DNA from: Sinorhizobium arboris LMG 14919
Lineage (GTDB): Bacteria; Pseudomonadota; Alphaproteobacteria; Rhizobiales; Rhizobiaceae
DNA length: 64,000 nucleotides
NCBI RefSeq assembly: GCF_000427465.1
Contig: NZ_KE386497.1
Location: 569,014 to 633,013, forward strand
Direction: 5' to 3'
Shown here: in pieces, positions 1-64,000 of the stretch
Layout of the letters: each line of letters opens with the position of its first letter
Numbering within the stretch: position 1 is the stretch's first letter
Translations under genes and position numbers: made by a program
Notes under the pieces: generated by a model
Told to the model about the DNA's origin: nothing
Databases searched by the model: none
Seen by the model: only the letters and a program-made list of their open reading frames with translations

Positions 1-624
1 AGCCTGGTGCGGCGCCTCGGCCGGCATTGTATGGCGCGCGCCGGTCAAATCGCCCTGTTGATTGGCCGCAGGCCGATATGCGTCCGCGACGACGTGAGGG
101 AGGTTCACGCCATCGGGTGCGCTTCCAAATCCCGTGGCGGGCAGGTTGACCCGCGGCGGCGGGATGGAACTCAAAGCTTCGTAACCGCCCCCAATCGCTG
201 CGCGGCTCCGCGGCTGATCGACACTTTGCGCGGGTGAGTGGACCACCCGCTCCGCATCCTGCCAGAACTGCGCCGAAGCGAAACTTGCAGCCGGCAACGG
301 CCCGGCGCGGTCGGCGGCGGCAAAGAGCTCGTCCTGGTCAAAACTCTGCGCAGGTGAGTGAGCTGGTGGAACAAAGGGCAAGTGCGAACCGCCTTCCCCG
401 GCGTCCTCCTCTTGCAGCATCCTCGGTCCAACCGCATCTGCATGTGAGCCGGTCCGCCTGGCAAGACGGCTGTTTGGAACGGCTTGCCGATGCTGGCCCG
501 GCTGCAACGCGTTCAGATGCTCCTGAAAACGCGCCTGGTCGGTCTGCTGCTGTTGCGAGCCTGCATCGTCTGTGCGGGCGAGATCTGAGACGCGGGATGG
601 ATTGCCGTTGTTAAAGGGATCCAT
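1..624 (-). CDS. Unrecognised Gln/Pro/Ala-rich protein, 3' end beyond the window
   Basis: Open frame from an ATG at 624 to the left edge, 208 codons with no stop, so the C-terminus is outside the window. An AAAGGA ribosome-binding site lies 8 bases before the ATG. The start reads MDPFNNGNPSRVSDLA, followed by a Gln-rich stretch. A motif HSPAQS(F/V)DQ occurs twice, about 40 residues apart, near residues 101-109 and 141-149. No signal peptide, membrane segment or catalytic motif is visible. The low-complexity polar N-terminus and the position beside a broken RTX gene would suit a secreted or type III-delivered protein, but this is only inference. It starts 29 bases downstream of the RTX pseudogene and may share its transcript. 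I do not recognise the family. Confidence 0.5.
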   Translation of the reverse strand, partial: MDPFNNGNPSRVSDLARTDDAGSQQQQTDQARFQEHLNALQPGQHRQAVPNSRLARRTGSHADAVGPRMLQEEDAGEGGSHLPFVPPAHSPAQSFDQDELFAAADRAGPLPAASFASAQFWQDAERVVHSPAQSVDQPRSRAAIGGGYEALSSIPPPRVNLPATGFGSAPDGVNLPHVVADAYRPAANQQGDLTGARHTMPAEAPHQA

Positions 625-652
625 GCTATGTCCTTTGCCTGTTTCGAGCAGC

Positions 653-1016
653 TCATGACGGCCTGGCGGCTGGAAACTGTTCTATGGTTTGGCCAGGCCC
701 GCCGGCGTTGTTGACGAAGTTTGCGCCGAAACCGTCGCTATAGAAGCCCACAGCATCGAAGGCGAGGGTGTCCTCTGCCGGATCGAAATCCACGATGGTC
801 GTGTTATCCGGATTCGGACCGTACTTTGTGTCTACCCCAGGGGTCGGGTTGTGGAACAGAAACACAAGGTGTCGTGGCCATCACCGCCGGTCAGTTGATC
901 TCTTCCGTCGCCGGCGAAGAGGGTATCGGCACCCGGACCGCCGTAGAGCTTGTCAATTGGTCATTGCCCGCGCCGCCGAAGACACTATCGTCACCCGTGC
1001 CGCCTTGGATAGCCAT
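653..1016 (-). pseudogene. RTX-type calcium-binding protein, frameshifted
   Basis: The ATG at 1016 follows a strong AAAGGAGT site. It opens with RTX nonapeptide units (GGTGDDSVF, GGAGNDQL) and then loses frame near 950. The units resume in another frame (YGGPGADTLF, TGGDGHDTL), and a second shift near 860 leads into a final frame with VDFDPAEDTLAFDAVGF, a typical ending for small RTX proteins. Joined, it would be about 120 residues: a compact calcium-binding beta-roll, usually exported by type I secretion. With two frame changes in 120 codons it is probably dead. No secretion genes are visible beside it. Confidence 0.7.
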
Positions 1017-1540
1017 CGAGATACTCCTTTGTTGCAGCCACAGACGCCACCTGACACTTGCATATTCTTTTTTGGGCGATTTGAATAATCTATTGAGGCA
1101 ATAGAAGCCATTTAGATAACGGATGCGCGCACGTTGACTCGCCTCACTGCTTGGATCTAGGAGGCTCCCGCTGGAGATACTTGGGGACGTACATACTGAG
1201 GTAACAATGTGGCCAGCGCCGCGATAATATCGTGGTCGAGCGAAAGGAATTCTCAGGTGATAAAGACGTTGCTTCCATCCAATATCGCGGTGCAAACCTC
1301 TCGAGTAAGTAGAAGCATCGACGTAATGCCCGAAGAAGAGAGTGCCGTGGCAGGGGCGATCGAAAGTAGAAGGCGTGAATTTTCCACCGGACGGTCCTGG
1401 CGGAAAGGGGTGATGGCACCGGCATGGCCGGAACGGACGTGGAGGACGGCGAAGCCGTTGGCCGAACACCACGCTCCGCCAGGACCGAAGGCCGGACGGG
1501 GTTGCGGCAGGCCAATTTCGGCGTCACTGCTTCAGCAGGT
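1017..1540. other. Gene-free stretch
   Basis: About 520 bases with no convincing gene on either strand. Short open frames here are Arg/Ser/Pro-rich in the manner of antisense shadows. The right part should hold the promoter of the leftward RTX gene, but I see no clear conserved box. Confidence 0.6.
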
Positions 1541-1948
1541 TCAAGGAACGGTTTCGAGGTCGGTCGACCTGAACTCGTCGGCCGTGGCGAGGATCGGCAC
1601 GCCATGGAATTTTGCGCAGGCGTAATGAAGGCAATCGCCGAGGTTCAGACCATGGCGGCCGCTGCGATATCGGTGCGCGGCGACGAGGGCGAGCCGCGTC
1701 GTCTCAGAGGCCGGCGGAAGATCGCGAACTTCGATTTCACGCGCCTCGAGGAACTCCATTACGATCGTTTCGACTGCGGGCACCGGAAGATTGAACTTGT
1801 CGGGCCGGGCAAGGCCGAGGACAGTCTCGAGAATGGCAACAGGTGATGTGAACGGATGTCTGGCCGAAGCAAAGGCGTCGGAAACGCGCGCCGCTTCTGG
1901 CTCATCAGAGAGAAGCGCGATGATCGCACAGGCATCGACGAACATCAC
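1541..1948 (-). CDS. vapC: VapC-type PIN-domain ribonuclease toxin
   Basis: The protein has 135 residues, the usual VapC size, and a PIN-domain layout: D5 in MMFVDACAIIALL, E41 in AILETVLG, D105 in NLGDCLHYACA and D124 in ATADEF. These four acidic residues would bind Mg2+/Mn2+ for RNA cleavage. The start overlaps the end of the upstream vapB by four bases (ATGA), a normal toxin-antitoxin arrangement giving translational coupling. It would act in the cytoplasm as a regulated endoribonuclease and help keep the replicon. All four residues are present and the frame is intact, so it is probably functional. Confidence 0.88.
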   Translation of the reverse strand: MMFVDACAIIALLSDEPEAARVSDAFASARHPFTSPVAILETVLGLARPDKFNLPVPAVETIVMEFLEAREIEVRDLPPASETTRLALVAAHRYRSGRHGLNLGDCLHYACAKFHGVPILATADEFRSTDLETVP

Positions 1949-2190
1949 CGATCACCCCACATGTCGTCGAAGGCCTCACGGGGAAGAGGCTTGCGGATGT
2001 CGTCACTCATGGCGACCCCATGTTTTTCCCGCAAACGTGCCGCAGTCTGCAATGGCGTCTCCGCGCGATTGCGACGCTCGATCGCCTCCCGCATGGCGAT
2101 GACGATGGCGTCGGTGATGCCGACGCCGGCCATTTCGGCGAACTTGCGCGTCAGCGCGTCCGCTTCCGGATTGTTGACGTTGATCGGCAT
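1945..2190 (-). CDS. vapB: VapB-type antitoxin
   Basis: The product is a small protein of 81 residues starting MPINVNNPEADALTRKFAEMAG, with the helix ITDAIVIAMREAIERR. This is the pattern of the Rv0623/PSK-type antitoxin family that pairs with PIN toxins. The N-terminal half would form the DNA-binding fold and the C-terminal part (LPREAFDDMWGDR) would wrap the toxin. A GGAG site precedes the ATG. It is the first gene of the pair and probably represses its own promoter together with VapC. No operator was identified by eye. Confidence 0.85.
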   Translation of the reverse strand: MPINVNNPEADALTRKFAEMAGVGITDAIVIAMREAIERRNRAETPLQTAARLREKHGVAMSDDIRKPLPREAFDDMWGDR

Positions 2191-2281
2191 GGGTTATCTC
2201 CATGTAGATAATTCTCCAAAAGAATGTAGATCACTGCGCGGTCTTTTCCAAGGCTGCCGGGAGGCTTGATTCCCGTCACAA

Positions 2282-2307
2282 CACGGCGGGGCCGGAGCCC
2301 CGCCGTG
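2282..2307 (-). terminator. GC-rich hairpin after the 2315-2902 gene
   Basis: A perfect 11-bp stem (CACGGCGGGGC with its complement) closes a 4-base loop, eight bases beyond the stop of the leftward gene ending at 2315. The U-run is poor, so it may terminate weakly or protect the mRNA 3' end. Confidence 0.6.
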
Positions 2308-2314
2308 CGAGCGC

Positions 2315-2902
2315 TCAGTCGAAGGCCGACATCTGTGCTTGGGCCGCCTTGCGATCGAGGGAATGACCTGGGTTGTCGACGGGCCGATCGAAGGGCTTCC
2401 AGGTCTCGCCGACGACTTGCTTGTATGCTGCAACGGCGCCCTCGGCAGCCATCCTGAGCGCGTGTGCCTGCGCGCCCATGTCGGCGGCAAACTCGCGCTT
2501 GCGTTGGGCAGCACTATCGTAGCCGACGGGTCCGTCAAGGTCCTCGTCGCGACTGTCGTTAGCGGCCTTGGCCGTGGCGTCGCGCGCCTCGGTGACCGCG
2601 CGGCTGTAGAACTGTCCCGCGCCGTGCGCGGAACCGACGAAGGCGCCGACGATCCGCTGCAGGTGGATCTGCATGGCCTTCTCACCGAGCCCCTCGCTCA
2701 GAGCATCAGCCGTCTCGGAGATGAGGCGCTCGTGGAGGTCACGAATTCCGTCGCTGTCGACGATCGCGGTTCCGAAGCTCTCGGCGATCTTCAGCGCCTG
2801 GGCGCTATCAGGGCATGTGAGCCGGACCATTTCGACGGTGGCGCCCTTGCGCAGCTGTACGACGCGGGCGGATTGACGAGAGGCGGTAGCGGGCTTTGCC
2901 AT
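2315..2902 (-). CDS. Conserved-type plasmid protein of unknown function
   Basis: The product is 195 residues, starting MAKPATASRQSARVVQLRKG. I chose this ATG because GGAAGG lies just before it, and because the open frame further upstream is Arg/Pro-rich and does not look like protein. It is soluble, largely helical and Ala/Gln-rich, without membrane segments. A middle region (LHERLISETADALSEGLGEKAMQIHLQRIVGAFVGSAHGAGQFYSRAV) suggests a helical bundle. A terminator-like hairpin follows. The neighbours are plasmid housekeeping relics, so a plasmid maintenance or conjugation accessory role is possible. I do not recognise a named family. Confidence 0.6.
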   Translation of the reverse strand: MAKPATASRQSARVVQLRKGATVEMVRLTCPDSAQALKIAESFGTAIVDSDGIRDLHERLISETADALSEGLGEKAMQIHLQRIVGAFVGSAHGAGQFYSRAVTEARDATAKAANDSRDEDLDGPVGYDSAAQRKREFAADMGAQAHALRMAAEGAVAAYKQVVGETWKPFDRPVDNPGHSLDRKAAQAQMSAFD

Positions 2903-3472
2903 GGTTTCTTCCTTTCCAATCTCGAAGTGGCTCCGGCCCCGTGCCGGCGTGCCCTTCGGTGCGGTCGCCCCGAACCGGCGGAAGACGGTCGCTTCAAGGT
3001 CCGAAGACGACAGGCAGAGCGGAGCCGGTTTGCGGGCAAGCGGGTCATCCTGCCTTGCGAAGCCAAGCGAGCCTGCTCCGTGAAGAACGGCGTCTTCGGC
3101 CGCGCCGCGGCGCGAAGCGGCCTTGAAGCGAACGGCCGCTGGGTCAGACCGCAGCAAAACCGAAAGGGCAAACCGGCACGGGTCCGGCCCAACCACATGT
3201 GGACAGGGAATTGGCTGCCAAACCGCTGCACTTCGTCGCCTGCCAGGCTGGGCTCACGCTCGACAGACGCGATGACCGTCTTGGCCGGGGCCGTTCACTT
3301 GGGCAGCCGATAGAGTTGCAGCCGTCGGACCGGGGCGGCCCGTCCATTCGGCGTGGGATCTGGCGATCGATCAGTTTCAGCTGGCGCTCCGTCTGCCGCC
3401 GCGCTTCTTATGCGCGAGAGTTGCGCGTTGCGGGTTGGCGTTGGAGCCATCACGCAGCCCTCCCGCGCCAGC
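2903..3472. other. Gene-free stretch
   Basis: About 570 bases in which open frames on both strands are short, overlapping and Arg/Pro/Ser-rich, with no motif. It may be decayed sequence from the same leftward operon. It also carries the leader of the 2315-2902 gene. Confidence 0.5.
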
Positions 3473-4329
3473 TTACAAAACTGGAAGCCCCCTCTTAGGG
3501 AGCGTGACGGCCAGGATCGATGACGAGGCCGAAGGGGCCACGCGCTGCGTATTCGGCGCGGGCACGAGGAAACGCATCTCCTCGGCGTGGCCGTTGCGCC
3601 GGCCGCCGCGGGTTGCGATTACTTCCGTCATATCCGGGTGATGATCGGACTGGATCGCCGAGACGGCGATCCAGTCGTCGGCATGGGCTCGATCGAAAGC
3701 GGTCCTGTCTTTGGCCCACGACTCGCCGGGGGCAAGTTCGCCTCCGTAGGTTCTCTCCCAGACATCCGGCCAACTGTTCCGGATAGTCTCGTCGGCGCAT
3801 TTGCGCTCGTGGGACGTGAAGAGGTCAGGAAACGTGATCGCGACGATCGCCACTCGGCATCTTGCTCATACCAGCCACCATCCGCGCGAAGCGCCACATT
3901 GACGCGTTTGTTTCGGTCGGAAGACAGATGAATGCCCCTATGAGTGGCGGTGCTATGCGACGCCACGCCCTCGGCATAGATCATAGCAAGCTGCGACATG
4001 CCCCATGGTGTGCTCGCGGACATCCGGGTCTGGACCCGACGAAGCGCCGCCAGCTCGCGTTTATGCTGAGCTGTCTCCAGCACGCGGCGCGAAAAGCCGC
4101 CTCACTCTCAAGGCGGCCGTTGCGACCGTAGAAGTCCTCACGCTCCAGGTCCGAGAGCGGCCGGGAAAGCCGCCAGGCGCTCGCAAGGAAGCCGGATCGA
4201 TCGCAACCGATGACCATGGCGAGCAGCAATTCGCCGATGCGGGCGACAGGAAATCCATCTGCGCTGATGCCGAACTCCACCCCCTGCATACGAGTTGGCG
4301 TAATCGTTTGGAAGATCGGGCAGGGTCAT
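3473..4329 (-). pseudogene. DUF7007-like plasmid protein, multiply frameshifted
   Basis: Four consecutive frames read as one protein. It starts MTLPDLPNDYANSYA at 4329, shifts near 4285 to GVEFGISADGFPVARIGELLLAMV, and shifts near 4083 to LETAQHKRELAALRRV and TPWGMSQLAMIYAEGV. It shifts again near 3853 to AIVAITFPDLFTSHERKC and runs to the stop at 3473. The segments with WYEQDAEW and the following AIVAI resemble the DUF7007-type proteins common on rhizobial plasmids; this family call is from memory. The first shift is a run of five G where four would keep frame. The ATG overlaps the upstream gene's stop (ATGA). The function of the family is unknown. Confidence 0.65.
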
Positions 4330-4682
4330 GCCGCCCTCCCTTCGACATCGGCGGCGGCCACTTCATCGGCCGTCACTTCTTCCATAACAGCGCCAGGATA
4401 GCGGTGGGCCTTCAACCAGGTTTCGGCGGAGGTCTGGTTTTCGGCCAGGAGGAGCAGCTCGCGGGCTTCGCCGGCGCGGCCGAAGATGCGGACCGCGCGC
4501 CCACTGGTGGACGCTCGAGCACCTTGAAAGTGAGATCGGAATCCAGCGCGAAGGTCCGGTGGATGTTCACGATGATGGTGGTTTTGCTGCCGATGTCACC
4601 CTGGCAAAGGGTGAAGTATCCCGGCGACGTGTAGCTACGGAGCTTGCGCGGCCCCTCCTTGCGGATCAGCCGGCCATCGACA
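4326..4682 (-). pseudogene. Plasmid-borne hypothetical protein, frameshifted and without a clear start
   Basis: Leftward coding sense is clear in two frames: GRLIRKEGPRKLRSYTSPGY through KTTIIVNIHRTFALDSDLTFKVLE, then after a shift near 4500 VRIFGRAGEARELLLLAEN through LKAHRYPGAVMEEVTADEVA to a TGA at 4326-4328. The stop overlaps the ATG of the next gene, so the two were an operon. No start codon with a ribosome site is visible at the 5' end (about 4682), so that end is lost or further diverged. The function is unknown; the style is that of small accessory genes of rhizobial repABC plasmids. Confidence 0.55.
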
Positions 4683-4814
4683 GCGGCGGCGGGAGGACCG
4701 TTCTGCGAAAGGTTTCCTCTTCTCCCCTTTCATTCCTCTCGGCTCATCACACAACTATCACTTGAGTTTCTCCTTTCTCCGCAACATACTTCGGTCGGGA
4801 TCGGGAGGAACGTC

Positions 4815-5726
4815 ATGAAGACTCTTGCAGCGCTCGTTGTGAGCGGTTTTCTCGCGGCAACGTCCGCGTCGGCTGAGACCATTCGGATCGCGACCTGGAA
4901 CATCAACAATCTGAACGACAAGTCAGGTGTCGCTCTTCGTGATCGCGCTCCCATCCGGGAGGACAACGATTACATTCTGCTACAGAAATACGCGGCCGAG
5001 CTCGGTGCTGACGTAATTGCCCTTCAGGAGATGGGAAACCCCGCGGCACTGCGCCGAGTGTTCCCGGAGAGTGAATGGGATATGGTGTTCGAAAGCCGCT
5101 ACAAGCCCGGAAACGATCCCGACATCTTTACTGCGGTCGTCGTGAAAAAAGGTCGGGCTACGATTGTGGAAGGCAAGGACTACGAGCCGCTCGGCGTGAT
5201 CAATCCCGGTGATGGCCGCCCGGTCCGCCGCGGCATACAGGTCCTCGTCGAGGCGGACGAGAAACGCTTCTGGCTTCTCGGTGTGCATCTGAAGTCGGCC
5301 TGTTTTGCAAAATCCCTCACGCAACCGGTTTCGGACGATTGCAAGACCTTGGCCATGCAGATGAAGCCGCTCGAAGACTGGATCGACGAGAAGGAAGCGA
5401 CGGGCTTGCCCGTGGTGATCGCTGGAGACTTTAACCGCAAGTTTGATGTACACGGTCAGAACGATCATCTTTGGGCCGAGATAGATGATGCCGATCCCGC
5501 ATCGCTGGATCTGATCAGAACTCCATTCAGGGAGGCCTCCCGATGCCCGACAACAAGGGAATCGGATCGCCCCGAGCCGATCGATTTCATCGTCACAAAC
5601 AAGCTTGCGACGGAGGCCATTATCGATCAGAGCTTTGTTGAGCTTCTCTACGATGAAACCGAAGCAGCCGAACTCGGAAATCGCCTCAGCGATCATTGCG
5701 CGAAGTCGATCGACTTCAAGTTCTAA
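4815..5726 (+). CDS. Exported endonuclease/exonuclease/phosphatase (EEP) family protein
   Basis: The product has 303 residues. The ATG at 4815 follows GGGAGGAA and begins a signal peptide (MKTLAALVVSGFLAATSASA), so the protein is probably periplasmic or secreted. EEP-fold motifs occur in order: IRIATWNINN, DVIALQEMGN (metal-binding Glu), VHLKSACF, VIAGDFNRKFD, PIDFIVTN and a terminal LSDHCAKS with the catalytic His. The fold cleaves phosphodiesters in DNA, lipid heads or sugar phosphates, and the substrate cannot be told from sequence. It stands alone, opposite in direction to its neighbours. The frame is intact with all core motifs, so it is likely active. Possible roles are extracellular DNA use or phosphate scavenging. 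Confidence 0.85.
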   Translation: MKTLAALVVSGFLAATSASAETIRIATWNINNLNDKSGVALRDRAPIREDNDYILLQKYAAELGADVIALQEMGNPAALRRVFPESEWDMVFESRYKPGNDPDIFTAVVVKKGRATIVEGKDYEPLGVINPGDGRPVRRGIQVLVEADEKRFWLLGVHLKSACFAKSLTQPVSDDCKTLAMQMKPLEDWIDEKEATGLPVVIAGDFNRKFDVHGQNDHLWAEIDDADPASLDLIRTPFREASRCPTTRESDRPEPIDFIVTNKLATEAIIDQSFVELLYDETEAAELGNRLSDHCAKSIDFKF

Positions 5727-5743
5727 AGCCAGTTCGCTGAGCG

Positions 5744-6121
5744 TCAAGCCGCCTCCTTGGTGGCAGCGAGTTCGGCACTGACTTCGGCCAGCTTGCGCCG
5801 CTTTTCCGCGAGTTCCTCAGCGAAGGCGAACTTGCCGCCCTCACGCGAGCGACACGAGGCGAGCCGCCAACGCGCCTCTTCGAGACGCTGGCGATAACGC
5901 TCCCGCTCGTCCTCGAAGCCGTTGAGCGCATGTTCAAGCCGGGCGATGGCGCCCAGCGGCGTGACGGTGACGGCGAGATCGATCTCGTACGTCGCCCCAG
6001 TGCGCTGTAGCAACGTCTGGTAATTATAGTTGTCGCCCTTGCCGAAGCGCCCTCCCTCAAAGATGAAATCGAAGCCGCCGATCGATGCGATGGGGACTGT
6101 GCCTTCCTTCTGAAGCTTACA
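5744..6121 (-). pseudogene. C-terminal tail of a large helicase/methylase-type plasmid protein
   Basis: The open frame reads IGGFDFIFEGGRFGKGDNYN, LLQRTGATYEIDLAVTVTPLGAIARLEHALNGF and a Glu/Arg-rich coiled end (about residues 75-125) up to the stop at 5744. From memory this matches the extreme C-terminus of the very large strawberry-notch-type helicase/DNA-methylase proteins that follow the toprim gene on many rhizobial plasmids. Only about 120 codons remain, starting abruptly after the toprim stop at 6137. A deletion therefore seems to have removed well over a thousand codons. There is no start signal, so it is not expected to be expressed alone. Confidence 0.55.
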
Positions 6122-6136
6122 ACCTCTCCATCCTCT

Positions 6137-7168
6137 TCAGTCCTTCTTGACACCTCCAGGGCCGCCGCGATCGCGCATCGGTGGGTCAAGGGCCGGCTTT
6201 GCGGGGCGAAGCTTCACCGTTGACGCGCCGATCGGGCATGCGGCACGTGTCCACCTTCCTCTTTCCGCTTTGTCGTTCTCCTGCTGCTTCAGCACGTCAT
6301 TCCAGTCGTCCGCTGATGGCCGCAAGCGCAGCCAATCGCAGCCCACTTCTTCGGCTACGGCCCGAAGTCGTTGAGCATACGCGTCGCCCTGCGAATTGGC
6401 GTCCGTGGCAGCAACGAGCTGAACTTCGGTATCGGCTGCAAGCGCGCGGAGGGCGGCGTCCGTCGCCGGCGACCAGCCACCGCCCGTACTGAGATAAAGC
6501 GTGCCCTCTCGCATTCCTTCCATGGCAGCAAGGCTCATCGCGTCGATCGCAGCCTCCGTCACGCACAGCCGTGAAGCAGGGGAGGAACCAAGGCGAAAAA
6601 GAACCTTGGCTCCACCTGTTGCGAAGCCGCGCCAGTTCGCGCTCCGTTCTTCCCAACCGGTCACCGCGCCTGTTTCGTTGGTATGTGCAGCCCACATGCT
6701 GCCGCAAGGCCCCTCGCGCAGAACACCCTGTCTGATCGCCGTCTGAATGATCGCGGCAGGCAATGAGCGTTCCCATCTCAAGTACCGCCACACCCCCGAA
6801 CCTGGGACAGGGCTTTCGCGCGGTGCCCACCGATCGGCGATTGACGTAACAGTCGTCCGGTGCGGCGGCAGCTTGCGCCAGGTGGGTAGCGACGGCTGAA
6901 AGCCGACAAGCGCGGCGATCCGCTCAAGACCTTCGACAAACCCGACGCCATCGAGGTGCGCAACGAGCGAAAAGATGTCGCCCTTGCTGTCCGTGAGCGG
7001 ATCGAACCAGCCACGACCTTCGTGCGTCACGATGACAATTTCGGAACCGCGGCGAAACTTCACGGCCCGGCGCGTGCTTTCCTTGACGTCGACAGCAAAG
7101 CCTGACGTCTCCAGCACTGCGGAGCAACAGACACGCTGTCGCAACTGCTCGATATCTTCCCTTGTCAT
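6137..7168 (-). CDS. DUF3991/toprim-domain plasmid protein
   Basis: The product has 343 residues. The N-terminal part (about 1-90, with GRGWFDPLTDSKGDIFSLVAHL) is the zinc-finger-like/DUF3991 type seen in plasmid primase relatives. Residues about 200-275 form a toprim domain, with the Glu in VTEAAIDAMSLA (E205) and the acidic pair in VAATDANSQGD. Such proteins are found beside large helicase genes on conjugative or repABC plasmids and are thought to act in plasmid DNA processing. The start overlaps the preceding small frame (ATGA). The downstream helicase partner is reduced to a tail, so the module is incomplete though this gene is intact. Confidence 0.75.
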   Translation of the reverse strand: MTREDIEQLRQRVCCSAVLETSGFAVDVKESTRRAVKFRRGSEIVIVTHEGRGWFDPLTDSKGDIFSLVAHLDGVGFVEGLERIAALVGFQPSLPTWRKLPPHRTTVTSIADRWAPRESPVPGSGVWRYLRWERSLPAAIIQTAIRQGVLREGPCGSMWAAHTNETGAVTGWEERSANWRGFATGGAKVLFRLGSSPASRLCVTEAAIDAMSLAAMEGMREGTLYLSTGGGWSPATDAALRALAADTEVQLVAATDANSQGDAYAQRLRAVAEEVGCDWLRLRPSADDWNDVLKQQENDKAERGRWTRAACPIGASTVKLRPAKPALDPPMRDRGGPGGVKKD

Positions 7169-7392
7169 ATTTTCTCCCGATCGCTCACGATCGGCCTCTC
7201 ACCTTTTTTCTTCCCCGGAGCATCGCGGGACCACTCCTGGCCGCCGCGAAGAGCAAAGGCTGCAAGGGCGTGGCTGGCAATTGTCGGATTCAACAGTGCA
7301 TGCCTCCCCAGCCACGGCGCAGCCTCCCTTGCGGCAGCCGGCTCGCAAGCGGCAGCCGGTACGGCCCAGAGAACGAACAAGGAGCGGCTCAA
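7165..7392 (-). CDS. Small hypothetical protein upstream of the toprim gene
   Basis: A 75-codon frame, starting MSRSLFVLWAVPAAACEPAA and ending just after the toprim ATG (4-base overlap). The overlap and direction suggest coupling to the toprim gene. The first 17 residues are hydrophobic, but no confident signal peptide or domain is visible. It could be a chance frame. No recognised family. Confidence 0.35.
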   Translation of the reverse strand: MSRSLFVLWAVPAAACEPAAAREAAPWLGRHALLNPTIASHALAAFALRGGQEWSRDAPGKKKGERPIVSDREKI

Positions 7393-7690
7393 TCAGCCGC
7401 CTAGGGAAAGAACTCATGCAGGAGTTCAAGGTCGTCGGAGGCGTCGATCTCGCTTGGCGGCAGACGCCGTCCACTTCGAAGACGGTGAGCGGGACCATCA
7501 GGTCGCGGGCTAGGGCCGGAGCTGGGCGCGATCATCGCAAAGGCGAAAGCCCCGAGCGGCCGCAACTTTTTAGCGGCCCCCTTGCGGGTTGATCGTGGCA
7601 GATCCGGAACCGAGCCAGGACACTATTACAAGACAACGGGAATGGCTTGCTTCATCTGGGCCTCAGACATGCGCCACGATTGCCACCGAT
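7393..7690. other. Gene-free stretch
   Basis: About 300 bases between the plasmid operon and the end of the cupin gene. No gene is supported. A short GGCCGC/GCGGCC inverted repeat near 7557-7578 might form a weak hairpin. Confidence 0.5.
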
Positions 7691-8205
7691 TCAATTGTTG
7701 GCTTCCGGCGGAAGAAAATCGACTTCGTGTTCGGCCGAGGCGCGAATGACCGCTTCGACGTCGGACATGTTATGCAAGACCTTGAACAGATCGTGGAGGT
7801 TGCGAGCAGGGGACGCCCAGAAAAGTGCCCTGGCTGGCCTGTCCGACTTGTTGAAGTAACCATGGGGAACGCCGCGTGGCATGCGCACCAAGTCACCGGA
7901 TCTCGCCGTTTGCCATTCTCCGTCGAGCTTCAGGTCCAGCTCACCCTCCGGTACCACAGGTTCGGAGTTGGTCTCGAACGCGAATGTCGAATCGCAGTCT
8001 GCCTTGTGAAGATATCTCTGGCCAAGAATATTCCACTCCACGTGTTCGAACGCCTTGGAGTCGCGTGTGATGCCTCCTCCTAGTGATTCCACTGTCATGT
8101 ATTGCTCCTGACGTAGGGGGAGGTAGCTTCCAAGCTTGGCCATGCGCCGCCATGACATGCACCAACGCACCGGGTGCCGCGCCGCAGAATATTGGCTTTG
8201 GACAT
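7691..8205 (-). pseudogene. Cupin-domain protein, decayed
   Basis: Starting at ATG 8205 (strong AGAGGAGG site inside the end of the previous gene), the frame reads MSKANILRRGTRCVGACHGG and then stops after 36 codons. A one-base shift near 8145 rejoins KLGSYLPLRQEQY and TVESLGGGITRDSKAF, running to 7691. Translation could also start at ATG 8098 behind CAGGAG. The second cupin motif is perfect (GDLVRMPRGVPHGYFN), but the first, which should carry the HxH and Glu metal ligands, is absent. The sequence jumps from AFETNSEPVV straight to PEGELDLKLDG, as if about 20 residues were deleted. Metal-dependent activity is therefore unlikely. It is the last gene of the CoA-transferase operon. Confidence 0.6.
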
Positions 8206-8207
8206 GA

Positions 8208-9023
8208 TCAAGCCTCCTCTCGCTTGCCGCTGAAGCTCTGCTCCGCCGACGGGCCGTCGTATTGGAAACCGAACCGGAAGCGCATCGGCTTCTCCCGTGC
8301 GAGCTCCTCAAGCACATGGGCCGCAATACCCGCGGTCCTCCCCAGAATGAACACCATGCGTGCAACGGGGGGCGCCAATCCCATGTCGGTCAGGGTCGCC
8401 GCGATCGCCCCGTCCACATTGACGGGCATTGGCCGTCCGACCGCTTCACTGAGTTCTGTCGCGATTTCTCTCATCAGGGCGATGCCGTCGCCGGACAGCC
8501 CGAACGACTGCGACAGGGACCAAAGCCGGTCGGTCCGCGGATCGACGACATGGAAACGATGCCCGAGGCCCGCCATACGGCGCCCCGCTCTTTTGTAATT
8601 CCGGACGATCTCCTTGGCCGAAAGCCGCAAGCTTCCGCCCGACCGTCGCGCCAGGGACAAGCCCTCCTGGAGAAAAACCATAGCCTCCTCACCGGCGCCG
8701 CCGTGCGCATCACCGATTGCAAGAATGCCGCCTCCGACCGCCGCTTCCGGCGCGCGGCGGTTTCCGCTGGCTATGACCCTCGCGGCAAACGTTGAAGGCG
8801 ATGTCGGACCGTGATCGGACGATGCGATCATGATCGCGTTCCACACGGCGGATTCTGCCAGTGTGGGCTGCCGACCGGTCAGCAGGAGAAAGGCGACGGC
8901 GCCGAAATCTCGAGCCTCCATCAAATCCACGACATTCCTACCGCGGATAAGGATCTGATCTTCGTCGAAGGCAGTAATCGCAGTCGGCCAGAGATGGGAA
9001 TTGGTGAACGGCCCGGTGGTCAT
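8208..9023 (-). CDS. Citryl-CoA lyase / citrate synthase-like protein
   Basis: The product has 271 residues, much shorter than citrate synthase, and matches the stand-alone lyase domain. The catalytic set is visible: H107 in GDAHGG, H155 in GLGHRFH and D204 in VNVDGA. Members cleave citryl-CoA or related 3-hydroxy-acyl-CoA thioesters to acetyl-CoA plus an oxoacid, or run in reverse. It overlaps the upstream CoA-transferase gene by four bases, so the pair probably activates an organic acid with CoA and then cleaves or condenses it. The actual acid is unknown; citrate, citramalate or a methylcitrate-like compound are all possible. Confidence 0.75.
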   Translation of the reverse strand: MTTGPFTNSHLWPTAITAFDEDQILIRGRNVVDLMEARDFGAVAFLLLTGRQPTLAESAVWNAIMIASSDHGPTSPSTFAARVIASGNRRAPEAAVGGGILAIGDAHGGAGEEAMVFLQEGLSLARRSGGSLRLSAKEIVRNYKRAGRRMAGLGHRFHVVDPRTDRLWSLSQSFGLSGDGIALMREIATELSEAVGRPMPVNVDGAIAATLTDMGLAPPVARMVFILGRTAGIAAHVLEELAREKPMRFRFGFQYDGPSAEQSFSGKREEA

Positions 9024-10213
9024 TGGCCGACGACTCCTTCTCTGGCGAGCGACAAGATTTCCTGCGGCGTTAAACCAAGACTCTCCTCCAGAATTGCAGC
9101 ACTGTGCTCTCCAAGCCGTGGGCCCTGCGCGCGAATCCGGCCCGGCGTCGCGCTCATGCGCGGAAGCGGCGCGTGCATCCTGTAAGCCCCGAGTTCTGGA
9201 TCGTCGAACTCGGCCAGAATGCCTCGGGCCTTCACATGCGGATCCGTCACGAAATCCGGGACTTCATAGACCGGCGCGCCCGCAACGCCCGCCTCGTCAA
9301 ACCGGCGCATCAGTTCGTCCAACGTGAACTTGCCGAGTGCCTCGGCGACGATCCGATCGGTTTCGTCGCCATTACGGACGCGGGCTTCATTGGTTGCAAA
9401 GCGCTCGTCATCAAGAAGATCACCAAGCCCTGTCAGTTGAAAAAGCTTCTCCGCCATTTTCGGTGTCGACGCGGAAAGCGCGATCCATTTCCCGTCCGAT
9501 GTCGCATAGGTGTTGCGAGGTGACGAGTTGGTAGAGCGGTTTCCGTTCCTCTTCGGATAGCGGCCCGTTCTTTCGTACTCTGCGGCCACCGGCCCAAGGA
9601 CCGAATAGATGGCCTCAAGAAGGGAAAGATCAATTATCTGGCCTTCGCCGGTCGCGTCGCGGTGCCGTAGAGCGGTAAGGGCTGAAAATGCACCGTAAAT
9701 TCCGGTGATCATGTCAGCCATCGGAATAGGGGGTAGCGTGGGTGGACCATCAGCGAAACCGAGCATGGATGCAAGACCGCTCGTCGCTTCGACGAGCGTG
9801 CCGAACCCCGGACGATTACGATAGGGACCATCCTGCCCCCACGCACTGATGCTCAGGATAACAAGCCGGGAGTTTTCGATGAGAAAGCGGCAATGCGGCA
9901 AGCCGAGCTCCTCCAGTTTGCCGGGAACAAAGTTCTCCACGAGAATGTCGGCCCGCCTGACCAGTGACAGAAGCAGTTCCTGCCCGCGCTGCGTTTTGAT
10001 ATTTAGTGCGAGGCTTCTCTTGTTTCGCCCGTATTCGCGCCACCAGAGATCGAGATTGCCTTTTCGCCATTGACGCAGCGGGTCTCCGACCTTCGGCTGT
10101 TCCACCTTGATGACATCGGCACCGAAATCAGCCAGCTGCAACGTCGCCATATTGCCGGCGACGAGCCGCGACAAGTCGAGTACCTTCACACCTGTAAGTG
10201 CCGCACGCGTCAC
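9020..10213 (-). CDS. CaiB/BaiF-type (family III) CoA-transferase
   Basis: The product has 397 residues, the normal family length. The N-terminus VKVLDLSRLVAGNMATLQLADFGADVIKVEQP is the family signature. D167 in PMADMITGIYGAF sits where the catalytic Asp of formyl-CoA transferase lies. A GxGxF-type turn (RPGFGTLVEATSG) precedes it. It would transfer CoA between two carboxylic acids. It is first in a three-gene leftward operon with the lyase-like gene and a cupin. A candidate sigma-54 promoter lies about 170 bases upstream, with a NifA-type site beyond it, so expression may be tied to nitrogen fixation or microaerobic growth. Confidence 0.85.
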   Translation of the reverse strand: MTRAALTGVKVLDLSRLVAGNMATLQLADFGADVIKVEQPKVGDPLRQWRKGNLDLWWREYGRNKRSLALNIKTQRGQELLLSLVRRADILVENFVPGKLEELGLPHCRFLIENSRLVILSISAWGQDGPYRNRPGFGTLVEATSGLASMLGFADGPPTLPPIPMADMITGIYGAFSALTALRHRDATGEGQIIDLSLLEAIYSVLGPVAAEYERTGRYPKRNGNRSTNSSPRNTYATSDGKWIALSASTPKMAEKLFQLTGLGDLLDDERFATNEARVRNGDETDRIVAEALGKFTLDELMRRFDEAGVAGAPVYEVPDFVTDPHVKARGILAEFDDPELGAYRMHAPLPRMSATPGRIRAQGPRLGEHSAAILEESLGLTPQEILSLAREGVVGQ

Positions 10214-10383
10214 TTAGCTCTTCCTTCTTGCACCCCTTTCGGGAGGTCGTGGACTTGCCGGCCTGCCTGTGCGTAGGGAGTCTGAAGCGGATATGACATG
10301 TCATTTCCTCGCTTTGTCCAATCCTCGGCGCTAGCTGCGACCTAACTGCAGCTCGGCAGCTCCCGCCGCCTCTACAAAAGACA

Positions 10384-10399
10384 CTCAAGATTCGTGCCA
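10384..10399 (-). promoter_or_regulatory. Candidate sigma-54 (-24/-12) promoter for the CoA-transferase operon
   Basis: On the minus strand the site reads TGGCACGAATCTTGAG. The -24 half is a perfect TGGCACG and the spacing is right, but the -12 half has GA where GC is nearly invariant. That mismatch lowers confidence. Confidence 0.4.
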
Positions 10400-10488
10400 A
10401 TTCCGCTCGCGGACTGATGAACAGCCTTAACGGTTACTTGTCAGCAAGTTAGCCTGAAGAAAAATAGGTGATTGGCTAAAGGACTCTG

Positions 10489-10504
10489 TGTAGCGGGCCC
10501 GACA
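10489..10504. promoter_or_regulatory. Candidate NifA upstream activator site (TGT-N10-ACA)
   Basis: TGT at 10489-10491 and ACA at 10502-10504 are separated by exactly ten bases, about 95 bases upstream of the sigma-54-like site at 10384-10399. This is the distance normal for NifA-dependent promoters. The short pattern occurs by chance about every 4 kb, so it counts only in combination. Confidence 0.4.
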
Positions 10505-10559
10505 AAGCCGGACAGAAGGTGTGAGGTGCCGTACCTCGAACTGCACACACCTCGGCTGC

Positions 10560-10740
10560 TTTCGGAGGCTTCGGCCATTTCCGTCGTAAAGGTGCGCGGA
10601 TCGATCTCGATCGCGACCGTAGCTGCGTTCTTGAACGTGAGGCGGCAGCGCAGGAGTTCCATTAGGGGGGCGAAACTCCGCTGTTGGTATGGCCGGCGTT
10701 CAGCCACCGAAATGCACGTCGTCCATTGCGGCGCTTGCTC
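10560..10740 (-). pseudogene. hemN (oxygen-independent coproporphyrinogen III oxidase) relic
   Basis: On the minus strand one frame reads MDDVHFGG, then a TGA, then TPAIPTAEF. After a frameshift another reads PLMELLRCRLTFKNAATVAIEIDPRTFTTEMAEA. HemN proteins carry HFGGGTPT followed about 35 residues later by EIDPRT, so this looks like a stretch of hemN with a Gly codon mutated to TGA and at least one shift. Nothing else of the gene is evident on either side. hemN copies are common on rhizobial symbiotic plasmids. Confidence 0.5.
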
Positions 10741-10817
10741 CAAAACAAAACGGATTTCCTTGCGTGGCACCGCCAGGCGACCCATCGCATCAAATTGTCG
10801 AAACACGTTGCTAGTGA

Positions 10818-10866
10818 ATCCATGCCTTGGATGGATGTGATCCAAAGAATCAATTTTTCCAGCCGG
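10818..10866 (+). promoter_or_regulatory. nod box (NodD-binding promoter)
   Basis: The conserved blocks occur with exact canonical spacing: ATCCA at 10818, GATG at 10830, ATC at 10840, then N-AAA-N-AATC-A-ATTTT and CCA. About six positions of the 49-base consensus differ, mainly at the 3' end. It points to nodM, whose ATG is about 190 bases downstream. Flavonoid-activated NodD would drive transcription. The rest of 10214-11056 holds the hemN relic and the divergent operon's control sites, and no other gene. Confidence 0.85.
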
Positions 10867-11056
10867 TTGAGTGCTATTAGAAAGCGCTGAAGTGTCTCAC
10901 GGTACGTCGATTCTCGGCACGAAAGTTCGACCAACAGGTGGCGCCCGTCGAAGAAATTATTGGCGTCTGAAGCCATGCGGGAGCTGCTGATGTAGCCCTG
11001 GTCAGGTGCGGGTTTGAGTACGGCGCGATCGGCATGGAAGGAGCGCGAAAGGCGAT

Positions 11057-12880
11057 ATGTGCGGTATTGTTGGCATCGTCGGCAACCAGCCGGTGTCGGA
11101 GCGGCTCGTCAATGCGCTGAGGCGCTTGGAGTACCGTGGCTACGATTCGGCCGGCGTCGCAACGATTGAGGGCGGAGCACTACGTCGCAGGCGCGCCGAG
11201 GGCAAGCTTGTCAATCTTGAGACCAAGCTGAAGGAGGAGCCTCTCCCTGGCGCCATCGGCATCGCCCATACACGCTGGGCAACCCATGGAGCGCCGACCG
11301 AACGCAATGCGCATCCGCATTTCACCGACGGCGTTGCAGTGGTCCACAACGGCATCATCGAGAATTTCGCGGAGATCAAGGATGAGTTGATCGCCACGGG
11401 TGCCGAGTTTCAGACCGAGACCGACACGGAGGTTGTGGCACAGCTCGTCGCCAAGTATCGGCGGGACGGCATGGGCCGATGGCAGGCCATGCATGCGATG
11501 CTGAAGCGCGTGCGGGGCGCCTATGCTCTGGCTGTCCTCTTCGAGGACGACCCTTCGACCATCATGGCAGCGCGCAACGGACCGCCGCTCGCGATCGGTC
11601 ACGGCAATGGAGAGATGTTCCTGGGATCGGACGCGATCGCGCTGGCACCGTTCACCAATGAAATCACCTATCTGATCGATGGCGATTGGGCGGTGATCGG
11701 CACGACCGGCGTGCACATCTTCGACATCGACGGCAATATCGCCACGCGTCCGCGGCAGGTTTCGATGGCGGCGGCCTATCTGGTCGATAAGGGCAACCAT
11801 CGCCATTTCATGGAGAAGGAGATCTACGAACAGCCGGAGGTCGTGGCCCACGCTCTCGGCCAATACGTCAACTTCATCGACAACCTGGTCGCGCCGAGTT
11901 CCAACATCGATTTCGCCAAGCTGCCGAGCCTCGCGATCTCCGCCTGCGGTACGGCCTATCTGGCTGGCCTGATCGGCAAATACTGGTTCGAGCGCTATGC
12001 CCGTCTGCCGGTCGAAATCGACGTCGCCTCCGAGTTCCGCTACCGGGAAATTCCGCTGTCGCCGCAATCGGCCGCCCTCTTCATCTCGCAATCCGGCGAG
12101 ACGGCCGACACGCTGGCGTCGCTTCGATATTGCAAGGAACATGGGCTGAAGATCGGCGCCGTCGTCAACGCCCGCGAATCGACCATTGCGCGAGAGTCCG
12201 ATGCCGTGTTCCCGATCCTGGCCGGGCCGGAGATCGGCGTTGCCTCGACCAAGGCCTTCACCTGCCAGCTCGCCGTGCTCGCCGCGCTCGCGATTGGCGC
12301 CGGCAGGGCGCGCGGAACGGTCAATGAGGAGGAGGAGCAGGTGCTCGTCCAAAGCCTCGCCGAAATGCCGCGTATCATGGGTGAGGTGTTGAACAGCATC
12401 CAGCCGAAGATCGAGCTCCTTTCGCGCGAGCTGTCGAAATGCCGCGACGTGCTCTACCTCGGCCGTGGCACCAGCTTCCCGCTGGCCATGGAAGGCGCGC
12501 TGAAGCTCAAGGAGATTTCCTACATCCATGCGGAGGGCTATGCCGCCGGCGAGCTGAAGCACGGACCGATCGCGCTGATCGACGAAAACATGCCGGTCAT
12601 CGTGATCGCGCCCCATGACCGCTTCTTCGACAAGACGGTCTCGAACATGCAGGAGGTGGCGGCACGAGGCGGCCGGATCATCCTCATCACCGACGGAAAG
12701 GGTGCGGCGGTGTCGAAGCTCAATACGATGCACACGATCGTGCTGCCCGACGTCGACGAGATCATCGCTCCGATGATCTTCTCGCTGCCGGTGCAGCTCC
12801 TTGCCTATCACACGGCAGTTCTCTTGGGCACGGACGTGGATCAGCCGCGCAATCTGGCAAAATCGGTCACTGTCGAATGA
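11057..12880 (+). CDS. nodM: Glucosamine-6-phosphate synthase (NodM type)
   Basis: The product has 607 residues, the full GlmS/NodM length. Processing after Met1 exposes the catalytic Cys2 (MCGIVGIVG) of the N-terminal glutamine amidotransferase domain, with RWATHG and the NGIIEN loop. Two SIS domains follow (SACGTAYLAGL, SQSGETADT, GRGTSFPLAMEGALKLKE), and the end LAKSVTVE is typical. It makes glucosamine-6-phosphate from fructose-6-phosphate and glutamine, feeding UDP-GlcNAc and Nod-factor synthesis. The nod box upstream is the reason to prefer nodM over housekeeping glmS. No nodN or other nod gene follows, so it stands apart from a nod cluster. The frame is intact. Confidence 0.9.
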   Translation: MCGIVGIVGNQPVSERLVNALRRLEYRGYDSAGVATIEGGALRRRRAEGKLVNLETKLKEEPLPGAIGIAHTRWATHGAPTERNAHPHFTDGVAVVHNGIIENFAEIKDELIATGAEFQTETDTEVVAQLVAKYRRDGMGRWQAMHAMLKRVRGAYALAVLFEDDPSTIMAARNGPPLAIGHGNGEMFLGSDAIALAPFTNEITYLIDGDWAVIGTTGVHIFDIDGNIATRPRQVSMAAAYLVDKGNHRHFMEKEIYEQPEVVAHALGQYVNFIDNLVAPSSNIDFAKLPSLAISACGTAYLAGLIGKYWFERYARLPVEIDVASEFRYREIPLSPQSAALFISQSGETADTLASLRYCKEHGLKIGAVVNARESTIARESDAVFPILAGPEIGVASTKAFTCQLAVLAALAIGAGRARGTVNEEEEQVLVQSLAEMPRIMGEVLNSIQPKIELLSRELSKCRDVLYLGRGTSFPLAMEGALKLKEISYIHAEGYAAGELKHGPIALIDENMPVIVIAPHDRFFDKTVSNMQEVAARGGRIILITDGKGAAVSKLNTMHTIVLPDVDEIIAPMIFSLPVQLLAYHTAVLLGTDVDQPRNLAKSVTVE

Positions 12881-12994
12881 TCGTCACGCCGGAAACGGGA
12901 CGAAGTCGGGAGTCCATGGCAGCTGTGACGGCCGCCTTGTACCCAGTTGGGCCGAAATCCCGGAATGCGAGCAAAACCGTGGGTCTGCGGCTGA

Positions 12995-13645
12995 GCCCGT
13001 GCAACTCGGCGGCCCCTGGACGACTGTCAGGCTGCGCTGGCCGAATCTTCTGGATCAGTTCAAGACGATATATTCCTCCCGCGGCGAAACTCCTGGGACG
13101 ACGTTTTCTTCGATAGGCCCCGCTTTCCGGAGTGGGACTACCATCCGACCGGCCAGCTCTCGTTTGAGTTCGAGCAGGTATGTGTTTACCGAGGCTCCGC
13201 GCCGCGCCGGAGCTTCCGCGACGCCAAAGTCCAGCGACTCGAGAATATGGCCAGTGACATCGCTGTCGGCCTTGCGGTGCTTGCTGCAGCGAAAACTGAA
13301 GATCGGCTCAGGCGAGAAGCAGAGCAGCGAAAGATCGAGGAAGAGCGTCGTCGCCGCGAACTGGTAGCGCGTATCAAACATGTTGAGGATCGCCGTACCG
13401 CCGGACTGGCGGCGATTCTCTCCGAACTTGACGAACTGGAACGGCTCCGTCGTCTCATCTCCATGCTCACCGAGAAGGTTCCGGCCGAACCGAGCCCCAG
13501 ATTGTCAGCGTTTCTGCCTTGGACCAGAGAGCACTTGGCGCAGCGCGAGGCTCGCCTGTCCCCGCAGGCGATCGAGGGTCGCTTTGAGGCGGAGCAGCTA
13601 TTTGGTGACGATGACGATCACGGCTTCCCGCCCTCGCGGTGGTAG
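12995..13645 (+). pseudogene. 5'-truncated protein of unknown function
   Basis: A rightward frame is open from a TGA at 12992-12994 to the stop at 13645. The only good start is the ATG at 13247, but the frame before it still looks coding (WDDVFFDRPRFPEWDYHP, LSFEFEQVCVYRG, FRDAKVQRLEN). This suggests the original start was lost further upstream. The second half is a strongly charged helix or coiled coil (about 13270-13500, with EAEQRKIEEERRRREL). If translated from 13247 it would give 132 residues. There is no recognised family. The short gap after nodM (12881-12994) holds nothing I can identify. Confidence 0.45.
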
Positions 13646-13673
13646 GTGGTGAGGGTGTGGAAGTCCCAATAGA

Positions 13674-13880
13674 TTAATGGCGGCGCAGGCGAGAACCCGT
13701 ACCTTCGCCGGTCGGCAGGTTGTCTGGCGCCTTGTCGCGCTGCGGGGGCGCCAAAACTTGACGCAACGCGTGATATCGCCTCGCGATTTCCTCCTGCTGG
13801 GCCGGTGGAAGATCGGCTACGACTGCGTTAATGGTCCGGGTTATGCTGTTTGCTCTCACCGATGTACGATAGACGGACAC
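13674..13880 (-). CDS. Small hypothetical protein
   Basis: A frame of 68 codons from a GTG at 13880, with the helix INAVVADLPPAQQEEIARRYHALRQVL looking protein-like. It overlaps the end of the DUF2188 pseudogene by about 50 bases in another frame. There is no clear ribosome site, and a second GTG nine codons further in might be the start. Function unknown. Confidence 0.35.
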   Translation of the reverse strand: MSVYRTSVRANSITRTINAVVADLPPAQQEEIARRYHALRQVLAPPQRDKAPDNLPTGEGTGSRLRRH

Positions 13881-14129
13881 GAATTAGCCCGGTGATTTTT
13901 TTGGGGTCGGAGGCACGCGGATATGTCCGTTCCTCCTGGAAGTCGCCATTGACCTTCTGAATTTTCACCGATCCGCCGGCCTTGCCGACAGCCTTCTCGA
14001 GCGCGGCACCTTGGTGGCCTCGGCTTTGGTGGCGAAGGTCGTCGTGGGACGGCTGGCGCCGTCTTTGGTCAGGTCCCACCGATCCTTCTTCTCATTGTGC
14101 GTAAGCGTGAATTTCGGCAGCTTGGCCAT
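13828..14129 (-). pseudogene. DUF2188 small protein, frameshifted
   Basis: The ATG at 14129 follows GGAGGA and reads MAKLPKFTLTHNEKKDRWDL then TTTFATKAEATK. After a one-base loss near 14010 the reading resumes as GAALEKAVGKAGGSVKIQKVNGDFQEERTYPR. The two parts together give the complete small DUF2188 fold (about 80 residues), followed by an unusual extra tail to 13828. The family has no settled biochemical role. The start sits 128 bases from, and divergent to, the AbiE operon. Confidence 0.7.
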
Positions 14130-14257
14130 TTCCTCCTCCAGGCCTGTTGTGTCTTGGTGGTTTGAATATTGCGCTTTTATGCCTACCATTGATGGGTCGA
14201 AAATGCGAATTCCCGAACTTGTCCCGCGGTTTGGACTCGTGCTATTTTCACCCACTA

Positions 14258-15049
14258 ATGGTAGGTCAAAAGAACGAAAAGATAAACCAACTTCGTCGCC
14301 TGCTCCCCGAGGGGCTGGTGGTTGACACCGCTTGGCTGGAAAAACACGGCTACCGTCGGCAGTGGCGCGAAAAGTACGTGGCGCAGGGCTGGCTCGAAGG
14401 TGTCGTTCGTGGCGTCTATCAGCGACCGACAGGCAACGTTGATCAGGCGATAGCCTGGCAGCGCGTGATCATCTCGCTCCAGCGACTTCTGGACAAATCC
14501 GTGCACGTCGGCGGCCGCAGTGCCCTCGAGCTACAAGGCTTGACGCACTACCTCCGCTTTTCTGGCAAGCCAGAAATACACCTCTATGCCTATGGAAGTC
14601 TGCCTGGCTGGGTCCAGCGGATACCGACCGACGCTCAGTTCGTCGAACATAAGGCAGACAAGCTCTTCGATGCCGACGCACCTGGAAGGACGCGCATGGC
14701 ATGGGGACATTGGGGATGGGAGCTCGACGTCTCCGCGCCGGAGCGAGCATTTTGCGAGCTTCTTGACCTTCTCCCTTCCCAGGAGACCTTCCATCAAGCG
14801 GATGTTCTAATGGAGTCGGTTCGCATTCTAAGTCCGAAGCGGGTTCAGGCCGTGCTGGAAGCGTGCCGCAGCGTGAAGGTGAAGAGGCTGTTTCTCTGGT
14901 TCGCCGAGCGACACGCCCATCCATGGTTCGGCCGGCTCGATCTCAAACGTATCGACCTCGGTCGTGGTAAGCGCCAGATCGTGGTCGGCGGTCGGCTGGA
15001 CAGCAAGTATCAGATCACTGTGCCGGAGACACTCGATGCCGGCGTCTGA
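14258..15049 (+). CDS. abiEi: AbiEi-type antitoxin of a type IV toxin-antitoxin pair
   Basis: The product has 263 residues. An N-terminal winged-helix part (INQLRRLLPEGLVVDTAWLEKHGYRRQWREKYVAQGW, then GVYQRP) is followed by the larger C-terminal domain (HVGGRSALELQGLTHYLRF, APERAFCELLDLLPS, RLDLKRIDLG). This is the layout of AbiEi antitoxins. They bind their own promoter and counteract the nucleotidyltransferase toxin without directly binding it. The gene overlaps the toxin gene by 14 bases, implying coupled translation. The frame is intact. The start at 14258 is preferred because the frame upstream runs through the divergent promoter region. Confidence 0.88.
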   Translation: MVGQKNEKINQLRRLLPEGLVVDTAWLEKHGYRRQWREKYVAQGWLEGVVRGVYQRPTGNVDQAIAWQRVIISLQRLLDKSVHVGGRSALELQGLTHYLRFSGKPEIHLYAYGSLPGWVQRIPTDAQFVEHKADKLFDADAPGRTRMAWGHWGWELDVSAPERAFCELLDLLPSQETFHQADVLMESVRILSPKRVQAVLEACRSVKVKRLFLWFAERHAHPWFGRLDLKRIDLGRGKRQIVVGGRLDSKYQITVPETLDAGV

Positions 15050-15953
15050 AGCTTATCGCGCGCAAGTCAGCCTCCTCGTTCGAGTTCTGCCGCTCGTTGC
15101 AGAGGAGAATGTCTTTGCATTGAAGGGTGGCACGGCCATCAATCTTTTCGTTAGAGACCTTCCACGCCTGTCGGTCGATATCGATCTGACCTATCTGCCG
15201 GTCGAGGATCGCGCGACTTCTCTCGCCAACATTGACGCTGCCATACGACGGATTGCTGCTCGAATAGGGGAGAATGTACCGCGCAGCCGCACCCAGGTCG
15301 TGCCGCTGCACAGCGAAGGCGCTGCAACAAAGGTGCTGGTTACCTCCGACGGTGTGCAGATCAAGATCGAGGTGACACCTGTCATTCGTGGCTGCGTCTA
15401 CTCTCCCGAGACACGGGCAGTTTGCGACCGGGTCGAAGAGCTCTTCGGCTATGCCGAGGTGCCTGTTGTGTCCTTCCCGGACCTCTACGCCGGCAAGATC
15501 GTCGCCGCCTTGGATCGGCAGCACCCGCGAGATCTGTTCGATGTCAGATATCTGCTCGCGAATGAGGGTATATCCGATGAGCTACGGCGCGCCTTCATTG
15601 TATACATGCTGAGCCACAATAGGCCGATGGCGGAGGTTTTGGCGCCGACGCGCAAAGACCTGCGGCAGGAGTTCGAGGCTGGGTTTGCCGGAATGACGGA
15701 AGAGCCCGTGACCCTGGAGGCGTTGTACGATGCTCGTGAAGCTTTAATCGCCGAGGTCGTTGGCAAGATGCCTGCCGAGCACCGGCGCTTTCTTCTCTCC
15801 TTCAAGGCCGGCGAGCCAGAGTGGGACTTGCTAGGAGTGCCTGGAGCCGCGGACTTGCCGGCGGTGCGCTGGAAGGTCGACAACTTGGCCGAACTTTCGG
15901 AGGGCCGACGAGAAAAGCTGTTGTCGGATCTCAGGCGGGTGCTCGCGACATGA
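15036..15953 (+). CDS. abiEii: AbiEii-type nucleotidyltransferase toxin
   Basis: The product has 305 residues. The nucleotidyltransferase core is plain: GGTAINLF at 31-38 followed by SVDIDLTY with D48 and D50 as metal ligands. A third acidic strand (VQIKIEVTP) and the conserved FPDLYAGKIVAALDRQHPRDLFDV come later. AbiEii toxins use NTPs to modify RNA (some extend or block tRNA acceptor ends), causing reversible growth arrest that aborts phage infection or stabilises plasmids. It lies in a cluster with restriction-like genes, consistent with a defence patch. All key residues are present. Confidence 0.9.
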   Translation: MPASEAYRAQVSLLVRVLPLVAEENVFALKGGTAINLFVRDLPRLSVDIDLTYLPVEDRATSLANIDAAIRRIAARIGENVPRSRTQVVPLHSEGAATKVLVTSDGVQIKIEVTPVIRGCVYSPETRAVCDRVEELFGYAEVPVVSFPDLYAGKIVAALDRQHPRDLFDVRYLLANEGISDELRRAFIVYMLSHNRPMAEVLAPTRKDLRQEFEAGFAGMTEEPVTLEALYDAREALIAEVVGKMPAEHRRFLLSFKAGEPEWDLLGVPGAADLPAVRWKVDNLAELSEGRREKLLSDLRRVLAT

Positions 15954-16114
15954 GACACGGTGGACGCGTGAGGAACGCCGAAGTGAAAAGGAACAAGACG
16001 ACGACGATCTGCAAGCTATGCTCCGCAGTAGTTGGCTCTCGGGCTGTGGCGCTGGCAATGTGGATTGCCAGAACGTCGGCGCTTCAAAACACAGCCGAGC
16101 TGAGAGGCTAGGCC

Positions 16115-17047
16115 ATGGTTCGCCTCTTCGTCGGCGTTACGGACAAGGCCTGGTTCGATCAGTTGAGCGCCTCTGTTCCTCATGACGAAGTCAATTTTTG
16201 GCAACCCAGCGGGACGACGCAGTTTCGCGCGCTTCAGCCCGGCGAACTATTCCTCTTCAAGCTGCATGCGCCAAACAACTTCATCGTTGGCGGCGGCATT
16301 TTCGGTCACGCGTCAATCGCGCCACTGTCTCTGGCCTGGGAAGCCTTTGGCCTTAAGAACGGCGTTTCCAGTCGCTCTGAAATGCGGGCGCGAATTGCGA
16401 GCTATCGCCGCGATCCGATTGCCCTGGACGATCGACAGGATCCCGTCATCGGTTGTCGGATACTGACCCAGCCGTTCTTTTGGCCGAAAGAACTCTGGCT
16501 GCCTATTCCAGCTAGCTGGTCGCCAAACATCGTGACCGGCAAGGGATTCAGCGCGGAGGAAGGGGATGGGCAATATCTATGGTCCGCAGTCACAGAGCGA
16601 TTGAACTCGGTTCCTGAGATTCGACATACAGAGCCGGTCATAGCTGAGCGCTTCGGCAAGCCGACGCTGATCAAGCCGAGATTAGGGCAGGGCGCGTTTC
16701 GCCTGACGATCACCGATAGCTATGAACGCCGTTGTGCTGTCTCGGGTGAAAAGACCCTGCCGATTTTGGATGCCGCCCACATCCGTGCTTTCGAGGCCGG
16801 TGGAGAGCACGCGGCTTCGAACGGTTTGCTCCTTCGCACTGACATCCACCGGCTTTTTGACCTGGGATACGTCACAGTCTCGCCGGATGGTCGGTTCGAG
16901 GTCAGTGGCCGTCTGAAAGCTGACTTCGATAACGGTCGACACTACTATGATCTTCAGGGAACGCCCATTCGCCCTCCCAAGAACCGACATGCTGCGCCAT
17001 CAGTCGACGCGTTGTCGTGGCATCGAGAGCATCGGTATCTGGGATGA
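16115..17047 (+). CDS. HNH endonuclease with a PUA/EVE-like N-terminal domain
   Basis: The product has 310 residues. The C-terminal HNH fold is clear: RCAVSG and then LDAAHIRAFEAGG (H222), SNGLLL (N236) and RTDIHRLFD (H245), as in many putative restriction endonucleases. The N-terminal 100 residues (LFVGVTDKAWFDQL, FRALQPGELFLFKLHAPNNFIVGGGIFG) look beta-rich and may be a modified-base reader of the PUA/EVE/SRA type; this is inference. A domain pair of that kind would make it a modification-dependent enzyme cutting phage DNA. GAGAGG precedes the ATG. It sits beside AbiE and a second broken endonuclease. Confidence 0.75.
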   Translation: MVRLFVGVTDKAWFDQLSASVPHDEVNFWQPSGTTQFRALQPGELFLFKLHAPNNFIVGGGIFGHASIAPLSLAWEAFGLKNGVSSRSEMRARIASYRRDPIALDDRQDPVIGCRILTQPFFWPKELWLPIPASWSPNIVTGKGFSAEEGDGQYLWSAVTERLNSVPEIRHTEPVIAERFGKPTLIKPRLGQGAFRLTITDSYERRCAVSGEKTLPILDAAHIRAFEAGGEHAASNGLLLRTDIHRLFDLGYVTVSPDGRFEVSGRLKADFDNGRHYYDLQGTPIRPPKNRHAAPSVDALSWHREHRYLG

Positions 17048-17092
17048 ACGCTTCTCTCATAACCGGGCTTTTGCTGCCGACTGGACGACGCC

Positions 17093-17374
17093 ATGAGTGA
17101 AGCTCCGATAGATACGCGCATTCGATTGGCAGCCGTCGAACATATCAAACGTGCGAGCGCTGGTGGGGTAATCACAGCAGACGATTTACGGGCGGGATTC
17201 CTTATAGACGGGCAGCGAGTTCCGCTGATCAACCCCCAGCGAGGAATATTCAAGCCGGCTTCCATGAGACATTTGCTCAGTGTCCGGACCGTCTATCCGC
17301 GAACTGGCGCGCGCGTCTGGTATGACGATCAACGTACGGTTCATGCACAAATCTCAAGAGGGCGTGGTTGTTGA
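17093..17374 (+). pseudogene. N-terminal fragment of a second HNH restriction-type endonuclease
   Basis: A frame of 93 codons starting MSEAPIDTRIRLAAVEHIKR, with GFLIDGQRVPLINPQRGIFKP and RVWYDDQRTVHAQI. These are landmarks of the N-terminal domain of HNH-type putative restriction endonucleases near 290 residues long. The similarity stops abruptly after VHAQI at about 17350 and the frame ends, with no HNH part nearby. The following sequence belongs to something else, so this is a truncation at a recombination junction next to an integrase fragment. Confidence 0.65.
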
Positions 17375-17469
17375 CTGGCACGAATGGAAGCTGTTCTGGT
17401 ACTGCGACAATTGTGACGGCGAGTTCGGCCTTGGACACGTCCTCAGAAGGACGTACGCCCGGGTTGCCT

Positions 17470-17691
17470 CTAGTGTGCCGTTCGACTTGCACAAGTGACT
17501 AGCTCCGCCGCGATCTCAGGCACAGGAATGGCATGCGGTTTGCCATTCTTCGTCGTCGACCAATCTGTGATGCGTTCCTTGGCATCCCATTGATCGAAAT
17601 GTAGGCGCGCGATCTCCTCGACGCGCTGTCCAGTCAGCATGAGAATTCTGACGGCGCGCGTGTAAGGCGGATGGACGGGCGTGTGGGGCAT
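17470..17691 (-). pseudogene. Tyrosine recombinase (integrase) fragment
   Basis: Minus-strand reading gives ILMLTGQRVEEIARLHFDQWD and TTKNGKPHAIPVPEIAAEL. This is the start of the catalytic domain of phage-type integrases, with the first catalytic Arg (in TGQRVEE) and the beta-hairpin Lys (in KNGK). The HxxR and Tyr parts are missing, and the frame ends in an unrelated tail. In-frame sequence just upstream (to about 17750) may be part of it. It marks the edge of a former mobile element. Confidence 0.7.
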
Positions 17692-17759
17692 TCGAGCCAG
17701 CGATAGAGCAAGTCCGATAAGTACGGTCAGACCACGCGCAAAATCAGAAATTTTCAGGT

Positions 17760-17775
17760 TGGTACGGTGCTTGCT
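17760..17775 (+). promoter_or_regulatory. Candidate sigma-54 (-24/-12) promoter of the peptide-epimerase locus
   Basis: The site reads TGGTACGGTGCTTGCT. GG at 17761-17762 and GC at 17773-17774 are separated by exactly ten bases and the TTGC block is intact, so only one base of the TGGCAC half differs. Transcription would start near 17786, giving a 65-base leader before the precursor ATG. No TGT-N10-ACA NifA site was seen in the 170 bases upstream. Confidence 0.55.
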
Positions 17776-17850
17776 TGTTCACGGCTTCATCCGATCGCTT
17801 GCGAGAGCGAGACGATAGTTTGACACCATTGAGCAAAGAGGAAATTTGCT

Positions 17851-18231
17851 ATGCCGCGAACTGACGTAGAGCGATTCGTCAACGATTTAGGAAAAGAAGG
17901 CAGTCTGCTTGAAGACCTCAAACCAAGGGCTACAGGCCTTGCATCGATTGTAGCGATAGGAAAGAGCCTGAACTACAACATCACGCTCGACGAGGTTCAA
18001 AGTTACATCCGTTTGAACAGCCGACAGAAGTCACCTAGCAAGAAGCTCGACGCGATCGCGGGTCGCAAGCGTGGTTCGAGCCGTGCGGCATTGACCAGCC
18101 TTGTACAGACTAATGCCTTGGCCAATAACGCTACCGATGTACCCACGAGCCTTGTGCAAGTCGCGGAAAAGGGCACTAGCTTCGCCGCGGTCGTCCTACT
18201 TGTTGTAGTTGTTGTTGTGGTCGCGACCTGA
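17851..18231 (+). CDS. Nif11-leader RiPP precursor peptide with poly-valine core
   Basis: The product has 126 residues. Residues about 2-56 (with [19 protein letters not shown] and [20 protein letters not shown]) match the Nif11-type leader used by ribosomal peptide pathways. Then comes a basic linker ([16 protein letters not shown]) and two TSLVQ units, at 82-86 and 99-103. The end is [16 protein letters not shown]. Nine of the last 13 residues before the final Ala-Thr and including them are Val, encoded by GTC, GTT, GTA and GTG, so the run is not a pure DNA repeat. The AGAGGAAAT before the ATG is a good ribosome site. The epimerase gene follows 82 bases later. I infer that the tail is converted in part to D-residues. 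No protease or exporter gene is nearby. Confidence 0.82.
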
Positions 18232-18313
18232 CGGAATTTCCTAGCTCTGACCGCATTGGCCGGGACGGTCCGGTGCGAAGAGAACATGAAAGCAAACCTC
18301 GTCGGATGAGATC

Positions 18314-19816
18314 ATGCCATCAGGCCTACAAGATGCGGCTACAAGGACTCACCTGCACTCTCAGGACGAACATTGGCGACAGATCTTTGAGCGGCGCACG
18401 CCGGAGCAACGGCGCACGTTGTCACACGTAAAGCGCTTCATGGAGCGGCTGGCTGGTGACATGAAGTTCCGTACGGCTCTTTCAGAGAACGTCGACGCCC
18501 CTCGGGCGGTAACAGAGCGCTACGGCATCGAAGTTGATCCAGCGGAGATGCTACCGCTCTGGCGTGGTGACTACCTGAAATACCGCTTCACGCCGGAGTC
18601 GGCCCCGTGGCCGCTGGCTATGATGTGGGACGATTATATGCGCGCAGTGTTGCGCCATCGCGACCTCCTGCGAGACCAAGGCGAAATGTCAATCATCAGC
18701 CCTCGCTTTCATGCCTGGCGCGAACGCCAAATCCGGCGCTGTAACGACGAATTGGGCGGATCGGCGCCGTCGATCACGCACCCCATCCTCGCTTTCGAGC
18801 TGAGCGAAGGCTGCAGCGTCGGTTGCTGGTTCTGTGGCCTCTCGGCCGATCGCTTCAAAGGCTATTATGACTACAGCAAAGAGCATGCAGAGCTTTGGCG
18901 GGGCGTGGTTGGTGTCGCGAGCGAGATGTTTGGTTCGGCAGCCCGTACTGGCTTCTGCTACTGGGCCACAGAGCCTATGGACAACCCACACTACGACCAC
19001 TTTCTGTTCGACTATTATCAGATCACGGGCGCATTGCCGCAAACAACGACGGCCGCACCGCTCAAGGATAAGGCACTCACCAGGCGCGTGCTCGGGCTCT
19101 TCGACCTTTATGGCACTACGACGAATCGTTTCTCAGTGCTGAGCACGGAACATCTCAATCAGATTCACATGGCGTTTTCGCCTGAGGAGCTGATGGGGGT
19201 CGAACTGATCCTGCAGGGCAAAGAGGGGCCGACGGCAAAGGCTTTCACCGGGCGCGCGCGCGGGCGGAAGAAGAAGCTCGGGGTCGCTTTGCCGGAAGGC
19301 TCTCCGTCGACGATCGCCTGTGTTTCCGGCTTCCTCGTAAATATACCGAAGGGACGTATTCAACTGGTGACGCCGGTACCGGGTAGCGAACGCTGGCCTC
19401 TCGGGTACCGCATCGTGGGTCAATGTTTCTTCAGGACGCGTGACGAGTTCCGTGAAGGACTACAGAGCATGATCGATCAGCACATGCTCGAGAGCCCCGC
19501 CCCCGACCTGCCGCTCCGCTTCCGCAGGGACCTGCAATACAAAGCAGGGAACCGGTACTTCGATCTCCGCTCACGCAGCAGGGAACACCGAGTGCTCGAC
19601 GACGTCGCTCCGATTTCCATTGGCGATCTGATCGCATGTGGTAACTGCACAGCCTCCGAGCTGGTTATGCGGGTCACGACGGACGGAACCAGCGTGCTCG
19701 CAGTCGCCGACCTCCTCGATCAGTTATACGCGGCCGGGGTGATCGAAGAGGACCTCGACGACCGCTTTGCTTGGCAGACAAGCAACGAGATGACGGGCAG
19801 CATCGAATGGGTCTGA
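18314..19816 (+). CDS. Radical SAM RiPP amino-acid epimerase (PoyD-like)
   Basis: The product has 500 residues. The radical SAM cluster motif CxxxCxxC lies in LSEGCSVGCWFCGLSA (C167, C171, C174). GFCYWATEP and CVSGFLVNIPKGRIQLVTP are further core strands, and a late CGNC (C442, C445) could supply the H-atom donor or a cluster ligand. The long N-terminal part is as in the PoyD-related peptide maturation epimerases, and its segment VKRFMERLAGDMKFRTALSE resembles a Nif11 domain. The enzyme would use 5'-deoxyadenosyl radical chemistry to invert L to D residues in the Nif11 precursor encoded just upstream. It is probably co-transcribed from the sigma-54-like promoter. The family call is firm; the substrate link rests on adjacency. 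Confidence 0.85.
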   Translation: MPSGLQDAATRTHLHSQDEHWRQIFERRTPEQRRTLSHVKRFMERLAGDMKFRTALSENVDAPRAVTERYGIEVDPAEMLPLWRGDYLKYRFTPESAPWPLAMMWDDYMRAVLRHRDLLRDQGEMSIISPRFHAWRERQIRRCNDELGGSAPSITHPILAFELSEGCSVGCWFCGLSADRFKGYYDYSKEHAELWRGVVGVASEMFGSAARTGFCYWATEPMDNPHYDHFLFDYYQITGALPQTTTAAPLKDKALTRRVLGLFDLYGTTTNRFSVLSTEHLNQIHMAFSPEELMGVELILQGKEGPTAKAFTGRARGRKKKLGVALPEGSPSTIACVSGFLVNIPKGRIQLVTPVPGSERWPLGYRIVGQCFFRTRDEFREGLQSMIDQHMLESPAPDLPLRFRRDLQYKAGNRYFDLRSRSREHRVLDDVAPISIGDLIACGNCTASELVMRVTTDGTSVLAVADLLDQLYAAGVIEEDLDDRFAWQTSNEMTGSIEWV

Positions 19817-20141
19817 TATCCCTGGAGCTCCGCGCGATCTCAAAAATGGGCGAGCGCACGCTCAGGCGTCTGCACCCCCAGGTGTGCCTCAAGTCTCAAA
19901 GCGAGGAATGTTCCCGTCTGTGCGCAAAAGTCCATCGCCGGGAACCCGTCCTGGGGCGGACAACTGCCTCTTTGTGCGCACCACCGCGCCAGGGCACTGC
20001 CATAGAAACTTTGTGTGCCCCCATCAATTGAGCCGTCGTGTAACTATCCCAGTCGCTTCGTTTGATCGTTGGCCTAATCGGCCACCGATCTGAATGGTCA
20101 TCTGGAAGATGGCTCGAAAGCGATGAGTGGGTGGGAACGGG
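19817..20141. other. Gene-free stretch between the RiPP locus and the oxoproline operon
   Basis: About 325 bases with no gene supported. It holds an imperfect inverted repeat GTTCCCG...CGGGAAC near 19910-19945 and the long dyad at 20064-20090 listed separately. Confidence 0.55.
20064..20090. promoter_or_regulatory. Long dyad upstream of the oxoproline operon
   Basis: Arms GATCGTTGGCC and GGCCACCGATC pair over 11 bases with a single mismatch around the spacer TAATC. It ends about 50 bases before the first gene of the operon. With no U-run after it, an operator is more likely than a terminator. The cognate regulator is not evident in the window. Confidence 0.5.
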
Positions 20142-20582
20142 ATGGATCTGGAAACGATCAGAACGCTTATTGAATTTGTCGGCCGTTCGCGCGTTTCCGA
20201 ATTGATGGTGAGCGAGGACGGTGTCACCATTCGGATATCGAGTGGCTCGTTCAAAAGAAACTCATCAAACCCAATTCCGAAAGGCAGCCGCCAAGCAGAG
20301 GCGATCGCTGCTGACAAGGACGATAGGCGGCAAAATCGGACGTCCGACGGCCAAATTGTCGTGGCGCCCGTATTTGGCGTCCTGCATCGATCGCCCAATC
20401 CCGGCGCGCCCGCCTTCGTCGAGTTGGGAGACGTCGTCGAGGTGGGGCAGAGCCTCTGCATCGTCGAGGCGATGAAGGTCTTCAACACCGTATCTGCGCA
20501 CAGGGCCGGGCCGATTACCCGCATTTTCGCGAACGATGGTGAGGACGTGGAAGCGGGACAGCCGCTGATGGAGATCGGATGA
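20142..20582 (+). CDS. Biotin carboxyl carrier protein-like (AccB type)
   Basis: The product has 146 residues. It begins [16 protein letters not shown], a helical AccB-like start, has a polar linker at about 38-70, and ends in a biotinyl domain with the biotin acceptor K112 in [10 protein letters not shown]. It would carry carboxyl groups for the biotin carboxylase whose gene overlaps its stop by four bases. A GTG at 20127 is an alternative start. It leads an operon with pxpB, pxpC and pxpA, an arrangement often seen for 5-oxoprolinase loci, where the need for biotin carriers is not well explained. Confidence 0.85.
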
Positions 20583-21973
20583 TGTCACCCGTTCAGATGC
20601 GGTGCCATGGGGAAAGCGGACTTCGGTTCGAGAGGGTGCTGATCGCCAATCGCGGCGAGATCGCGATGCGTGTTCAACGCGCATGCCGTGAGCTGGGCCT
20701 GCGTACTGTCATGATCTGTTCCGACGCCGATCGGGACGCGCCCTATCGGAAGACGGCCGACGATTTTGTTTGCATCGGGCCCGCTGCTCCAGGTCAAAGT
20801 TATCTCAACCAGGCTGCGGTCCTGCTTGCCGCGCGGGCGACCGGCGCCGGCGCTATTCACCCGGGCTACGGATTTCTTTCGGAGAACGCGGCTTTCGCCG
20901 AAGCCGTCGAGCGCGCGGGTCTCATCTTCATAGGACCACCCGCCTCGGCGATCCGCACGATGGGCGACAAGATCGCTGCCAAAAGGGCAATGATCGAAGC
21001 GGGTGTTCCGTGCGTGCCCGGTCCGGATGCGGTTCTTCCAGAAGACATCAGATCGATCGAGACCATTGCCGACGCCATAGGATATCCGGTGATCGTGAAG
21101 GCGGCGGGCGGCGGTGGCGGCAGGGGCATGCGCGTCGTGCACAATCCCTCGGCGCTCAGCGATGCCGTGTCGGTCACCCGGGAGGAGGCTCGAAGGGCAT
21201 TCGGCAGGCCGGAGCTCTACATGGAGAAATTCCTCGAGCATCCACGCCACATCGAAATTCAGGTGCTTTGCGACGAGCACGGCAATGCCGTGTGGCTCGG
21301 CCACCGAGACTGCTCGATGCAACGACGCCACCAGAAAGTGGTCGAGGAGGCACCTGCACCCGGCATCCCCGCGGAAATCGTCGCTGCGGTGGGTGAACGT
21401 TGCGCCAATGCGTGCCGCCAGATCGGTTATCGGGGGGCTGGTACCTTCGAGTTTCTATATGAGGACGGCGAGTTCTACTTCATCGAAATGAACACGCGCC
21501 TTCAGGTCGAGCACCCGGTAACGGAGATGACTTCGGGCATTGATATCGTGCGTGAACAGCTTCGCGTTGCCCAGGGGCTGCCATTGACGATTTCACAAGT
21601 CGATGTGGCAGCACATGGCCATTCCTTCGAATGCCGGATCAATGCTGAAGATCCGTTCACCTTCGCACCGTCACCCGGCCGGATCACCGCCGCTGAGTTT
21701 TCGGGAGGTCCTGGCGTCCGCGTCGATAGCCATGTGACGACGGGCTACAAGGTGTCGCCGCACTACGATTCCCTGATCGCCAAACTGATCGTCCACGCGC
21801 CGACGCGAGATCAGGCCATTCGCCGCATGCGGGTGGCGTTGGCGGACACCAGAATCGACGGGATCTCGACCAATCTTCGGCTCCATCAGGAGCTTTTCGA
21901 GGACCCTGCGTTCTGCGCTGGCGAGACCGATATCCATTATCTTGAGAAGTGGTTGGGCGAGCGAAAAAAATGA
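20579..21973 (+). CDS. Biotin carboxylase (AccC type)
   Basis: The product has 464 residues, slightly longer than AccC because of a short N-terminal extension; the true start could be the ATG at 20597. Motifs in order: [17 protein letters not shown] (biotin carboxylase N-domain), [13 protein letters not shown], the ATP-grasp glycine loop [31 protein letters not shown], and the catalytic [14 protein letters not shown]. It carboxylates biotin on the carrier using ATP and bicarbonate. ATGA overlaps at both ends imply tight coupling with the two carrier-like genes. No carboxyltransferase gene lies in the operon, so the acceptor is unclear. Confidence 0.9.
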
Positions 21974-22434
21974 CGAAGGCTCGTAAGCGAAAGAGCGGAT
22001 CGCTCGCCGAGCAAGTACTGGATCCGGCGACGCTGGAGGAGATCGCGCTCTGGCTCGAAAACGCCGGTGTGAGATCGATCGAGATCGAGACGGAAGGCGG
22101 CCGGCTCGTCCGGATCGTGGCCGGGGAGGACGCCGCCTCGCATGGCGCCGGCATGGATCGGCCTGTGTTGGGTCCGACGGAGCCTCCCAGTGTGAGCCCC
22201 GCCAAGGCACCGATCGCAGGGCACTTCCTCTCCGTGCATCCGGCGCGCCATGCCGCCGAAGCGGCCATCGGTGCTTCCGTCCGGCCAGAGCAAATCCTCG
22301 GCTTCGTCAGCGTTGGGCCGCTCATCATGCCGATCCACGCCGAAGAGGCGGGGACACTGGGGGCCTGCACAGTCGAGTCCGGCGACCTCGTCGGATATGG
22401 CGACACCGTTTTTCTGATTGAGCCCGCACAATGA
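21970..22434 (+). CDS. Second biotinyl-domain-like protein without the biotin lysine
   Basis: The product has 154 residues. The N-terminal helix ([29 protein letters not shown]) mirrors the start of the AccB-like protein, and the C-terminal 45 residues follow the biotinyl fold ([20 protein letters not shown], then [17 protein letters not shown]). However, the hairpin that should read E-A-M-K has no lysine, so it cannot be biotinylated there. It overlaps accC-like and pxpB by four bases each. It may be a structural partner or a diverged paralogue of the 20142-20582 gene. Intact frame and operon position argue that it is used. Confidence 0.75.
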
Positions 22435-23141
22435 GTTTCATGCAAGGCAAAGCTCTCCCGACGCCCGCAACGATCTCGGCGGTCACCGCCGACGAGCCGA
22501 AGATCTCCATGATCGGCACGGGCGCCTACCTCATAGAGGCGCCGGGGGGGTTCGACCTCCCGACACAAAGGCGCATCTGGGCCCTGTCGCATGCGGTCGA
22601 GACCTGGCCCGAGGTTCGGGAAATCGTTCCCGGAGTCACGAACCTGCTCGTGATCCTCAAGCAGACGCCTGAGGAACCGGAGCAATTGCAGGCTCGTCTG
22701 AGGCACGAATGGAATTGCGCGCGCAGTGTCGACCTGACCGGAAAGACGGTCGAAATCCCAGTCACCTACGGCGGCGAGCATGCAACGGACCTTGCGGCCG
22801 TTTGCGATTATTCGGGACTGAGCGATCGAGAGATCGTGCGGCTGCACTGGCAGGGCAACTACACGGTTGTCGCACTGGGAAGCGCGCCCGGCTTTGGATA
22901 CCTGCACGGGCTCGATCCACGTATCTACATGCCGCGCAAGACCGTGCCGTCCCTCAGGATGCTCAAGGGAACGGTCACGATCGGCGGCATGCAGACGGGC
23001 GTCTCGGTTCTGACGGGACCAAACGGTTGGAATTCGATCGGCTTCGCCGAAATGCAACTGTTCGACCCGGCGAAGACGCCGCCGGCGCTGCTCGCTCCCG
23101 GTGATCGGGTCCGCTTCCTTCCCGAGAGGATCGAACTGTGA
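22431..23141 (+). CDS. pxpB: 5-oxoprolinase subunit PxpB (KipI family)
   Basis: The product has 236 residues. Family landmarks are present: VPGVTNLLVILKQ, VEIPVTYGGEHATDLAAVC, SAPGFGYLHGLDPRIYMPRK and GPNGWNSIGF. The family (allophanate hydrolase subunit 1 / KipI) forms the ATP-dependent 5-oxoprolinase together with PxpA and PxpC, opening 5-oxo-L-proline to glutamate in the cytoplasm. The gene overlaps both neighbours by four bases. It is about the normal length plus roughly 20 extra N-terminal residues. A function as kinase regulator, as in Bacillus KipI, is unlikely here because pxpA is in the operon. Confidence 0.9.
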   Translation: MSFMQGKALPTPATISAVTADEPKISMIGTGAYLIEAPGGFDLPTQRRIWALSHAVETWPEVREIVPGVTNLLVILKQTPEEPEQLQARLRHEWNCARSVDLTGKTVEIPVTYGGEHATDLAAVCDYSGLSDREIVRLHWQGNYTVVALGSAPGFGYLHGLDPRIYMPRKTVPSLRMLKGTVTIGGMQTGVSVLTGPNGWNSIGFAEMQLFDPAKTPPALLAPGDRVRFLPERIEL

Positions 23142-24136
23142 TCGAAGTTCTTCAAACCGGTCCCCTGAACACGGTGCAGGACCTCGGCCGTTTCGGTTTC
23201 CGCAACGCGGGCGTGACCTCAAGCGGCGCGATGGACCGGCTTGCCCTGATGGTGGGCAACCTGCTTGTCGGCAACGATGAAGGGGAGGCCGTTGTCGAAG
23301 TCCAGACCTTTCCGTTTCGCCTTCGATTCGAGAGGGACATGACAGTCGCGATTACCGGCGCGGATTGCGATGCGCGCGTGGATGGACGGCGGCTCCCGCC
23401 CTGGTGGGCACTTCCCGTTTCAAGCGGACAGGTGCTTGAACTCGAGGCGCCACGGCGCTCCGCACGCGCCTACCTGAGCTTTGCCGGCGGGATCGACGTC
23501 GAGCCGGTGATGGGATCGCGTAGCACGTCTCTTCGCGGCGGGTTCGGCGGGCTCGAGGGCCGCTTCCTAGCGGCGAATGACCGACTGGCAATTGGCGGTG
23601 CGCTTGCATGTGCTGTACCGCCGGGCGGCTTCGGGGCCCTGCCGCCGGCGGCCGCGCTTGCCGAACACTTTCCGGCTTCAGAGGACGGCACGCTTCTGGT
23701 GCGAGCCATTCCCGCCGGGGAATACGTTCTCTTCGGTGCCGAGGCCGAACGCTTCTGGTCGCAGACGTGGAAGATCTCCTCGCAAAGCGACCGTACAGGG
23801 TACCGGCTCTCGGGGGAGCCCATCAGGCTTGCCTCTCCCGTTGAGTTGCGTTCGCACGGCGTTGTTCCCGGAGTCGTGCAAATGCCGCCGTCGGGCGAGC
23901 CGATCATCCAGATGAGCGATGCCAACACCGCCGGGGGCTATCCCAAAATAGCGGGCGTTATCGACGTCGACCTTTGGCGGCTGGGCCAGGCGCGGATCGG
24001 CAGCCGCATCCGGTTTGTCCAATCGAGCGTCGCCGAGGCGCGCGGCGCAGAGCGGGCGGTACAGGCCTATCTCGACGATATTCGTCGCACGCTGCCCATG
24101 CTCACCCAGGCATTGGCGGCGATGTCACGCCGATAG
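23138..24136 (+). CDS. pxpC: 5-oxoprolinase subunit PxpC (KipA family)
   Basis: The product has 332 residues, normal for the family. It starts VLQTGPLNTVQDLGRFGFRN, the standard opening, followed by GVTSSGAMDRLALMVGN, LSFAGGIDVEPVMGSRSTSLRGGFGG and TGYRLSGEPI. It forms the ATP-using heterocomplex with PxpB; the pair activates oxoproline for PxpA. ATGA overlap with pxpB; pxpA follows after 37 bases. No missing segments. Confidence 0.9.
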   Translation: MIEVLQTGPLNTVQDLGRFGFRNAGVTSSGAMDRLALMVGNLLVGNDEGEAVVEVQTFPFRLRFERDMTVAITGADCDARVDGRRLPPWWALPVSSGQVLELEAPRRSARAYLSFAGGIDVEPVMGSRSTSLRGGFGGLEGRFLAANDRLAIGGALACAVPPGGFGALPPAAALAEHFPASEDGTLLVRAIPAGEYVLFGAEAERFWSQTWKISSQSDRTGYRLSGEPIRLASPVELRSHGVVPGVVQMPPSGEPIIQMSDANTAGGYPKIAGVIDVDLWRLGQARIGSRIRFVQSSVAEARGAERAVQAYLDDIRRTLPMLTQALAAMSRR

Positions 24137-24173
24137 TTCGTGCGCTGAGAAAGCCAAGACAGAAGAGGCAAGG

Positions 24174-24953
24174 ATGAAGATCGACCTGAATTCGGACATG
24201 GGGGAGGGCTTCGGACCCTACCGGCTCTGCGACGACGAAGCGCTCATGGACGTGGTATCGTCGGCGAACATCGCATGCGGTTTTCACGCCGGCGACCCGG
24301 ATACGATGGCGCGGATGGTGAGGCTGGCAAAGGCCCGCGGGGTCGGCGTCGGCGCTCATCCGGGTTTCCCCGACCGGCTCGGTTTCGGGCGCAGGGAAAT
24401 GCCTGTCGAGGCGGATGAGATGCGCCAGCAGGTCCTTTACCAGCTAGGGGCGTTGACCGCGATCGCCAAGGCCGAAGGAGTCCCGGTCGCGCATATCGGG
24501 TTCCACGCGGCGATGGGCAACATGATCAACCGCGATGCCGCGCTTGCCGACCTGATCATGCAAGCCATCAGATCGGTGGACCCCGAGCTCATCGTCTTCT
24601 CCATGCCCGATACCGAAATAGAAAGAGCGGCCACCCGTGCCGGGTTGAGAACCCTCACGCTCTTCCTGGCAGACCGGGCCTATGATTCCAATGGACAGCT
24701 CGTTTCGCGCAAATTGCCGAACGCCGTCCTGAAAGAAGAGGCAGCGGTTCGTGCTCGGGTGCGGCAGTTCCTCGAAAGTGGGACGGTAACCACGATCGAC
24801 AACCAGGTGATTACGGTTCGCGCCCGCTCGATCCTCGTCCACAGCGATACGCCGGGTTCGCTCGAGCTTGCCCGCATCGTCCGCAGTGAGATCGAGGCTG
24901 CCGGAGCGACGATCGCGCCCGCCCGTGAAGTCCTCGCGTCAAATCCACGCTGA
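24174..24953 (+). CDS. pxpA: 5-oxoprolinase subunit PxpA (LamB/YcsF family)
   Basis: The product has 259 residues starting MKIDLNSDMGEGFGPY, the classic LamB/YcsF opening, after AGAGGCAAGG. Then ANIACGFHAGDP, GVGVGAHPGFPDRLGFGRR, HIGFHAAMGNMI and ILVHSDTPGSLELA give the conserved metal-binding and catalytic shell. It supplies the ring-opening step that makes glutamate from 5-oxoproline. The aminotransferase 55 bases downstream could take the resulting glutamate onward. The chosen ATG drops an unrelated frame extension that overlaps pxpC. Confidence 0.92.
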   Translation: MKIDLNSDMGEGFGPYRLCDDEALMDVVSSANIACGFHAGDPDTMARMVRLAKARGVGVGAHPGFPDRLGFGRREMPVEADEMRQQVLYQLGALTAIAKAEGVPVAHIGFHAAMGNMINRDAALADLIMQAIRSVDPELIVFSMPDTEIERAATRAGLRTLTLFLADRAYDSNGQLVSRKLPNAVLKEEAAVRARVRQFLESGTVTTIDNQVITVRARSILVHSDTPGSLELARIVRSEIEAAGATIAPAREVLASNPR

Positions 24954-25008
24954 CTTTTCGGCGTGAGGAAATCTGACATCGTCAACGAAGCTGAAAGACG
25001 AGAAATCC

Positions 25009-26211
25009 ATGCCGACTCTTGCTGACCGTCTCAAGAATGTCTCCGTATCCGCGTCTGCCGCGATGACGCAGCGTGCCCGTGACCTCGCGTCGCGGGGCAT
25101 CGACGTCGTTTCTCTGTCCTCAGGCGAACCGGATTTCGCGACGCCGCCGCATGCAATCGAGGCCGCCCATGCCGCGGCCTTGGCGGGAGACACCAAATAT
25201 CCGCCGCTCGACGGTACGCCGGCCCTCAAGGCGGCCATCGCCCGCAAATTCAAGCGCGACAACAATCTCGATTACGAGCCCAGCCAGATTCTCGTCTCCG
25301 GTGGCGGCAAGCAGGTGATCTTCAATGCGGTCCTTGCAACCTGCAATCCGGGGGACGAGGTCGTCATTCCGTCCCCGGCATGGATCAGCTATGCCGACAT
25401 CGTTCGTTTCGCAGGGGGCGTGCCGGTTTCCGTCGCATGCGGCCAGGAGAACGGCTTCAAGCTCAGCGCCGATGACCTGGAAGCGGCCATTACCCCGCGG
25501 ACGAAATGGCTGTTCCTCAACTTTCCCAACAATCCGACCGGCGCCGCCTGCTCCCGCAAGGAGATGGTGGCGATTGCCGAGGTCATGCTGCGTCATCCTG
25601 ACGTGTGGATCATGACCGACGACATGTACGAGCATCTCGTCTATGACGACTTCGAGTTCTGCACGATCGCCGAGGTGGAGCCGCGGCTCTACGACCGAGT
25701 CCTCACGGTCAATGGTGCCTCCAAAGCTTACGCGATGACGGGCTGGCGGCTGGGATTCTGTGGCGGGCCGAAGTTTCTCATTTCCGGAATAAGCAACGTC
25801 AACGGCCAAAACAGCGGCGGCACCTCGACGATCACCCAGGCCGCGGCGGTGGCAGTGCTCGACGGACCGCAGGATCTCTTGAAGGAGCGCGCCGCGATCT
25901 ATCGCCGGCGACGTGATTTCGTGCTCGACAGGCTCGCCGGCATCGAGGGCCTGACCTGCCATAGGCCGGAGGGCGCTTTCTATCTCTTTCCGAGCATCGC
26001 GGGGCTGATCGGCAGGACGAGCAAGTCGGGGCGCAGGATCGAAACCGACACGGACTTCGTCATGGCGCTCATCGATGAGCAGCACGTCGCGACCGTGCAG
26101 GGCGCAGCCTACGGCATGAGCCCGTTCTTCCGCATATCCTACGCGACCAGCATGGAGAAACTTGCGGACGGCTGCGATCGGATCGCGCAGTTCTGCAGTG
26201 ATCTTAGGTAA
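25009..26211 (+). CDS. Class I/II aminotransferase (aspartate aminotransferase-like)
   Basis: The product has 400 residues. Fold-type I PLP enzyme: LSSGEPDFATPPHAIEAA, NFPNNPTGAACSRKEM (Asn anchoring the ring), MTDDMYEHLVYDDF, and the PLP lysine K239 in NGASKAYAMTGWRLG. It is closest in pattern to the rhizobial AatA-type aspartate aminotransferases (prephenate or aromatic variants cannot be excluded). It lies 55 bases after pxpA in the same direction and is probably in the operon, disposing of glutamate by transamination. Normal length, intact. Confidence 0.88.
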   Translation: MPTLADRLKNVSVSASAAMTQRARDLASRGIDVVSLSSGEPDFATPPHAIEAAHAAALAGDTKYPPLDGTPALKAAIARKFKRDNNLDYEPSQILVSGGGKQVIFNAVLATCNPGDEVVIPSPAWISYADIVRFAGGVPVSVACGQENGFKLSADDLEAAITPRTKWLFLNFPNNPTGAACSRKEMVAIAEVMLRHPDVWIMTDDMYEHLVYDDFEFCTIAEVEPRLYDRVLTVNGASKAYAMTGWRLGFCGGPKFLISGISNVNGQNSGGTSTITQAAAVAVLDGPQDLLKERAAIYRRRRDFVLDRLAGIEGLTCHRPEGAFYLFPSIAGLIGRTSKSGRRIETDTDFVMALIDEQHVATVQGAAYGMSPFFRISYATSMEKLADGCDRIAQFCSDLR

Positions 26212-26239
26212 GATGTGGGAGCTTGAGCGGTTCCGGCGC

Positions 26240-27145
26240 TTACTGCTTCAGCCGCTCCGTCAGTTCGCGCAGCAACGCCTGCACCGCTATGGCGGGCTCC
26301 GACAGCGGTGCGTATTCCGACACGCACAGAGAGAGTGTCTCTTCGATTTTCGGTGAGATGCTCCGGCAGATGGTCGGGCCCGCCCCTTCCGCGACAATAC
26401 GATCCGCCACGGCCTTCGGCATGACCGTCGCACCGAGACCACTCCCCACCGCTCGCGTCAGCGTCCGGATAACCTCGACCTCCCCGATCACCGTCAAATC
26501 CGCCCGGCTTCTCGCGAAAGCGGTCTCCACCGCGCGTCGCACGAAGTTGTAGGCCGGCGGCATCAAAAAAGGCAGCGGTTCGAGCGCCGAAATCGGAACA
26601 GGTGTATCGCCGGCCTCGATACCGAACTTCTGGTGCGCGACGAGGTAGAAATCCTCCCTGAGAAGCGGTTCGAACCGCAGGCCCTTCATCGGACCGGCAC
26701 CGTGGATCAATGCGATTTCTAGTCGATTGTTCATCAGCATCTGGCTGTAGGTCTGCCCGACGCTCTCGGTGAGGTGAAGCACGATGCCGGGATAACGCCG
26801 CCTTGTTTCCGCAAGAAGTTCGAACGACAGGGTCGCTGCGCTGCTGAATGGCGTCAGTCCAACGGAAACGCGGCCGGCAAGGTGTTTTCCCGCAGCCGCG
26901 ACGTCGGCATGCGCCTGCTCCATCTGCCGCAGGATGATCTGAGCGTGGCGATAGACCTGAGCGCCCGCGTCCGTCATGACGACACCCTGCTGGCTTCTCG
27001 TGAGCAGCTTCGTCCCGAAGTGCTCCTCCAAGGCGGCTAGCTGCTGGCTGAGCGCAGGCTGTGCGATGTGGAGGATATCCGCGGCTCTCGTAATGCTGCC
27101 CGTATCGACGATCACGACAAACGATTTGAAACGCCTGATATCCAT
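26240..27145 (-). CDS. LysR-family regulator (Nac/CysB-like pattern)
   Basis: The product has 301 residues from the ATG at 27145 (MDIRRFKSFVVIVDTGSITR). A longer frame exists upstream but adds 27 atypical residues. Winged HTH at about 1-60 (AADILHIAQPALSQQLAALEEHFGTKLLTR), then a two-lobed effector domain (VGLTPFSSAATLSF, GLGATVMPKAVAD). It is convergent with the aminotransferase and divergent from the SDR/ABC transporter/idonate operon, which it probably controls through the two dyads at 27341-27380. The inducer is unknown; a sugar acid or amino acid is likely. Confidence 0.85.
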   Translation of the reverse strand: MDIRRFKSFVVIVDTGSITRAADILHIAQPALSQQLAALEEHFGTKLLTRSQQGVVMTDAGAQVYRHAQIILRQMEQAHADVAAAGKHLAGRVSVGLTPFSSAATLSFELLAETRRRYPGIVLHLTESVGQTYSQMLMNNRLEIALIHGAGPMKGLRFEPLLREDFYLVAHQKFGIEAGDTPVPISALEPLPFLMPPAYNFVRRAVETAFARSRADLTVIGEVEVIRTLTRAVGSGLGATVMPKAVADRIVAEGAGPTICRSISPKIEETLSLCVSEYAPLSEPAIAVQALLRELTERLKQ

Positions 27146-27340
27146 TGATGAAATTGCGCTCACTGTTGCTGTAGTGGATCCGAATACTACAACCTGGCTG
27201 TTAGCTTGTAACGCCTTCTTTCCCAAGCCAAACTTGGGGGAGAAATGCGAGGCTCAGGTCGAAGGAAGCTGGTCCGCCGTGCGGCGACGATACAAATTAC
27301 CCGAGTGAAATCAATCCGATAGAAGGCAGTCGTCGCCTTC

Positions 27341-27355
27341 ATAAGATAGGCTTAT
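27341..27355. promoter_or_regulatory. LysR-type operator candidate 1
   Basis: ATAAG-ATAGG-CTTAT is a perfect dyad that also fits ATA-N9-TAT, the pattern recognised by Nac-like LysR proteins. It lies in the divergent promoter region between the LysR gene (start 27145) and the SDR gene (start 27430). Confidence 0.5.
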
Positions 27356-27364
27356 CCCTCCAAA

Positions 27365-27380
27365 GATAATCGGAATTATC
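27365..27380. promoter_or_regulatory. LysR-type operator candidate 2
   Basis: GATAAT-CGGA-ATTATC is a perfect 6-bp dyad, ten bases from operator candidate 1 and 50 bases before the SDR start. This suits an activation-binding position next to the -35 region. Confidence 0.45.
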
Positions 27381-27429
27381 GCGCGCTCGAAAGGTCAGCT
27401 AATGTTCCCGAAACAAAAGGGGATCGCTG

Positions 27430-28197
27430 ATGCCATTTTCCGATTACAGAACCGCCCTTGTCACCGGTGCTTCCTCTGGAATTGGAGCCGCAGTCGTCGA
27501 GCGCTTTTGCGCCGAAGGGCTTGAAGTGCACGCAATCGCGCGCAGTGCGGAGCCGTTGCGCAAGCTCGCGGAGCGCACCGGTTGTGTGGCGCATGGGATC
27601 GACGTCACGGATAGGGCGGCGCTTGCGGATCTCACGAGTCGCGTCGAGTTCGACATTCTCGTCAACAATGCCGGCGTCGACCGCCCTAAGAAGTTCCTCG
27701 AAGCGGAGGATGGCGACATCGATCTCCTCATCGATGTCAATCTTCGGGCGGTTCTTCACCTTTGCAGGATGGTGGTCCCCGGAATGGTTGCGCGTGATCG
27801 CGGCCATGTCGTCAACATCTCCTCGATCGCGGGCGCCTACAATTTCGGGGGAAATTCTACCTATCACGCGACGAAAGCCGGCGTGCGCATGCTCTCAAAC
27901 CAGTTGCGCATCGATGCCTTCGGCAAGCGCGTGCGTGTTACGGAAATCTGCCCCGGGCGGGTGGCAACCGATATATTCGCGCATGTCCATGGCGACAGCC
28001 CGGAGATCCGCGAACGCTTCATCGATGGCTTTGAGCTCCCCGAAGCAAAGGACATCGCCAATGCCATAGCCTTTGCGATCGCTGCGCCGGTCGCCGTCAA
28101 CATAGGTCATATGGAGATCACGCCGACACTTCAGGTGATGGGCGGCCTGCAGACGGCAAAACCGCAGTCTCCGGAGCGGGGATCAAGGCGTGAGTAG
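27430..28197 (+). CDS. Short-chain dehydrogenase/reductase
   Basis: The product has 255 residues. Classical SDR: TGASSGIG near 12-19 for the nucleotide, DILVNNAG, the catalytic Ser region ISSIAGAYNFGGNSTYHATK with Tyr-xxx-Lys, and CPGRVATDIF. It likely oxidises or reduces a hydroxyl group of a sugar acid or hydroxy acid; YdfG-type 3-hydroxy-acid dehydrogenases are similar. It heads the operon divergent from lysR, and its end overlaps the first permease start by eight bases. The substrate is unknown. Confidence 0.82.
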   Translation: MPFSDYRTALVTGASSGIGAAVVERFCAEGLEVHAIARSAEPLRKLAERTGCVAHGIDVTDRAALADLTSRVEFDILVNNAGVDRPKKFLEAEDGDIDLLIDVNLRAVLHLCRMVVPGMVARDRGHVVNISSIAGAYNFGGNSTYHATKAGVRMLSNQLRIDAFGKRVRVTEICPGRVATDIFAHVHGDSPEIRERFIDGFELPEAKDIANAIAFAIAAPVAVNIGHMEITPTLQVMGGLQTAKPQSPERGSRRE

Positions 28198-28897
28198 CTT
28201 CGACCTCTCTGAGATCCTGGGCAATCCCGAATACGTGTCGATGCTGCTCCTGGGCATCAAGATGACCTTCATCGTGGCGATCGGCTCCTGGGTTCTCGCA
28301 ATGACACTTGCACTGCTTCTGCTCGGCCTCCGCTACGCGCCCGGTCCGGTCGGCAATGCGTTCGTCACGGCTTACGTCTCCTATCACCGCAACGTCCCGA
28401 CGCTGGTGCAGCTCCTGCTCTGGTATTTCGGCATCTTCACGCTGATGCCGGACCCGGTCACCTTCTGGCTGAACGACCACAATGCAGAGGCGATCTTCGC
28501 AGTGATCGCGCTAGGCCTCTGCCAGGCGGCCTATTTCAGCGAGGACCTTCGCTCCGGCATGCGGGCGGTGAGCCCCGGCCAGATGGAGGCGGCCCGCGCT
28601 CTCGGCCACAGCTACGTTTCGGCCATGCGCTTCGTGATGGTACCGCAAGGGAGCCGAAACGCGCTGCCGGCGCTGATCAACCACAGCGTCTCTCTCTTCA
28701 AGAACAGCAGCCTTGCCGTCGCGATCGGCGTGGCGGAGCTTACCTACGCGGTCAAGGAGATCGAGAACTTAAGCTTCCGCACCTTCGAGAGCTACCTGCT
28801 TGTCACCGTCCTCTACCTCGTCTTCTCGCTGATGATCATGGCGCTCGGCGCCTATACCGCCCGCAGAGCGGACCCAGTCAGGAGCGGCCGAGCATGA
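28190..28897 (+). CDS. Polar amino-acid-type ABC transporter permease
   Basis: The product has 235 residues with about five hydrophobic membrane segments. The His/Glu/Gln-type permease signature with the EAA loop is at [25 protein letters not shown]. It overlaps the next permease gene by four bases, and the two would form the heterodimeric inner-membrane channel. Both permeases share the phrase [13 protein letters not shown], so they are sister genes. The transporter lies in an operon for sugar-acid oxidation, so its substrate could be an amino acid, an opine-like conjugate or a sugar acid. Confidence 0.88.
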
Positions 28898-29652
28898 TCA
28901 GCGACATCATCGCCATCATCCGCGACTATTGGCTGCTGCTGCTCATCGGGCAGTATCCGAACGGACCGCTCGGAGGGCTCGCGGCAACGTTGCTGCTTTC
29001 GGTCCTGGCGATCGCCTTCGCCTTTCCGGTGAGCATTGCGCTCGCGCTTGCCCGGCTTTCAAAGTCGCCATTCCTGAACTGGCCCGTAACCGCGCTCGTC
29101 TACTTCACACGCGGCGTGCCGCTGCTGATGTTGATCCTCTGGGGATATTTCCTCGTGCCGCTCGTCACGGGGGCCAATGTCCCGAGCTTCCTGACGATGC
29201 TGGTGACGCTCGTCGTCTATCAGGGAGCATTCCTGAGCGAGGTGGTGCGCGGGGGGATCGTGGCACTTGGGCACGGCCAGATGGAGGCGGCGCGGGCGCT
29301 TGGCCACAGCTATCTCGGTGCCATGCGCTTCGTCATCCTGCCTCAAGCGCTCTACAACGTGATCCCGAGCATCATTTCGGTATTCGTTGCGACGATCAAG
29401 GACACGACGCTCGGCTACGTGATCAACGTGCCGGACCTGACCTTCGCCGCCAGCCAGATCAACAATCAACTGCTGACCCAGCCGTTCCAGGTCTTCTTCA
29501 TCCTCGCTGCGGTCTACTACGTGATCTGCTGGTCACTGAGCCGGGTGGCCGTGCTCACGGAGCGCCGGATCACCCGCAAACGCGCTGGCACCGCGCCGCA
29601 GCCAACGGCAAAATCCCTCAAACTCGCAGCTCTCACGGATCAGCCATCATGA
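28894..29652 (+). CDS. Polar amino-acid-type ABC transporter permease
   Basis: The product has 252 residues, an inner-membrane protein with about five membrane helices (for example [23 protein letters not shown]) and the coupling EAA loop [19 protein letters not shown]. It pairs with the permease just upstream. The stop overlaps the ATG of the ATPase gene (ATGA). A cytoplasmic basic tail (RRITRKRAG) ends the protein. Normal length and intact. Confidence 0.88.
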
Positions 29653-30413
29653 ACACGACCGTGTCCTCGAACAACTCGCCCATGATTCAGCTCAAAGGCG
29701 TCCGCAAGAGCTACGGTATCTACGAGGTTCTCAAGGGGATCGATGCCGACGTGGCTCGTGGCGAGGTCGTGGTGATCTGCGGCCCGTCCGGCTCAGGCAA
29801 GTCGACATTGATCCGAACCGTAAACCGGCTGGAGGAAATCGGAAGCGGCTCGATCATCTGCGACGGCAACAATATCCATCGGCCGATGCCTGCCAAGGAG
29901 CTCAACCGGTTGCGCAGCCGCATCGGCTTCGTTTTCCAGAGCTTCAACCTCTTTCCTCACCTGTCGGCCATCGACAACATCGCGATGTCGCCGATCCGGG
30001 TGAAAGGCGTTCCGCGCGACGTTGCCTATGCCAAGGCTACGCAACTTCTGGAGCGCGTAGGTCTGGCCGACAAGGCCCATGCCTATCCCGCTCAGTTGTC
30101 GGGCGGTCAGCAGCAGCGGGTCGCCATCGCGCGGGCACTGGCGATGGAGCCCCCAGTGATGCTGTTCGACGAGCCGACAAGCGCACTCGACCCGGAAATG
30201 GTCGGCGAGGTCCTCGCCGTGATGAAGGGATTGGCGGCCGACGGCATGACTATGATGTGCGTCACGCACGAGATGGGGTTTGCCCGTGATGTCGCGGATC
30301 GCGTCTGGTTCATCGATCAGGGACAGATCGTCGAGTCCGCCCCGCCCGAAGAATTCTTCTCTCGCCCCCAAACGACGCGAGCGCAGCGCTTCCTGAGCGA
30401 TCTGCGGCATTAA
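29649..30413 (+). CDS. Amino-acid-type ABC transporter ATP-binding protein
   Basis: The product has 254 residues. Walker [10 protein letters not shown] at 45-53, Q-loop [14 protein letters not shown], signature LSGGQQQR, Walker [15 protein letters not shown] and switch His in VTHEMGFAR: all intact. GlnQ/HisP-type. The start at 29649 was chosen because it overlaps the permease stop and gives the usual family length; the frame upstream is an antisense-like extension within the permease gene. It powers the importer formed with the two permeases and the binding protein that follows. Confidence 0.92.
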
Positions 30414-30443
30414 CCAAAAACCAACTCCAGAGGAGAACGAGCA

Positions 30444-31280
30444 ATGAAATTGAAGTCATGGACCCTGGGCGTCGCGCTCGTGGTGACCGCGATCGCTGGT
30501 CCGGCAAAGGCAGACAAGCTTGCGGAGATCACCGCGGCCAAGGTGATCCGTTGCGGAACCTTTTCCGACGTGCCGCCTTTCGCTGCCCCGGATCCGAAAA
30601 CGCGCGAGATGGCGGGTTTCGACGTCGATCTCTGCAACGCGATTGCCCGCGAGCTCGGCGTCAAGGCCGAGATCAAGCCGCTCTCGGTCGAAGCACGCGT
30701 TCCCGAGGTGAAGCTTGGGCATGTTGATATCGCCGTGGCCAATCTTGCCTACACTCTGAGCCGCGCAGAGCAGATCGAGTTCAGCCATCCCTATTATCTT
30801 GCCAAGGAGATGCTGATCGTGAAGGCGGATGACCCTGGCAAGAAGAAGGCCGATTTTGCCGGTGTCCGGCTTGCCTCGACAAAGGGCTCGACGTCCGAAC
30901 TAGCCATCCGCAAGAACGAGTCCAAGCCGCTGACGTTCCAGGACACCGGTTCTGCATATCTCGCCGTTCAGCAGGGGAAGGCTCGGGGACTGGTCGCCAA
31001 CACGATGACGACGACCAAGATCGTCAACGAGTCGAAGACCAAGGGCGCCGAGATGCGCATGATCGAAGAGCCCATGCTCTACCAGCCGATCGGCATCGGC
31101 ATGAAGAAGGACGAGCCGGCATTGACCGCGAAGATCAACGAAATCCTGGTCTCGCTCGACAAGTCGGGCGAGATCAACAAGATCTGGGACAAATGGCTCG
31201 GACCGAACACCGAGTACAAGATGACCCGCACGGACAAGGTCGTCCCGATCACCGAACTGAAGTTCGAGCCGATCCCGTAA
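30444..31280 (+). CDS. Periplasmic substrate-binding protein of the ABC transporter
   Basis: The product has 278 residues. Signal peptide MKLKSWTLGVALVVTAIAGPAKA with probable cleavage after residue 23. Family 3 solute-binding fold: VIRCGTFSDVPPFAAPDP, MAGFDVDLCNAIARELGV, VDIAVANLAYTLSRAEQIEFSHPYY and the hinge ASTKGSTSELAI. CAGAGGAGAA lies before the ATG. It captures the ligand and delivers it to the permeases encoded upstream. The pocket Asp and Arg residues that bind amino-acid groups are plausible, so an amino-acid-like ligand is favoured, but the operon's enzymes act on sugar acids. Confidence 0.9.
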   Translation: MKLKSWTLGVALVVTAIAGPAKADKLAEITAAKVIRCGTFSDVPPFAAPDPKTREMAGFDVDLCNAIARELGVKAEIKPLSVEARVPEVKLGHVDIAVANLAYTLSRAEQIEFSHPYYLAKEMLIVKADDPGKKKADFAGVRLASTKGSTSELAIRKNESKPLTFQDTGSAYLAVQQGKARGLVANTMTTTKIVNESKTKGAEMRMIEEPMLYQPIGIGMKKDEPALTAKINEILVSLDKSGEINKIWDKWLGPNTEYKMTRTDKVVPITELKFEPIP

Positions 31281-31315
31281 TCACTGAATGGCGATGAACA
31301 TCGCTTTCCCAAGAT

Positions 31316-31335
31316 GCGGCCCGAGCTTGGGCCGC
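31316..31335 (+). terminator. Intercistronic hairpin after the binding-protein gene
   Basis: GCGGCCC and GGGCCGC pair over seven bases around GAGCTT, 36 bases after the stop. There is no U-run. It probably limits read-through or stabilises the abundant binding-protein message. Confidence 0.45.
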
Positions 31336-31434
31336 GTCATCGAGCAATCGTGCGCGCGCCCCGCATGCGGGCGCTGCACGCAGCGTTGATCAAAAATAAT
31401 GCCGGCAGCCGCCGGCGGCCCCAGGAGAGTTTCA

Positions 31435-32109
31435 ATGATCAGACTGAAGCAACGGTTTGAACGTCCGAGCAAGGACGAGATCGCGGCCATCGCCAAGTTT
31501 TCGCCGGCGACCCTTCACGAAGCGCAGGGTCGCAGAGGCGCGCTGTCTTCCCGGTTGAAGCCGATCGACTACCGAATGAAACTCTGCGGCCCTGCCTTCA
31601 CGGTCAAATGCGCGCCGCGCGACAACATCATGCTCCAGGTCGCGATCAACTACGCTCAGCCGGGAGACATCATCGTCGTTTCCGCCGGCGAGTATGAAGA
31701 GGCCGGATCTTTCGGCGACGTCCTCGCCAACGCCTGCCTAGCGAAGGGCATCGGCGGCCTCGTAACCGACACGGGCGTTCGAGACACGCTTCAATTGCGC
31801 GAGCTTGGCTTCCCGGTCTTTTCCTTGAGCGTCTGCATCAAGGGCACTGTCAAGGAGACGCTCGGCGCCACCAACGAGCCAATCCTGATCGGCGACGAAA
31901 TCGTGCATCCGGGCGACATCATCGTCGGCGACGCGGACGGGCTGGTCGTCGTGCGGCGGTCGGAGGCACGCGATGTGGCGAAGCTGGCGCAGGCCAGGGA
32001 GGATGCCGAGGCCGAATACATCGCCGCATACAAAGCCGGCAAGTCGGTCGTCGAGGTCAGCAAATTGGAAGCGGTGCTGAAGGCAAAGGGTCTCGTCGTC
32101 GAAGACTGA
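31435..32109 (+). CDS. RraA-family aldolase/hydrolase
   Basis: The product has 224 residues from the ATG at 31435, behind CCAGGAGAG. RraA/demethylmenaquinone-methyltransferase-like fold: FSPATLHEAQGRRGAL, AFTVKCAPRDNIMLQVAI, GDVLANACLAKGIGGLVTDTGVRD (the D-x3-R-D active-site turn) and PGDIIVGDADGLVVV. Enzymes of this family act as HMG/CHA-type aldolases on 4-hydroxy-2-oxo acids or as oxaloacetate decarboxylases, with a divalent metal. In this operon it may cleave a sugar-acid-derived oxo acid. The role as ribonuclease regulator is less likely for a catabolic operon. Confidence 0.8.
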   Translation: MIRLKQRFERPSKDEIAAIAKFSPATLHEAQGRRGALSSRLKPIDYRMKLCGPAFTVKCAPRDNIMLQVAINYAQPGDIIVVSAGEYEEAGSFGDVLANACLAKGIGGLVTDTGVRDTLQLRELGFPVFSLSVCIKGTVKETLGATNEPILIGDEIVHPGDIIVGDADGLVVVRRSEARDVAKLAQAREDAEAEYIAAYKAGKSVVEVSKLEAVLKAKGLVVED

Positions 32110-32185
32110 CATGTGGCCTGCTTCGCCTCGACGATGGCACGCTGCATACGCCGTCAGGCGCGACGGCACAGGAGAATATGAAGTT

Positions 32186-32953
32186 ATGGCTTTTCCACTT
32201 TTTGACCTCACAGGCAGGCGGGCTCTCGTCACCGGTTCGTCGCAAGGCATTGGCTATGCGCTGGCGTGCGGGCTGGCCGAGCACGGGGCGGCCATCGTTC
32301 TCAACGGCCGCGATCGTTCGAAGCTGGCCTCGGCTGCGAGCTCTCTCAAAGAGGCCGATCATGACGTTGCGGTCTCGGATTTCGACGTGACCGACCCCGA
32401 TGCGGTGAAGCGCGGGGTCGACGCGATCGAGAGGGATATCGGGCCGATCGACATCCTGATCAACAATGCCGGCATGCAGTTCCGCACGCCGCTCGAGGAC
32501 TTCCCGGCCGAGCGCTGGGAGCAATTGTTGAGGACGAACGTCTCCAGCGTCTTCTATGTCGGCCAGGCCGTCGCCCGACATATGATTGCGCGCGGCGGCG
32601 GCAAGATCATCAATATCGCCTCGGTTCAGAGTGAACTCGCGCGCCCGGGCATCGCCCCCTATACGGCGAGCAAGGGCGCGGTCAGGAACCTGACCCGCGG
32701 CATGTGCACCGACTGGGCGAAGTATGGCTTGCAGGTGAACGCCATCGCGCCGGGCTATTTCAAGACGCCGCTGAATCAGGCGCTGGTCGACAGCCAGGAA
32801 TTCACGTCGTGGCTGGAAAAGCGGACGCCTGCGGCCCGCTGGGGAGAGGTCGAGGAACTGGTCGGCTCGGCGGTCTTCCTGGCGAGCCGCGCTTCCTCCT
32901 TTGTCAACGGACACACGCTCTATGTCGACGGCGGCATCACCACAAGCCTCTGA
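32186..32953 (+). CDS. idnO: Gluconate 5-dehydrogenase (IdnO-type SDR)
   Basis: The product has 255 residues starting MAFPLFDLTGRRALVTGSSQGIGYAL. Catalytic Ser/Tyr/Lys in IASVQSELARPGIAPYTASKGA, and the proline-rich loop VNAIAPGYFKTPLN. The pattern is that of gluconate 5-dehydrogenases, which reduce 5-keto-D-gluconate to D-gluconate in L-idonate use. It is followed directly by a gluconate kinase and, two genes on, an L-idonate dehydrogenase, which supports this reading. A GGAG site lies about 12 bases before the ATG. Confidence 0.85.
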   Translation: MAFPLFDLTGRRALVTGSSQGIGYALACGLAEHGAAIVLNGRDRSKLASAASSLKEADHDVAVSDFDVTDPDAVKRGVDAIERDIGPIDILINNAGMQFRTPLEDFPAERWEQLLRTNVSSVFYVGQAVARHMIARGGGKIINIASVQSELARPGIAPYTASKGAVRNLTRGMCTDWAKYGLQVNAIAPGYFKTPLNQALVDSQEFTSWLEKRTPAARWGEVEELVGSAVFLASRASSFVNGHTLYVDGGITTSL

Positions 32954-33497
32954 TGCCGGTCGCAGCTTCGGGCCGGTCGTCGTCATGGGCGCATCGGGTT
33001 GCGGCAAATCGACGATTGGCGAACGGCTTGCGGATTATCTCGGCTGTCCGTTCGTCGAAGGAGATAGTCTGCATTCGCCGGCGAATGTCGGCAAGATGCG
33101 GCGCGGCATTCCGCTCGAGGATGCCGACCGCTGGCCCTGGCTCGACGAGATCGGCGGGCTCTTGGCGCGCCGACCGCCCGTCGTCGTGTCCTGCTCCGCA
33201 TTGAAGCGCTCCTACCGGGAGCGGCTGCGCGCCGTCGCCGGACGGCCGATCACCTTTGTCTTCCTGCAGGGCAGCCGGGCGACGCTCGCCCGGCGCATGG
33301 GCGGGCGCGAGGACCATTATATGCCGCCGTCGCTGCTCGACAGCCAGCTCGCCACGCTCGAATTGCCTTCGGGCGAGACGGACGTCGTGACGATCGAAAT
33401 CGATCAGTCGCCGGAACGCGTCGTGGCGCTGGCGATGAGCAACCTGGCGATCCGCTGGGGTCGCTCGACCACCGAAGAAATCACGGGAGGAGTATGA
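32922..33497 (+). CDS. gntK: Gluconokinase
   Basis: The product has 191 residues from the ATG at 32922, which overlaps idnO by 32 bases. P-loop GASGCGKSTIGERLA at about 29-43, then DSLHSPANVGKMRRGIPLEDADRWPWL, SCSALKRSYRERLR and REDHYMPPSLLDSQLATLE are hallmarks of GntK. It phosphorylates D-gluconate to 6-phosphogluconate for the Entner-Doudoroff or pentose phosphate route. The first 20 residues before the P-loop strand are not typical, so the real start may be further in. Its stop overlaps the next gene (ATGA). Confidence 0.88.
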   Translation: MSTAASPQASDAGRSFGPVVVMGASGCGKSTIGERLADYLGCPFVEGDSLHSPANVGKMRRGIPLEDADRWPWLDEIGGLLARRPPVVVSCSALKRSYRERLRAVAGRPITFVFLQGSRATLARRMGGREDHYMPPSLLDSQLATLELPSGETDVVTIEIDQSPERVVALAMSNLAIRWGRSTTEEITGGV

Positions 33498-34444
33498 TGG
33501 CGAAACCGAAAATCTTGCTCATGGGGCCGTATCCGGACTGGGACCTTGTCGACCTCGAAAACCGTTACGCGGTCCACAAGATCTATGAGGCCTCGGATCG
33601 GCACGCCTACATCAGCGAGCATGGGCCCAACATCCGCGCCATTGCAACCCGGGGCGAGCTCGGCGCGTCGGCGGCGTTGATCCAAAATCTGCCGAAGCTC
33701 GAAATTATCTCCGTTTACGGGGTTGGATACGACGCCGTCGATCTGGCTTCCTGCCGGGAAAGAGGCATCCGCGTCACCAATACACCCGATGTGCTGACCA
33801 ACGACGTCGCCGATCTGGGTGTTGCCATGATGCTTTGCCAGTCGCGCGGCATGATCGGCGCCGAACGTTGGGTAACGGACGGAAGCTGGGCGGCGAAGGG
33901 CCTCTATCCGCTGAAACGGCGCGTCTGGGGCCGCAGGGCGGGCGTGCTCGGGCTCGGCCGCATCGGTTTTGAGGTTGCGAAGCGCCTTCGCGGTTTCGAC
34001 ATGGACATCGCGTACAGCGATGTTGCCGAGAAGCCCCATGCGGAAGGCATGACCTTCGTTGCCGATCCGGTTGCACTGGCCGAGAGGTCGGATTTCCTGT
34101 TCGTTACGCTGGCGGCCTCCGCCGCCACGAGGCATATCGTTTCGCGCGACGTCATCGCGGCGCTCGGACCGGAGGGAATGTTGATCAATATTTCGCGGGC
34201 CTCCAACATCGACGAGGAAGCTCTGCTCGATGCCCTGGGAAGCGGAGTGTTGGGGGCAGCAGCGCTCGACGTCTTCGAGGGCGAACCGAAGCTGAATCCG
34301 CGGTTCCTCGCGCTCGACAATGTCCTGCTGCAGCCGCATCACGCATCCGGAACCGTCGAGACGCGCAAGGCCATGGGACAGCTTGTCCGTGACAATCTTG
34401 CCGCCCATTTCGCCGGCGCTCCGCTCATCACGCCTGTTATTTGA
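33494..34444 (+). CDS. D-isomer-specific 2-hydroxyacid dehydrogenase
   Basis: The product has 316 residues. Rossmann motif GVLGLGRIGFEVAKRL, catalytic Arg in NISRASNIDEEAL, Glu in FEGEPKLN and His in QPHHASGTVETR. GVGYDAVDLA is the family entry motif. It is most like hydroxypyruvate/glyoxylate or 2-ketogluconate reductases. In this operon it probably reduces a 2-keto sugar acid such as 2-ketogluconate, joining the idonate/gluconate route. Overlaps gntK by four bases; idnD follows after nine. Confidence 0.85.
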   Translation: MMAKPKILLMGPYPDWDLVDLENRYAVHKIYEASDRHAYISEHGPNIRAIATRGELGASAALIQNLPKLEIISVYGVGYDAVDLASCRERGIRVTNTPDVLTNDVADLGVAMMLCQSRGMIGAERWVTDGSWAAKGLYPLKRRVWGRRAGVLGLGRIGFEVAKRLRGFDMDIAYSDVAEKPHAEGMTFVADPVALAERSDFLFVTLAASAATRHIVSRDVIAALGPEGMLINISRASNIDEEALLDALGSGVLGAAALDVFEGEPKLNPRFLALDNVLLQPHHASGTVETRKAMGQLVRDNLAAHFAGAPLITPVI

Positions 34445-34453
34445 GGTTCGCCC

Positions 34454-35485
34454 ATGAAGGCTGTCGTCATTCACGCCGCCAAGGATTTGCGGATCGAGGA
34501 GCGAGAAGAGCTGGCTCCGGGCTCTGGTCAGGTCGAGGTCCAGATCGAAGCTGGCGGCATCTGCGGATCCGATCTGCACTACTACAATCATGGCGGCTTC
34601 GGCACGGTGCGCCTGCGTGAACCGATGATTTTGGGGCACGAGGTCGCAGGTACGATCAAGGCGCTCGGCGGAGGCGTTTCCAGGTTCGCCGTCGGCGACC
34701 GGGTGGCAGTGTCGCCCAGCCGGCCCTGCGGATCATGCGCTTTTTGCCAGTGCGGTCAACAGAACCATTGCCTGAACATGCGCTTCTACGGCAGCGCCAT
34801 GCCCATGCCGCATATCCAGGGGGCGTTCAGCCAGCGTCTAGTCGCGGAGGAGTGGCAGTGCCACAAGATCGCTGACCGCGTCTCGGTCAACGAAGCGGCG
34901 CTTGCCGAGCCGTTTGCCGTCACCTTGCATGCCGTGGCACGGGCAGGCTCGCTGCTCGGCAAACGGGTTCTTGTCACTGGCTGTGGCCCGATCGGGGCCC
35001 TGGCGATCATTGCCGCTCGCGTTCATGGTGCTCGGGAGGTCGTTGCGACCGACGTGATGGATGGCGTTCTCGAAAAGGCGCAGTCGATTGGCGCGGATCG
35101 CGTGATCAACGTCGCCGAGAACGCCGATCGACTTACCGCCTACGCCGCAAACAAGGGGCATTTCGACGTCCAGTTCGAAGCCTCGGGCAATGCCCTGGCG
35201 GTCCGTTCCGGTCTCGAAGTTCTCAAGCCGCGATCGGTGCTCGTACAACTCGGCCTCGGCGGTGATGTTTCCATTCCGCAGAACCTGGTGGTGGCGAAGG
35301 AGATCGAGATGCGAGGCACATTCCGGTTCCATGAGGAATTCGGGCTGGCCGTCGATATCATCAATGCAGGACGTGTCGATCTGAAGCCGCTTCTGACCGG
35401 CGTCTTCCCGCTGGAGGAGGCGGTTGCAGCCTTCGAGACGGCCGGCGACCGCAACCGTTCGATGAAGGTCCAGTTGAGCTTCTGA
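34454..35485 (+). CDS. idnD: L-idonate 5-dehydrogenase (zinc medium-chain type)
   Basis: The product has 343 residues. Zinc-dependent MDR: catalytic Cys in GGICGSDLHYY, His/Glu in ILGHEVAGTI, structural-zinc cysteines in CGSCAFCQCGQQNHC, and Rossmann loop VTGCGPIGALA. HYYNHGGFGTVRLREPMILGHE is characteristic of IdnD. It oxidises L-idonate to 5-ketogluconate, which IdnO and GntK then process; all three genes are in this operon. Intact and of normal length. Confidence 0.9.
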   Translation: MKAVVIHAAKDLRIEEREELAPGSGQVEVQIEAGGICGSDLHYYNHGGFGTVRLREPMILGHEVAGTIKALGGGVSRFAVGDRVAVSPSRPCGSCAFCQCGQQNHCLNMRFYGSAMPMPHIQGAFSQRLVAEEWQCHKIADRVSVNEAALAEPFAVTLHAVARAGSLLGKRVLVTGCGPIGALAIIAARVHGAREVVATDVMDGVLEKAQSIGADRVINVAENADRLTAYAANKGHFDVQFEASGNALAVRSGLEVLKPRSVLVQLGLGGDVSIPQNLVVAKEIEMRGTFRFHEEFGLAVDIINAGRVDLKPLLTGVFPLEEAVAAFETAGDRNRSMKVQLSF

Positions 35486-35513
35486 AGCGACGAAAGAGGT
35501 TTGGAGACCCGCA

Positions 35514-35699
35514 ATGTCACAGGCGGAAATCGGCCTAATCGGCCTCGGCGTCATGGGAGCCAACCTCGCGCTCAGATCGCGGAGAAGGGCTACAGGATCG
35601 CCGTTTTCAACCGCACCACCGCGGCGACGCGCAATTTCTACGCCGATGCCGGCGCGCTCAAGGAGCAGATCGTCCCCCGCGAGACGATCGAGGACTGCG
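35514..35699 (+). pseudogene. gnd: 6-phosphogluconate dehydrogenase (gnd), 5' fragment
   Basis: Reads MSQAEIGLIGLGVMGANLAL and then, after a one-base loss near 35573 (an expected Asn codon reduced to AG), IAEKGYRIAVFNRTTAATRN and ALKEQIVPRETIED. This is the first 65 or so residues of a Gnd of about 475. Homology stops at about 35697, where another gene's 3' part begins. The gene is dead, so 6-phosphogluconate made by gntK must be handled by enzymes coded elsewhere, or by the Entner-Doudoroff route. Confidence 0.85.
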
Positions 35700-36087
35700 C
35701 CCGCGCGACGGCGATGCGCGCGCCGTGAACGTCGTCCGGTCGGAGGGAAGGACGTTTCCAACCCACCGTTGCCTGGTGCCCGCTTCCGAGTTTCGCCACA
35801 GGAGCTTCAGCTTTTCGCTCGCCAATGGCGACTGGTTCTATTTCGCGGGGGTCTGGCGGCCGGCGATCGAGGACTGGCCGGAGGCTTACGCCATCCTGAC
35901 AATCGAGGCGAATGCCGATCTCGCGCCGTTTCACGACCGGCAGATGGCGGTACTGACACGAGATCAACGCCTGGCGTGGCTCGACGGACTTCTCCCCGAA
36001 GCCGAAATCCTTCGCTCGCTGCCGGCAGGGACATTCCGGGTCAAACGCCATTCGATCGATCCTGTCCAGGCAACGCTGGCGGTCTAA
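35700..36087 (+). pseudogene. SRAP (SOS response-associated peptidase/YedK) family, 3' fragment
   Basis: The frame (GDARAVNVVRSEGRTFPTHRCLVPASEF and on to 36087) matches the SRAP/YedK fold's middle and end: WFYFAGVWRP, AYAILTIEANADLAPFHDRQMAVL and the late His in FRVKRHSID. The N-terminal part with the essential Cys2 that crosslinks to abasic sites is gone, replaced by the gnd fragment. The protein could be started from a GTG at 35725 but would be inactive. The stop overlaps the end of dinB on the other strand by four bases. Confidence 0.75.
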
Positions 36088-37175
36088 AGCGCCAGCCGCA
36101 ACTGCGGTGCCATTTCAGAGATCTGCCGTTCCAATGATGACAGCGTGACGCCGAGCAGGCGGATTCCCCTGCGCGGCGGAAAGATCGGCGCGAGAAGCAG
36201 GCCGACCACCTCCTCGAGGTCGCCGATCGTTTGCAGAGGTGCCGCAACCGTCTTGCTGCGGGTGATCTGGCTGAAATCGGCATATTTGACCTTGAGCGTG
36301 ACGGTCTTGGCGCCGATCTCATTGGCCTCGCAATAGCCCCACACCTTCTCGATTAGCGGCTGAAGACCGTCGCGCGCCGGTCCGTAGGAGTGGATGTCCT
36401 CGGAGAACGTGTCTTCGGCGCCGACGGATCTCCGCACGCGGTCCGGCTTGACCTGGCGATTGTCGATGCCCCGGGCAATTCCATAGAAATAGGCCCCCGA
36501 CTTCCCGAAATGTTCTACCAGGAACTCGAGGGTCTTGTCCTTGAGGTCTGCGCCTGTCTCGATCCCCAGCCGGTGCATCTTTTCGGCAGTCGCCGGTCCG
36601 ACGCCGTGAAACTTCTTGATGGGAAGCTGCTCGACGAAGGCCGGGCCGTTCTTCGGCGTGATGACAGCCTGACCATTGGGCTTGTTCAGGTCGGATGCCA
36701 TCTTGGCCAGGAACTTGTTGTAGGAAATTCCGGCCGACGCATTGAGACCGGTGACCTGCTTGATCTTCGCCCGGATCGTCGCGGCAATCTCGGTGGCGAT
36801 CTCCATCCCCTTCAGGTTTTCGGTGACGTCGAGATAGGCCTCGTCGAGCGAGAGTGGCTCGATCATCGGCGTGTATTCGGCGAAGATCGCACGGATCTGC
36901 AACGAGACGGCCTTGTAGACGTCAAAGCGCGGTCTGACGAAGATGAGGTCGGGGCATTTGCGCTTCGCGGACACCGAAGGCATCGCCGAATGAACGCCGA
37001 ACTTGCGTGCCTCGTAGCTGGCGGCCGCCACGACGCCGCGGGCAGCAGGATAGCCGACCGCAACCGGCAGGCCCCTGAGTTCCGGATTGTCGCGCTGTTC
37101 GACGGATGCGTAGAACGCATCCATGTCGATGTGAACGATCTTGCGCGGACGCTGGCTGTTTTCGTCGTTTGTCAT
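36084..37175 (-). CDS. dinB: DNA polymerase IV (Y family)
   Basis: The product has 363 residues. Y-family catalytic motifs: HIDMDAFYASVEQR (first Asp), SYEARKFGVHSAMPS, and SLDEAYLDVT with the Asp-Glu pair. ASAGISYNKFLAKMASDLNKPNG follows, then a helix-hairpin-helix thumb (FHGVGPATAEKMHRLGI) and little-finger domain. It performs translesion and mutagenic DNA synthesis. It faces the imuA-imuB-dnaE2 cassette across a short interval, so three mutagenic polymerase functions are grouped. A C-terminal clamp-binding motif is not obvious. Confidence 0.92.
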   Translation of the reverse strand: MTNDENSQRPRKIVHIDMDAFYASVEQRDNPELRGLPVAVGYPAARGVVAAASYEARKFGVHSAMPSVSAKRKCPDLIFVRPRFDVYKAVSLQIRAIFAEYTPMIEPLSLDEAYLDVTENLKGMEIATEIAATIRAKIKQVTGLNASAGISYNKFLAKMASDLNKPNGQAVITPKNGPAFVEQLPIKKFHGVGPATAEKMHRLGIETGADLKDKTLEFLVEHFGKSGAYFYGIARGIDNRQVKPDRVRRSVGAEDTFSEDIHSYGPARDGLQPLIEKVWGYCEANEIGAKTVTLKVKYADFSQITRSKTVAAPLQTIGDLEEVVGLLLAPIFPPRRGIRLLGVTLSSLERQISEMAPQLRLAL

Positions 37176-37178
37176 CGC

Positions 37179-37445
37179 CTAGCTTCCATCAGGACTATCT
37201 CGCTCGTCCAGAAATGGGAAGTGCGCGCCGCATTTGTCACCCTCCGGCGTTTGCATGCGCTCGCAGCCCATCGCCGTGCGCCGGCGGATCACCGCGAAGC
37301 TCACACTGGCGCCGAATGCTTTCACCAACAGCTTGCGCTCAACTGCGCAGTGGCGATGACATGGGCGACAGAGGAATTCAATGATCGGCTCACGGTGATC
37401 CCTCAGTCTCGGATCCAGATCGTTCACAGGCTCCGGTCGCGCCAT
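37179..37445 (-). CDS. Conserved-type small protein between dinB and imuA
   Basis: The product has 88 residues starting MARPEPVNDLDPRLRDHREP and ending GCERMQTPEGDKCGAHFPFLDE then a short tail. The Cys/Gly-rich end and a single CxRxH-like stretch (CRPCHRHCAV) give six or so cysteines, perhaps a metal site. It ends three bases before the dinB start and runs the same way, so it is probably co-expressed with dinB. I recall similar small proteins near rhizobial dinB/imu loci but know no function. Confidence 0.5.
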   Translation of the reverse strand: MARPEPVNDLDPRLRDHREPIIEFLCRPCHRHCAVERKLLVKAFGASVSFAVIRRRTAMGCERMQTPEGDKCGAHFPFLDERDSPDGS

Positions 37446-37619
37446 GCGAAAAAATTCCCATTCCTGCCATCGAATTGAATCCCTTCATGGATTTCTTCGA
37501 TGGGCACTCTCGCGCAACTTCCACGCGCCACATGCGCATTGACTCATGTTCGCTTTGAGAACAAATACAGAACATATTTCATCATCTCAAGCCGAAAACG
37601 GGTTGCCGTATAGGAGATC

Positions 37620-38380
37620 ATGACCGCAGCTGTCGCCACTTCGAATGCCGTCCTCGACGAGCTGCGCGAGAAAATCGCCAGCCTGGAAGGGGCGGGCTCA
37701 CGCCAACGAAGCGTCTTGCCGTTCGGTGTCCCGAGATCGATGCGCAGCTGCCGGGCGGAGGATTGGCCTATGGCGCGCTGCACGAAGTGGCCAGCGGCGG
37801 CAACGGCGCGGTCGACGGCGCGGCCGCGGCACTCTTCATCGGCGGCATCGCGGCGCGCACGACCGGCAAGGTGGTCTGGTGCCTGACGCGCTTCGATCTT
37901 TTCTTTCCGGCGCTCGCCCAGGTCGGGCTTCATCCCGACCGCGTCATCTTCGTCGAGTGCGACAAGGAAGAGACGGTGCTCGCAAGCTTCGAGGAGGCGT
38001 TGCGCTATGGCGGCCTCGGCGCGGTGGTCGCCGAGCTGGTGCGCCTGCCGATGACGGCATCCCGCCGGCTGCAGCTGGCGGCGGAAAAGTCGGGCACGTT
38101 GGGTCTGGTCATCCGCCGCTGGCGGCGCCAGACAGAAGCTTCCGACTTCGGGATGCCGACGGCCGCGGCAACCCGCTGGCGGATCTCGGTGCTGCCGTCC
38201 GAGCCGCTCCCTGTGCCGGGCGTCGGCAGGGTGCGCTGGCTGGCGGAGCTCATGCGGGTCAGGGCAGGGGAGGGAGGAGAATTTATTATCGGAGCATGCG
38301 ATGGCCAGGGTCGTATCTGTCTTTCTTCCGACACTGCCGACCGACCGGATCAGGCGCGCCAATCCTTCGCTGTCTCCTGA
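37620..38380 (+). pseudogene. imuA: ImuA (RecA-like mutasome protein), frameshifted as read
   Basis: Reads MTAAVATSNAVLDELREKIA and VLPFGVP, then loses one base at about 37731. The following frame carries the expected IDAQLPGGGLAYGALHEVAS and runs to 38380 (ARTTGKVVWCLTRFDLFFPAL, FEEALRYGGLGAVVAEL). Restoring one base gives 253 residues, a normal ImuA. It works with ImuB and DnaE2 in DNA-damage-induced mutagenesis. The single lesion could be a true mutation or a sequencing error. The 3' end overlaps imuB by 80 bases. Confidence 0.85.
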
Positions 38381-39816
38381 CACGCCCCTTGTTGTGATCG
38401 CCAGGAGCGGCTCGAAGCGATGGGTTGTGGCGGCTGATCGGGCAACGCTCAAGCTCGGGCTTCGCGTCGGCATGCCGGCCGCGAAGGCGCAGGCGCTGGT
38501 CCAAGGTCTCACGATGATCAATGCCGATCCGGTCGCCGACCTCGCTACGCTGGAGCGGCTGACACTCTGGGCCTTGTCGCAATACTCCCCCCGTCGTCGC
38601 GATGGATCCTCCGGATGGCATCGTCATGGATACGGAAGGCGCCGATCATCTCCAGGGCGGCGAGGAACTGATGCTCTCCGGTCTCGTCAATCGCTTCCGC
38701 GGCCGAGGTCTCGCTGCCCATGCGGCGATCGCCGATACCTGGGGGGCCGCGCATGCGCTTGCCCGTGCCACCAGCTGTGAGACGGTTATTGTCGGCCGCG
38801 GCGAGACCGCCAAGGCTGTGAACCGGCTGCCGTTGTCATCGCTGCGATTGCCGGTCGATACCGTTGCAGGTCTCCGCACGCTCGGCTTCGCCACTGTCGG
38901 CGAACTCGCCGCCACGCCGCGGGCGCCGCTGACGCTCCGCTTCGGTCCCGAGGTCGCACGGCGTCTCGACCAGCTGTTCGGCCGCGTCGCCGAGCCGATC
39001 GACCCGATCCGGCCCGCGGATCTCGTCGAAGTCCAAAAATCTTTCGCCGAGCCGATCGGCGCACCGGAAACCATTGAGAAATACGTGAGCCGTCTGGTGC
39101 GGCAGCTCTGTCTGGAGCTCGAGAAGCGCGGACTTGGCGTGCGGCGAGCCGACCTCATCATCCACCGCGTCGACAACACGCTTCAGTCGCTCCGGGCAGG
39201 CACGGCGAAGCCAGTCCGCGATATCGCCTGGCTGACAAAACTCTTCCGCGATCGGATCGAGAAGATCGAACCCGGCTTCGGCATCGAGAAGCTCAGCCTG
39301 GCCGCCATTATCGCCGAGCCACTCATTGACGTGCAGTCAGCCTCTTCGCTGATCGAAGAGCAGGTTACCGATGTGACGCCGCTCATCGATGTGCTTTGCA
39401 ATCGTGGCGGCCAGCGGATTTTCCGCGTCGCGCCGGTTGCAAGCGACGTCCCGGAGCGCAGCGTCCATCGGATCGTGCCGACGGCCGATGAGGACGGCGC
39501 CACCTGGCCGATGCACTGGCCGAGGCCGACACGGCTTCTAACGCGTCCAGAACTGATCGAGGTGATTGCACTCTTGCCCGATCATCCGCCGGTGTCCTTC
39601 ACCTGGCGCGGCAAGCGGCGTCGCGTGAAGCGCGCCGACGGTCCGGAACGGATTTTTGGGGAGTGGTGGAAACGCGGCTCCGAATGGACTGCGGTTCGCG
39701 ACTACTTCGTGATTGAGGATGACAGTGGCGAACGTTTCTGGATCTTTCGATCGGGCGACGGCGTCGATGTGGAAACCGGATCGCACAAATGGTTCCTGCA
39801 CGGGGTGTTCGCCTGA
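38301..39816 (+). pseudogene. imuB: ImuB (Y-family-like mutasome protein), frameshifted as read
   Basis: Starts MARVVSVFLPTLPTDRIRRA, normal for ImuB. Frame is lost in a run of six C at 38587-38592; with five C it continues AMDPPDGIVMDTEGADHLQG and runs to 39816 (VGRGETAKAVNRLPL, LRTLGFATVGELAATPR). The corrected length is 504 residues. ImuB lacks polymerase activity but bridges the beta clamp, ImuA and DnaE2. The stop overlaps the dnaE2 ATG by one base. A single extra C in a homopolymer is a classic sequencing artefact, so status is open. Confidence 0.88.
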
Positions 39817-42800
39817 TGCGCTATGCCGAACTCCAGGTCACCACGCATTTCTCCTTCCTCCGCGGCGCAAGCTCGGCGGAGGAACTGTTCGCCACCGCAA
39901 AGCTCATGGGAATCGAGGCGCTCGGCATTGTCGACCGCAACAGCCTTGCCGGTATCGTCCGGGCGCTGGAAGCGTCACGCGCCACCGGCTTGCGGCTGGT
40001 CGTCGGCTGCCGGCTCGATCTGCAGGACGGCATGTCGATCCTCGTCTATCCCACCGATCGCGCCGCCTATTCCCGGCTGACCCGGCTTCTGACGCTGGGC
40101 AAGGGACGAGGCGGGAAAGCCAACTGCATCCTGCATCTCGACGACGTCGCGCTCTATGCCGAAGGGCTGATCGGTATCCTGGTGCCGGACTTGGCCGATG
40201 AGACCTGTGCCGTGCAGCTCAGGAAGATGGCCGATGTATTCGGCGACCGCGCCTATGTCTCGCTCTGCCTGCGCCGTCGTCCGAACGATCAGCTTCGCCT
40301 GCATGAGCTGTGGAACCTGGCGATAAAGCACCGGGTGAAGACCGTCGTCACCAATGACGTGCTGTTTCACGAGCCCGGCCGCCGGCAGCTCCAAGATGTC
40401 GTCACCTGCATCCGCACCGGCACCACCATCGATGATGTCGGCTTCGAGCGTGAGCGGCATGCCGATCGCTACCTGAAGCCGCCGGACGAAATGGCGCGTC
40501 TCTTTCCCTGCTACCCGGAAGCCCTCGCACGCACGATGGAGATCGTCGAGCACTGCAGGTTTTCGCTCGAGGAACTGGTCTATCAGTATCCTGAAGAGGC
40601 GCTGATCCCGGGCATGACCGCACAGCAGTCGCTCGAGCACTACACCTGGCAGGGCATCGGAACGCGCTATCCCGAGGGGCTGCCGGCGCATGTCGAAAAG
40701 ACGATCCGCCACGAACTGACGCTGATCGAGACGATGAAGTACGCGCCTTACTTCCTCACCGTCTTCTCGATCGTCCGGTATGCCCGGTCACAAGGCATTC
40801 TCTGCCAGGGCAGGGGATCGGCGGCCAATTCCGCCGTCTGCTATGTGCTCGGTATCACCTCGATCGATCCCGACACGAACGACCTTTTGTTCGAACGGTT
40901 CGTCAGCCAGGAACGCGACGAGCCGCCCGACATCGATGTCGACTTCGAACACGAACGGCGCGAAGAGGTGATCCAGTGGATTTACAAGACCTATGGCCAT
41001 GACAAGGCCGCACTCTGCTCGACGGTGACCCGCTATCGCGCCAAAGGCGCCATCCGCGATGTCGGCAAGGCGTTGGGCCTGCCCGAGGACCTGATCAACG
41101 CATTGTCATCGGGGATCTGGTCGTGGTCGGAGACGGTCGGTGAGCGGCAGGTCAAGGAACTGGGCCTTAATCCGGGAGATCGCCGCCTCGCTTTGACCCT
41201 GAGTCTTGCCCAGCAGCTGATGGGCGCGCCGCGGCATCTCGGTCAGCATCCCGGCGGCTTCGTTCTGACCCATGACAGGTTGGATCATCTCGTGCCGATC
41301 GAGCCGGCGGCGATGGTTGACCGCCAGGTGATCGAATGGGACAAAGATGACGTCGAGGCGCTCAAAATGATGAAGGTCGACGTGCTGGCGCTTGGCATGC
41401 TGACCTGTATGGCGAAGGCTTTCGCGCTGATCAGCGAGCACAAGCATGCAACCCTCGACCTTGCCACCATCCCGCAGGAGGATCCGGCCACTTATGCGAT
41501 GATCCGTAAGGCCGATACGCTCGGCACCTTCCAGATCGAATCCCGTGCGCAGATGTCCATGCTGCCGCGCATGAGGCCGCGGACCTTCTACGACCTCGTC
41601 ATCCAGGTGGCGATCGTTCGCCCCGGGCCGATCCAGGGCGATATGGTACATCCCTATCTGCGCCGGCGCGAAGGCAAGGAGAAGGTCGAATATCCGACGC
41701 CGGAGTTGGAGGCGGTCCTCCACAAGACATTGGGTGTTCCGCTGTTCCAGGAGTCGGCGATGAAGGTCGCGATGGTCTGCGCTGGATTTACCGGCGGCGA
41801 AGCCGACCAGCTCCGGAAATCCATGGCGACCTTCAAGTTCACCGGCGGCGTCTCACGGTTCAAGGACAAGCTCGTCTCCGGCATGGTCCGGAACGGTTAT
41901 TCGCCGGAATTCGCTGAAAAGACATTCTCGCAGCTCGAAGGTTTTGGTTCCTATGGCTTCCCCGAAAGCCATGCCGCCTCCTTCGCGCTGATCGCCTATG
42001 CCTCCAACTATGTAAAATGCCATTTCCCTGATGTGTTCTGTGCGGCACTGCTGAACTCCCAGCCGATGGGCTTTTATGCTCCTGCCCAGATTGTCCGTGA
42101 TGCCCGCGGGCACGGTGTCGAGGTCCGCCCGATCTGCATCAACCAATCGCGCTGGGACTGCACGCTCGAGCCAGTCGAAGGCACGGGCCGGCATGCGGTG
42201 CGGCTCGGCATGCGCCTGGTGCGCGGATTGGCCACGGCAGATGCAGCACGCATCGTTGCAGCCCGCGCCGAAGAACCCTTTGCCTCCGTCGACGACATGT
42301 GGCGGCGGTCGGGTGTGCCGGTCGCCTCGCTCGTGGAGTTGGCCGAAGCCGATGCCTTCCTGCCGTCTCTCCATCTCGAGCGACGGGATGCACTTTGGGC
42401 GATCAAGGCGTTGCGCGACGAACCGCTTCCGCTCTTCACGGCCGCGGCGGAACGGGAAGTCCGGGCGATTGCCGAGCAGCAGGAGCCGACAGTCGAGCTA
42501 AGACAGATGACCGACGGCCATAACGTCGTCGAGGACTATAGCCACACCGGCCTGACGCTCCGGCAGCATCCGTTGCGTTTCATGCGGGACGATCTTGCGA
42601 AGCGCCGAATCGTCACCTGTGCCGAGGCAATGACGGCGCGGGACGGGCAATGGCTGATGGCGGCCGGCCTGGTGCTGGTGCGTCAACGCCCTGGTTCGGC
42701 CAAAGGCGTGATGTTCATCACCATCGAGGATGAAACCGGCATTGCCAATGTCGTCGTCTGGCCAAGGCTTTTCGAGCGATCGAGGCGTGTGGTGCTCGGC

Positions 42801-43079
42801 GCCAGCATGATGGCGATCAACGGCAGGATCCAGCGGGAAGGCGAGGTGGTTCGCCTGGTCGCCCAGCAACTGTTCGATCTCTCGGCCGATCTGTCGAGCC
42901 TTGCCGAGCGCGATGGCGAATTCCGGCCGGCGACCGGCCGTGGCGATGAGTTCGCTCACGGCTCCCCTGGAAGTCCGGATTCCCGCGAAAAAGCGCCTCC
43001 GGGCGTTCGGGCGAGGGACATGTTCGTGCCTGATCTTCATATCGATACGCTGAAGATCAAGAGCCGGAATTTTCAGTGA
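39816..43079 (+). CDS. dnaE2: Error-prone DNA polymerase III alpha subunit DnaE2
   Basis: The product has 1087 residues from ATG 39816 ([20 protein letters not shown], the PHP domain). The polymerase core has [19 protein letters not shown] and the catalytic [51 protein letters not shown] and [24 protein letters not shown] follow. The C-terminal OB domain has [18 protein letters not shown]. Third gene of the imuA-imuB-dnaE2 SOS mutagenesis cassette. The frame is intact although both partner genes are broken as read. No LexA box was found upstream of imuA by eye. Confidence 0.95.
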
Positions 43080-43405
43080 TGCTGAATGTGGATGATTTGG
43101 CTTAGTTTTCCCTTCATCCGAAAACCCGCTGGCGCTGACGATAGCCCTGCATGTGAACGGCGGTTTGATCTGATGGCCCATACTGGCCGTATCCGGCAGG
43201 ATTGCGAGACTCGCGAAGCGATCACATCGATCTGGCCGAACAGCCCGCGTTGACGACGGAAATGGTCGAGCCTCACGCGCTTGGCCGCAGTCAATCCAAG
43301 ACTCGATGAGGACCGTATTCATCAGTGTCCTGTCGTCGGTCCATCTGATACGCCGTGACTTGAGGCAAGCTCACGCATAGGTCCGCCAACGTCGGGTGCT
43401 ACACG
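43080..43405. other. Gene-free stretch
   Basis: About 325 bases between dnaE2 and the end of the Lrp gene. Short frames on both strands show no motif. I see no clear terminator either. Confidence 0.5.
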
Positions 43406-43921
43406 CTAAGTGGGAACGCCGAGCCCCACCTTGATGCGATCCATGGCAACGAAGGTGCGGAAGCGCTTGACGTTGTTGTTTCCGAAGAAGAGGCGGCGCG
43501 TGAGGGCTTCATACTCGGCCATGGACGGCACGACAATGACGAGCACGAAATCTGCCTCGCCAGTGACGTAATAGCACTGCTGAATCTGCGGTTCGGCGGC
43601 GAATTGGCGCTTCGCTTCTTCGATCTGTTCTGCGGTCTCGCTGATAACCTCTATCTCCACGAAGATCGTAATCGCATGGCCGACGGCAGCGGGATCGACC
43701 ACGGCGACATTTGCGCGGATGACCCCTTCCTCCGTCATGCGCTTGATGCGGCGCTGCACGGCCGGCGCGGAAAGATTAACGGCCTCGCCGATCGTCCTCT
43801 GCGGGGTCGTGTTGTCGCGCTGCAGAATGTCGAGGATTTTGCGGTCGAATCCATCGAGCCGCGGGGTAGAAGAGGGTGGCAAGAGCGACTCCGCGAAACA
43901 AACTTGCAAAAACACCTCCAA
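43406..43921 (-). CDS. Lrp/AsnC-family regulator
   Basis: Up to 171 residues. The family core begins at LDGFDRKILDILQRDNTTPQ with an HTH (TIGEAVNLSAPAVQRRIKRMTEEGVI), then the RAM effector domain (AITIFVEIEVI, CYYVTGEADFVLVIVVPSMAEYE). The start is uncertain: TTG at 43921 gives the full frame, and a GTG two codons on or a later codon is possible; GGAGGTG lies right there. It is divergent from the diaminopropionate ammonia-lyase operon with a 62-base gap and so is its likely local regulator, responding to an amino acid. Confidence 0.87.
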   Translation of the reverse strand: MEVFLQVCFAESLLPPSSTPRLDGFDRKILDILQRDNTTPQRTIGEAVNLSAPAVQRRIKRMTEEGVIRANVAVVDPAAVGHAITIFVEIEVISETAEQIEEAKRQFAAEPQIQQCYYVTGEADFVLVIVVPSMAEYEALTRRLFFGNNNVKRFRTFVAMDRIKVGLGVPT

Positions 43922-43983
43922 GTATCAGCGCCTTTTTCGCCTCCCCTGCAATATGTTTCTGCAGGACAGCCAAGGAGGCCCGC

Positions 43984-45183
43984 ATGTTTCTCCGCAACGC
44001 CCATTCCGATCACCGACGTGCGCTCGAGCCTGCCGATGCTGATATGCTCGCTCTCGAAGCGGCGGCAGACGTGGAGCATCATCTGCAATACCGTGACCAT
44101 CACGCGGAGACGCCGCTCGTTTCTCTGCCCGGTCTCGCCGCGGCAACCGGCGTCGGGGCGATCCACGTCAAGGACGAGGGGCAGCGGCTGGGGCTCGGCA
44201 GCTTCAAGGCACTTGGCGGCGCCTACGCTGTCATCCGCCTCGTCTTGGAGGAAGCTTCAGTGCGACAGGGACGGACGATAGATATGGCAGCGCTGCATTC
44301 TTCGGACGTTCGGCAGATCGCAGAAAGCATGACCTTCGCCTGCGCCACCGATGGCAATCACGGCCGCTCGGTTGCCCAGGGTGCCCAGCTCGTTGGCGCG
44401 CGCTCGGCTATCTTCGTGCATTCCGGCGTCAGCGATGCGCGCGTGCGGGCGATCGCCCGGTTTGGTGCGGAGATGATTCGCGTTGAGGGCAGCTACGACG
44501 ATTCCGTGCAGGAGGCCGCTCGCGTTGCCGAGGAGCGCAACTGGACGATCGTCTCAGACACCTCATGGCCCGGCTATGAGCGCATTCCGGGGCTGGTGAT
44601 GCAGGGTTACACCGCGCTCGTACGCGAGGCGCTGCGCCAGATCCCGGCACCGCCCACCCACGTGTTCATCCAAGCCGGCGTCGGCGGCATCGCGGCGGCC
44701 GTCGCCGGACATTTGGCGATCGTGCTCGGCGATGAGCGGCCGGTCTTCACCGTCGTCGATCCAGCGCGCGCTGCCTGCCTGTTCGAGACGGCGCGTGCCG
44801 GCCATCCGGTGAAGGTGCCGCATGGCGAGCCAACAGTTATGGCGATGCTCGAATGCTACGAACCGTCGCGCGTTGCCTGGCGCATCCTCTCGCGCGCCGC
44901 CGATGCCTTCCTGACGGTCGATGAGGAGGATGCCCTCTCGGTGATGCGGCGTCTTGCCAATCCTGTCGCGGGTGATCCGGCGGTCGTCTCCGGCGAAAGC
45001 GGCGGCGTGGGCCTCGCAGGCTTCCTGAAGGCGGTTGCTGATCCCGAAGTCAAGGCCGCCCTTTCCATCGGTAAAGAATCCCGCGTCTTCGTGGTCAATA
45101 CAGAGGGTGCGACCGATCCCGGTCGCTATCAGGAGATCGTCGGAGCTTCGCCCGCTGAGGTCCTATCGCGGGGTGCCGCATGA
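43984..45183 (+). CDS. Diaminopropionate ammonia-lyase-like PLP enzyme
   Basis: The product has 399 residues behind AAGGAGG. Fold-type II PLP enzyme: YRDHHAETPLVSLPGLAAATGV, VKDEGQRLGLGSFKALGGAYAV (PLP lysine in SFKALGG), TDGNHGRSVA, QAGVGGIAAAVAGHL and SGESGGVGLAG. The pattern matches 2,3-diaminopropionate ammonia-lyase (YgeX type), which turns diaminopropionate (and D-serine or threonine weakly) into pyruvate and ammonia. It leads an operon with two amidohydrolases, overlapping the next gene by four bases. A generic threonine dehydratase is less likely because LGLGSFKALGGAYAV is the YgeX form. Confidence 0.85.
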   Translation: MFLRNAHSDHRRALEPADADMLALEAAADVEHHLQYRDHHAETPLVSLPGLAAATGVGAIHVKDEGQRLGLGSFKALGGAYAVIRLVLEEASVRQGRTIDMAALHSSDVRQIAESMTFACATDGNHGRSVAQGAQLVGARSAIFVHSGVSDARVRAIARFGAEMIRVEGSYDDSVQEAARVAEERNWTIVSDTSWPGYERIPGLVMQGYTALVREALRQIPAPPTHVFIQAGVGGIAAAVAGHLAIVLGDERPVFTVVDPARAACLFETARAGHPVKVPHGEPTVMAMLECYEPSRVAWRILSRAADAFLTVDEEDALSVMRRLANPVAGDPAVVSGESGGVGLAGFLKAVADPEVKAALSIGKESRVFVVNTEGATDPGRYQEIVGASPAEVLSRGAA

Positions 45184-46415
45184 CGGCGCCTTCCATCGAC
45201 GCCGTCCGGCTGCTCGGCCGTTTGCGTGAACTCGGCGCTATCGGCCGAAATGGCGAGGGCCGGCTGACACGGCTTGCCGCGTCCGACAGCGAACGGGACG
45301 GCCGTAACCGCCTGGTCTCCTGGCTGGAAGCGGCGGGGCTTGAGATCGCGGTCGACCGTATCGGCAACATCTTCGGCATCTGGGCAGAGGACACGGCGGA
45401 TCGTCCGCCGCTGATGCTCGGCTCGCATATCGACACCGTCATCAATGCCGGCATCTATGACGGATGCTACGGCGTGCTTGCGGGACTGGAGGTCATCGAG
45501 ACGCTAAAGTCTTCTGGCTTCGTGCCGGTGCGGCCCATCGTCGTTGTCGCCTTCACCAATGAGGAGGGCGTGCGGTACACGCCCGACATGATGGGCTCAC
45601 TCGTCTATGCCGGCGGGCTGGATGTCGAGACGGCGCTGGCGACGGTCGGGACTGACGGATCTGTGCTCGGCGACGAGCTTCGCCGCATCGGCTATGCGGG
45701 CGACCGCGAGCCGGGCTTTCTGAAACCGTGTGCCTATATGGAATTGCATATCGAGCAGGGCCCAGTGCTGGAGCGCGAGGGCGTTGCGATCGGGGCAGTG
45801 GAAAACCTGCAGGGCATTTCCTGGCAGAAGGTGAGTGTCGAGGGTGATGCAAACCATGCCGGTACGACCCCGATCTCCATGCGCCGCGATGCCGGCTATG
45901 CTGCCGCCCGCGTCATCACATTCCTGCGTGATCGCGCCAAGGCCTCGAACACGCCGACGGTGGCGACGGTTGGCTGCATGGCCTTCGAGCCCAACGCGAT
46001 CAACGTCATTCCCTCTCGGGTGACCTTCACGGTCGATCTGCGCGATCCGGATGAAGAGCGGCTGAAGCAGGAGGAGGCGGCTCTTGCCGATTTCCTCAAG
46101 ATGCTCTCGGGGGAGGAGGGTGTGGCCATCAGCGTCGAGCGGTTGGCCCGCTTCGAGCCGGTGACCTTCGATGCCGGCATCGTCGCGGGCATCGAGGCGG
46201 CTGCCAGGGCACGGGGGCTCTCCTGGCGGCGCATGACCTCCGGTGCTGGCCATGATGCGCAAATGATCGCGCGCATGGCGCCGGCGGCCATGATTTTTGT
46301 GCCGAGCAAGGGCGGCATCAGTCACAATCCCAAGGAATTCACCGGAGACGACGAACTGGTCGCGGGTGCCAATGTCCTGCTCGACGTCGTCCGCAAGCTC
46401 GTGGGAGGGGAATAG
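45180..46415 (+). CDS. M20-family Zn amidase (N-carbamoyl-amino-acid hydrolase/allantoate amidohydrolase type)
   Basis: The product has 411 residues. Metal-site motifs: GSHIDTVINAGIYDGCYG, TNEEGVRYTPDMMGS, MELHIEQGPVLE and SGAGHDAQMIARM. These define the HyuC/AllC group, which removes carbamoyl or ureido groups from amino acids in the cytoplasm as a dimer. Coupled to the ammonia-lyase by ATGA; the next amidohydrolase starts right at its stop. In this operon it may deacylate an N-substituted diaminopropionate to free the ammonia-lyase substrate; this is inference. Confidence 0.85.
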   Translation: MTAPSIDAVRLLGRLRELGAIGRNGEGRLTRLAASDSERDGRNRLVSWLEAAGLEIAVDRIGNIFGIWAEDTADRPPLMLGSHIDTVINAGIYDGCYGVLAGLEVIETLKSSGFVPVRPIVVVAFTNEEGVRYTPDMMGSLVYAGGLDVETALATVGTDGSVLGDELRRIGYAGDREPGFLKPCAYMELHIEQGPVLEREGVAIGAVENLQGISWQKVSVEGDANHAGTTPISMRRDAGYAAARVITFLRDRAKASNTPTVATVGCMAFEPNAINVIPSRVTFTVDLRDPDEERLKQEEAALADFLKMLSGEEGVAISVERLARFEPVTFDAGIVAGIEAAARARGLSWRRMTSGAGHDAQMIARMAPAAMIFVPSKGGISHNPKEFTGDDELVAGANVLLDVVRKLVGGE

Positions 46416-47561
46416 ATGGACATCGATCAACTGGTTTCTGACATGCGCGCCTGGCGTCACCACCTTCACGCTCACCCCGAATTTGGCTTCGAAGAGAAGC
46501 GGACATCGGCTTTCGTCGCCGCAAAGCTTCGGGAATTCGGTTTCGATGAGGTCGTCGAGGGGATTGGCGGCACTGGCGTTGTAGGCACATTGAAGCGGGG
46601 AAGCGGTAATCGCTCGGTCGCGCTGCGTGCCGATATGGATGCGCTTCGCATTCCCGAACAGGGCAACCTGCCCTATGCCTCGAAGAATGCTGGTGTCATG
46701 CATGCCTGCGGGCACGACGGCCATACGGCGATGTTGCTGGGTGCTGCAAAGATGCTCGCCGAAGAGGGTGGCTTCGATGGCACGGTTCGCTTCGTCTTCC
46801 AACCCGCCGAAGAATGGGGCAGGGGCGCGCTGGCGATGATCGAGGATGGCATCATGCACCGCTTCCCCTTCGACGAGATCTACGGCATCCATAACATGCC
46901 GGGTCTTCCAGTCGGGCATTTCGAGACGCGTCCCGGCGCGATCATGTCGGCCGAGGACAATTTCGAGATCGTGCTGCGTGGCATCGGCGGTCACGCGGCG
47001 CGGCCGCATGGCGGAAACGAGGTGCTGGTGGCGGCCTGCGCACTTGTCACGAATCTCCAGACGATCGTCTCGCGCCGGCTGAACCCGACTGATATCAGCG
47101 TCGTCTCAGTCACCGAGCTTGTCACCGACGGCACGCGCAATGCCCTGCCGGGGCTGGCGCGCATTCTGGGTGACGCTCGAAGCTTCCGGCCGGAGGTGAG
47201 CGCCGAGATCGAGAAGCAGATGCGCGTGATCGCCAAAGGCACGGCGCTGACCTACAATGTCTCGGCCGAGGTCAGCTATACCAGGGAATTCGTGCCGCTC
47301 CTGAACGACGCCGCGCTGACCAACGAGGCATTCGCAGCCGCCGCAGATGTTTTCGAGCCGAATAACGTCGCCGTGCGTCGGGAGCCGATGACCGGCTCGG
47401 AGGATTTCGCCCGTTTCCTCGACTTCGTACCTGGGTGCTTCGTCTTCCTCGGCAATGGCACACACTCTGCCCCGTTGCACAATCCGACCTACGATTTTAA
47501 CGACGAGGCGCTCATCTATGGCGCACAATTCCACGCGAGCATCGTCCGCAGGCGGCTTTGA
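46416..47561 (+). CDS. M20D-family amidohydrolase (hippurate hydrolase type)
   Basis: The product has 381 residues. MRAWRHHLHAHPEFGFEEKRT, ALRADMDALRIPEQGNLPYAS, VMHACGHDGHTAMLLGAA (Cys/His/Asp metal site), VFQPAEEWGRGALAMIEDG and GSEDFARFL are the standard M20D motifs. It hydrolyses N-acyl amino acids. The ATG is immediately after the previous stop, so the three genes make one transcript. With two different deacylases and one ammonia-lyase, the operon looks built for acylated non-protein amino acids. Intact. Confidence 0.88.
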   Translation: MDIDQLVSDMRAWRHHLHAHPEFGFEEKRTSAFVAAKLREFGFDEVVEGIGGTGVVGTLKRGSGNRSVALRADMDALRIPEQGNLPYASKNAGVMHACGHDGHTAMLLGAAKMLAEEGGFDGTVRFVFQPAEEWGRGALAMIEDGIMHRFPFDEIYGIHNMPGLPVGHFETRPGAIMSAEDNFEIVLRGIGGHAARPHGGNEVLVAACALVTNLQTIVSRRLNPTDISVVSVTELVTDGTRNALPGLARILGDARSFRPEVSAEIEKQMRVIAKGTALTYNVSAEVSYTREFVPLLNDAALTNEAFAAAADVFEPNNVAVRREPMTGSEDFARFLDFVPGCFVFLGNGTHSAPLHNPTYDFNDEALIYGAQFHASIVRRRL

Positions 47562-47732
47562 TCGGGCCGGCAACCAGACCAGGGCTTCTTGCGTGGCCCA
47601 GTTCGTCGGCCCGTTCGACATCCTGCGCGATCGCTTCGAGCATCAGTTCGTCCTGCAGCAACACGTCAATCAGACGATGGCCGATCGAGGCGTGCGCTGG
47701 ACGGCTTGGAAGTGAACGCTAACCGGTTTGGC

Positions 47733-47969
47733 TTAAGCAGCTTGGAGAGGGTTGGATGACGTCTCGCCCGCGATCACCAAGAGGGCAGTCGCTCCAGCTG
47801 TCTCGGCGAGAACTCTTGCATAAAGTGCCTCCAGGTAGTTGGTTATTTGGAGAATCTCACTGCGGCCACGTTCGAGGATTTCCAAGACAGCGACATCCAT
47901 TTGGCCAGTGATCTCGGCTTCTTGCGAGCGGTTCTGGTTGTCAGGTGTAAATACAGCAGTATGGGACAT
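47733..47969 (-). CDS. Small hypothetical protein at the end of the chemotaxis operon
   Basis: The product has 78 residues, MSHTAVFTPDNQNRSQEAEI with an amphipathic helix VLEILERGRSEILQITNYLEALYARVLAE. Same direction as cheW and the chemoreceptor, 77 bases after cheW. No known domain. The gap beyond it (47562-47732) has a leftward frame HASIGHRLIDVLLQDELMLE that could be a relic of another gene, but no start is visible. Confidence 0.5.
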   Translation of the reverse strand: MSHTAVFTPDNQNRSQEAEITGQMDVAVLEILERGRSEILQITNYLEALYARVLAETAGATALLVIAGETSSNPLQAA

Positions 47970-48046
47970 TTGTTCTTCTCACTTCGTTTTTTGTCGATGA
48001 ACGCAGCGTCGACCGCGAGCTTGCGCCTGCGTTTGCTGGCGATCGG

Positions 48047-48517
48047 TCAGGCTGCCGCAGTCTCATCGAGATTGGCGAACATGTTGTCGAGGTCGAGGAA
48101 GCAAACCATGCCGCGTTCAAGCGGGATGATGCCGTGCGAATAGCTGGCGTTGAAGGTCATGCCGAGATCGGGCACCGGCTGAATCTGGTCGCCGCGGATC
48201 GAAAGAATATCGGAGACCTGATCGACCACAAGGCCGACGATGTTGTTTCCCACTTCTGCAACGACGATGGCGGCACGGCTTGTGTCGATCGTGCTGCGGA
48301 CGCCGAGACGCGCAGCCAGATCGATAATGGGGATGACCGAGCCGCGCAGATTCATCACGCCGAGCACATGCGGCGGCGCGTGGGGCAGCGGTGTTGACGC
48401 TGCCCATCCTCGGATTTCCCGGATCGAGGTGGTCTCGACGCAGAATTGCTGGTCGCCGAGATGAAAGGCGATGATTTCCAACGGCGTACCCGGGCTGCGT
48501 TTGCTGTCCCAAGTCAT
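48047..48517 (-). CDS. cheW: CheW chemotaxis coupling protein
   Basis: The product has 156 residues from ATG 48517, behind GGGAGGA; the ATG overlaps the receptor's stop. CheW fold: IIAFHLGDQQFCVETTSIREIRGW, PHAPPHVLGVMNLRGSVIPIIDLAARLG and VGLVVDQVSDILSI. It links chemoreceptors to the CheA kinase at the inner membrane. Because cheA and the rest of a che cluster are absent, this CheW probably feeds a system coded elsewhere. Confidence 0.92.
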   Translation of the reverse strand: MTWDSKRSPGTPLEIIAFHLGDQQFCVETTSIREIRGWAASTPLPHAPPHVLGVMNLRGSVIPIIDLAARLGVRSTIDTSRAAIVVAEVGNNIVGLVVDQVSDILSIRGDQIQPVPDLGMTFNASYSHGIIPLERGMVCFLDLDNMFANLDETAAA

Positions 48518-50526
48518 CAGAAATCCTCCCATCCTGCCGCCGCAGTCGCGGTTCGGCCTCCACCGAACGCGCCGGCGACCTTTAGCCCGAGTGCACGCGC
48601 CGGCGAGGCGGCGGGGCGGGCGTCGTGGGCGACGATACGCGGACCCGATGTCGAGCCATCCACCCTGAAGCGGGCGATCAGCCGTGAGAGATTGGACGCC
48701 TCGTCGGCGAGCCGATTGGTCGCCGCCGTCGATTCCTCGACCATCGCCGCATTCTGTTGTGTCACCTGATCCATGTGGTTGACGGCGGTCGAGACCTCCG
48801 ACAAGCCTGTCGATTGCTCCTTGGCGGCTCTCGCGATCGAATGCACATGCTCGTTGATCTTGACCACATGTCCCTGGATCAGGGTGAGGGCTTCGCCGGT
48901 CGCAGTCACAAGCTTTACGCCGGATTGGACCTCGCCGCTCGAACGCGAGATCAGCGCCTTGATGTCCTTGGCCGCCCCGGCTGAGCGCTGGGCAAGCTCG
49001 CGCACTTCCTGGGCAACGACGGCGAAACCCTTGCCCGCATCTCCCGCACGCGCTGCTTCGACGCCGGCGTTCAATGCCAGAAGATTGGTCTGGAAGGCGA
49101 TCTCGTCGATGACGTTGATGATCTGACCGATCTCGCCGGAGGCCTGCTCGATTCTTCCCATGGCCGAGACCGCGTCCGTCACGACGGCGCTCGACTGCTC
49201 GGTGCTCCTGCGGGCTTCGTCGACCATATGGCTGGCTTCCGTCGCCCGCTCTGTAGAGCTTCTAACCGCGACGGTGATTTCCTCGAGCGCCGAGGAGGTT
49301 TCCTCCAGCGAGGCCGCCTGTTGCTCCGTGCGCTTCGACAGATCACCGGAGGCGCTTCGCATCTCGGTCGCACCGCTGTTGATGGTCTCCACCGCGGAAC
49401 GGACTTCGCCGAGCACCGCGCGGAGATTGGCCATCGTCGCATTGACGTTTTGCTGCAGTTCGCCAAAGGCTCCCTGGAACTCCCCGCGCATGCTCTCGGT
49501 CAGATCGCCCGCAGCCAAAGCCGACACCACCCTGCGTGTTTCAGCGATACCTGTATCGACCGATGTCACCAGGTCGTTGACTTGGGCGGCAAACCGATTG
49601 AGATCGGCGTTGTCATAGTCCTTGGAGATGCGCTGTGTGAAATCGCCGGCGACGGCCGCCGCCACCACCTGGCCGATGCTCGACTGAAGGTCGGCGCTCT
49701 TGGCCTGCAGCGCTGCTTCCTGGTCGCTCATCTCACGCACCTTGATGCCGTTCTGCTTGAACACCTCGACAGCGCGCGCCATATCGCCAAGCTCATTCCT
49801 GAGATCGGTAAAAGGAATTTCGACCGCGAGGTCTCCATCGGCGAGCTTGCGCATGACGCCCGTCGTGCTGGCGATCGGAGCTGCAATACCACGATAGAGG
49901 GCGAAACCGGCAAGCACCGCAAATGCCGCCATCACCGCCATTCCTCCCATGGCGGTCCAGTCCGACGAGTCTACGGCCGCGCGTCCAGCGGCGTTGCGCT
50001 CGATCATGAGAGCGCGTTCTTCGGCCTGGATCTCTGCAACAAGCTTTCGGATGCCATCCATGGATTGTTTTCCGGCCCCGCTCGCCTCCATTTTCCGGGC
50101 GACCTCTATTTGGTCGGACTTCTTGATGAGGGCGATCTCCTCGTCGGCGACATTTGCGCGCCACGCTCTTGCCAGCACATCCAGATCGTCGAGGCGTTTT
50201 TGCTGCGTCGGATTATCCGCCGTCAACTCTTTCGCCTGCGCCAGCGATTCTTCGTAGAGTTGCTGTCCCTCTCTGAAGGGGCCCAGGAATGATTCGTCGC
50301 CGGAGATGAGATAGCCGCGAACCCCTGTCTCTTGGTTGACCATCCCAAGAAGCAGTCGGTTCGTAGCCCTGAGGACCTCATTGGTATGCTGGACCCACCC
50401 GCTCGTCTGATCGACGAAGTGAAGGCTGCGATAGTTGAAGACGCTTATCGTACAGGCTACGACAAGAAGGATGGCGAAGATGGTCGCGATCTTAGATGAT
50501 GTTCTCAGATGCTTGATGTGTGGCAT
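48517..50526 (-). CDS. Methyl-accepting chemotaxis protein with CHASE3 sensor
   Basis: The product has 669 residues. First membrane helix at about 13-32 (IATIFAILLVVACTISVFNY), then a periplasmic helical CHASE3-type sensor (NRLLLGMVNQETGVRGYLIS) to about 190. Second helix AVMAAFAVLAGFALY, HAMP and a long cytoplasmic signalling domain follow, with the hairpin tip FQTNLLALNAGVEAARAGDA. The protein ends GWEDF, a WxxF pentapeptide of the type that tethers CheR/CheB, so it is likely a high-abundance, self-sufficient receptor. The ligand is unknown. Operon with cheW. Confidence 0.92.
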   Translation of the reverse strand: MPHIKHLRTSSKIATIFAILLVVACTISVFNYRSLHFVDQTSGWVQHTNEVLRATNRLLLGMVNQETGVRGYLISGDESFLGPFREGQQLYEESLAQAKELTADNPTQQKRLDDLDVLARAWRANVADEEIALIKKSDQIEVARKMEASGAGKQSMDGIRKLVAEIQAEERALMIERNAAGRAAVDSSDWTAMGGMAVMAAFAVLAGFALYRGIAAPIASTTGVMRKLADGDLAVEIPFTDLRNELGDMARAVEVFKQNGIKVREMSDQEAALQAKSADLQSSIGQVVAAAVAGDFTQRISKDYDNADLNRFAAQVNDLVTSVDTGIAETRRVVSALAAGDLTESMRGEFQGAFGELQQNVNATMANLRAVLGEVRSAVETINSGATEMRSASGDLSKRTEQQAASLEETSSALEEITVAVRSSTERATEASHMVDEARRSTEQSSAVVTDAVSAMGRIEQASGEIGQIINVIDEIAFQTNLLALNAGVEAARAGDAGKGFAVVAQEVRELAQRSAGAAKDIKALISRSSGEVQSGVKLVTATGEALTLIQGHVVKINEHVHSIARAAKEQSTGLSEVSTAVNHMDQVTQQNAAMVEESTAATNRLADEASNLSRLIARFRVDGSTSGPRIVAHDARPAASPARALGLKVAGAFGGGRTATAAAGWEDF

Positions 50527-50912
50527 GGCAAAAATCGTCCAGTTTGGGCTGAATATGCTTCAGTGATGCATAGCGCTGACTTTCAGCTGCTTGCGCTATA
50601 CGCGGGAAGAGGCAATGACATGGTTCGCAGGATGCGCGTTCTCCGGTTCATGAGGACAGGAGGGCGTCATGCTTCCACGTCGTTTTGAGCGAAACCACCT
50701 TTCAAATCATTCGAAAAGGCGTCGGACGGAATTGCCTGCTGCGCAATAGCAAGTGGCCCTGCCCGCTCCCGTGCAGACGTTTCCGCCGCGGACCGGATGG
50801 GCGCCCCATGAATTTATTGTAAAGCTTAACAGGTCCTAAAGTTCGCTACCCTGAGCTGTGTCACGGTGCGGAAGGCGGACAAAACTTCCAAGATTGGACA
50901 AGGGAACTCTGT
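50527..50912. other. Intergenic region between the receptor and the AraC gene
   Basis: About 385 bases with the leftward chemoreceptor promoter on its left side. A 26-codon rightward frame at 50669-50749 has a good GGAGG site but no other support. Nothing else is recognised. Confidence 0.5.
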
Positions 50913-51905
50913 TTAAGCGCTTGTCGCTCGCCTTTTTGTATCGGATGGCTTCTCTCCGTATGCCTCTCGATACGCAGTGGAAAAACGGCCGAAATGAAAG
51001 AAGCCCCATTTGAGGGATATCTCTTTGATGGATTGTTGATTCGCAGGATCAAGAAGGTCGGCATGCGCAGCGCGGAGCCGGATAGCGCGCAGATAGGCCG
51101 AAGGTGTCGTTTCCTTGAACGTCCGAAAGCCGTTCTCAAGAGCGCGTATCGAAACACCCACCGTTTCAGCGACCGCAGCCATCGTAATTGGCCGATCGGT
51201 ATTCGCGCGCATGAAATCAATGGCCCGATGCACATGCCACGGGGCAATCATCGCAGCATTCTTGTCCAGGAGATATGAGAGCCGATGAGGCACCGATCGC
51301 ACCACCAGTTCCGCCAGTGCACTGGTCAAATTCGACATCGCAACAGGCGCGTGAAGGAGCGGCCCATCGTTTCGCATGCCGGTCACGATCGCTTCCAGTA
51401 AATTTTGCATGACTTTTCCTTCGACAGAAGAGAGGTCGATCGGGGGATGTAAGTCCAGCGTCCCAGTCAATGGCACGTCAAGGACTCCGGAGACCGCCTT
51501 CGCGATGAGGGTCCAGTCCAAACGCAAGACATCGGACACGTGTGGAGCGCCGCGCACGACGAAGCGATCAGCCTGATGATTGTTGACCAGAAGCAGTTTT
51601 CCAGGCAGTCCTTCAAAGGCACGGTGACCGACAGTCACATCGATAGCGCCCTCGCGTGGCAGGAGAATTGATAGCCATTCGGCCATTTCGGGTTCGGCGC
51701 GCACCTGCCACCCGGTTAAATACTGACCGGCGACCAACGTCGTGGTGCCACTGCTCCAAAAATCGGCATTCCATTGGAACTTTTGCGAAGGGCCGGTGGG
51801 GGATGCTTCCAACGGGCCGAAATGGCGCGTGAAGGTATCGACCATCTCTTCAAAATCAGTGCCAGAAAAGCGCGAAACGAGCTTGGAAGGATTGTTATGC
51901 GGCAT
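50913..51905 (-). CDS. AraC-family regulator
   Basis: The product has 330 residues. The C-terminal 100 residues hold the double HTH (ITMAAVAETVGVSIRALENGFRTF and the second with KEISLKWGFFHFGRFSTAYREAYGEKP). The N-terminal 200 residues resemble the AraC ligand-binding domain of the OxyR-unrelated anthranilate/PchR-like group (LLPREGAIDVTVGHRAFEGLPGKLLLVNNHQ). It lies 83 bases beyond the end of the hydroxyproline epimerase gene in the same direction and might be read from it. A regulatory part in hydroxyproline use is possible but unproven. Confidence 0.85.
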   Translation of the reverse strand: MPHNNPSKLVSRFSGTDFEEMVDTFTRHFGPLEASPTGPSQKFQWNADFWSSGTTTLVAGQYLTGWQVRAEPEMAEWLSILLPREGAIDVTVGHRAFEGLPGKLLLVNNHQADRFVVRGAPHVSDVLRLDWTLIAKAVSGVLDVPLTGTLDLHPPIDLSSVEGKVMQNLLEAIVTGMRNDGPLLHAPVAMSNLTSALAELVVRSVPHRLSYLLDKNAAMIAPWHVHRAIDFMRANTDRPITMAAVAETVGVSIRALENGFRTFKETTPSAYLRAIRLRAAHADLLDPANQQSIKEISLKWGFFHFGRFSTAYREAYGEKPSDTKRRATSA

Positions 51906-51988
51906 GTTGCTGCAAGTGGGTCAAGTGACGGCTGCGAAGGATATTGGCCAAAAAATTGCTGACGCTTAGATCAACAGGTGACCTAAGG

Positions 51989-52996
51989 TCAGCTCAGGAA
52001 ACCCTCAACATATGGCTCCTGGTCATCAATCAAGTGAGTGGATGCGCCTGTTATGTAGGCGTTCCCTTCGACGCTTGGAATGATTGCAGGCATGCCTGCC
52101 GCCAGGGTTACGTGCCGCTCGATCCGGCCCTTGAACGTTGATCCTATCAAGCTCTCATGGATGAAGACATCGCCGATTTCCTGCTCTCCTCGGGCTGCCC
52201 TGAGCGCTACACGCGCCGACGTGCCTGTACCGCAGGGTGAGCGATCGATGATCTTCGGAGTGGCGATCACGACAGCACGTGCATCGCCGCCGTTCGTGGG
52301 TGCGCCGCACCACATTGTATGATGCGCGCCTCGAATACTGGGGTTATCCGGGTGGACAACGTCAATGACGCCGGGCAGCATTTTCACGAGAACCTGCGCC
52401 ATTCGCCGCAACTCTTCAGGCGAATAGTCGGCGCAGTCCCTGAAGTTTTTCTGGCTCTCGACGATGGGATAGAAATTGCCCCCGTAAGCTATGTCGAAAA
52501 CGATGGGACCGAGGTCGGGGTGGTTCAATTCTACGCTCCGGGCAAGAACAAACGAGGGTACGTTGCTGAACCGAACCCCACTGACTTTGTCGCCGGTCTT
52601 TTCGTATTTTGCCTCTACAACCCCGGCAGGGGTGTCTAGCCGCACAACTCCTGGCGTAGTCGGTTCGAGTAACGCCTTTTCGATGATGAATGTCACCAAT
52701 CCTATCGTGGCATGACCGCACATCGGAATACATCCTGATGTCTCAAGGTAGAGTACGCCTGTATCGCAGTCTTCCCGTGTCGAGGGAACCAGCATTGCCC
52801 CCGACATCATCTCATGGCCCCTCGGTTCACACATCAGTCCACTGCGGATCCAATCGTACCTTGTGATAAAATCCAGTCGCCTCTCGCTCTGTGTCTCGCC
52901 TACGAGCTCTGGCTGCCCAGAGACAATTAGGCGAACGGGCATGCCGGCCGTATGGCCCTCAATGCAGTCGAACGTGTAGCGGGTCATACCAATCAC
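51989..52996 (-). CDS. 4-hydroxyproline 2-epimerase (proline racemase family, Cys/Cys)
   Basis: The product has 335 residues (or 332 from the ATG three codons in). Both catalytic cysteines of the racemase type are present: C93 in PMCGHATIG and C255 in DRSPCGTGTSAR. DCIEGHTAGMPVRLI is the standard opening. Such Cys/Cys enzymes epimerise trans-4-hydroxy-L-proline to cis-4-hydroxy-D-proline, the first step of bacterial hydroxyproline catabolism. Its promoter region, shared with the divergent SDR gene, has two TGTCGACA palindromes, linking it to the downstream cluster under the GntR regulator. Confidence 0.87.
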   Translation of the reverse strand: MIGMTRYTFDCIEGHTAGMPVRLIVSGQPELVGETQSERRLDFITRYDWIRSGLMCEPRGHEMMSGAMLVPSTREDCDTGVLYLETSGCIPMCGHATIGLVTFIIEKALLEPTTPGVVRLDTPAGVVEAKYEKTGDKVSGVRFSNVPSFVLARSVELNHPDLGPIVFDIAYGGNFYPIVESQKNFRDCADYSPEELRRMAQVLVKMLPGVIDVVHPDNPSIRGAHHTMWCGAPTNGGDARAVVIATPKIIDRSPCGTGTSARVALRAARGEQEIGDVFIHESLIGSTFKGRIERHVTLAAGMPAIIPSVEGNAYITGASTHLIDDQEPYVEGFLS

Positions 52997-53064
52997 TTCC
53001 GTTGAGTGTTGAACACAGCGCCCATGAGGGGCAGGTAGCGATATGTTGCAGATTGTCGTGCAAA

Positions 53065-53072
53065 TGTCGACA
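53065..53072. promoter_or_regulatory. TGTCGACA palindrome, probable GntR operator
   Basis: A perfect 8-base palindrome 68 bases upstream of the epimerase start, in the divergent promoter region. The same word occurs at 53125, 57335 and 57363. Confidence 0.6.
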
Positions 53073-53124
53073 GAAACATCGATCGAACAGCCGTTTTCAA
53101 ATGAGCCGGTTGACAGAAGGTTTG

Positions 53125-53132
53125 TGTCGACA
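53125..53132. promoter_or_regulatory. TGTCGACA palindrome, probable GntR operator
   Basis: Second copy, 44 bases before the SDR start at 53177 and 60 bases from the copy at 53065. It is placed to overlap the rightward promoter. Confidence 0.6.
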
Positions 53133-53176
53133 TTAGATCGACGCCTTTAAGCCTTGCCGAGAAAGGGAGCGGTGAT

Positions 53177-53974
53177 ATGAGCGCAAGCGCCGGCAGCCAG
53201 ACGCTACGGGCGGTAGTGACGGGTGGAGCAAGTGGAATCGGTGAGGCGACGGTGCGGAAGTTTGCCTCCTCGGGGTGGAAAGTCATTATCGCCGATATCA
53301 ATGCTGACCGCGGCCGAGAGATAGCTGGCGAGCTAAGCGTTCGGGGCTTCGACGTGCAGTCTGTTTATCTCGATGTTACAGACGAGGCGGCAGTCCAATC
53401 ATTTTCAGAGCAGGTGTTTTCTCTAGAAGGCGGAGTTGCAGCTCTGATCAATTCGGGTGGCATACTTCAAAACGCCACGCGGTTGACATCGATGCGCATC
53501 GAGGATTTCGACAGAATTCTCGATGTTAATCTGCGTGGAAGCGTTTTGACCGGCAAAGCCTTTGGGAAAAAAATGGCTGAGTCAGGCCATGGTGCGATTA
53601 TCAACCTGTGCTCATTGACGACGTTTCATGCGCTGCCGCAGCCCGCATATGCGATGAGCAAGGCGGCTCTGAAAACTCTAACGGAAGTGATGGCAGCCGA
53701 ATTGGGCCCGCAGGGGGTAAGGGTAAATGCCGTGGCCCCGGGATACACCCTTACTCCGGCGATGAAGGACAGGATCGATAGGGGAGAACGCGATCCATCG
53801 AAGGTTATCTCCAAGTCGGCTCTCGGCAGGTTTGTCGAGCCGAGCGAAATTGGAGAAGCGATCTTCTTCCTTTGTTCGCCTGCAGCCGCTGCCATCACAG
53901 GTGTGACATTGCCAGTGGACTGCGGTTGGCTGGTCTACTCGGTTTACACTAACGCAGCTGCCCAGCCGGCGTAG
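53177..53974 (+). CDS. Short-chain dehydrogenase/reductase
   Basis: The product has 265 residues. TGGASGIGEATVRKF at about 14-28, the motif NSGG in place of NNAG (ALINSGGILQ), catalytic Ser/Tyr/Lys in LCSLTTFHALPQPAYAMSKAALK and VNAVAPGYTLTPAM. Divergent from the hydroxyproline epimerase and preceding the aconitase-X gene, so it may oxidise a hydroxylated proline derivative or related hydroxy acid. The NSGG change is unusual but not disabling in principle. Confidence 0.82.
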   Translation: MSASAGSQTLRAVVTGGASGIGEATVRKFASSGWKVIIADINADRGREIAGELSVRGFDVQSVYLDVTDEAAVQSFSEQVFSLEGGVAALINSGGILQNATRLTSMRIEDFDRILDVNLRGSVLTGKAFGKKMAESGHGAIINLCSLTTFHALPQPAYAMSKAALKTLTEVMAAELGPQGVRVNAVAPGYTLTPAMKDRIDRGERDPSKVISKSALGRFVEPSEIGEAIFFLCSPAAAAITGVTLPVDCGWLVYSVYTNAAAQPA

Positions 53975-54060
53975 ACGAATAACGTAGCCCCGAACGGGTA
54001 CATGGTGTCGAGAAGCACGTCAATCAGCGACGCTAGCAGCAATCATCGGGGTATTGAGCG

Positions 54061-55794
54061 ATGAATGGAGAATGTCTTGTCGCCGGCATAGGAGCGGGTG
54101 AGCTTCTGTTTTCCAACGTCGGCCTCAGTTTCATGGGAGGCGTGCATCCCAAGACCGGAGTCGTGATCGACACGCACCATCCACTGCATGGACAAAGCGT
54201 TTGCGGGAAGATCCTCGCAATCCCCAGCGGGCGGGGTTCCTGCGCAGGAAGTCTGGCCATCTTCGAACTTATCATGAACGGCCATGCTCCGAGCGCGCTC
54301 GTCTTGCAGCACAAGGAGACGATCTTGACCTTGGGCGTGCTCATTGCGAAGGAGCTGTTCCGGAAGAGCATTCCGGTCGTCCGTCTGTCCGCGGAGGACT
54401 TTGCCTCACTTGCCGAGGCTCGGCATGCGGTCGTCCACGATGGCCAGGTAGATCTCCACGCAGCCGCTCCCGCCTTCATGGCCGATGACGGCGATTCTAT
54501 CACCGTCGATCTCGAAGGTTTCGAACTGACCGAGACTGACCAGCGGTTTCTCGACGGTGAATTCGGCGAGGCGGCACGGGTCGCCATGCGCATCATCATT
54601 AGAACCGCGCAGATCGAAGGGGCCCACAGCCTTATCGATGTCGATATGGCGCATATCGACGGATGCTTTTACCACGGGTCGGGCGTTCTTCAATTTGCCA
54701 GGAGACTGTTCGAACTGGGTGGCCGCGTTCGCATACGCTCGACCATGAATTCGCTTTGCGTCGATCGGCGCCTGTGGCAAGGCCTCGGCGTCGATCCGGG
54801 TCTTGGCAGGCCGTCCGATGAGCTGGCCGATACCTATAGGGCCATGGGCGTCGAGCCGACCTATACATGTGCGCCCTATCTACTCGATGGAGCGCCTGCA
54901 TTCGGCCAGCGGATCGCCTGGGCGGAATCAAATGCCGTGGTGTTTGCCAACGCGGTGCTGGGTGCGCGCACGATGAAATATCCGGACTATCTCGATATTC
55001 TTGTGGCCATAACCGGGCGCGCGCCGAATGCCGATTGTTACCTTCCCGAGAAGCGTCTCGCCACGCTCCAGATAAATGTTCCGCGTCCTGATGTGCTCGA
55101 CGATTCCTTCTGGCCGGCATTGGGATATCACGTGGGCAAGATCGCAACGAACGATATTCCCGTTCTTACCGGACTGGAGGAGCTACCGATCTCCCTCGAT
55201 GATCTCAAGGCTTTCGGCGCGGCTTTTGCCACGACGTCGGCTGTGGCGATGTTCCACATTGTTGGCGCAACACCGGAGGCAAGGACCGTCGAAGAGGCGA
55301 CGGGCGGCTCGCATGGGGTGGGCCGTCACACGATTACGATCGAGGCGTTGATCGAGACGTGGCGCGAGCTCAACAATGCCGGCTCCGCGGATGTCGATCT
55401 CGTATCGCTGGGCAACCCGCATTTCTCGCTGACGGAATGCGAACGGCTCGCGGCACTTTGTACTGGCAGGATGAAGTCGGATAAGGTCGACATGATCGTG
55501 ACCTGCGGAAGGGACGTTTTCGAGAAAGCCAAGAAGGAAGGCTTTGTCGATGTGATCTCGAGGTTCGGCGGCCGGTTCCTCAACGATACCTGCTGGTGCC
55601 TGATCTCTGAGCCTGTCATTGCCCCCCGCGTCAGATATATCATGACCAATTCCGGCAAATATGCGCATTACGGTCCCGCCGCCGTGGGCAGGGAGTTCCA
55701 TTTCGGAAGCCTACAACGCTGCGTCGACGCTGCCTGCAGCGGCTTTGCCGAGACCGCGCTTCCCGGATGGCTGACGGCAGGCTCTATTTCGTGA
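54061..55794 (+). CDS. Aconitase X, probable cis-3-hydroxy-L-proline dehydratase
   Basis: The product has 577 residues, the length of the fused form with the small swivel domain at the N-terminus (MNGECLVAGIGAGELLFSN, PLHGQSVCGKILAIPSGRGSCAGS, to about 135) and the large domain after it. HTITIEALIETWRELN, SLGNPHFSLTECERLA and TNSGKYAHYGPAAVGREFHFGSL are strong AcnX markers. AcnX type I proteins dehydrate cis-3-hydroxy-L-proline to pyrroline-2-carboxylate. The surrounding hydroxyproline genes and an Ldh2-type reductase at the right edge fit that role. A mevalonate-5-phosphate dehydratase role (archaeal) is not expected. Confidence 0.87.
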   Translation: MNGECLVAGIGAGELLFSNVGLSFMGGVHPKTGVVIDTHHPLHGQSVCGKILAIPSGRGSCAGSLAIFELIMNGHAPSALVLQHKETILTLGVLIAKELFRKSIPVVRLSAEDFASLAEARHAVVHDGQVDLHAAAPAFMADDGDSITVDLEGFELTETDQRFLDGEFGEAARVAMRIIIRTAQIEGAHSLIDVDMAHIDGCFYHGSGVLQFARRLFELGGRVRIRSTMNSLCVDRRLWQGLGVDPGLGRPSDELADTYRAMGVEPTYTCAPYLLDGAPAFGQRIAWAESNAVVFANAVLGARTMKYPDYLDILVAITGRAPNADCYLPEKRLATLQINVPRPDVLDDSFWPALGYHVGKIATNDIPVLTGLEELPISLDDLKAFGAAFATTSAVAMFHIVGATPEARTVEEATGGSHGVGRHTITIEALIETWRELNNAGSADVDLVSLGNPHFSLTECERLAALCTGRMKSDKVDMIVTCGRDVFEKAKKEGFVDVISRFGGRFLNDTCWCLISEPVIAPRVRYIMTNSGKYAHYGPAAVGREFHFGSLQRCVDAACSGFAETALPGWLTAGSIS

Positions 55795-56569
55795 TACGCA
55801 ACAGCACCCGATCGAGTGCGTCGACCAGAGCGCGCGTTCCGCCGTTCTGGTCGAAATCCGTCCAGACCTGTTCGTTCAGGCCTCCCTTGGTGGCGTATTC
55901 CCGCGACAGCCTGTGAAGGGAGGTGTCGGACCGACGGCTCGCGACCTTCGCAAGGGTTTGAAAATGAGCCGAGAGGTACGCGCGACCGCTGTCCTCGGGT
56001 AGACCCTGCGCTTCAAGCCAATCGACGGCGCGTGCCATCAGGCCAAAATAAAGCGACATGGTCGCGCTGGCGGCAGCCAACAGGTCGTATTCCGTGCGCG
56101 TCTCGCATTCCACGGCCGTCCCGATCCTGTTGAAGAGATCTGCGACGCGAGGGCTGCGTGGAAAAATGGCGGTCACACCCTCGCGGTCCTCGACAAAGGG
56201 CAGGGGTATGGCCTGTACGAGCTCGACATCGGACTTGATCCATTCGTGCAAAGTCTCGCGCTCCGTGGCGGCGATCAGACTGATGACGAGTTGGCCGTCA
56301 CGAAATCCGATTTGCGGAATGACGTCTGATGCGATTTGCGGCCGCACGGCCAGAAAGACCACCTCGGAGCTGTTTGAAACAGCCTGATTGTCTTCGGCGA
56401 TCGTGACCTGCGGATAGGTGGCCGCGAGATCCGTCGCGATCTCGGCGTTGCGGGGCGCGACAATAATCGGGTTTGCGAATTCAGGGTCGGCAAGCAGACC
56501 CGTGATGATCGCCCTGGTGATCGTTCCCGTTCCGAGAAAGCCAATCGGACCGGTCATGACATGGCTCAT
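55784..56569 (-). CDS. Pyrroline-5-carboxylate reductase-like protein
   Basis: The product has 261 residues. N-terminal Rossmann start GPIGFLGTGTITRAIITGL and the ProC-type helical end (SATMSLYFGLMARAVDWLEAQGL, SREYATKGGLNEQVW). The dinucleotide motif GxGxI is present. It may reduce a pyrroline carboxylate made in hydroxyproline breakdown rather than serve proline synthesis. It overlaps the GntR gene start-to-stop (four bases) and its 3' end overlaps the AcnX gene by 11 bases on the other strand. Confidence 0.82.
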   Translation of the reverse strand: MSHVMTGPIGFLGTGTITRAIITGLLADPEFANPIIVAPRNAEIATDLAATYPQVTIAEDNQAVSNSSEVVFLAVRPQIASDVIPQIGFRDGQLVISLIAATERETLHEWIKSDVELVQAIPLPFVEDREGVTAIFPRSPRVADLFNRIGTAVECETRTEYDLLAAASATMSLYFGLMARAVDWLEAQGLPEDSGRAYLSAHFQTLAKVASRRSDTSLHRLSREYATKGGLNEQVWTDFDQNGGTRALVDALDRVLLRITK

Positions 56570-57282
56570 TCTGCGGCGTTCAATGGCATGAGAGGAGCTT
56601 CGGTTGTGTAGTTCTCGCGCATGAAATTGATGAAGTTGTCTTGGAACTGGCGGGTATGGGCGTGGGCGAGTTCGTCCGCCCGCTCCACATCGCGGTTGCG
56701 GATCGCTTCCAGCATCAGGTTGTGCTCGTCGGTGAGGAGATAGCCCTCATGCGTCCTCTCGAGATATTCGAAATGCAGGTGCAGCATGCGCTGGCCTTGT
56801 CCCAGAAGCCGTTCATAGAACGAAGCAAGAAAAGGATTTTTTCCGGCATCCGCAATGGCCATGTGGAAACGCTTGTTGGCTTCCGACATCGAGAGATGAA
56901 CGCCGGTCTTGACCGCCGCCTCGAACTCCTTCTGGCGCTTGGCGATGATCTTGAGATCGGCGTCGGTACGCAGTGTCGCCGCAAGGCGAGTGTTCATACG
57001 CTGAGCGATATCCAGCGCCTCGACATATTTGGGGAACGTCCCGATTTCGATCGGCGCGACGATAGTACTGCGATTGGACAGAGTGACCACCAGACCTTCG
57101 CCCGCCAGGCGGATCAGCGCCTCACGGACGGGGGAGCGCGACATGTCGAAACGCTCGGCAAGCGTCGTCTCGTCGAGAAGCTGGCCGGGCTGCAACCTCA
57201 GCCCCAGGATCTCGGCTCGCAGCGTGTCGTAGACGCTTTTCCAGCCGGTGCCACGGATGCGCCTAGATTCCTGTTCTTCCAC
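56566..57282 (-). CDS. FadR-type GntR regulator of the hydroxyproline genes
   Basis: The product has 238 residues from the GTG at 57282, seven bases after GGGAAGGA; a longer frame from 57441 or ATG 57324 lacks such a site. N-terminal winged HTH (SVYDTLRAEILGLRLQPGQL, TTLAERFDMSRSPVREALIRLAGEGLV), then an FCD helical ligand domain with metal-binding His (FHMAIADAGKNPF, HLHFEYLERTHEGYLLTDEH). It is divergent from the DapA-type deaminase gene. Two TGTCGACA palindromes in between, and two more at 53065 and 53125, are its probable targets. Confidence 0.88.
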   Translation of the reverse strand: MEEQESRRIRGTGWKSVYDTLRAEILGLRLQPGQLLDETTLAERFDMSRSPVREALIRLAGEGLVVTLSNRSTIVAPIEIGTFPKYVEALDIAQRMNTRLAATLRTDADLKIIAKRQKEFEAAVKTGVHLSMSEANKRFHMAIADAGKNPFLASFYERLLGQGQRMLHLHFEYLERTHEGYLLTDEHNLMLEAIRNRDVERADELAHAHTRQFQDNFINFMRENYTTEAPLMPLNAAE

Positions 57283-57334
57283 TTCAAATTCCTTCCCGCC
57301 TGTATGCCTTGACCATAGATTCATAAGGACACCG

Positions 57335-57342
57335 TGTCGACA
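57335..57342. promoter_or_regulatory. TGTCGACA palindrome, probable GntR operator
   Basis: Third copy of the word, between the GntR gene (start 57282) and the DapA-type gene (start 57495). The position suits autoregulation. Confidence 0.62.
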
Positions 57343-57362
57343 AGGAACTTTCAGCTTGACTT

Positions 57363-57370
57363 TGTCGACA
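57363..57370. promoter_or_regulatory. TGTCGACA palindrome, probable GntR operator
   Basis: Fourth copy, 28 bases from the third. Two nearby sites fit cooperative binding of two dimers. Confidence 0.62.
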
Positions 57371-57494
57371 TTAAGACGACATAACATCGGCAGGCAGAGG
57401 ATGGATGCAGGTGCCGCTGGACGGCGCAAATGAACTGCCAAGACCCTCGGATCGAAACAGTCACTTCTAAATTCTTGTCAAATGGAGCCTCGCG

Positions 57495-58373
57495 ATGAAA
57501 CTCACCGGCGTCATGCCCGCCCTCGTCACCCCCTTCGACAAAAACAACAAGATCGATTTCAAGTCCTTTGAAAAGCTTTTGGCCCATCTCCGCGAGGCCG
57601 GGGTGACCGGCTGGGTACCGAACGGTTCGACGGGTGAATATTTCAGCCAGACCACCGAGGAGCGCCGCGACGTCCTGCAGTTCGTCAAGGACTTCGCCAA
57701 GCCGGGCGAAATCCTGATCGCCGGCACGAATGCGCCGGCCACGCGCGAGGTTATCGAGCAGACCGAGCTCGCCAGGAAGATCGGCTATGACACGGTTTTG
57801 CTCGCGCCGCCCTTCTACACCCGCCCGACCCAGGAAGAGCTGATCAAGCACTATGAAACCGTGCTGGCTGCGGTCGACGTCAACCTGGTGCTCTACAGCT
57901 ACCCGGCAAAGGACGGCTCCGATATCAGCTTCGAATTGATGGACCACTTTGCCGACAATCCGCGTGTCATTGGCATCAAAGAAAGCTCGGGCGTGCTGCA
58001 GCGGGCGATCGATATCGCCAGCCGCTACGAGGGCAAGATCCAATTGGTCAGCGGTTCCGACGATATTGCGCTCGACTTCATGTTCTGGGGTGCGGAAAGC
58101 TGGATTTGCGGACCGTCGAACTGCATGGCGAAAGCGTGCTGCGATCTCGACCGCACCTACAAGTCAGGCGATATCGCCAAGGCGCGCGACATGATGAAGA
58201 CCCTTTATCGTGCGATGAACATCCTCGAATCCGGAAAATTCGTACAGAAGATCAAGTATGGCTGCGAGCTGCAGGGCTTGCCCGTCGGCGAGTGCCGCGC
58301 GCCGCTCGGCCCCCTGACCGATGCCGAGAAGGCCGAGTTCAAGGCCGCCATGCAGCCGATCCTCAACTGGTAA
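57495..58373 (+). CDS. DapA-family pyrroline-4-hydroxy-2-carboxylate deaminase (probable)
   Basis: The product has 292 residues. (beta/alpha)8 aldolase of the DHDPS class: GVMPALVTPFD, PNGSTGEYFSQTTEER, Tyr134 in VLYSYP and the Schiff-base lysine K162 in GIKESSG. In hydroxyproline catabolism a member of this family converts pyrroline-4-hydroxy-2-carboxylate to 2-oxoglutarate semialdehyde plus ammonia. The neighbours (epimerases, D-amino-acid dehydrogenase, aldehyde dehydrogenase) fit exactly. First gene of the long rightward operon, behind the GntR operators. Confidence 0.85.
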   Translation: MKLTGVMPALVTPFDKNNKIDFKSFEKLLAHLREAGVTGWVPNGSTGEYFSQTTEERRDVLQFVKDFAKPGEILIAGTNAPATREVIEQTELARKIGYDTVLLAPPFYTRPTQEELIKHYETVLAAVDVNLVLYSYPAKDGSDISFELMDHFADNPRVIGIKESSGVLQRAIDIASRYEGKIQLVSGSDDIALDFMFWGAESWICGPSNCMAKACCDLDRTYKSGDIAKARDMMKTLYRAMNILESGKFVQKIKYGCELQGLPVGECRAPLGPLTDAEKAEFKAAMQPILNW

Positions 58374-58386
58374 GTTTCGAGCCGGT

Positions 58387-58409
58387 GGCGCCCGGTTGCG
58401 TCGGGCGCC
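58387..58409 (+). terminator. Hairpin after the deaminase gene
   Basis: GGCGCCCG and CGGGCGCC pair perfectly over eight bases around GTTGCGT, followed by a T-rich stretch (CTTATTGCTTCTT). Partial terminator or processing site, since the next gene starts 33 bases later in the same direction. Confidence 0.6.
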
Positions 58410-58441
58410 CTTATTGCTTCTTGGGTTCAGGGATCGGGGTC

Positions 58442-59476
58442 ATGCGGTTCAAAAAGGTGCTCTCCGTCGTCGAATGCCATGCGGAAGGCGAGAGCGGCAA
58501 GGTCATCGTCGGCGGCGTCGGACAGGTGCCGGGTAAGACAATGTTCGACAAGAAACTTCATCTTGAAAACTACATGGACGACATCCGCAAAATGGTGCTG
58601 TTCGAGCCGCGCGGCGCCGTCTGGCACAATGCCAATATCGTGCTGCCGTCCAACCATCCTGACGCGGATATGGGCTATGTGATCCTGGAGACCACCGAGT
58701 ATCCTGCGATGTCCGGGTCGAACACCATGTGCGTTGCGACCGTGCTGCTCGAGACGGGCATCCTGCCGATGCAGGAACCCGTTACAAACCTGACGCTCGA
58801 GTCGCCGGCGGGTCTCATCCGTGTACGCTGCGAGTGCCGCGATGGGAAGGTGACCAGCGTCCGCCTCGTGAACCAGCCTGCCTTTTGCTATCACGTCGAC
58901 AGCAAGATCGAGGTCGCCGGCCTGGGTACGGTCGGGGTCGACATCGTCTATGGCGGTATGACCTATGTGATGGTCGACGCCGCAGCACTCGGCTTTTCAG
59001 TCGACCCGTCCGAAGCACGGGAACTGTGCGAGGTCGGTCAGAGGCTGAAAACCGCCGCCGTGGAGCAGCTTGCGGTGGAACATCCCGAAAACCCTGCCAT
59101 TCCGGGCATCACCAACACGGAATTCATGGGTCCGCTACGCCGCGAGAACGGCCAACTGGTATCGAGAAATTGCGTCGTCGTTTCCCCGGGGCGTTGCGAT
59201 CGTTCGCCCTGCGGCACGGGTTCGTCGGCCCGCTTGGCCCTGCTTCATGCCAAAGGTCTGATCGCGCCCGGCGAAACGCTAGTGCATGAATCCATCACCG
59301 GCAGCCGCTTTTTGTGCTCGATTGACGGTCTGGCCAAGGTCGGCCGATACGATGCCGTCATTCCCGCCATATCAGGCCAGGCCTGGATCACCGGTTTTCA
59401 CCAGATGGGCATGGATCCGACCGATCCGTATCCGAATGGCTTCACCGTGGCCGACACCTGGATGGCAACCGTTTGA
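58442..59476 (+). CDS. Proline racemase family enzyme with Ser/Cys active site
   Basis: The product has 344 residues from ATG 58442. The opening VVECHAEGESGKVIVGGV is family-typical. The first catalytic position is Ser91 (MSGSNTM where the Cys/Cys enzymes have MCGHATI), while the second Cys is kept (C257 in DRSPCGTGSSAR). Ser/Cys members of the family are reported to act as hydroxyproline epimerases and/or trans-3-hydroxyproline dehydratases. With the Cys/Cys enzyme at 51989-52996 it gives the cluster two different family members, probably for different hydroxyproline isomers. Confidence 0.82.
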   Translation: MRFKKVLSVVECHAEGESGKVIVGGVGQVPGKTMFDKKLHLENYMDDIRKMVLFEPRGAVWHNANIVLPSNHPDADMGYVILETTEYPAMSGSNTMCVATVLLETGILPMQEPVTNLTLESPAGLIRVRCECRDGKVTSVRLVNQPAFCYHVDSKIEVAGLGTVGVDIVYGGMTYVMVDAAALGFSVDPSEARELCEVGQRLKTAAVEQLAVEHPENPAIPGITNTEFMGPLRRENGQLVSRNCVVVSPGRCDRSPCGTGSSARLALLHAKGLIAPGETLVHESITGSRFLCSIDGLAKVGRYDAVIPAISGQAWITGFHQMGMDPTDPYPNGFTVADTWMATV

Positions 59477-59492
59477 TCCGGCAGACAGCAAC

Positions 59493-60741
59493 ATGAACAC
59501 TTCATCCACGATCGCAATTGTCGGCGCCGGCATTATCGGCACCACGCTTGCCTATGATCTGCAACGCCGCGGGCATGCCGTCCGGCTAATCGAGCGGGAT
59601 GGTCCGGGCACCGGCGCAAGCTTCGGCAATATGGCAAGCATCGCGGTGACCGAGTTCATGCCGGCCTCGCGACCGGCAATCTGGAAACAGATGCCGAAAT
59701 GGCTTCTCGATCCGGAAGGCCCGGTGCGCGTCCGGCCGTCCTATATGCCGCGACTTATCCCCTGGTTCCTGCGTTTTCTGGCAGCAAGCCGTCCCTCGAA
59801 GCTTCGCGAACTCGAGGCAGCAGGCGCGGTGCTCTGCCACCGCGTGCAGGAGGACCTTGATGCGCTCTTGAAAGAGACCGGTCTGACTCACATGCTGAGT
59901 GCGGAAGGCTGCCTCAGCCTTTATGCCGACGAGGCCGAGTTCAAGGCCGATCGCGATCATATCGAAATCCTCGAGCGCTTCGGTTTTCGTCACGAGATTT
60001 TGGGCGGTAATGCGATCCGCGACCTTGAACCGGCACTGACGACCAAGATCACCAAGGCGGTGCTCTTTCCCGACAACCGGTCGGTGGCAGACCCATACAA
60101 ACTCGTCACGGCGCTTGCCGAACGCTTCCAGGCCCTAGGCGGTACGATCGTCCGCGGCGACGTCGGCGGCTTTGAGACGGGCGAGGGCGGGATCAAGGCT
60201 GTCCGCCTAAAGGATGGTCGTGCGATCAAAGCCGAAAAGACCGTGCTCGCGGCGGGGGGTTTTTACCGCCCGCATGGCCCGGGATCTCGGAGAGCCGATT
60301 CCGCTTGAAACCGAACGCGGCTATCACACCCAGATCATGGATCCCGGTATTTCCATGCGCCATTCGATCATCTGGCCGGCCAAGGCCTTCATGGTGACGC
60401 CGACGGCAGGCGGCATCCGGATCGGCGGCACGGTGGAAATGGCGGGCATTGACGCTGCACCGGACTATCGCCGCGCCAAGATCACGGTCAAGCGCGCGCT
60501 CGAAGCGCTGCCCGATCTGAAAGTGCGTCAGACGAGTGAATGGATGGGCCACCGTCCGGCCTTCCCAGACACGGTGCCTGTCATGAGCGCCTCTGCCAAG
60601 CATCGCGATCTCTATTATGCGACCGGCCATGGCCATCTCGGGCTCACCTATGCCGCGACCAATGCGCGGCTGATGGGGGACCTGATTTCCGGTGTCACGC
60701 CGCCCGTCGATCTTACCCCCTTTCGCGCCGACCGGTTCTGA
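59493..60741 (+). pseudogene. D-amino-acid dehydrogenase (cis-4-hydroxy-D-proline oxidising type), frameshifted as read
   Basis: Starts MNTSSTIAIVGAGIIGTTLA (FAD-binding) and continues to TVLAAG, where a run of six G at about 60252-60257 breaks the frame. With five G it goes on FTARMARDLGEPIPLETERG to 60741, with GHLGLTYAATNARL. Corrected length 415 residues, normal for DadA-like enzymes. It would oxidise cis-4-hydroxy-D-proline to the pyrroline, feeding electrons to the membrane chain. All other genes of the route are intact, so the extra G may be a sequencing error. Confidence 0.85.
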
Positions 60742-60765
60742 GCCGGGTTGCCAATGGAGTATCTC

Positions 60766-62256
60766 ATGCAGGACAAACTCTACATCGATGGAAAATGGGT
60801 TGCCCCCGCAAAGGGCGGCACGGCCGATGTCATCAATCCCGCGACAGAAGAGGTGATCCGGCAGATTGCGCTGGCAACCGAGGAGGATGTCGATCTCGCC
60901 GTGAAGGCAGCGCGACGCGCCTTCGACAAGGATGGTTGGCCGAAACTCGCCGGCGCCGAGCGCGCCAGATATCTGCGCGCCATCGCCGCCGGCATTCGCG
61001 CCCGGCAGGCCGATATCGCCCGGCTTGAAGTGCTCGACAATGGCAAGCCTTTCCCGGAAGCGGACTGGGACATCGCCGACGCTGCCGGCTGCTTCGATTT
61101 TTATGCCGGACTGGCTGAGGAATTCGATACGAAATCCGTCGAGCCTGTCCTGCTCGGCGATGCCCGCTTCACCTCCAAGGCGGTCAAGGAGCCGATGGGC
61201 GTCGTGGGAGCGATTGTCCCCTGGAACTATCCGTTGCTGATGGCATCGTGGAAGGTGGCGCCGGCGCTTGCGGCGGGTTGCACAGTCGTGCTGAAACCGG
61301 CTGAACTCACCTCGCTGACCGCGCTTGAACTGGCCGCCATCGCCGATGAGGTCGGATTGCCTGCCGGCGTACTGAACGTTGTGACAGGCGCGGGTTCGAT
61401 CGCCGGACAGGCGATCGTCGACCATCCCCTGGTTGACAAGCTCGCCTTCACCGGCTCCGGCCCGGTCGGTTCGAAGATGATGGCGCAGGCGGCGCGGGAC
61501 GTAAAGCGCATCAGCCTCGAGCTTGGCGGCAAGTCGCCTTTCGTCGTTTTCGATGACGCCGATATCGAACAGGCCGTCGAATGGATCATGTTCGGTATTT
61601 TCTGGAATCAGGGCCAAGTCTGCTCGGCCACCTCCCGCGTTCTGGTGCAGCAGGGCATCTACGAGAGGCTGCTTGCCCGCCTGATCGAGGAAACCAGGAA
61701 GATCACCATCGGCAATGGCCTCGATGACGGGATCCTGCTCGGACCGCTCGTTTCTGCGCGGCAATATTCCAATGTCATGCGCGATATAGAAAAAGCAAAG
61801 GCAGCCGGCGCGACCGTTGCTTGTGGCGGCAACCGGCCGGAAGGCCTTGACAAGGGCTATTATCTTGAGCCGACCATCTTGACTGACGTGCCGCTCGACA
61901 GCGAGGCTTGGACGGAGGAAATCTTCGGGCCGGTGGTTTGCATCCGCCCATTCGCTACGGAAGAAGAAGCGATCCAACTCGCCAATGACAGCCGCTTCGG
62001 GCTTGCCGCTGCCGTCATGTCGAAGGACGATGCGCGCACCGAACGCGTTGCCGCGGCCTTCCGCGCCGGCATCGTCTGGATCAACTGCTCGCAGCCGACC
62101 TTCACCGAAGCGCCGTGGGGCGGTTACAAGCAGTCCGGCATCGGCCGCGAACTTGGCCGCTGGGGTTTTGAAAACTATCTCGAAACCAAGCAGATCACCC
62201 GATTTGCCACCGATGACCCCTGGGGTTGGTATATCAAGCCGGGGGCAGGTCAATGA
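60766..62256 (+). CDS. Aldehyde dehydrogenase, probable 2-oxoglutarate semialdehyde dehydrogenase
   Basis: The product has 496 residues from ATG 60766, placed after GGAGT. NAD(P) aldehyde dehydrogenase: IVPWNYPLLMASWKVAPALAAG, FTGSGPVGSKM, catalytic Glu in LELGGKSPF and nucleophile Cys in NQGQVCSATSRV. It is BetB-like by sequence, but in this operon the expected job is oxidation of 2-oxoglutarate semialdehyde to 2-oxoglutarate, the last step of hydroxyproline use. The stop overlaps the next SDR start. Betaine aldehyde as substrate cannot be excluded by sequence alone. Confidence 0.86.
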   Translation: MQDKLYIDGKWVAPAKGGTADVINPATEEVIRQIALATEEDVDLAVKAARRAFDKDGWPKLAGAERARYLRAIAAGIRARQADIARLEVLDNGKPFPEADWDIADAAGCFDFYAGLAEEFDTKSVEPVLLGDARFTSKAVKEPMGVVGAIVPWNYPLLMASWKVAPALAAGCTVVLKPAELTSLTALELAAIADEVGLPAGVLNVVTGAGSIAGQAIVDHPLVDKLAFTGSGPVGSKMMAQAARDVKRISLELGGKSPFVVFDDADIEQAVEWIMFGIFWNQGQVCSATSRVLVQQGIYERLLARLIEETRKITIGNGLDDGILLGPLVSARQYSNVMRDIEKAKAAGATVACGGNRPEGLDKGYYLEPTILTDVPLDSEAWTEEIFGPVVCIRPFATEEEAIQLANDSRFGLAAAVMSKDDARTERVAAAFRAGIVWINCSQPTFTEAPWGGYKQSGIGRELGRWGFENYLETKQITRFATDDPWGWYIKPGAGQ

Positions 62257-63011
62257 ACAAGCCTCTTTCCGGCCAGACAATCCTGGTGACCGGCGCATCG
62301 GGCGAGATTGGCCGCGCCATCATCAAGGCTTTGGCAGAGGACGGGGCCCGACCAATTATCCATTATGGCCGCAACCGAGCCGGCGCGGAAAGCCTGAATG
62401 CCGAGATCGACGGGAAAGGCATCATCGTGTCAGCCGATTTGTCGGCACCGGATGGCGCTTTCGCGCTCTGGCAGCGCTCGCTCGACGCGGCGGGTCGCAT
62501 CCATGGGCTGGTCAACAATGCCGGAATCCTGAGCCGCATTGCGATCGCCGCCGAACCCGATCAATGGCGCTCAGTTTGGCAAAAGGATTTCCAGGTCAAT
62601 TTCTTTGCCGCCGCCGATCTCGCGAAAGAAGCAATCCGGCATTTCAAGGCAAACGGTGGCGGACGTATCATCAACATGGCGAGCCGGGCCGGCCAGCGGG
62701 GCTATGCGGCGGACGCGATGCCCTATGGCGCGACAAAGGCGGCGCTTGTCAATTTGACCAAATCGATCGCCCGCAGCTTCGGCGCCGATGGTGTGACCGC
62801 GATTGCGATCGCACCCGGATGGGTGCGTACTCGCATGGCTGAGGAATTCGTTGCCAAGAACGGCAAGCAGGCGGCTGTCGGAGAAATTCCAATTGGCGAA
62901 ATGGCGGAACCGGAAGCGGTTGCTGAATTGGTTGCCTTCTCCCTTCGCGCCTCCCAGGCATCGCTGAACGGCGCGACACTCGACGTCAATGGCGGCAGCT
63001 ACATCCGTTAG
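62253..63011 (+). CDS. Short-chain dehydrogenase/reductase
   Basis: The product has 252 residues starting MNKPLSGQTILVTGASGEIGRAI (the usual GIG is EIG here). GLVNNAGILSRIAIA, catalytic region MASRAGQRGYAADAMPYGATKAAL, and IAIAPGWVRTRM. ATGA overlap with the aldehyde dehydrogenase. Probably acts on a hydroxy or keto acid related to the cluster's substrate; the exact step is unknown, because the four-step route is already covered by other genes. Confidence 0.82.
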   Translation: MNKPLSGQTILVTGASGEIGRAIIKALAEDGARPIIHYGRNRAGAESLNAEIDGKGIIVSADLSAPDGAFALWQRSLDAAGRIHGLVNNAGILSRIAIAAEPDQWRSVWQKDFQVNFFAAADLAKEAIRHFKANGGGRIINMASRAGQRGYAADAMPYGATKAALVNLTKSIARSFGADGVTAIAIAPGWVRTRMAEEFVAKNGKQAAVGEIPIGEMAEPEAVAELVAFSLRASQASLNGATLDVNGGSYIR

Positions 63012-63022
63012 GGAGAGATCGA

Positions 63023-63778
63023 ATGCAACGCTTCGAAGGCAAAGTCGCGGTGGTCACCGGCGCTGGCGGCGGAATAGGCTCGGCGATTGCCAAGCGCCTC
63101 GCCTCTGAAGGCGCGTTGGTCGTTGTAACTGACGCCAATGCAGAGGCTGCCAAGACGGTGACGGCAGATATCCGCACCGCTGGCTGGCAGGCCGAAATGA
63201 TTACGGCAAACATCGCGGAGAAAGGCGAATGCGCTTCGCTGATTTCCGACAGCTTTGCACTGCGTGGCCGCCTCGACGTGCTGGTCAACAATGCCGGCAT
63301 CAACCGGCGCGGCAACCTGCTGTCGCTCTCCGACGAGGACTGGTCGATCAGCTTTGCCGTCAACCTTGATGCGATGTTTCACCTTTGCCGCGCGGCGCTG
63401 CCACTGATGATCAAGGCCGGCGGCGGCGCAATCGTCAACACCGCGTCGCAATGGGGTCTTTATCCCGCACCAAACCACATCGCCTACAACACGACCAAGG
63501 CCGCCGTTGCCGCTTTTACCCAGAATCTCGCGCGCGACTATGCGCCGGACAAGATCCGCGTGAATGCCGTATGTCCCGGCGAGATCCACACGCCGATGCT
63601 GGAAGCGGGGGTCAAGCGCTCCGGCCGCACCATTGCCGACCTCGACAAGCTGGTCCCTTTCGGTCGTATCGGCAAGCCCGAGGAAGTCGCCGCTCTCGTC
63701 GCCTTCCTCGCCTCGGACGAAGCGCGATTCATCTGCGGCTCGCTGGTGGAAATCACCGGCGCGCAAGCGGTGGCGTAA
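63023..63778 (+). CDS. Short-chain dehydrogenase/reductase
   Basis: The product has 251 residues. VVTGAGGGIGSAIAKRL, DVLVNNAGINRRGNLLS, catalytic NTASQWGLYPAPNHIAYNTTKAAV and NAVCPGEIHTPML. FabG-like but with a catabolic-type pocket. It follows the previous SDR by 11 bases with GGGAGAG before the ATG. Two adjacent SDR genes suggest handling of both a hydroxyl and a keto intermediate of a second substrate. No specific assignment possible. Confidence 0.82.
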   Translation: MQRFEGKVAVVTGAGGGIGSAIAKRLASEGALVVVTDANAEAAKTVTADIRTAGWQAEMITANIAEKGECASLISDSFALRGRLDVLVNNAGINRRGNLLSLSDEDWSISFAVNLDAMFHLCRAALPLMIKAGGGAIVNTASQWGLYPAPNHIAYNTTKAAVAAFTQNLARDYAPDKIRVNAVCPGEIHTPMLEAGVKRSGRTIADLDKLVPFGRIGKPEEVAALVAFLASDEARFICGSLVEITGAQAVA

Positions 63779-63789
63779 GGAAGTAGCGC

Positions 63790-64000
63790 ATGGCGCACGG
63801 CAGCAGCGGCGACAGCATCAAGATTTCCTTTGAGGATCTTCGTGCCCTGTTGAAGCGGATATTCCTGAAGGCGGGTGCGGCGCAAACGGTCGCAGATATT
63901 CTGGCCGACAATTGCGCGGCCTGCGAACGGGATGGGTGCCACAGCCATGGCATTTTCCGCATGCCCGGCTATGTGACAAACCTGGAAACCGGATGGGTGG
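63790..64000 (+). CDS. Ldh2/malate dehydrogenase family oxidoreductase (3' end beyond window)
   Basis: Only the first 70 residues are present, cut by the right edge. ISFEDLRALLKRIFLKAGAAQTVADILADNCAACERDGCHSHGIFRMPGYV matches the N-terminus of the Ldh2/YlbC-type NAD(P) oxidoreductases with the catalytic His in SHGIFR. Members in hydroxyproline clusters act as pyrroline-2-carboxylate (ketimine) reductases producing L-proline. This would complete the AcnX route. Starts 11 bases after the SDR stop. Confidence 0.78.
   Translation, partial: MAHGSSGDSIKISFEDLRALLKRIFLKAGAAQTVADILADNCAACERDGCHSHGIFRMPGYVTNLETGWV

Follow-up and report, generated by a model that had tools for sequence, protein, structure and literature searches.

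A gene for a short peptide with a poly-valine tail, followed closely by a radical SAM gene, raises the question of whether the two together make a ribosomal peptide containing D-residues and, if so, when and where such a peptide would act. The pair lies in a 64,000-nucleotide stretch of the Sinorhizobium arboris LMG 14919 genome (the window, to whose numbering all positions refer), and its features are as follows.

17760..17775, + strand: sigma-54 (RpoN) -24/-12 element, TGGTACG-GTGC-TTGCT, beginning 91 nt before the precursor ATG
17851..18231, + strand: Nif11-like RiPP precursor, 126 aa, upstream of the epimerase in 27/27 loci
17851..18021, + strand: leader, residues 1-57; pN/pS 0.455; predicted helical, pLDDT blocks 62-80
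18022..18180, + strand: variable linker, residues 58-110; residues 69-112 with pLDDT <50
18181..18228, + strand: putative core/tail, residues 111-126; hydrophobic composition conserved among homologues
18314..19816, + strand: PoyD-type radical SAM peptide epimerase, 500 aa; TIGR04517 551.4 bits, cut-off 325
18812..18835, + strand: CxxxCxxC cluster motif (C167, C171, C174), each Cys in 117/118 aligned epimerases
19319..19321, + strand: Cys336, conserved in 118/118 aligned epimerases
19505..19753, + strand: RRE (leader-binding) domain, approximately residues 398-480; predicted RRE fold

We consider it most probable (about 0.65) that the two genes form a minimal RiPP unit, switched by RpoN, that makes a D/L hydrophobic membrane tail in nitrogen-fixing rhizobia.

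Precursor and epimerase as one inherited unit

The open reading frames confirmed a 126-residue precursor with a valine tail and, after a gap of 82 bp, a CxxxCxxC radical SAM protein, as an earlier reading made without database searches (hereafter the sequence-only reading) had described. The TIGR04517 match to the larger protein spans positions 1-446 of 446 and, besides the cysteines listed above, C215 is likewise kept in 117/118 aligned epimerases. Judged by these matches it is clearly a PoyD-family peptide epimerase, with a predicted L-to-D activity, and Cys336 probably corresponds to Cys372, the H-atom donor in PoyD, an assignment made from an alignment of epimerases other than PoyD. A structure model of the epimerase built from 40 sequences gave as its first Foldseek match the peptide epimerase EpeE, weakly (E 6e-3, TM ~0.25), and a sequence search of solved structures returned one meaningless match. 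EpeE epimerises Val and Ile in the epipeptide of Bacillus subtilis by radical SAM chemistry, giving a membrane-active product, and is described in passages of PMC8326336 as carrying a pair of [4Fe-4S] clusters and as not significantly homologous to the proteusin epimerases; the leader and export of the epipeptide are unlike those of the window system.

The proposal that the Nif11-like leader and the PoyD-type epimerase belong together was supported by the epimerase profile score and by linkage. We checked whether the epimerase is always accompanied by some other substrate gene, and found the precursor upstream of it in 27/27 loci, which are related (L002 is almost identical to the window, and L018 equals L036), so that locus counts are not independent; besides 27 loci, the tree took in 17 proteins out of the 120 listed. 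Fourteen of 33 genus genomes carry both genes, and neither contains internal stops in any of them; 17 have neither the precursor nor a full-length epimerase, and in the remaining two the precursor is truncated by a contig end (Fisher 1.5e-7 for co-occurrence, the contig-end pair being scored as discordant). Precursor and epimerase are thus one inherited unit, which is also present, unnamed, on the symbiosis plasmid pNGR234a.

The symbiotic host assumed in the sequence-only reading agrees with the presence of nifD in the genome. In a survey of 297 genomes of the family nifD exceeded its cut-off in 18, and these include all four in which the epimerase exceeded its own (p 1e-5, or 1.6e-4 leaving out the S. 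arboris genome itself; a fifth genome, G397, had a weak match below the cut-off and was excluded from the count). Sampling across the order returned the same S. arboris genome, a copy split over three frames (G035) and two weak matches. Within the genus, a full epimerase is missing from 16/30 nifD-positive genomes; the pair is therefore not essential for fixation. Genes of the nif group are neighbours in only three of the 22 loci examined (L007, L038 and L047), so closeness to nif is not general.

Leader, linker and tail

Profile comparison matched the precursor leader to Nif11 as the sole leader family, with scores below threshold against both PF07862 (21.3 bits, cut-off 23.8) and TIGR03798 (14.1 bits, cut-off 32.3); precomputed PF07862 assignments were present on 24 of the 46 proteins, query included, among the matches listed. 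The nitrile-hydratase-like leader that strictly defines proteusins was not found in the precursor. Because its leader matches only Nif11, the system is not filed as a proteusin, although it would work like one. The polytheonamide pair PoyA/PoyD and the cyanobacterial PlpD, OspD and AvpD systems share with it a CxxxCxxC PoyD-type epimerase, the further Cys, a C-terminal RRE and a hydrophobic core. They have a leader of the nitrile-hydratase type, whereas the window locus has a Nif11-like leader, no other recognised modifying enzyme, a tail of ~16 residues consisting almost only of V/I/L/A, and a promoter of the nitrogen-fixation type. Prochlorosins and other Nif11-leader RiPPs have the leader type in common with it, and are described as lanthipeptides in their chemistry (PMC10783134).

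Conservation of the leader and tail among homologues was checked, and both are conserved. The 16-residue tail has nine valines, with all four GTN codons represented, which the sequence-only reading had taken as a sign of selection at the protein level. This argument did not survive, since the tail codons are mostly common to homologues position by position and pN/pS for the tail is 0.87, compared with 0.746 for the linker and 0.455 for the leader (nine of the 14 loci of class B, that of the window, with near-copies removed). The tail value does not indicate strong purifying selection on the exact residues, and speaks against our main reading. The better argument for conservation of the tail is one of composition, in that Gly, Asp, Lys and Arg are absent from all 26 distinct 14-residue versions found among 44 homologues, which are 91% V/A/I/L; V121 and V124 are invariant in the aligned rows. 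A seven-valine run occurs in one of the 392 window ORFs of at least 60 aa, and arises in 3/200,000 shuffles of the precursor protein.

We propose that the RRE domain of the PoyD-type enzyme would grip the Nif11-like leader, and that the enzyme would abstract C-alpha hydrogens and invert Val, Ile, Leu and Ala of the tail, plausibly at every second residue. The product would be a membrane-inserting D/L tail, very hydrophobic and ~16 residues long. The epimerase target could be elsewhere in the precursor than the tail. With its nearly pure V/I/L/A tail, the precursor and epimerase would offer a very simple model of residue choice.

How far the modified core extends is a related question. A double-glycine cleavage site before the core is a feature of Nif11 leader peptides; it was not found in the window precursor, which has AGRK at that point. 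GG stands there in 5/11 class A loci (L010, L037, L038, L045 and L046) and in L006, and is displaced by three residues in L018/L036; the count of 19 'GG' precursors includes two (P0009 and P0010) with GG elsewhere. In the five class A loci a V/A/T-rich stretch follows the GG, and relatives may have a core of ~50 residues ending ...SVATSTKVVQTAAVATTAVEAAEVATTVAEAAEAVVVVAAVLI, a size similar to that of polytheonamide, with 49 residues (PMC8183687). It is possible, if somewhat doubtful, that in the window too the whole ~50 residues past the former double-glycine site are modified, the V-run being only a membrane-spanning end. Against this, the linker in the window's class evolves faster than the leader (0.746 versus 0.455), and three loci (L026, L028 and L029) naturally lack ~35 residues, most of the linker, yet retain the leader and the V-tail.

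Lung surfactant protein C has a poly-valine helix, and the tail might similarly be an all-L transmembrane helix that anchors the Nif11 domain, with the epimerase modifying a small number of residues in the linker or a different peptide. The AlphaFold model of the precursor, in which the leader has moderate confidence, does place a helix at the tail (residues 110-125), with low confidence. Nevertheless we consider this arrangement unlikely, in view of the tight linkage of precursor and epimerase genes, the natural deletions that take out most of the linker, the failure to find a second precursor of the same family in the S. arboris genome, and the Val/Ile epimerisation reported for PlpA-type cores (passages of PMC8326336).

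A sigma-54 element and expression in relatives

The pattern TGGYACGN4TTGCW, which we take to be the sigma-54 -24/-12 consensus, has a single, perfect match in the 64-kb window, with 0.02 expected. Most relatives have a comparable site at -71 to -168, and a looser pattern gave 31 matches across 28 loci (809 kb, both strands), of which 25 lie no more than 350 nt upstream of a precursor, covering 21/28 loci. In a separate scan of the upstream regions the random null contained the true site, so the strict-match and loose-pattern counts are the better controls. Four loci, L008, L040, L041 and L044, all of the R. leguminosarum group, gave no match, which weighs against the main reading; FNR-type boxes are present upstream in L008 and L044. 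The start that the sequence-only reading gave for its entry, 17760, is the first base of the sigma-54 element, which it did not mention.

No perfect NifA site (TGT-N10-ACA) was found within 300 nt upstream in the window, which counts against the main reading. There are two such sites each in L026, L028 and L029, the only class B loci scanned to have any, and one each in L009, L012 (not assigned to a class), L037, L045 and L046. We propose that RpoN, most likely together with NifA, would activate the two-gene unit, carried by rhizobia and often on symbiosis plasmids, during nitrogen fixation.

Published data exist for several relatives. MCHK_12735, which by locus tag and mass (12.54 kDa) is the L010 precursor, appears in the M. 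huakuii bacteroid proteome and is at 0.50-fold in a hypE mutant (PMC10454058), and pRL100099, whose mass (14.45 kDa) and pI (8.86) agree with those of the L008 precursor, was detected in R. leguminosarum bacteroids (PMC7105596). Nodules of an abiEi mutant showed a drop of Nif11 and 'amino acid epimerase' transcripts together with those of nif genes (PMC8436566); poor nodules may account indirectly for the decreases in both the hypE and the abiEi mutant. For a nif11 gene, BRADOA9_v1_p0609, on the plasmid of Bradyrhizobium DOA9, passages of PMC13207237 list TGGCACGCTCCTTGC as a sigma-54 site, at position -76, and describe lower expression in rpoN mutants, and this gene may be the neighbour of the DOA9 epimerase P0069. 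Terms for the pair were absent from the text of the NGR234 bacteroid transcriptome paper, as were 'nif11' and 'radical SAM' from the main text of a NifA-regulon reconstruction, and no description of the precursor-epimerase system was found among the matches listed from the open-licence PMC literature. If the main reading is true, a D-amino-acid peptide would be part of the nitrogen-fixation programme in at least four genera of root-nodule bacteria (Sinorhizobium, Rhizobium, Mesorhizobium and Bradyrhizobium), and the pair a testable new factor of nodule physiology.

Maturation, export and the membrane

The sequence-only reading saw no protease or exporter gene, and none was found at the locus; the statement does not extend to relatives, one of which has an NHLP exporter in its cluster. 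Rhizobial clusters of the type of L008 (R. johnstonii 3841), L009, L010 and L037 have a homologous precursor, with tails such as AEAVVVVAAVLI, and an epimerase 67-76% identical to that of the window, but add a B12 radical SAM C-methyltransferase that the window locus does not have; a GNAT gene is present in L010, L037 and L046, and the NHLP exporter in L037. No relatives of the L008-like methyltransferase or of the L037-like GNAT and NHLP genes were found in the 64-kb window. The lack of the methyltransferase in class B rests on eight loci of more than 13 kb and the genus-genome search, as seven loci span just 3-4.4 kb and a gene beyond their ends would escape. This comparison suggests that the window locus is a slimmed-down form of longer clusters with a C-methyltransferase and, once, an NHLP exporter.

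Candidate partners elsewhere in the S. arboris genome were rejected. A B12 radical SAM methyltransferase (G000:C5:448424-450223) is ~137 kb distant, sits among a SPASM-type radical SAM protein, clostripain and patatin with no precursor of the pair's family in 19 kb around, and is over the cut-off in only 2/33 genus genomes. The best NHLP-ABC match reached 445 bits (cut-off 853) and has a weak C39 domain (25.9 bits) with a D-S-G motif. C39 peptidases carry D-C-G, and the catalytic Cys of this protein has apparently been replaced.

The peptide might instead be a secreted bacteriocin directed against competitor bacteria; the cluster of a Mesorhizobium relative includes an NHLP bacteriocin exporter as well as a secretion protein. 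C39-type ABC transporters of more than 100 bits occur in 5/14 epimerase-positive and 2/19 other genus genomes (p 0.09), in two cases (G679 and G685) as a strong match ~20 kb from the pair, so that export may be possible in some relatives. However, no C39 match was found in five epimerase-positive genomes (NGR234, i.e. G683, and G684, G687, G695 and G439), scoring 24 candidates per genome put no NHLP exporter over the cut-off in any of the 33 genus genomes, and a nitrogen-fixation type promoter would be an odd switch for a weapon; we regard this function as a little more unlikely still than an all-L tail. That the locus is a functionless, decaying relic of a larger cluster, as its lack of methyltransferase, GNAT and exporter, the fragment-length epimerase matches of G688 and G698 and the split copy of G035 might suggest, is very improbable given the stop-free genes of the 14 full-copy genomes and the retention of cluster cysteines and promoter across genera.

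For the D/L membrane tail that we favour, the insertion site would most likely be the bacteroid's own membrane, because no active-looking C39 protease-exporter was found in the S. arboris genome and no double-glycine site in the precursor. Gramicidin A is a non-ribosomal, hydrophobic, Val-containing peptide of ~15 residues with alternating L/D configuration, capped ends and a Trp-rich half; the tail would resemble it if inverted at every second residue. As a speculation, to which we give low odds, bacteroids might produce a ribosomal analogue of gramicidin that stays uncleaved and tethered to protein. In this picture a poly-valine tail of alternating D/L residues, borne by a Nif11 domain, would fold as a beta-helix within the membrane of the bacteroid or symbiosome, tuning how permeable that membrane is to ions or protons while nitrogen is being fixed.

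The idea that maturation uses genes elsewhere has gained a candidate leader protease, the C39-like ABC protein looking inactive. An M16 (pitrilysin) protease pair on the same contig has counterparts in 13/14 epimerase-positive and 9/19 other genus genomes (p 0.007, or 0.03 among nifD-positive genomes, with descent not corrected for). The sigma-54-like site upstream of it in S. arboris has one mismatch, there being none without; in NGR234 such a site precedes the M16 pair by 284 nt.

Linkage and distribution of the precursor and epimerase genes

The features of the window on which the analysis centred were as follows.

17760–17775, 91 nt upstream of the start codon: perfect sigma-54 type −24/−12 element, TGGTACG-GTGC-TTGCT
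17851–18231 (+): precursor ORF, 126 aa
18314–19816 (+): epimerase ORF, 500 aa, starting after an 82-bp gap from the precursor ORF

The 500-aa protein matched TIGR04517 (radical SAM family RiPP maturation amino acid epimerase) over the full profile (551 bits; cut-off 325). Precursor residues 1–48 scored 21.3 bits against the Nif11 domain PF07862, below the 23.8 threshold, and this domain was carried by 24 of the 46 proteins among the precursor homology matches listed. A seven-valine run was found in only one of the 392 window ORFs of at least 60 aa, namely the precursor; when its residues were shuffled 200,000 times, such a run arose 3 times. The pairing proposed in the sequence-only reading was borne out by neighbourhood comparison, a Nif11-type precursor lying upstream of the epimerase in 27/27 loci; precursor and epimerase are one unit. 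At one of these, the Nostoc outgroup locus, the precursor match was weak (E 3.5e-4) and lay 1.6 kb from the epimerase.

Among 33 genomes of the genus, 14 had an epimerase scoring above the cut-off, each of them together with the precursor; in two more (G586 and G682) the precursor lay at a contig end, where an epimerase would be cut off, and the other 17 had neither a precursor match nor a full epimerase, two of them (G688 and G698) giving short epimerase-like matches only. Co-occurrence was significant when genomes were counted as independent of descent (Fisher p 1.5e-7). Epimerase matches were found in 60 plasmid records (28 Sinorhizobium, 24 Rhizobium, 5 Mesorhizobium, 1 Aminobacter and 2 cyanobacteria) and precursor matches in 46. 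On one of these plasmids, pNGR234a, the pair comes after nifS, about 8 kb from nifH, and on one Rhizobium plasmid 1.8 kb separates it from nifHDK, but nif neighbours were close by in only 3 of the 22 loci searched for them. Of 297 family genomes, four had an epimerase over the cut-off, all within the 18 with nifD over the cut-off (p 1e-5; 1.6e-4 leaving out the S. arboris genome). In the genus all 14 epimerase genomes were nifD-positive, but so were 30/33 overall, which is not telling alone. In S. arboris itself nifD and the pair share one 799,691-bp contig, with about 480 kb between them.

Constraint on the tail and two classes of loci

The use of four valine codons had been offered as an argument for protein-level selection on the tail (residues 111–126). 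In that form the argument did not hold, as the codons were mostly common position by position and pN/pS was 0.870 for the tail, compared with 0.455 for the leader and 0.746 for the linker (9 representatives, 36 pairs). A change at the second base of GTN gives Ala, Gly or Asp/Glu; in the tails Ala was common, Glu rare, and Gly and Asp were never found. Across the 44 homologues the last 14 residues came in 26 distinct forms, made up of 56% V, 21% A, 8% I and 6% L; G, D, K and R were absent from all 26, and V121 and V124 did not vary across the aligned rows. The kind of change in these sequences speaks for constraint on the tail. Moreover, because three loci (L026, L028 and L029) lack about 35 linker residues and keep leader and tail, the comparison suggests that what matters in the precursor is the tail.

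The epimerase tree, built from 44 sequences, contained a clade (21 rows, support 100/95) with members from Bradyrhizobium, Sinorhizobium and Mesorhizobium. This clade, which includes the window epimerase, was designated class B, and the 11 rhizobial loci outside it class A. A C-methyltransferase relative was present in 9/11 class A loci (exceptions L038 and L042) and absent from 8/8 class B loci longer than 13 kb. Three class A loci also had a GNAT gene, and one (L037) an NHLP secretion protein and exporter. GG occurred at the leader/core boundary in 5/11 class A versus 1/15 class B loci (L006). Class A tails were of the type AEAVVVVAAVLI, whereas those of class B were an unbroken V/I/L/A run apart from a few residues, among them the Gln and His of the NGR234 tail. 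Since the classes differ in extra genes, GG and tails, that of the window looks like a slimmed-down polytheonamide-like pathway, the direction of change being one that we infer.

On S. meliloti plasmid pHRB800 (L009:7656–9933) four tandem precursors, one truncated, are followed by a single epimerase and methyltransferase, with a sigma-54 site within 300 nt at the first precursor only. In an 8-Mb genome (G035; L012/L015/L016, C1 ~7606700–7608050) the epimerase is spread over three adjoining frame segments and is therefore broken or carries sequencing errors; upstream is an open precursor ending AVVVVVIVAVVAEV.

Promoter and published expression of relatives

The pattern TGGYACGN4TTGCW matched once in the 64-kb window (0.02 expected). 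A looser −24/−12 pattern gave 31 matches over 28 loci (405 kb), 25 of them at most 350 nt upstream of a precursor and covering 21/28 loci; in the window it matched twice, at −91 and −322. Near matches, though no looser-pattern match, were found in L024, L042 and L012, and neither was found upstream of the precursor in L008, L040, L041 and L044. Because perfect NifA sites occur, two apiece, in the short-linker loci L026, L028 and L029 and none occurs upstream of the window precursor, NifA control is put as likely.

Several reports describe expression of relatives. MCHK_12735, which by locus tag is the L010 precursor (12.54 kDa in both), was detected in the M. huakuii bacteroid proteome and was 0.50-fold in a hypE mutant (PMC10454058). 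Likewise pRL100099, matched to the precursor of R. johnstonii 3841 (L008) by equal mass and pI (14.45 kDa, 8.86), was detected in R. leguminosarum bacteroids and was 1.23-fold in a gmcA mutant (PMC7105596). Both are class A; in the passages covered, no class B precursor was seen expressed in bacteroids. In M. huakuii abiEi-mutant nodules a Nif11 gene was down by log2 4.35 and the next-numbered 'amino acid epimerase' by 4.46, with nif genes falling alongside; as 97% of fixation was lost, this may be an indirect effect (PMC8436566). In Bradyrhizobium DOA9, a plasmid nif11 gene that carries TGGCACGCTCCTTGC at −76 as its sigma-54 site is reported to be expressed less in rpoN mutants (PMC13207237); this genome has a class B epimerase (P0069), a genome-level presence that does not imply adjacency to the nif11 gene. 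Rhizobial Nif11 proteins have been counted as one of the nif gene families (PMC7709874), and some of them may be RiPP precursors like that of the window.

Proposed product, its fate and the surrounding genes

The leader would dock on the RRE of the epimerase, which would invert residues in the hydrophobic tail, and the modified product would enter a membrane. Gramicidin A is of about the length of this tail. PoyD is described as acting on alternate residues in the C-to-N direction (PMC8326336); if that pattern applied here, by analogy, the result would be a tail of about gramicidin A length with alternating chirality. In polytheonamide B, alternating chirality is reported to give rise to a channel-forming beta-spiral (PMC8183687). 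The pair is of the same kind as the PoyD-type epimerised RiPPs but has another leader type, only two genes, a V/I/L/A tail and a nitrogen-fixation type promoter.

Since the window leader lacks GG, the single C39 match in the S. arboris genome is weak with the catalytic Cys seemingly absent, and NGR234 has no C39 match, the product here probably stays with the producer. However, a strong C39-type ABC transporter in 5/14 epimerase-positive genus genomes counts against retention. In two short-linker genomes (L060, G685:C3:78228–80330; L062, G679:C55:40531–42633) a C39-peptidase ABC transporter is encoded at a distance of about 20 kb and is a possible exporter. An M16 pitrilysin pair is found on the nif-bearing replicon (L007:21349–24005, in NGR234, and L070:3076–5732, in S. 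arboris). At each locus a sigma-54-like site precedes it by 284 nt, with one mismatch in L070. Should the leader be cleaved, these proteases would be the leading candidate in the S. arboris genome, the link being weak. A second possible peptide-maturation cluster in this genome (L068:740–11278, C5), about 137 kb from the pair, encodes a B12 radical SAM protein (TIGR03975, 612 bits; over cut-off in only 2/33 genus genomes), a SPASM radical SAM protein that weakly matches a viperin model, a clostripain, a patatin-like phospholipase and a metallo-beta-lactamase-fold protein.

Further features lie upstream in the window.

14147–15953: AbiEi/AbiEii toxin-antitoxin pair, some 2 kb before the precursor ORF
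16115–17047: HNH endonuclease-like gene, adjoining the AbiE pair
17470–17691 (−): phage-type integrase fragment, just before the promoter; its PF00589 score of 27.1 bits equals the cut-off

The integrase fragment hints at recombination as the way in which the pair came to or shifted within the genome, and the HNH-like gene and AbiE pair resemble a small defence or island segment.
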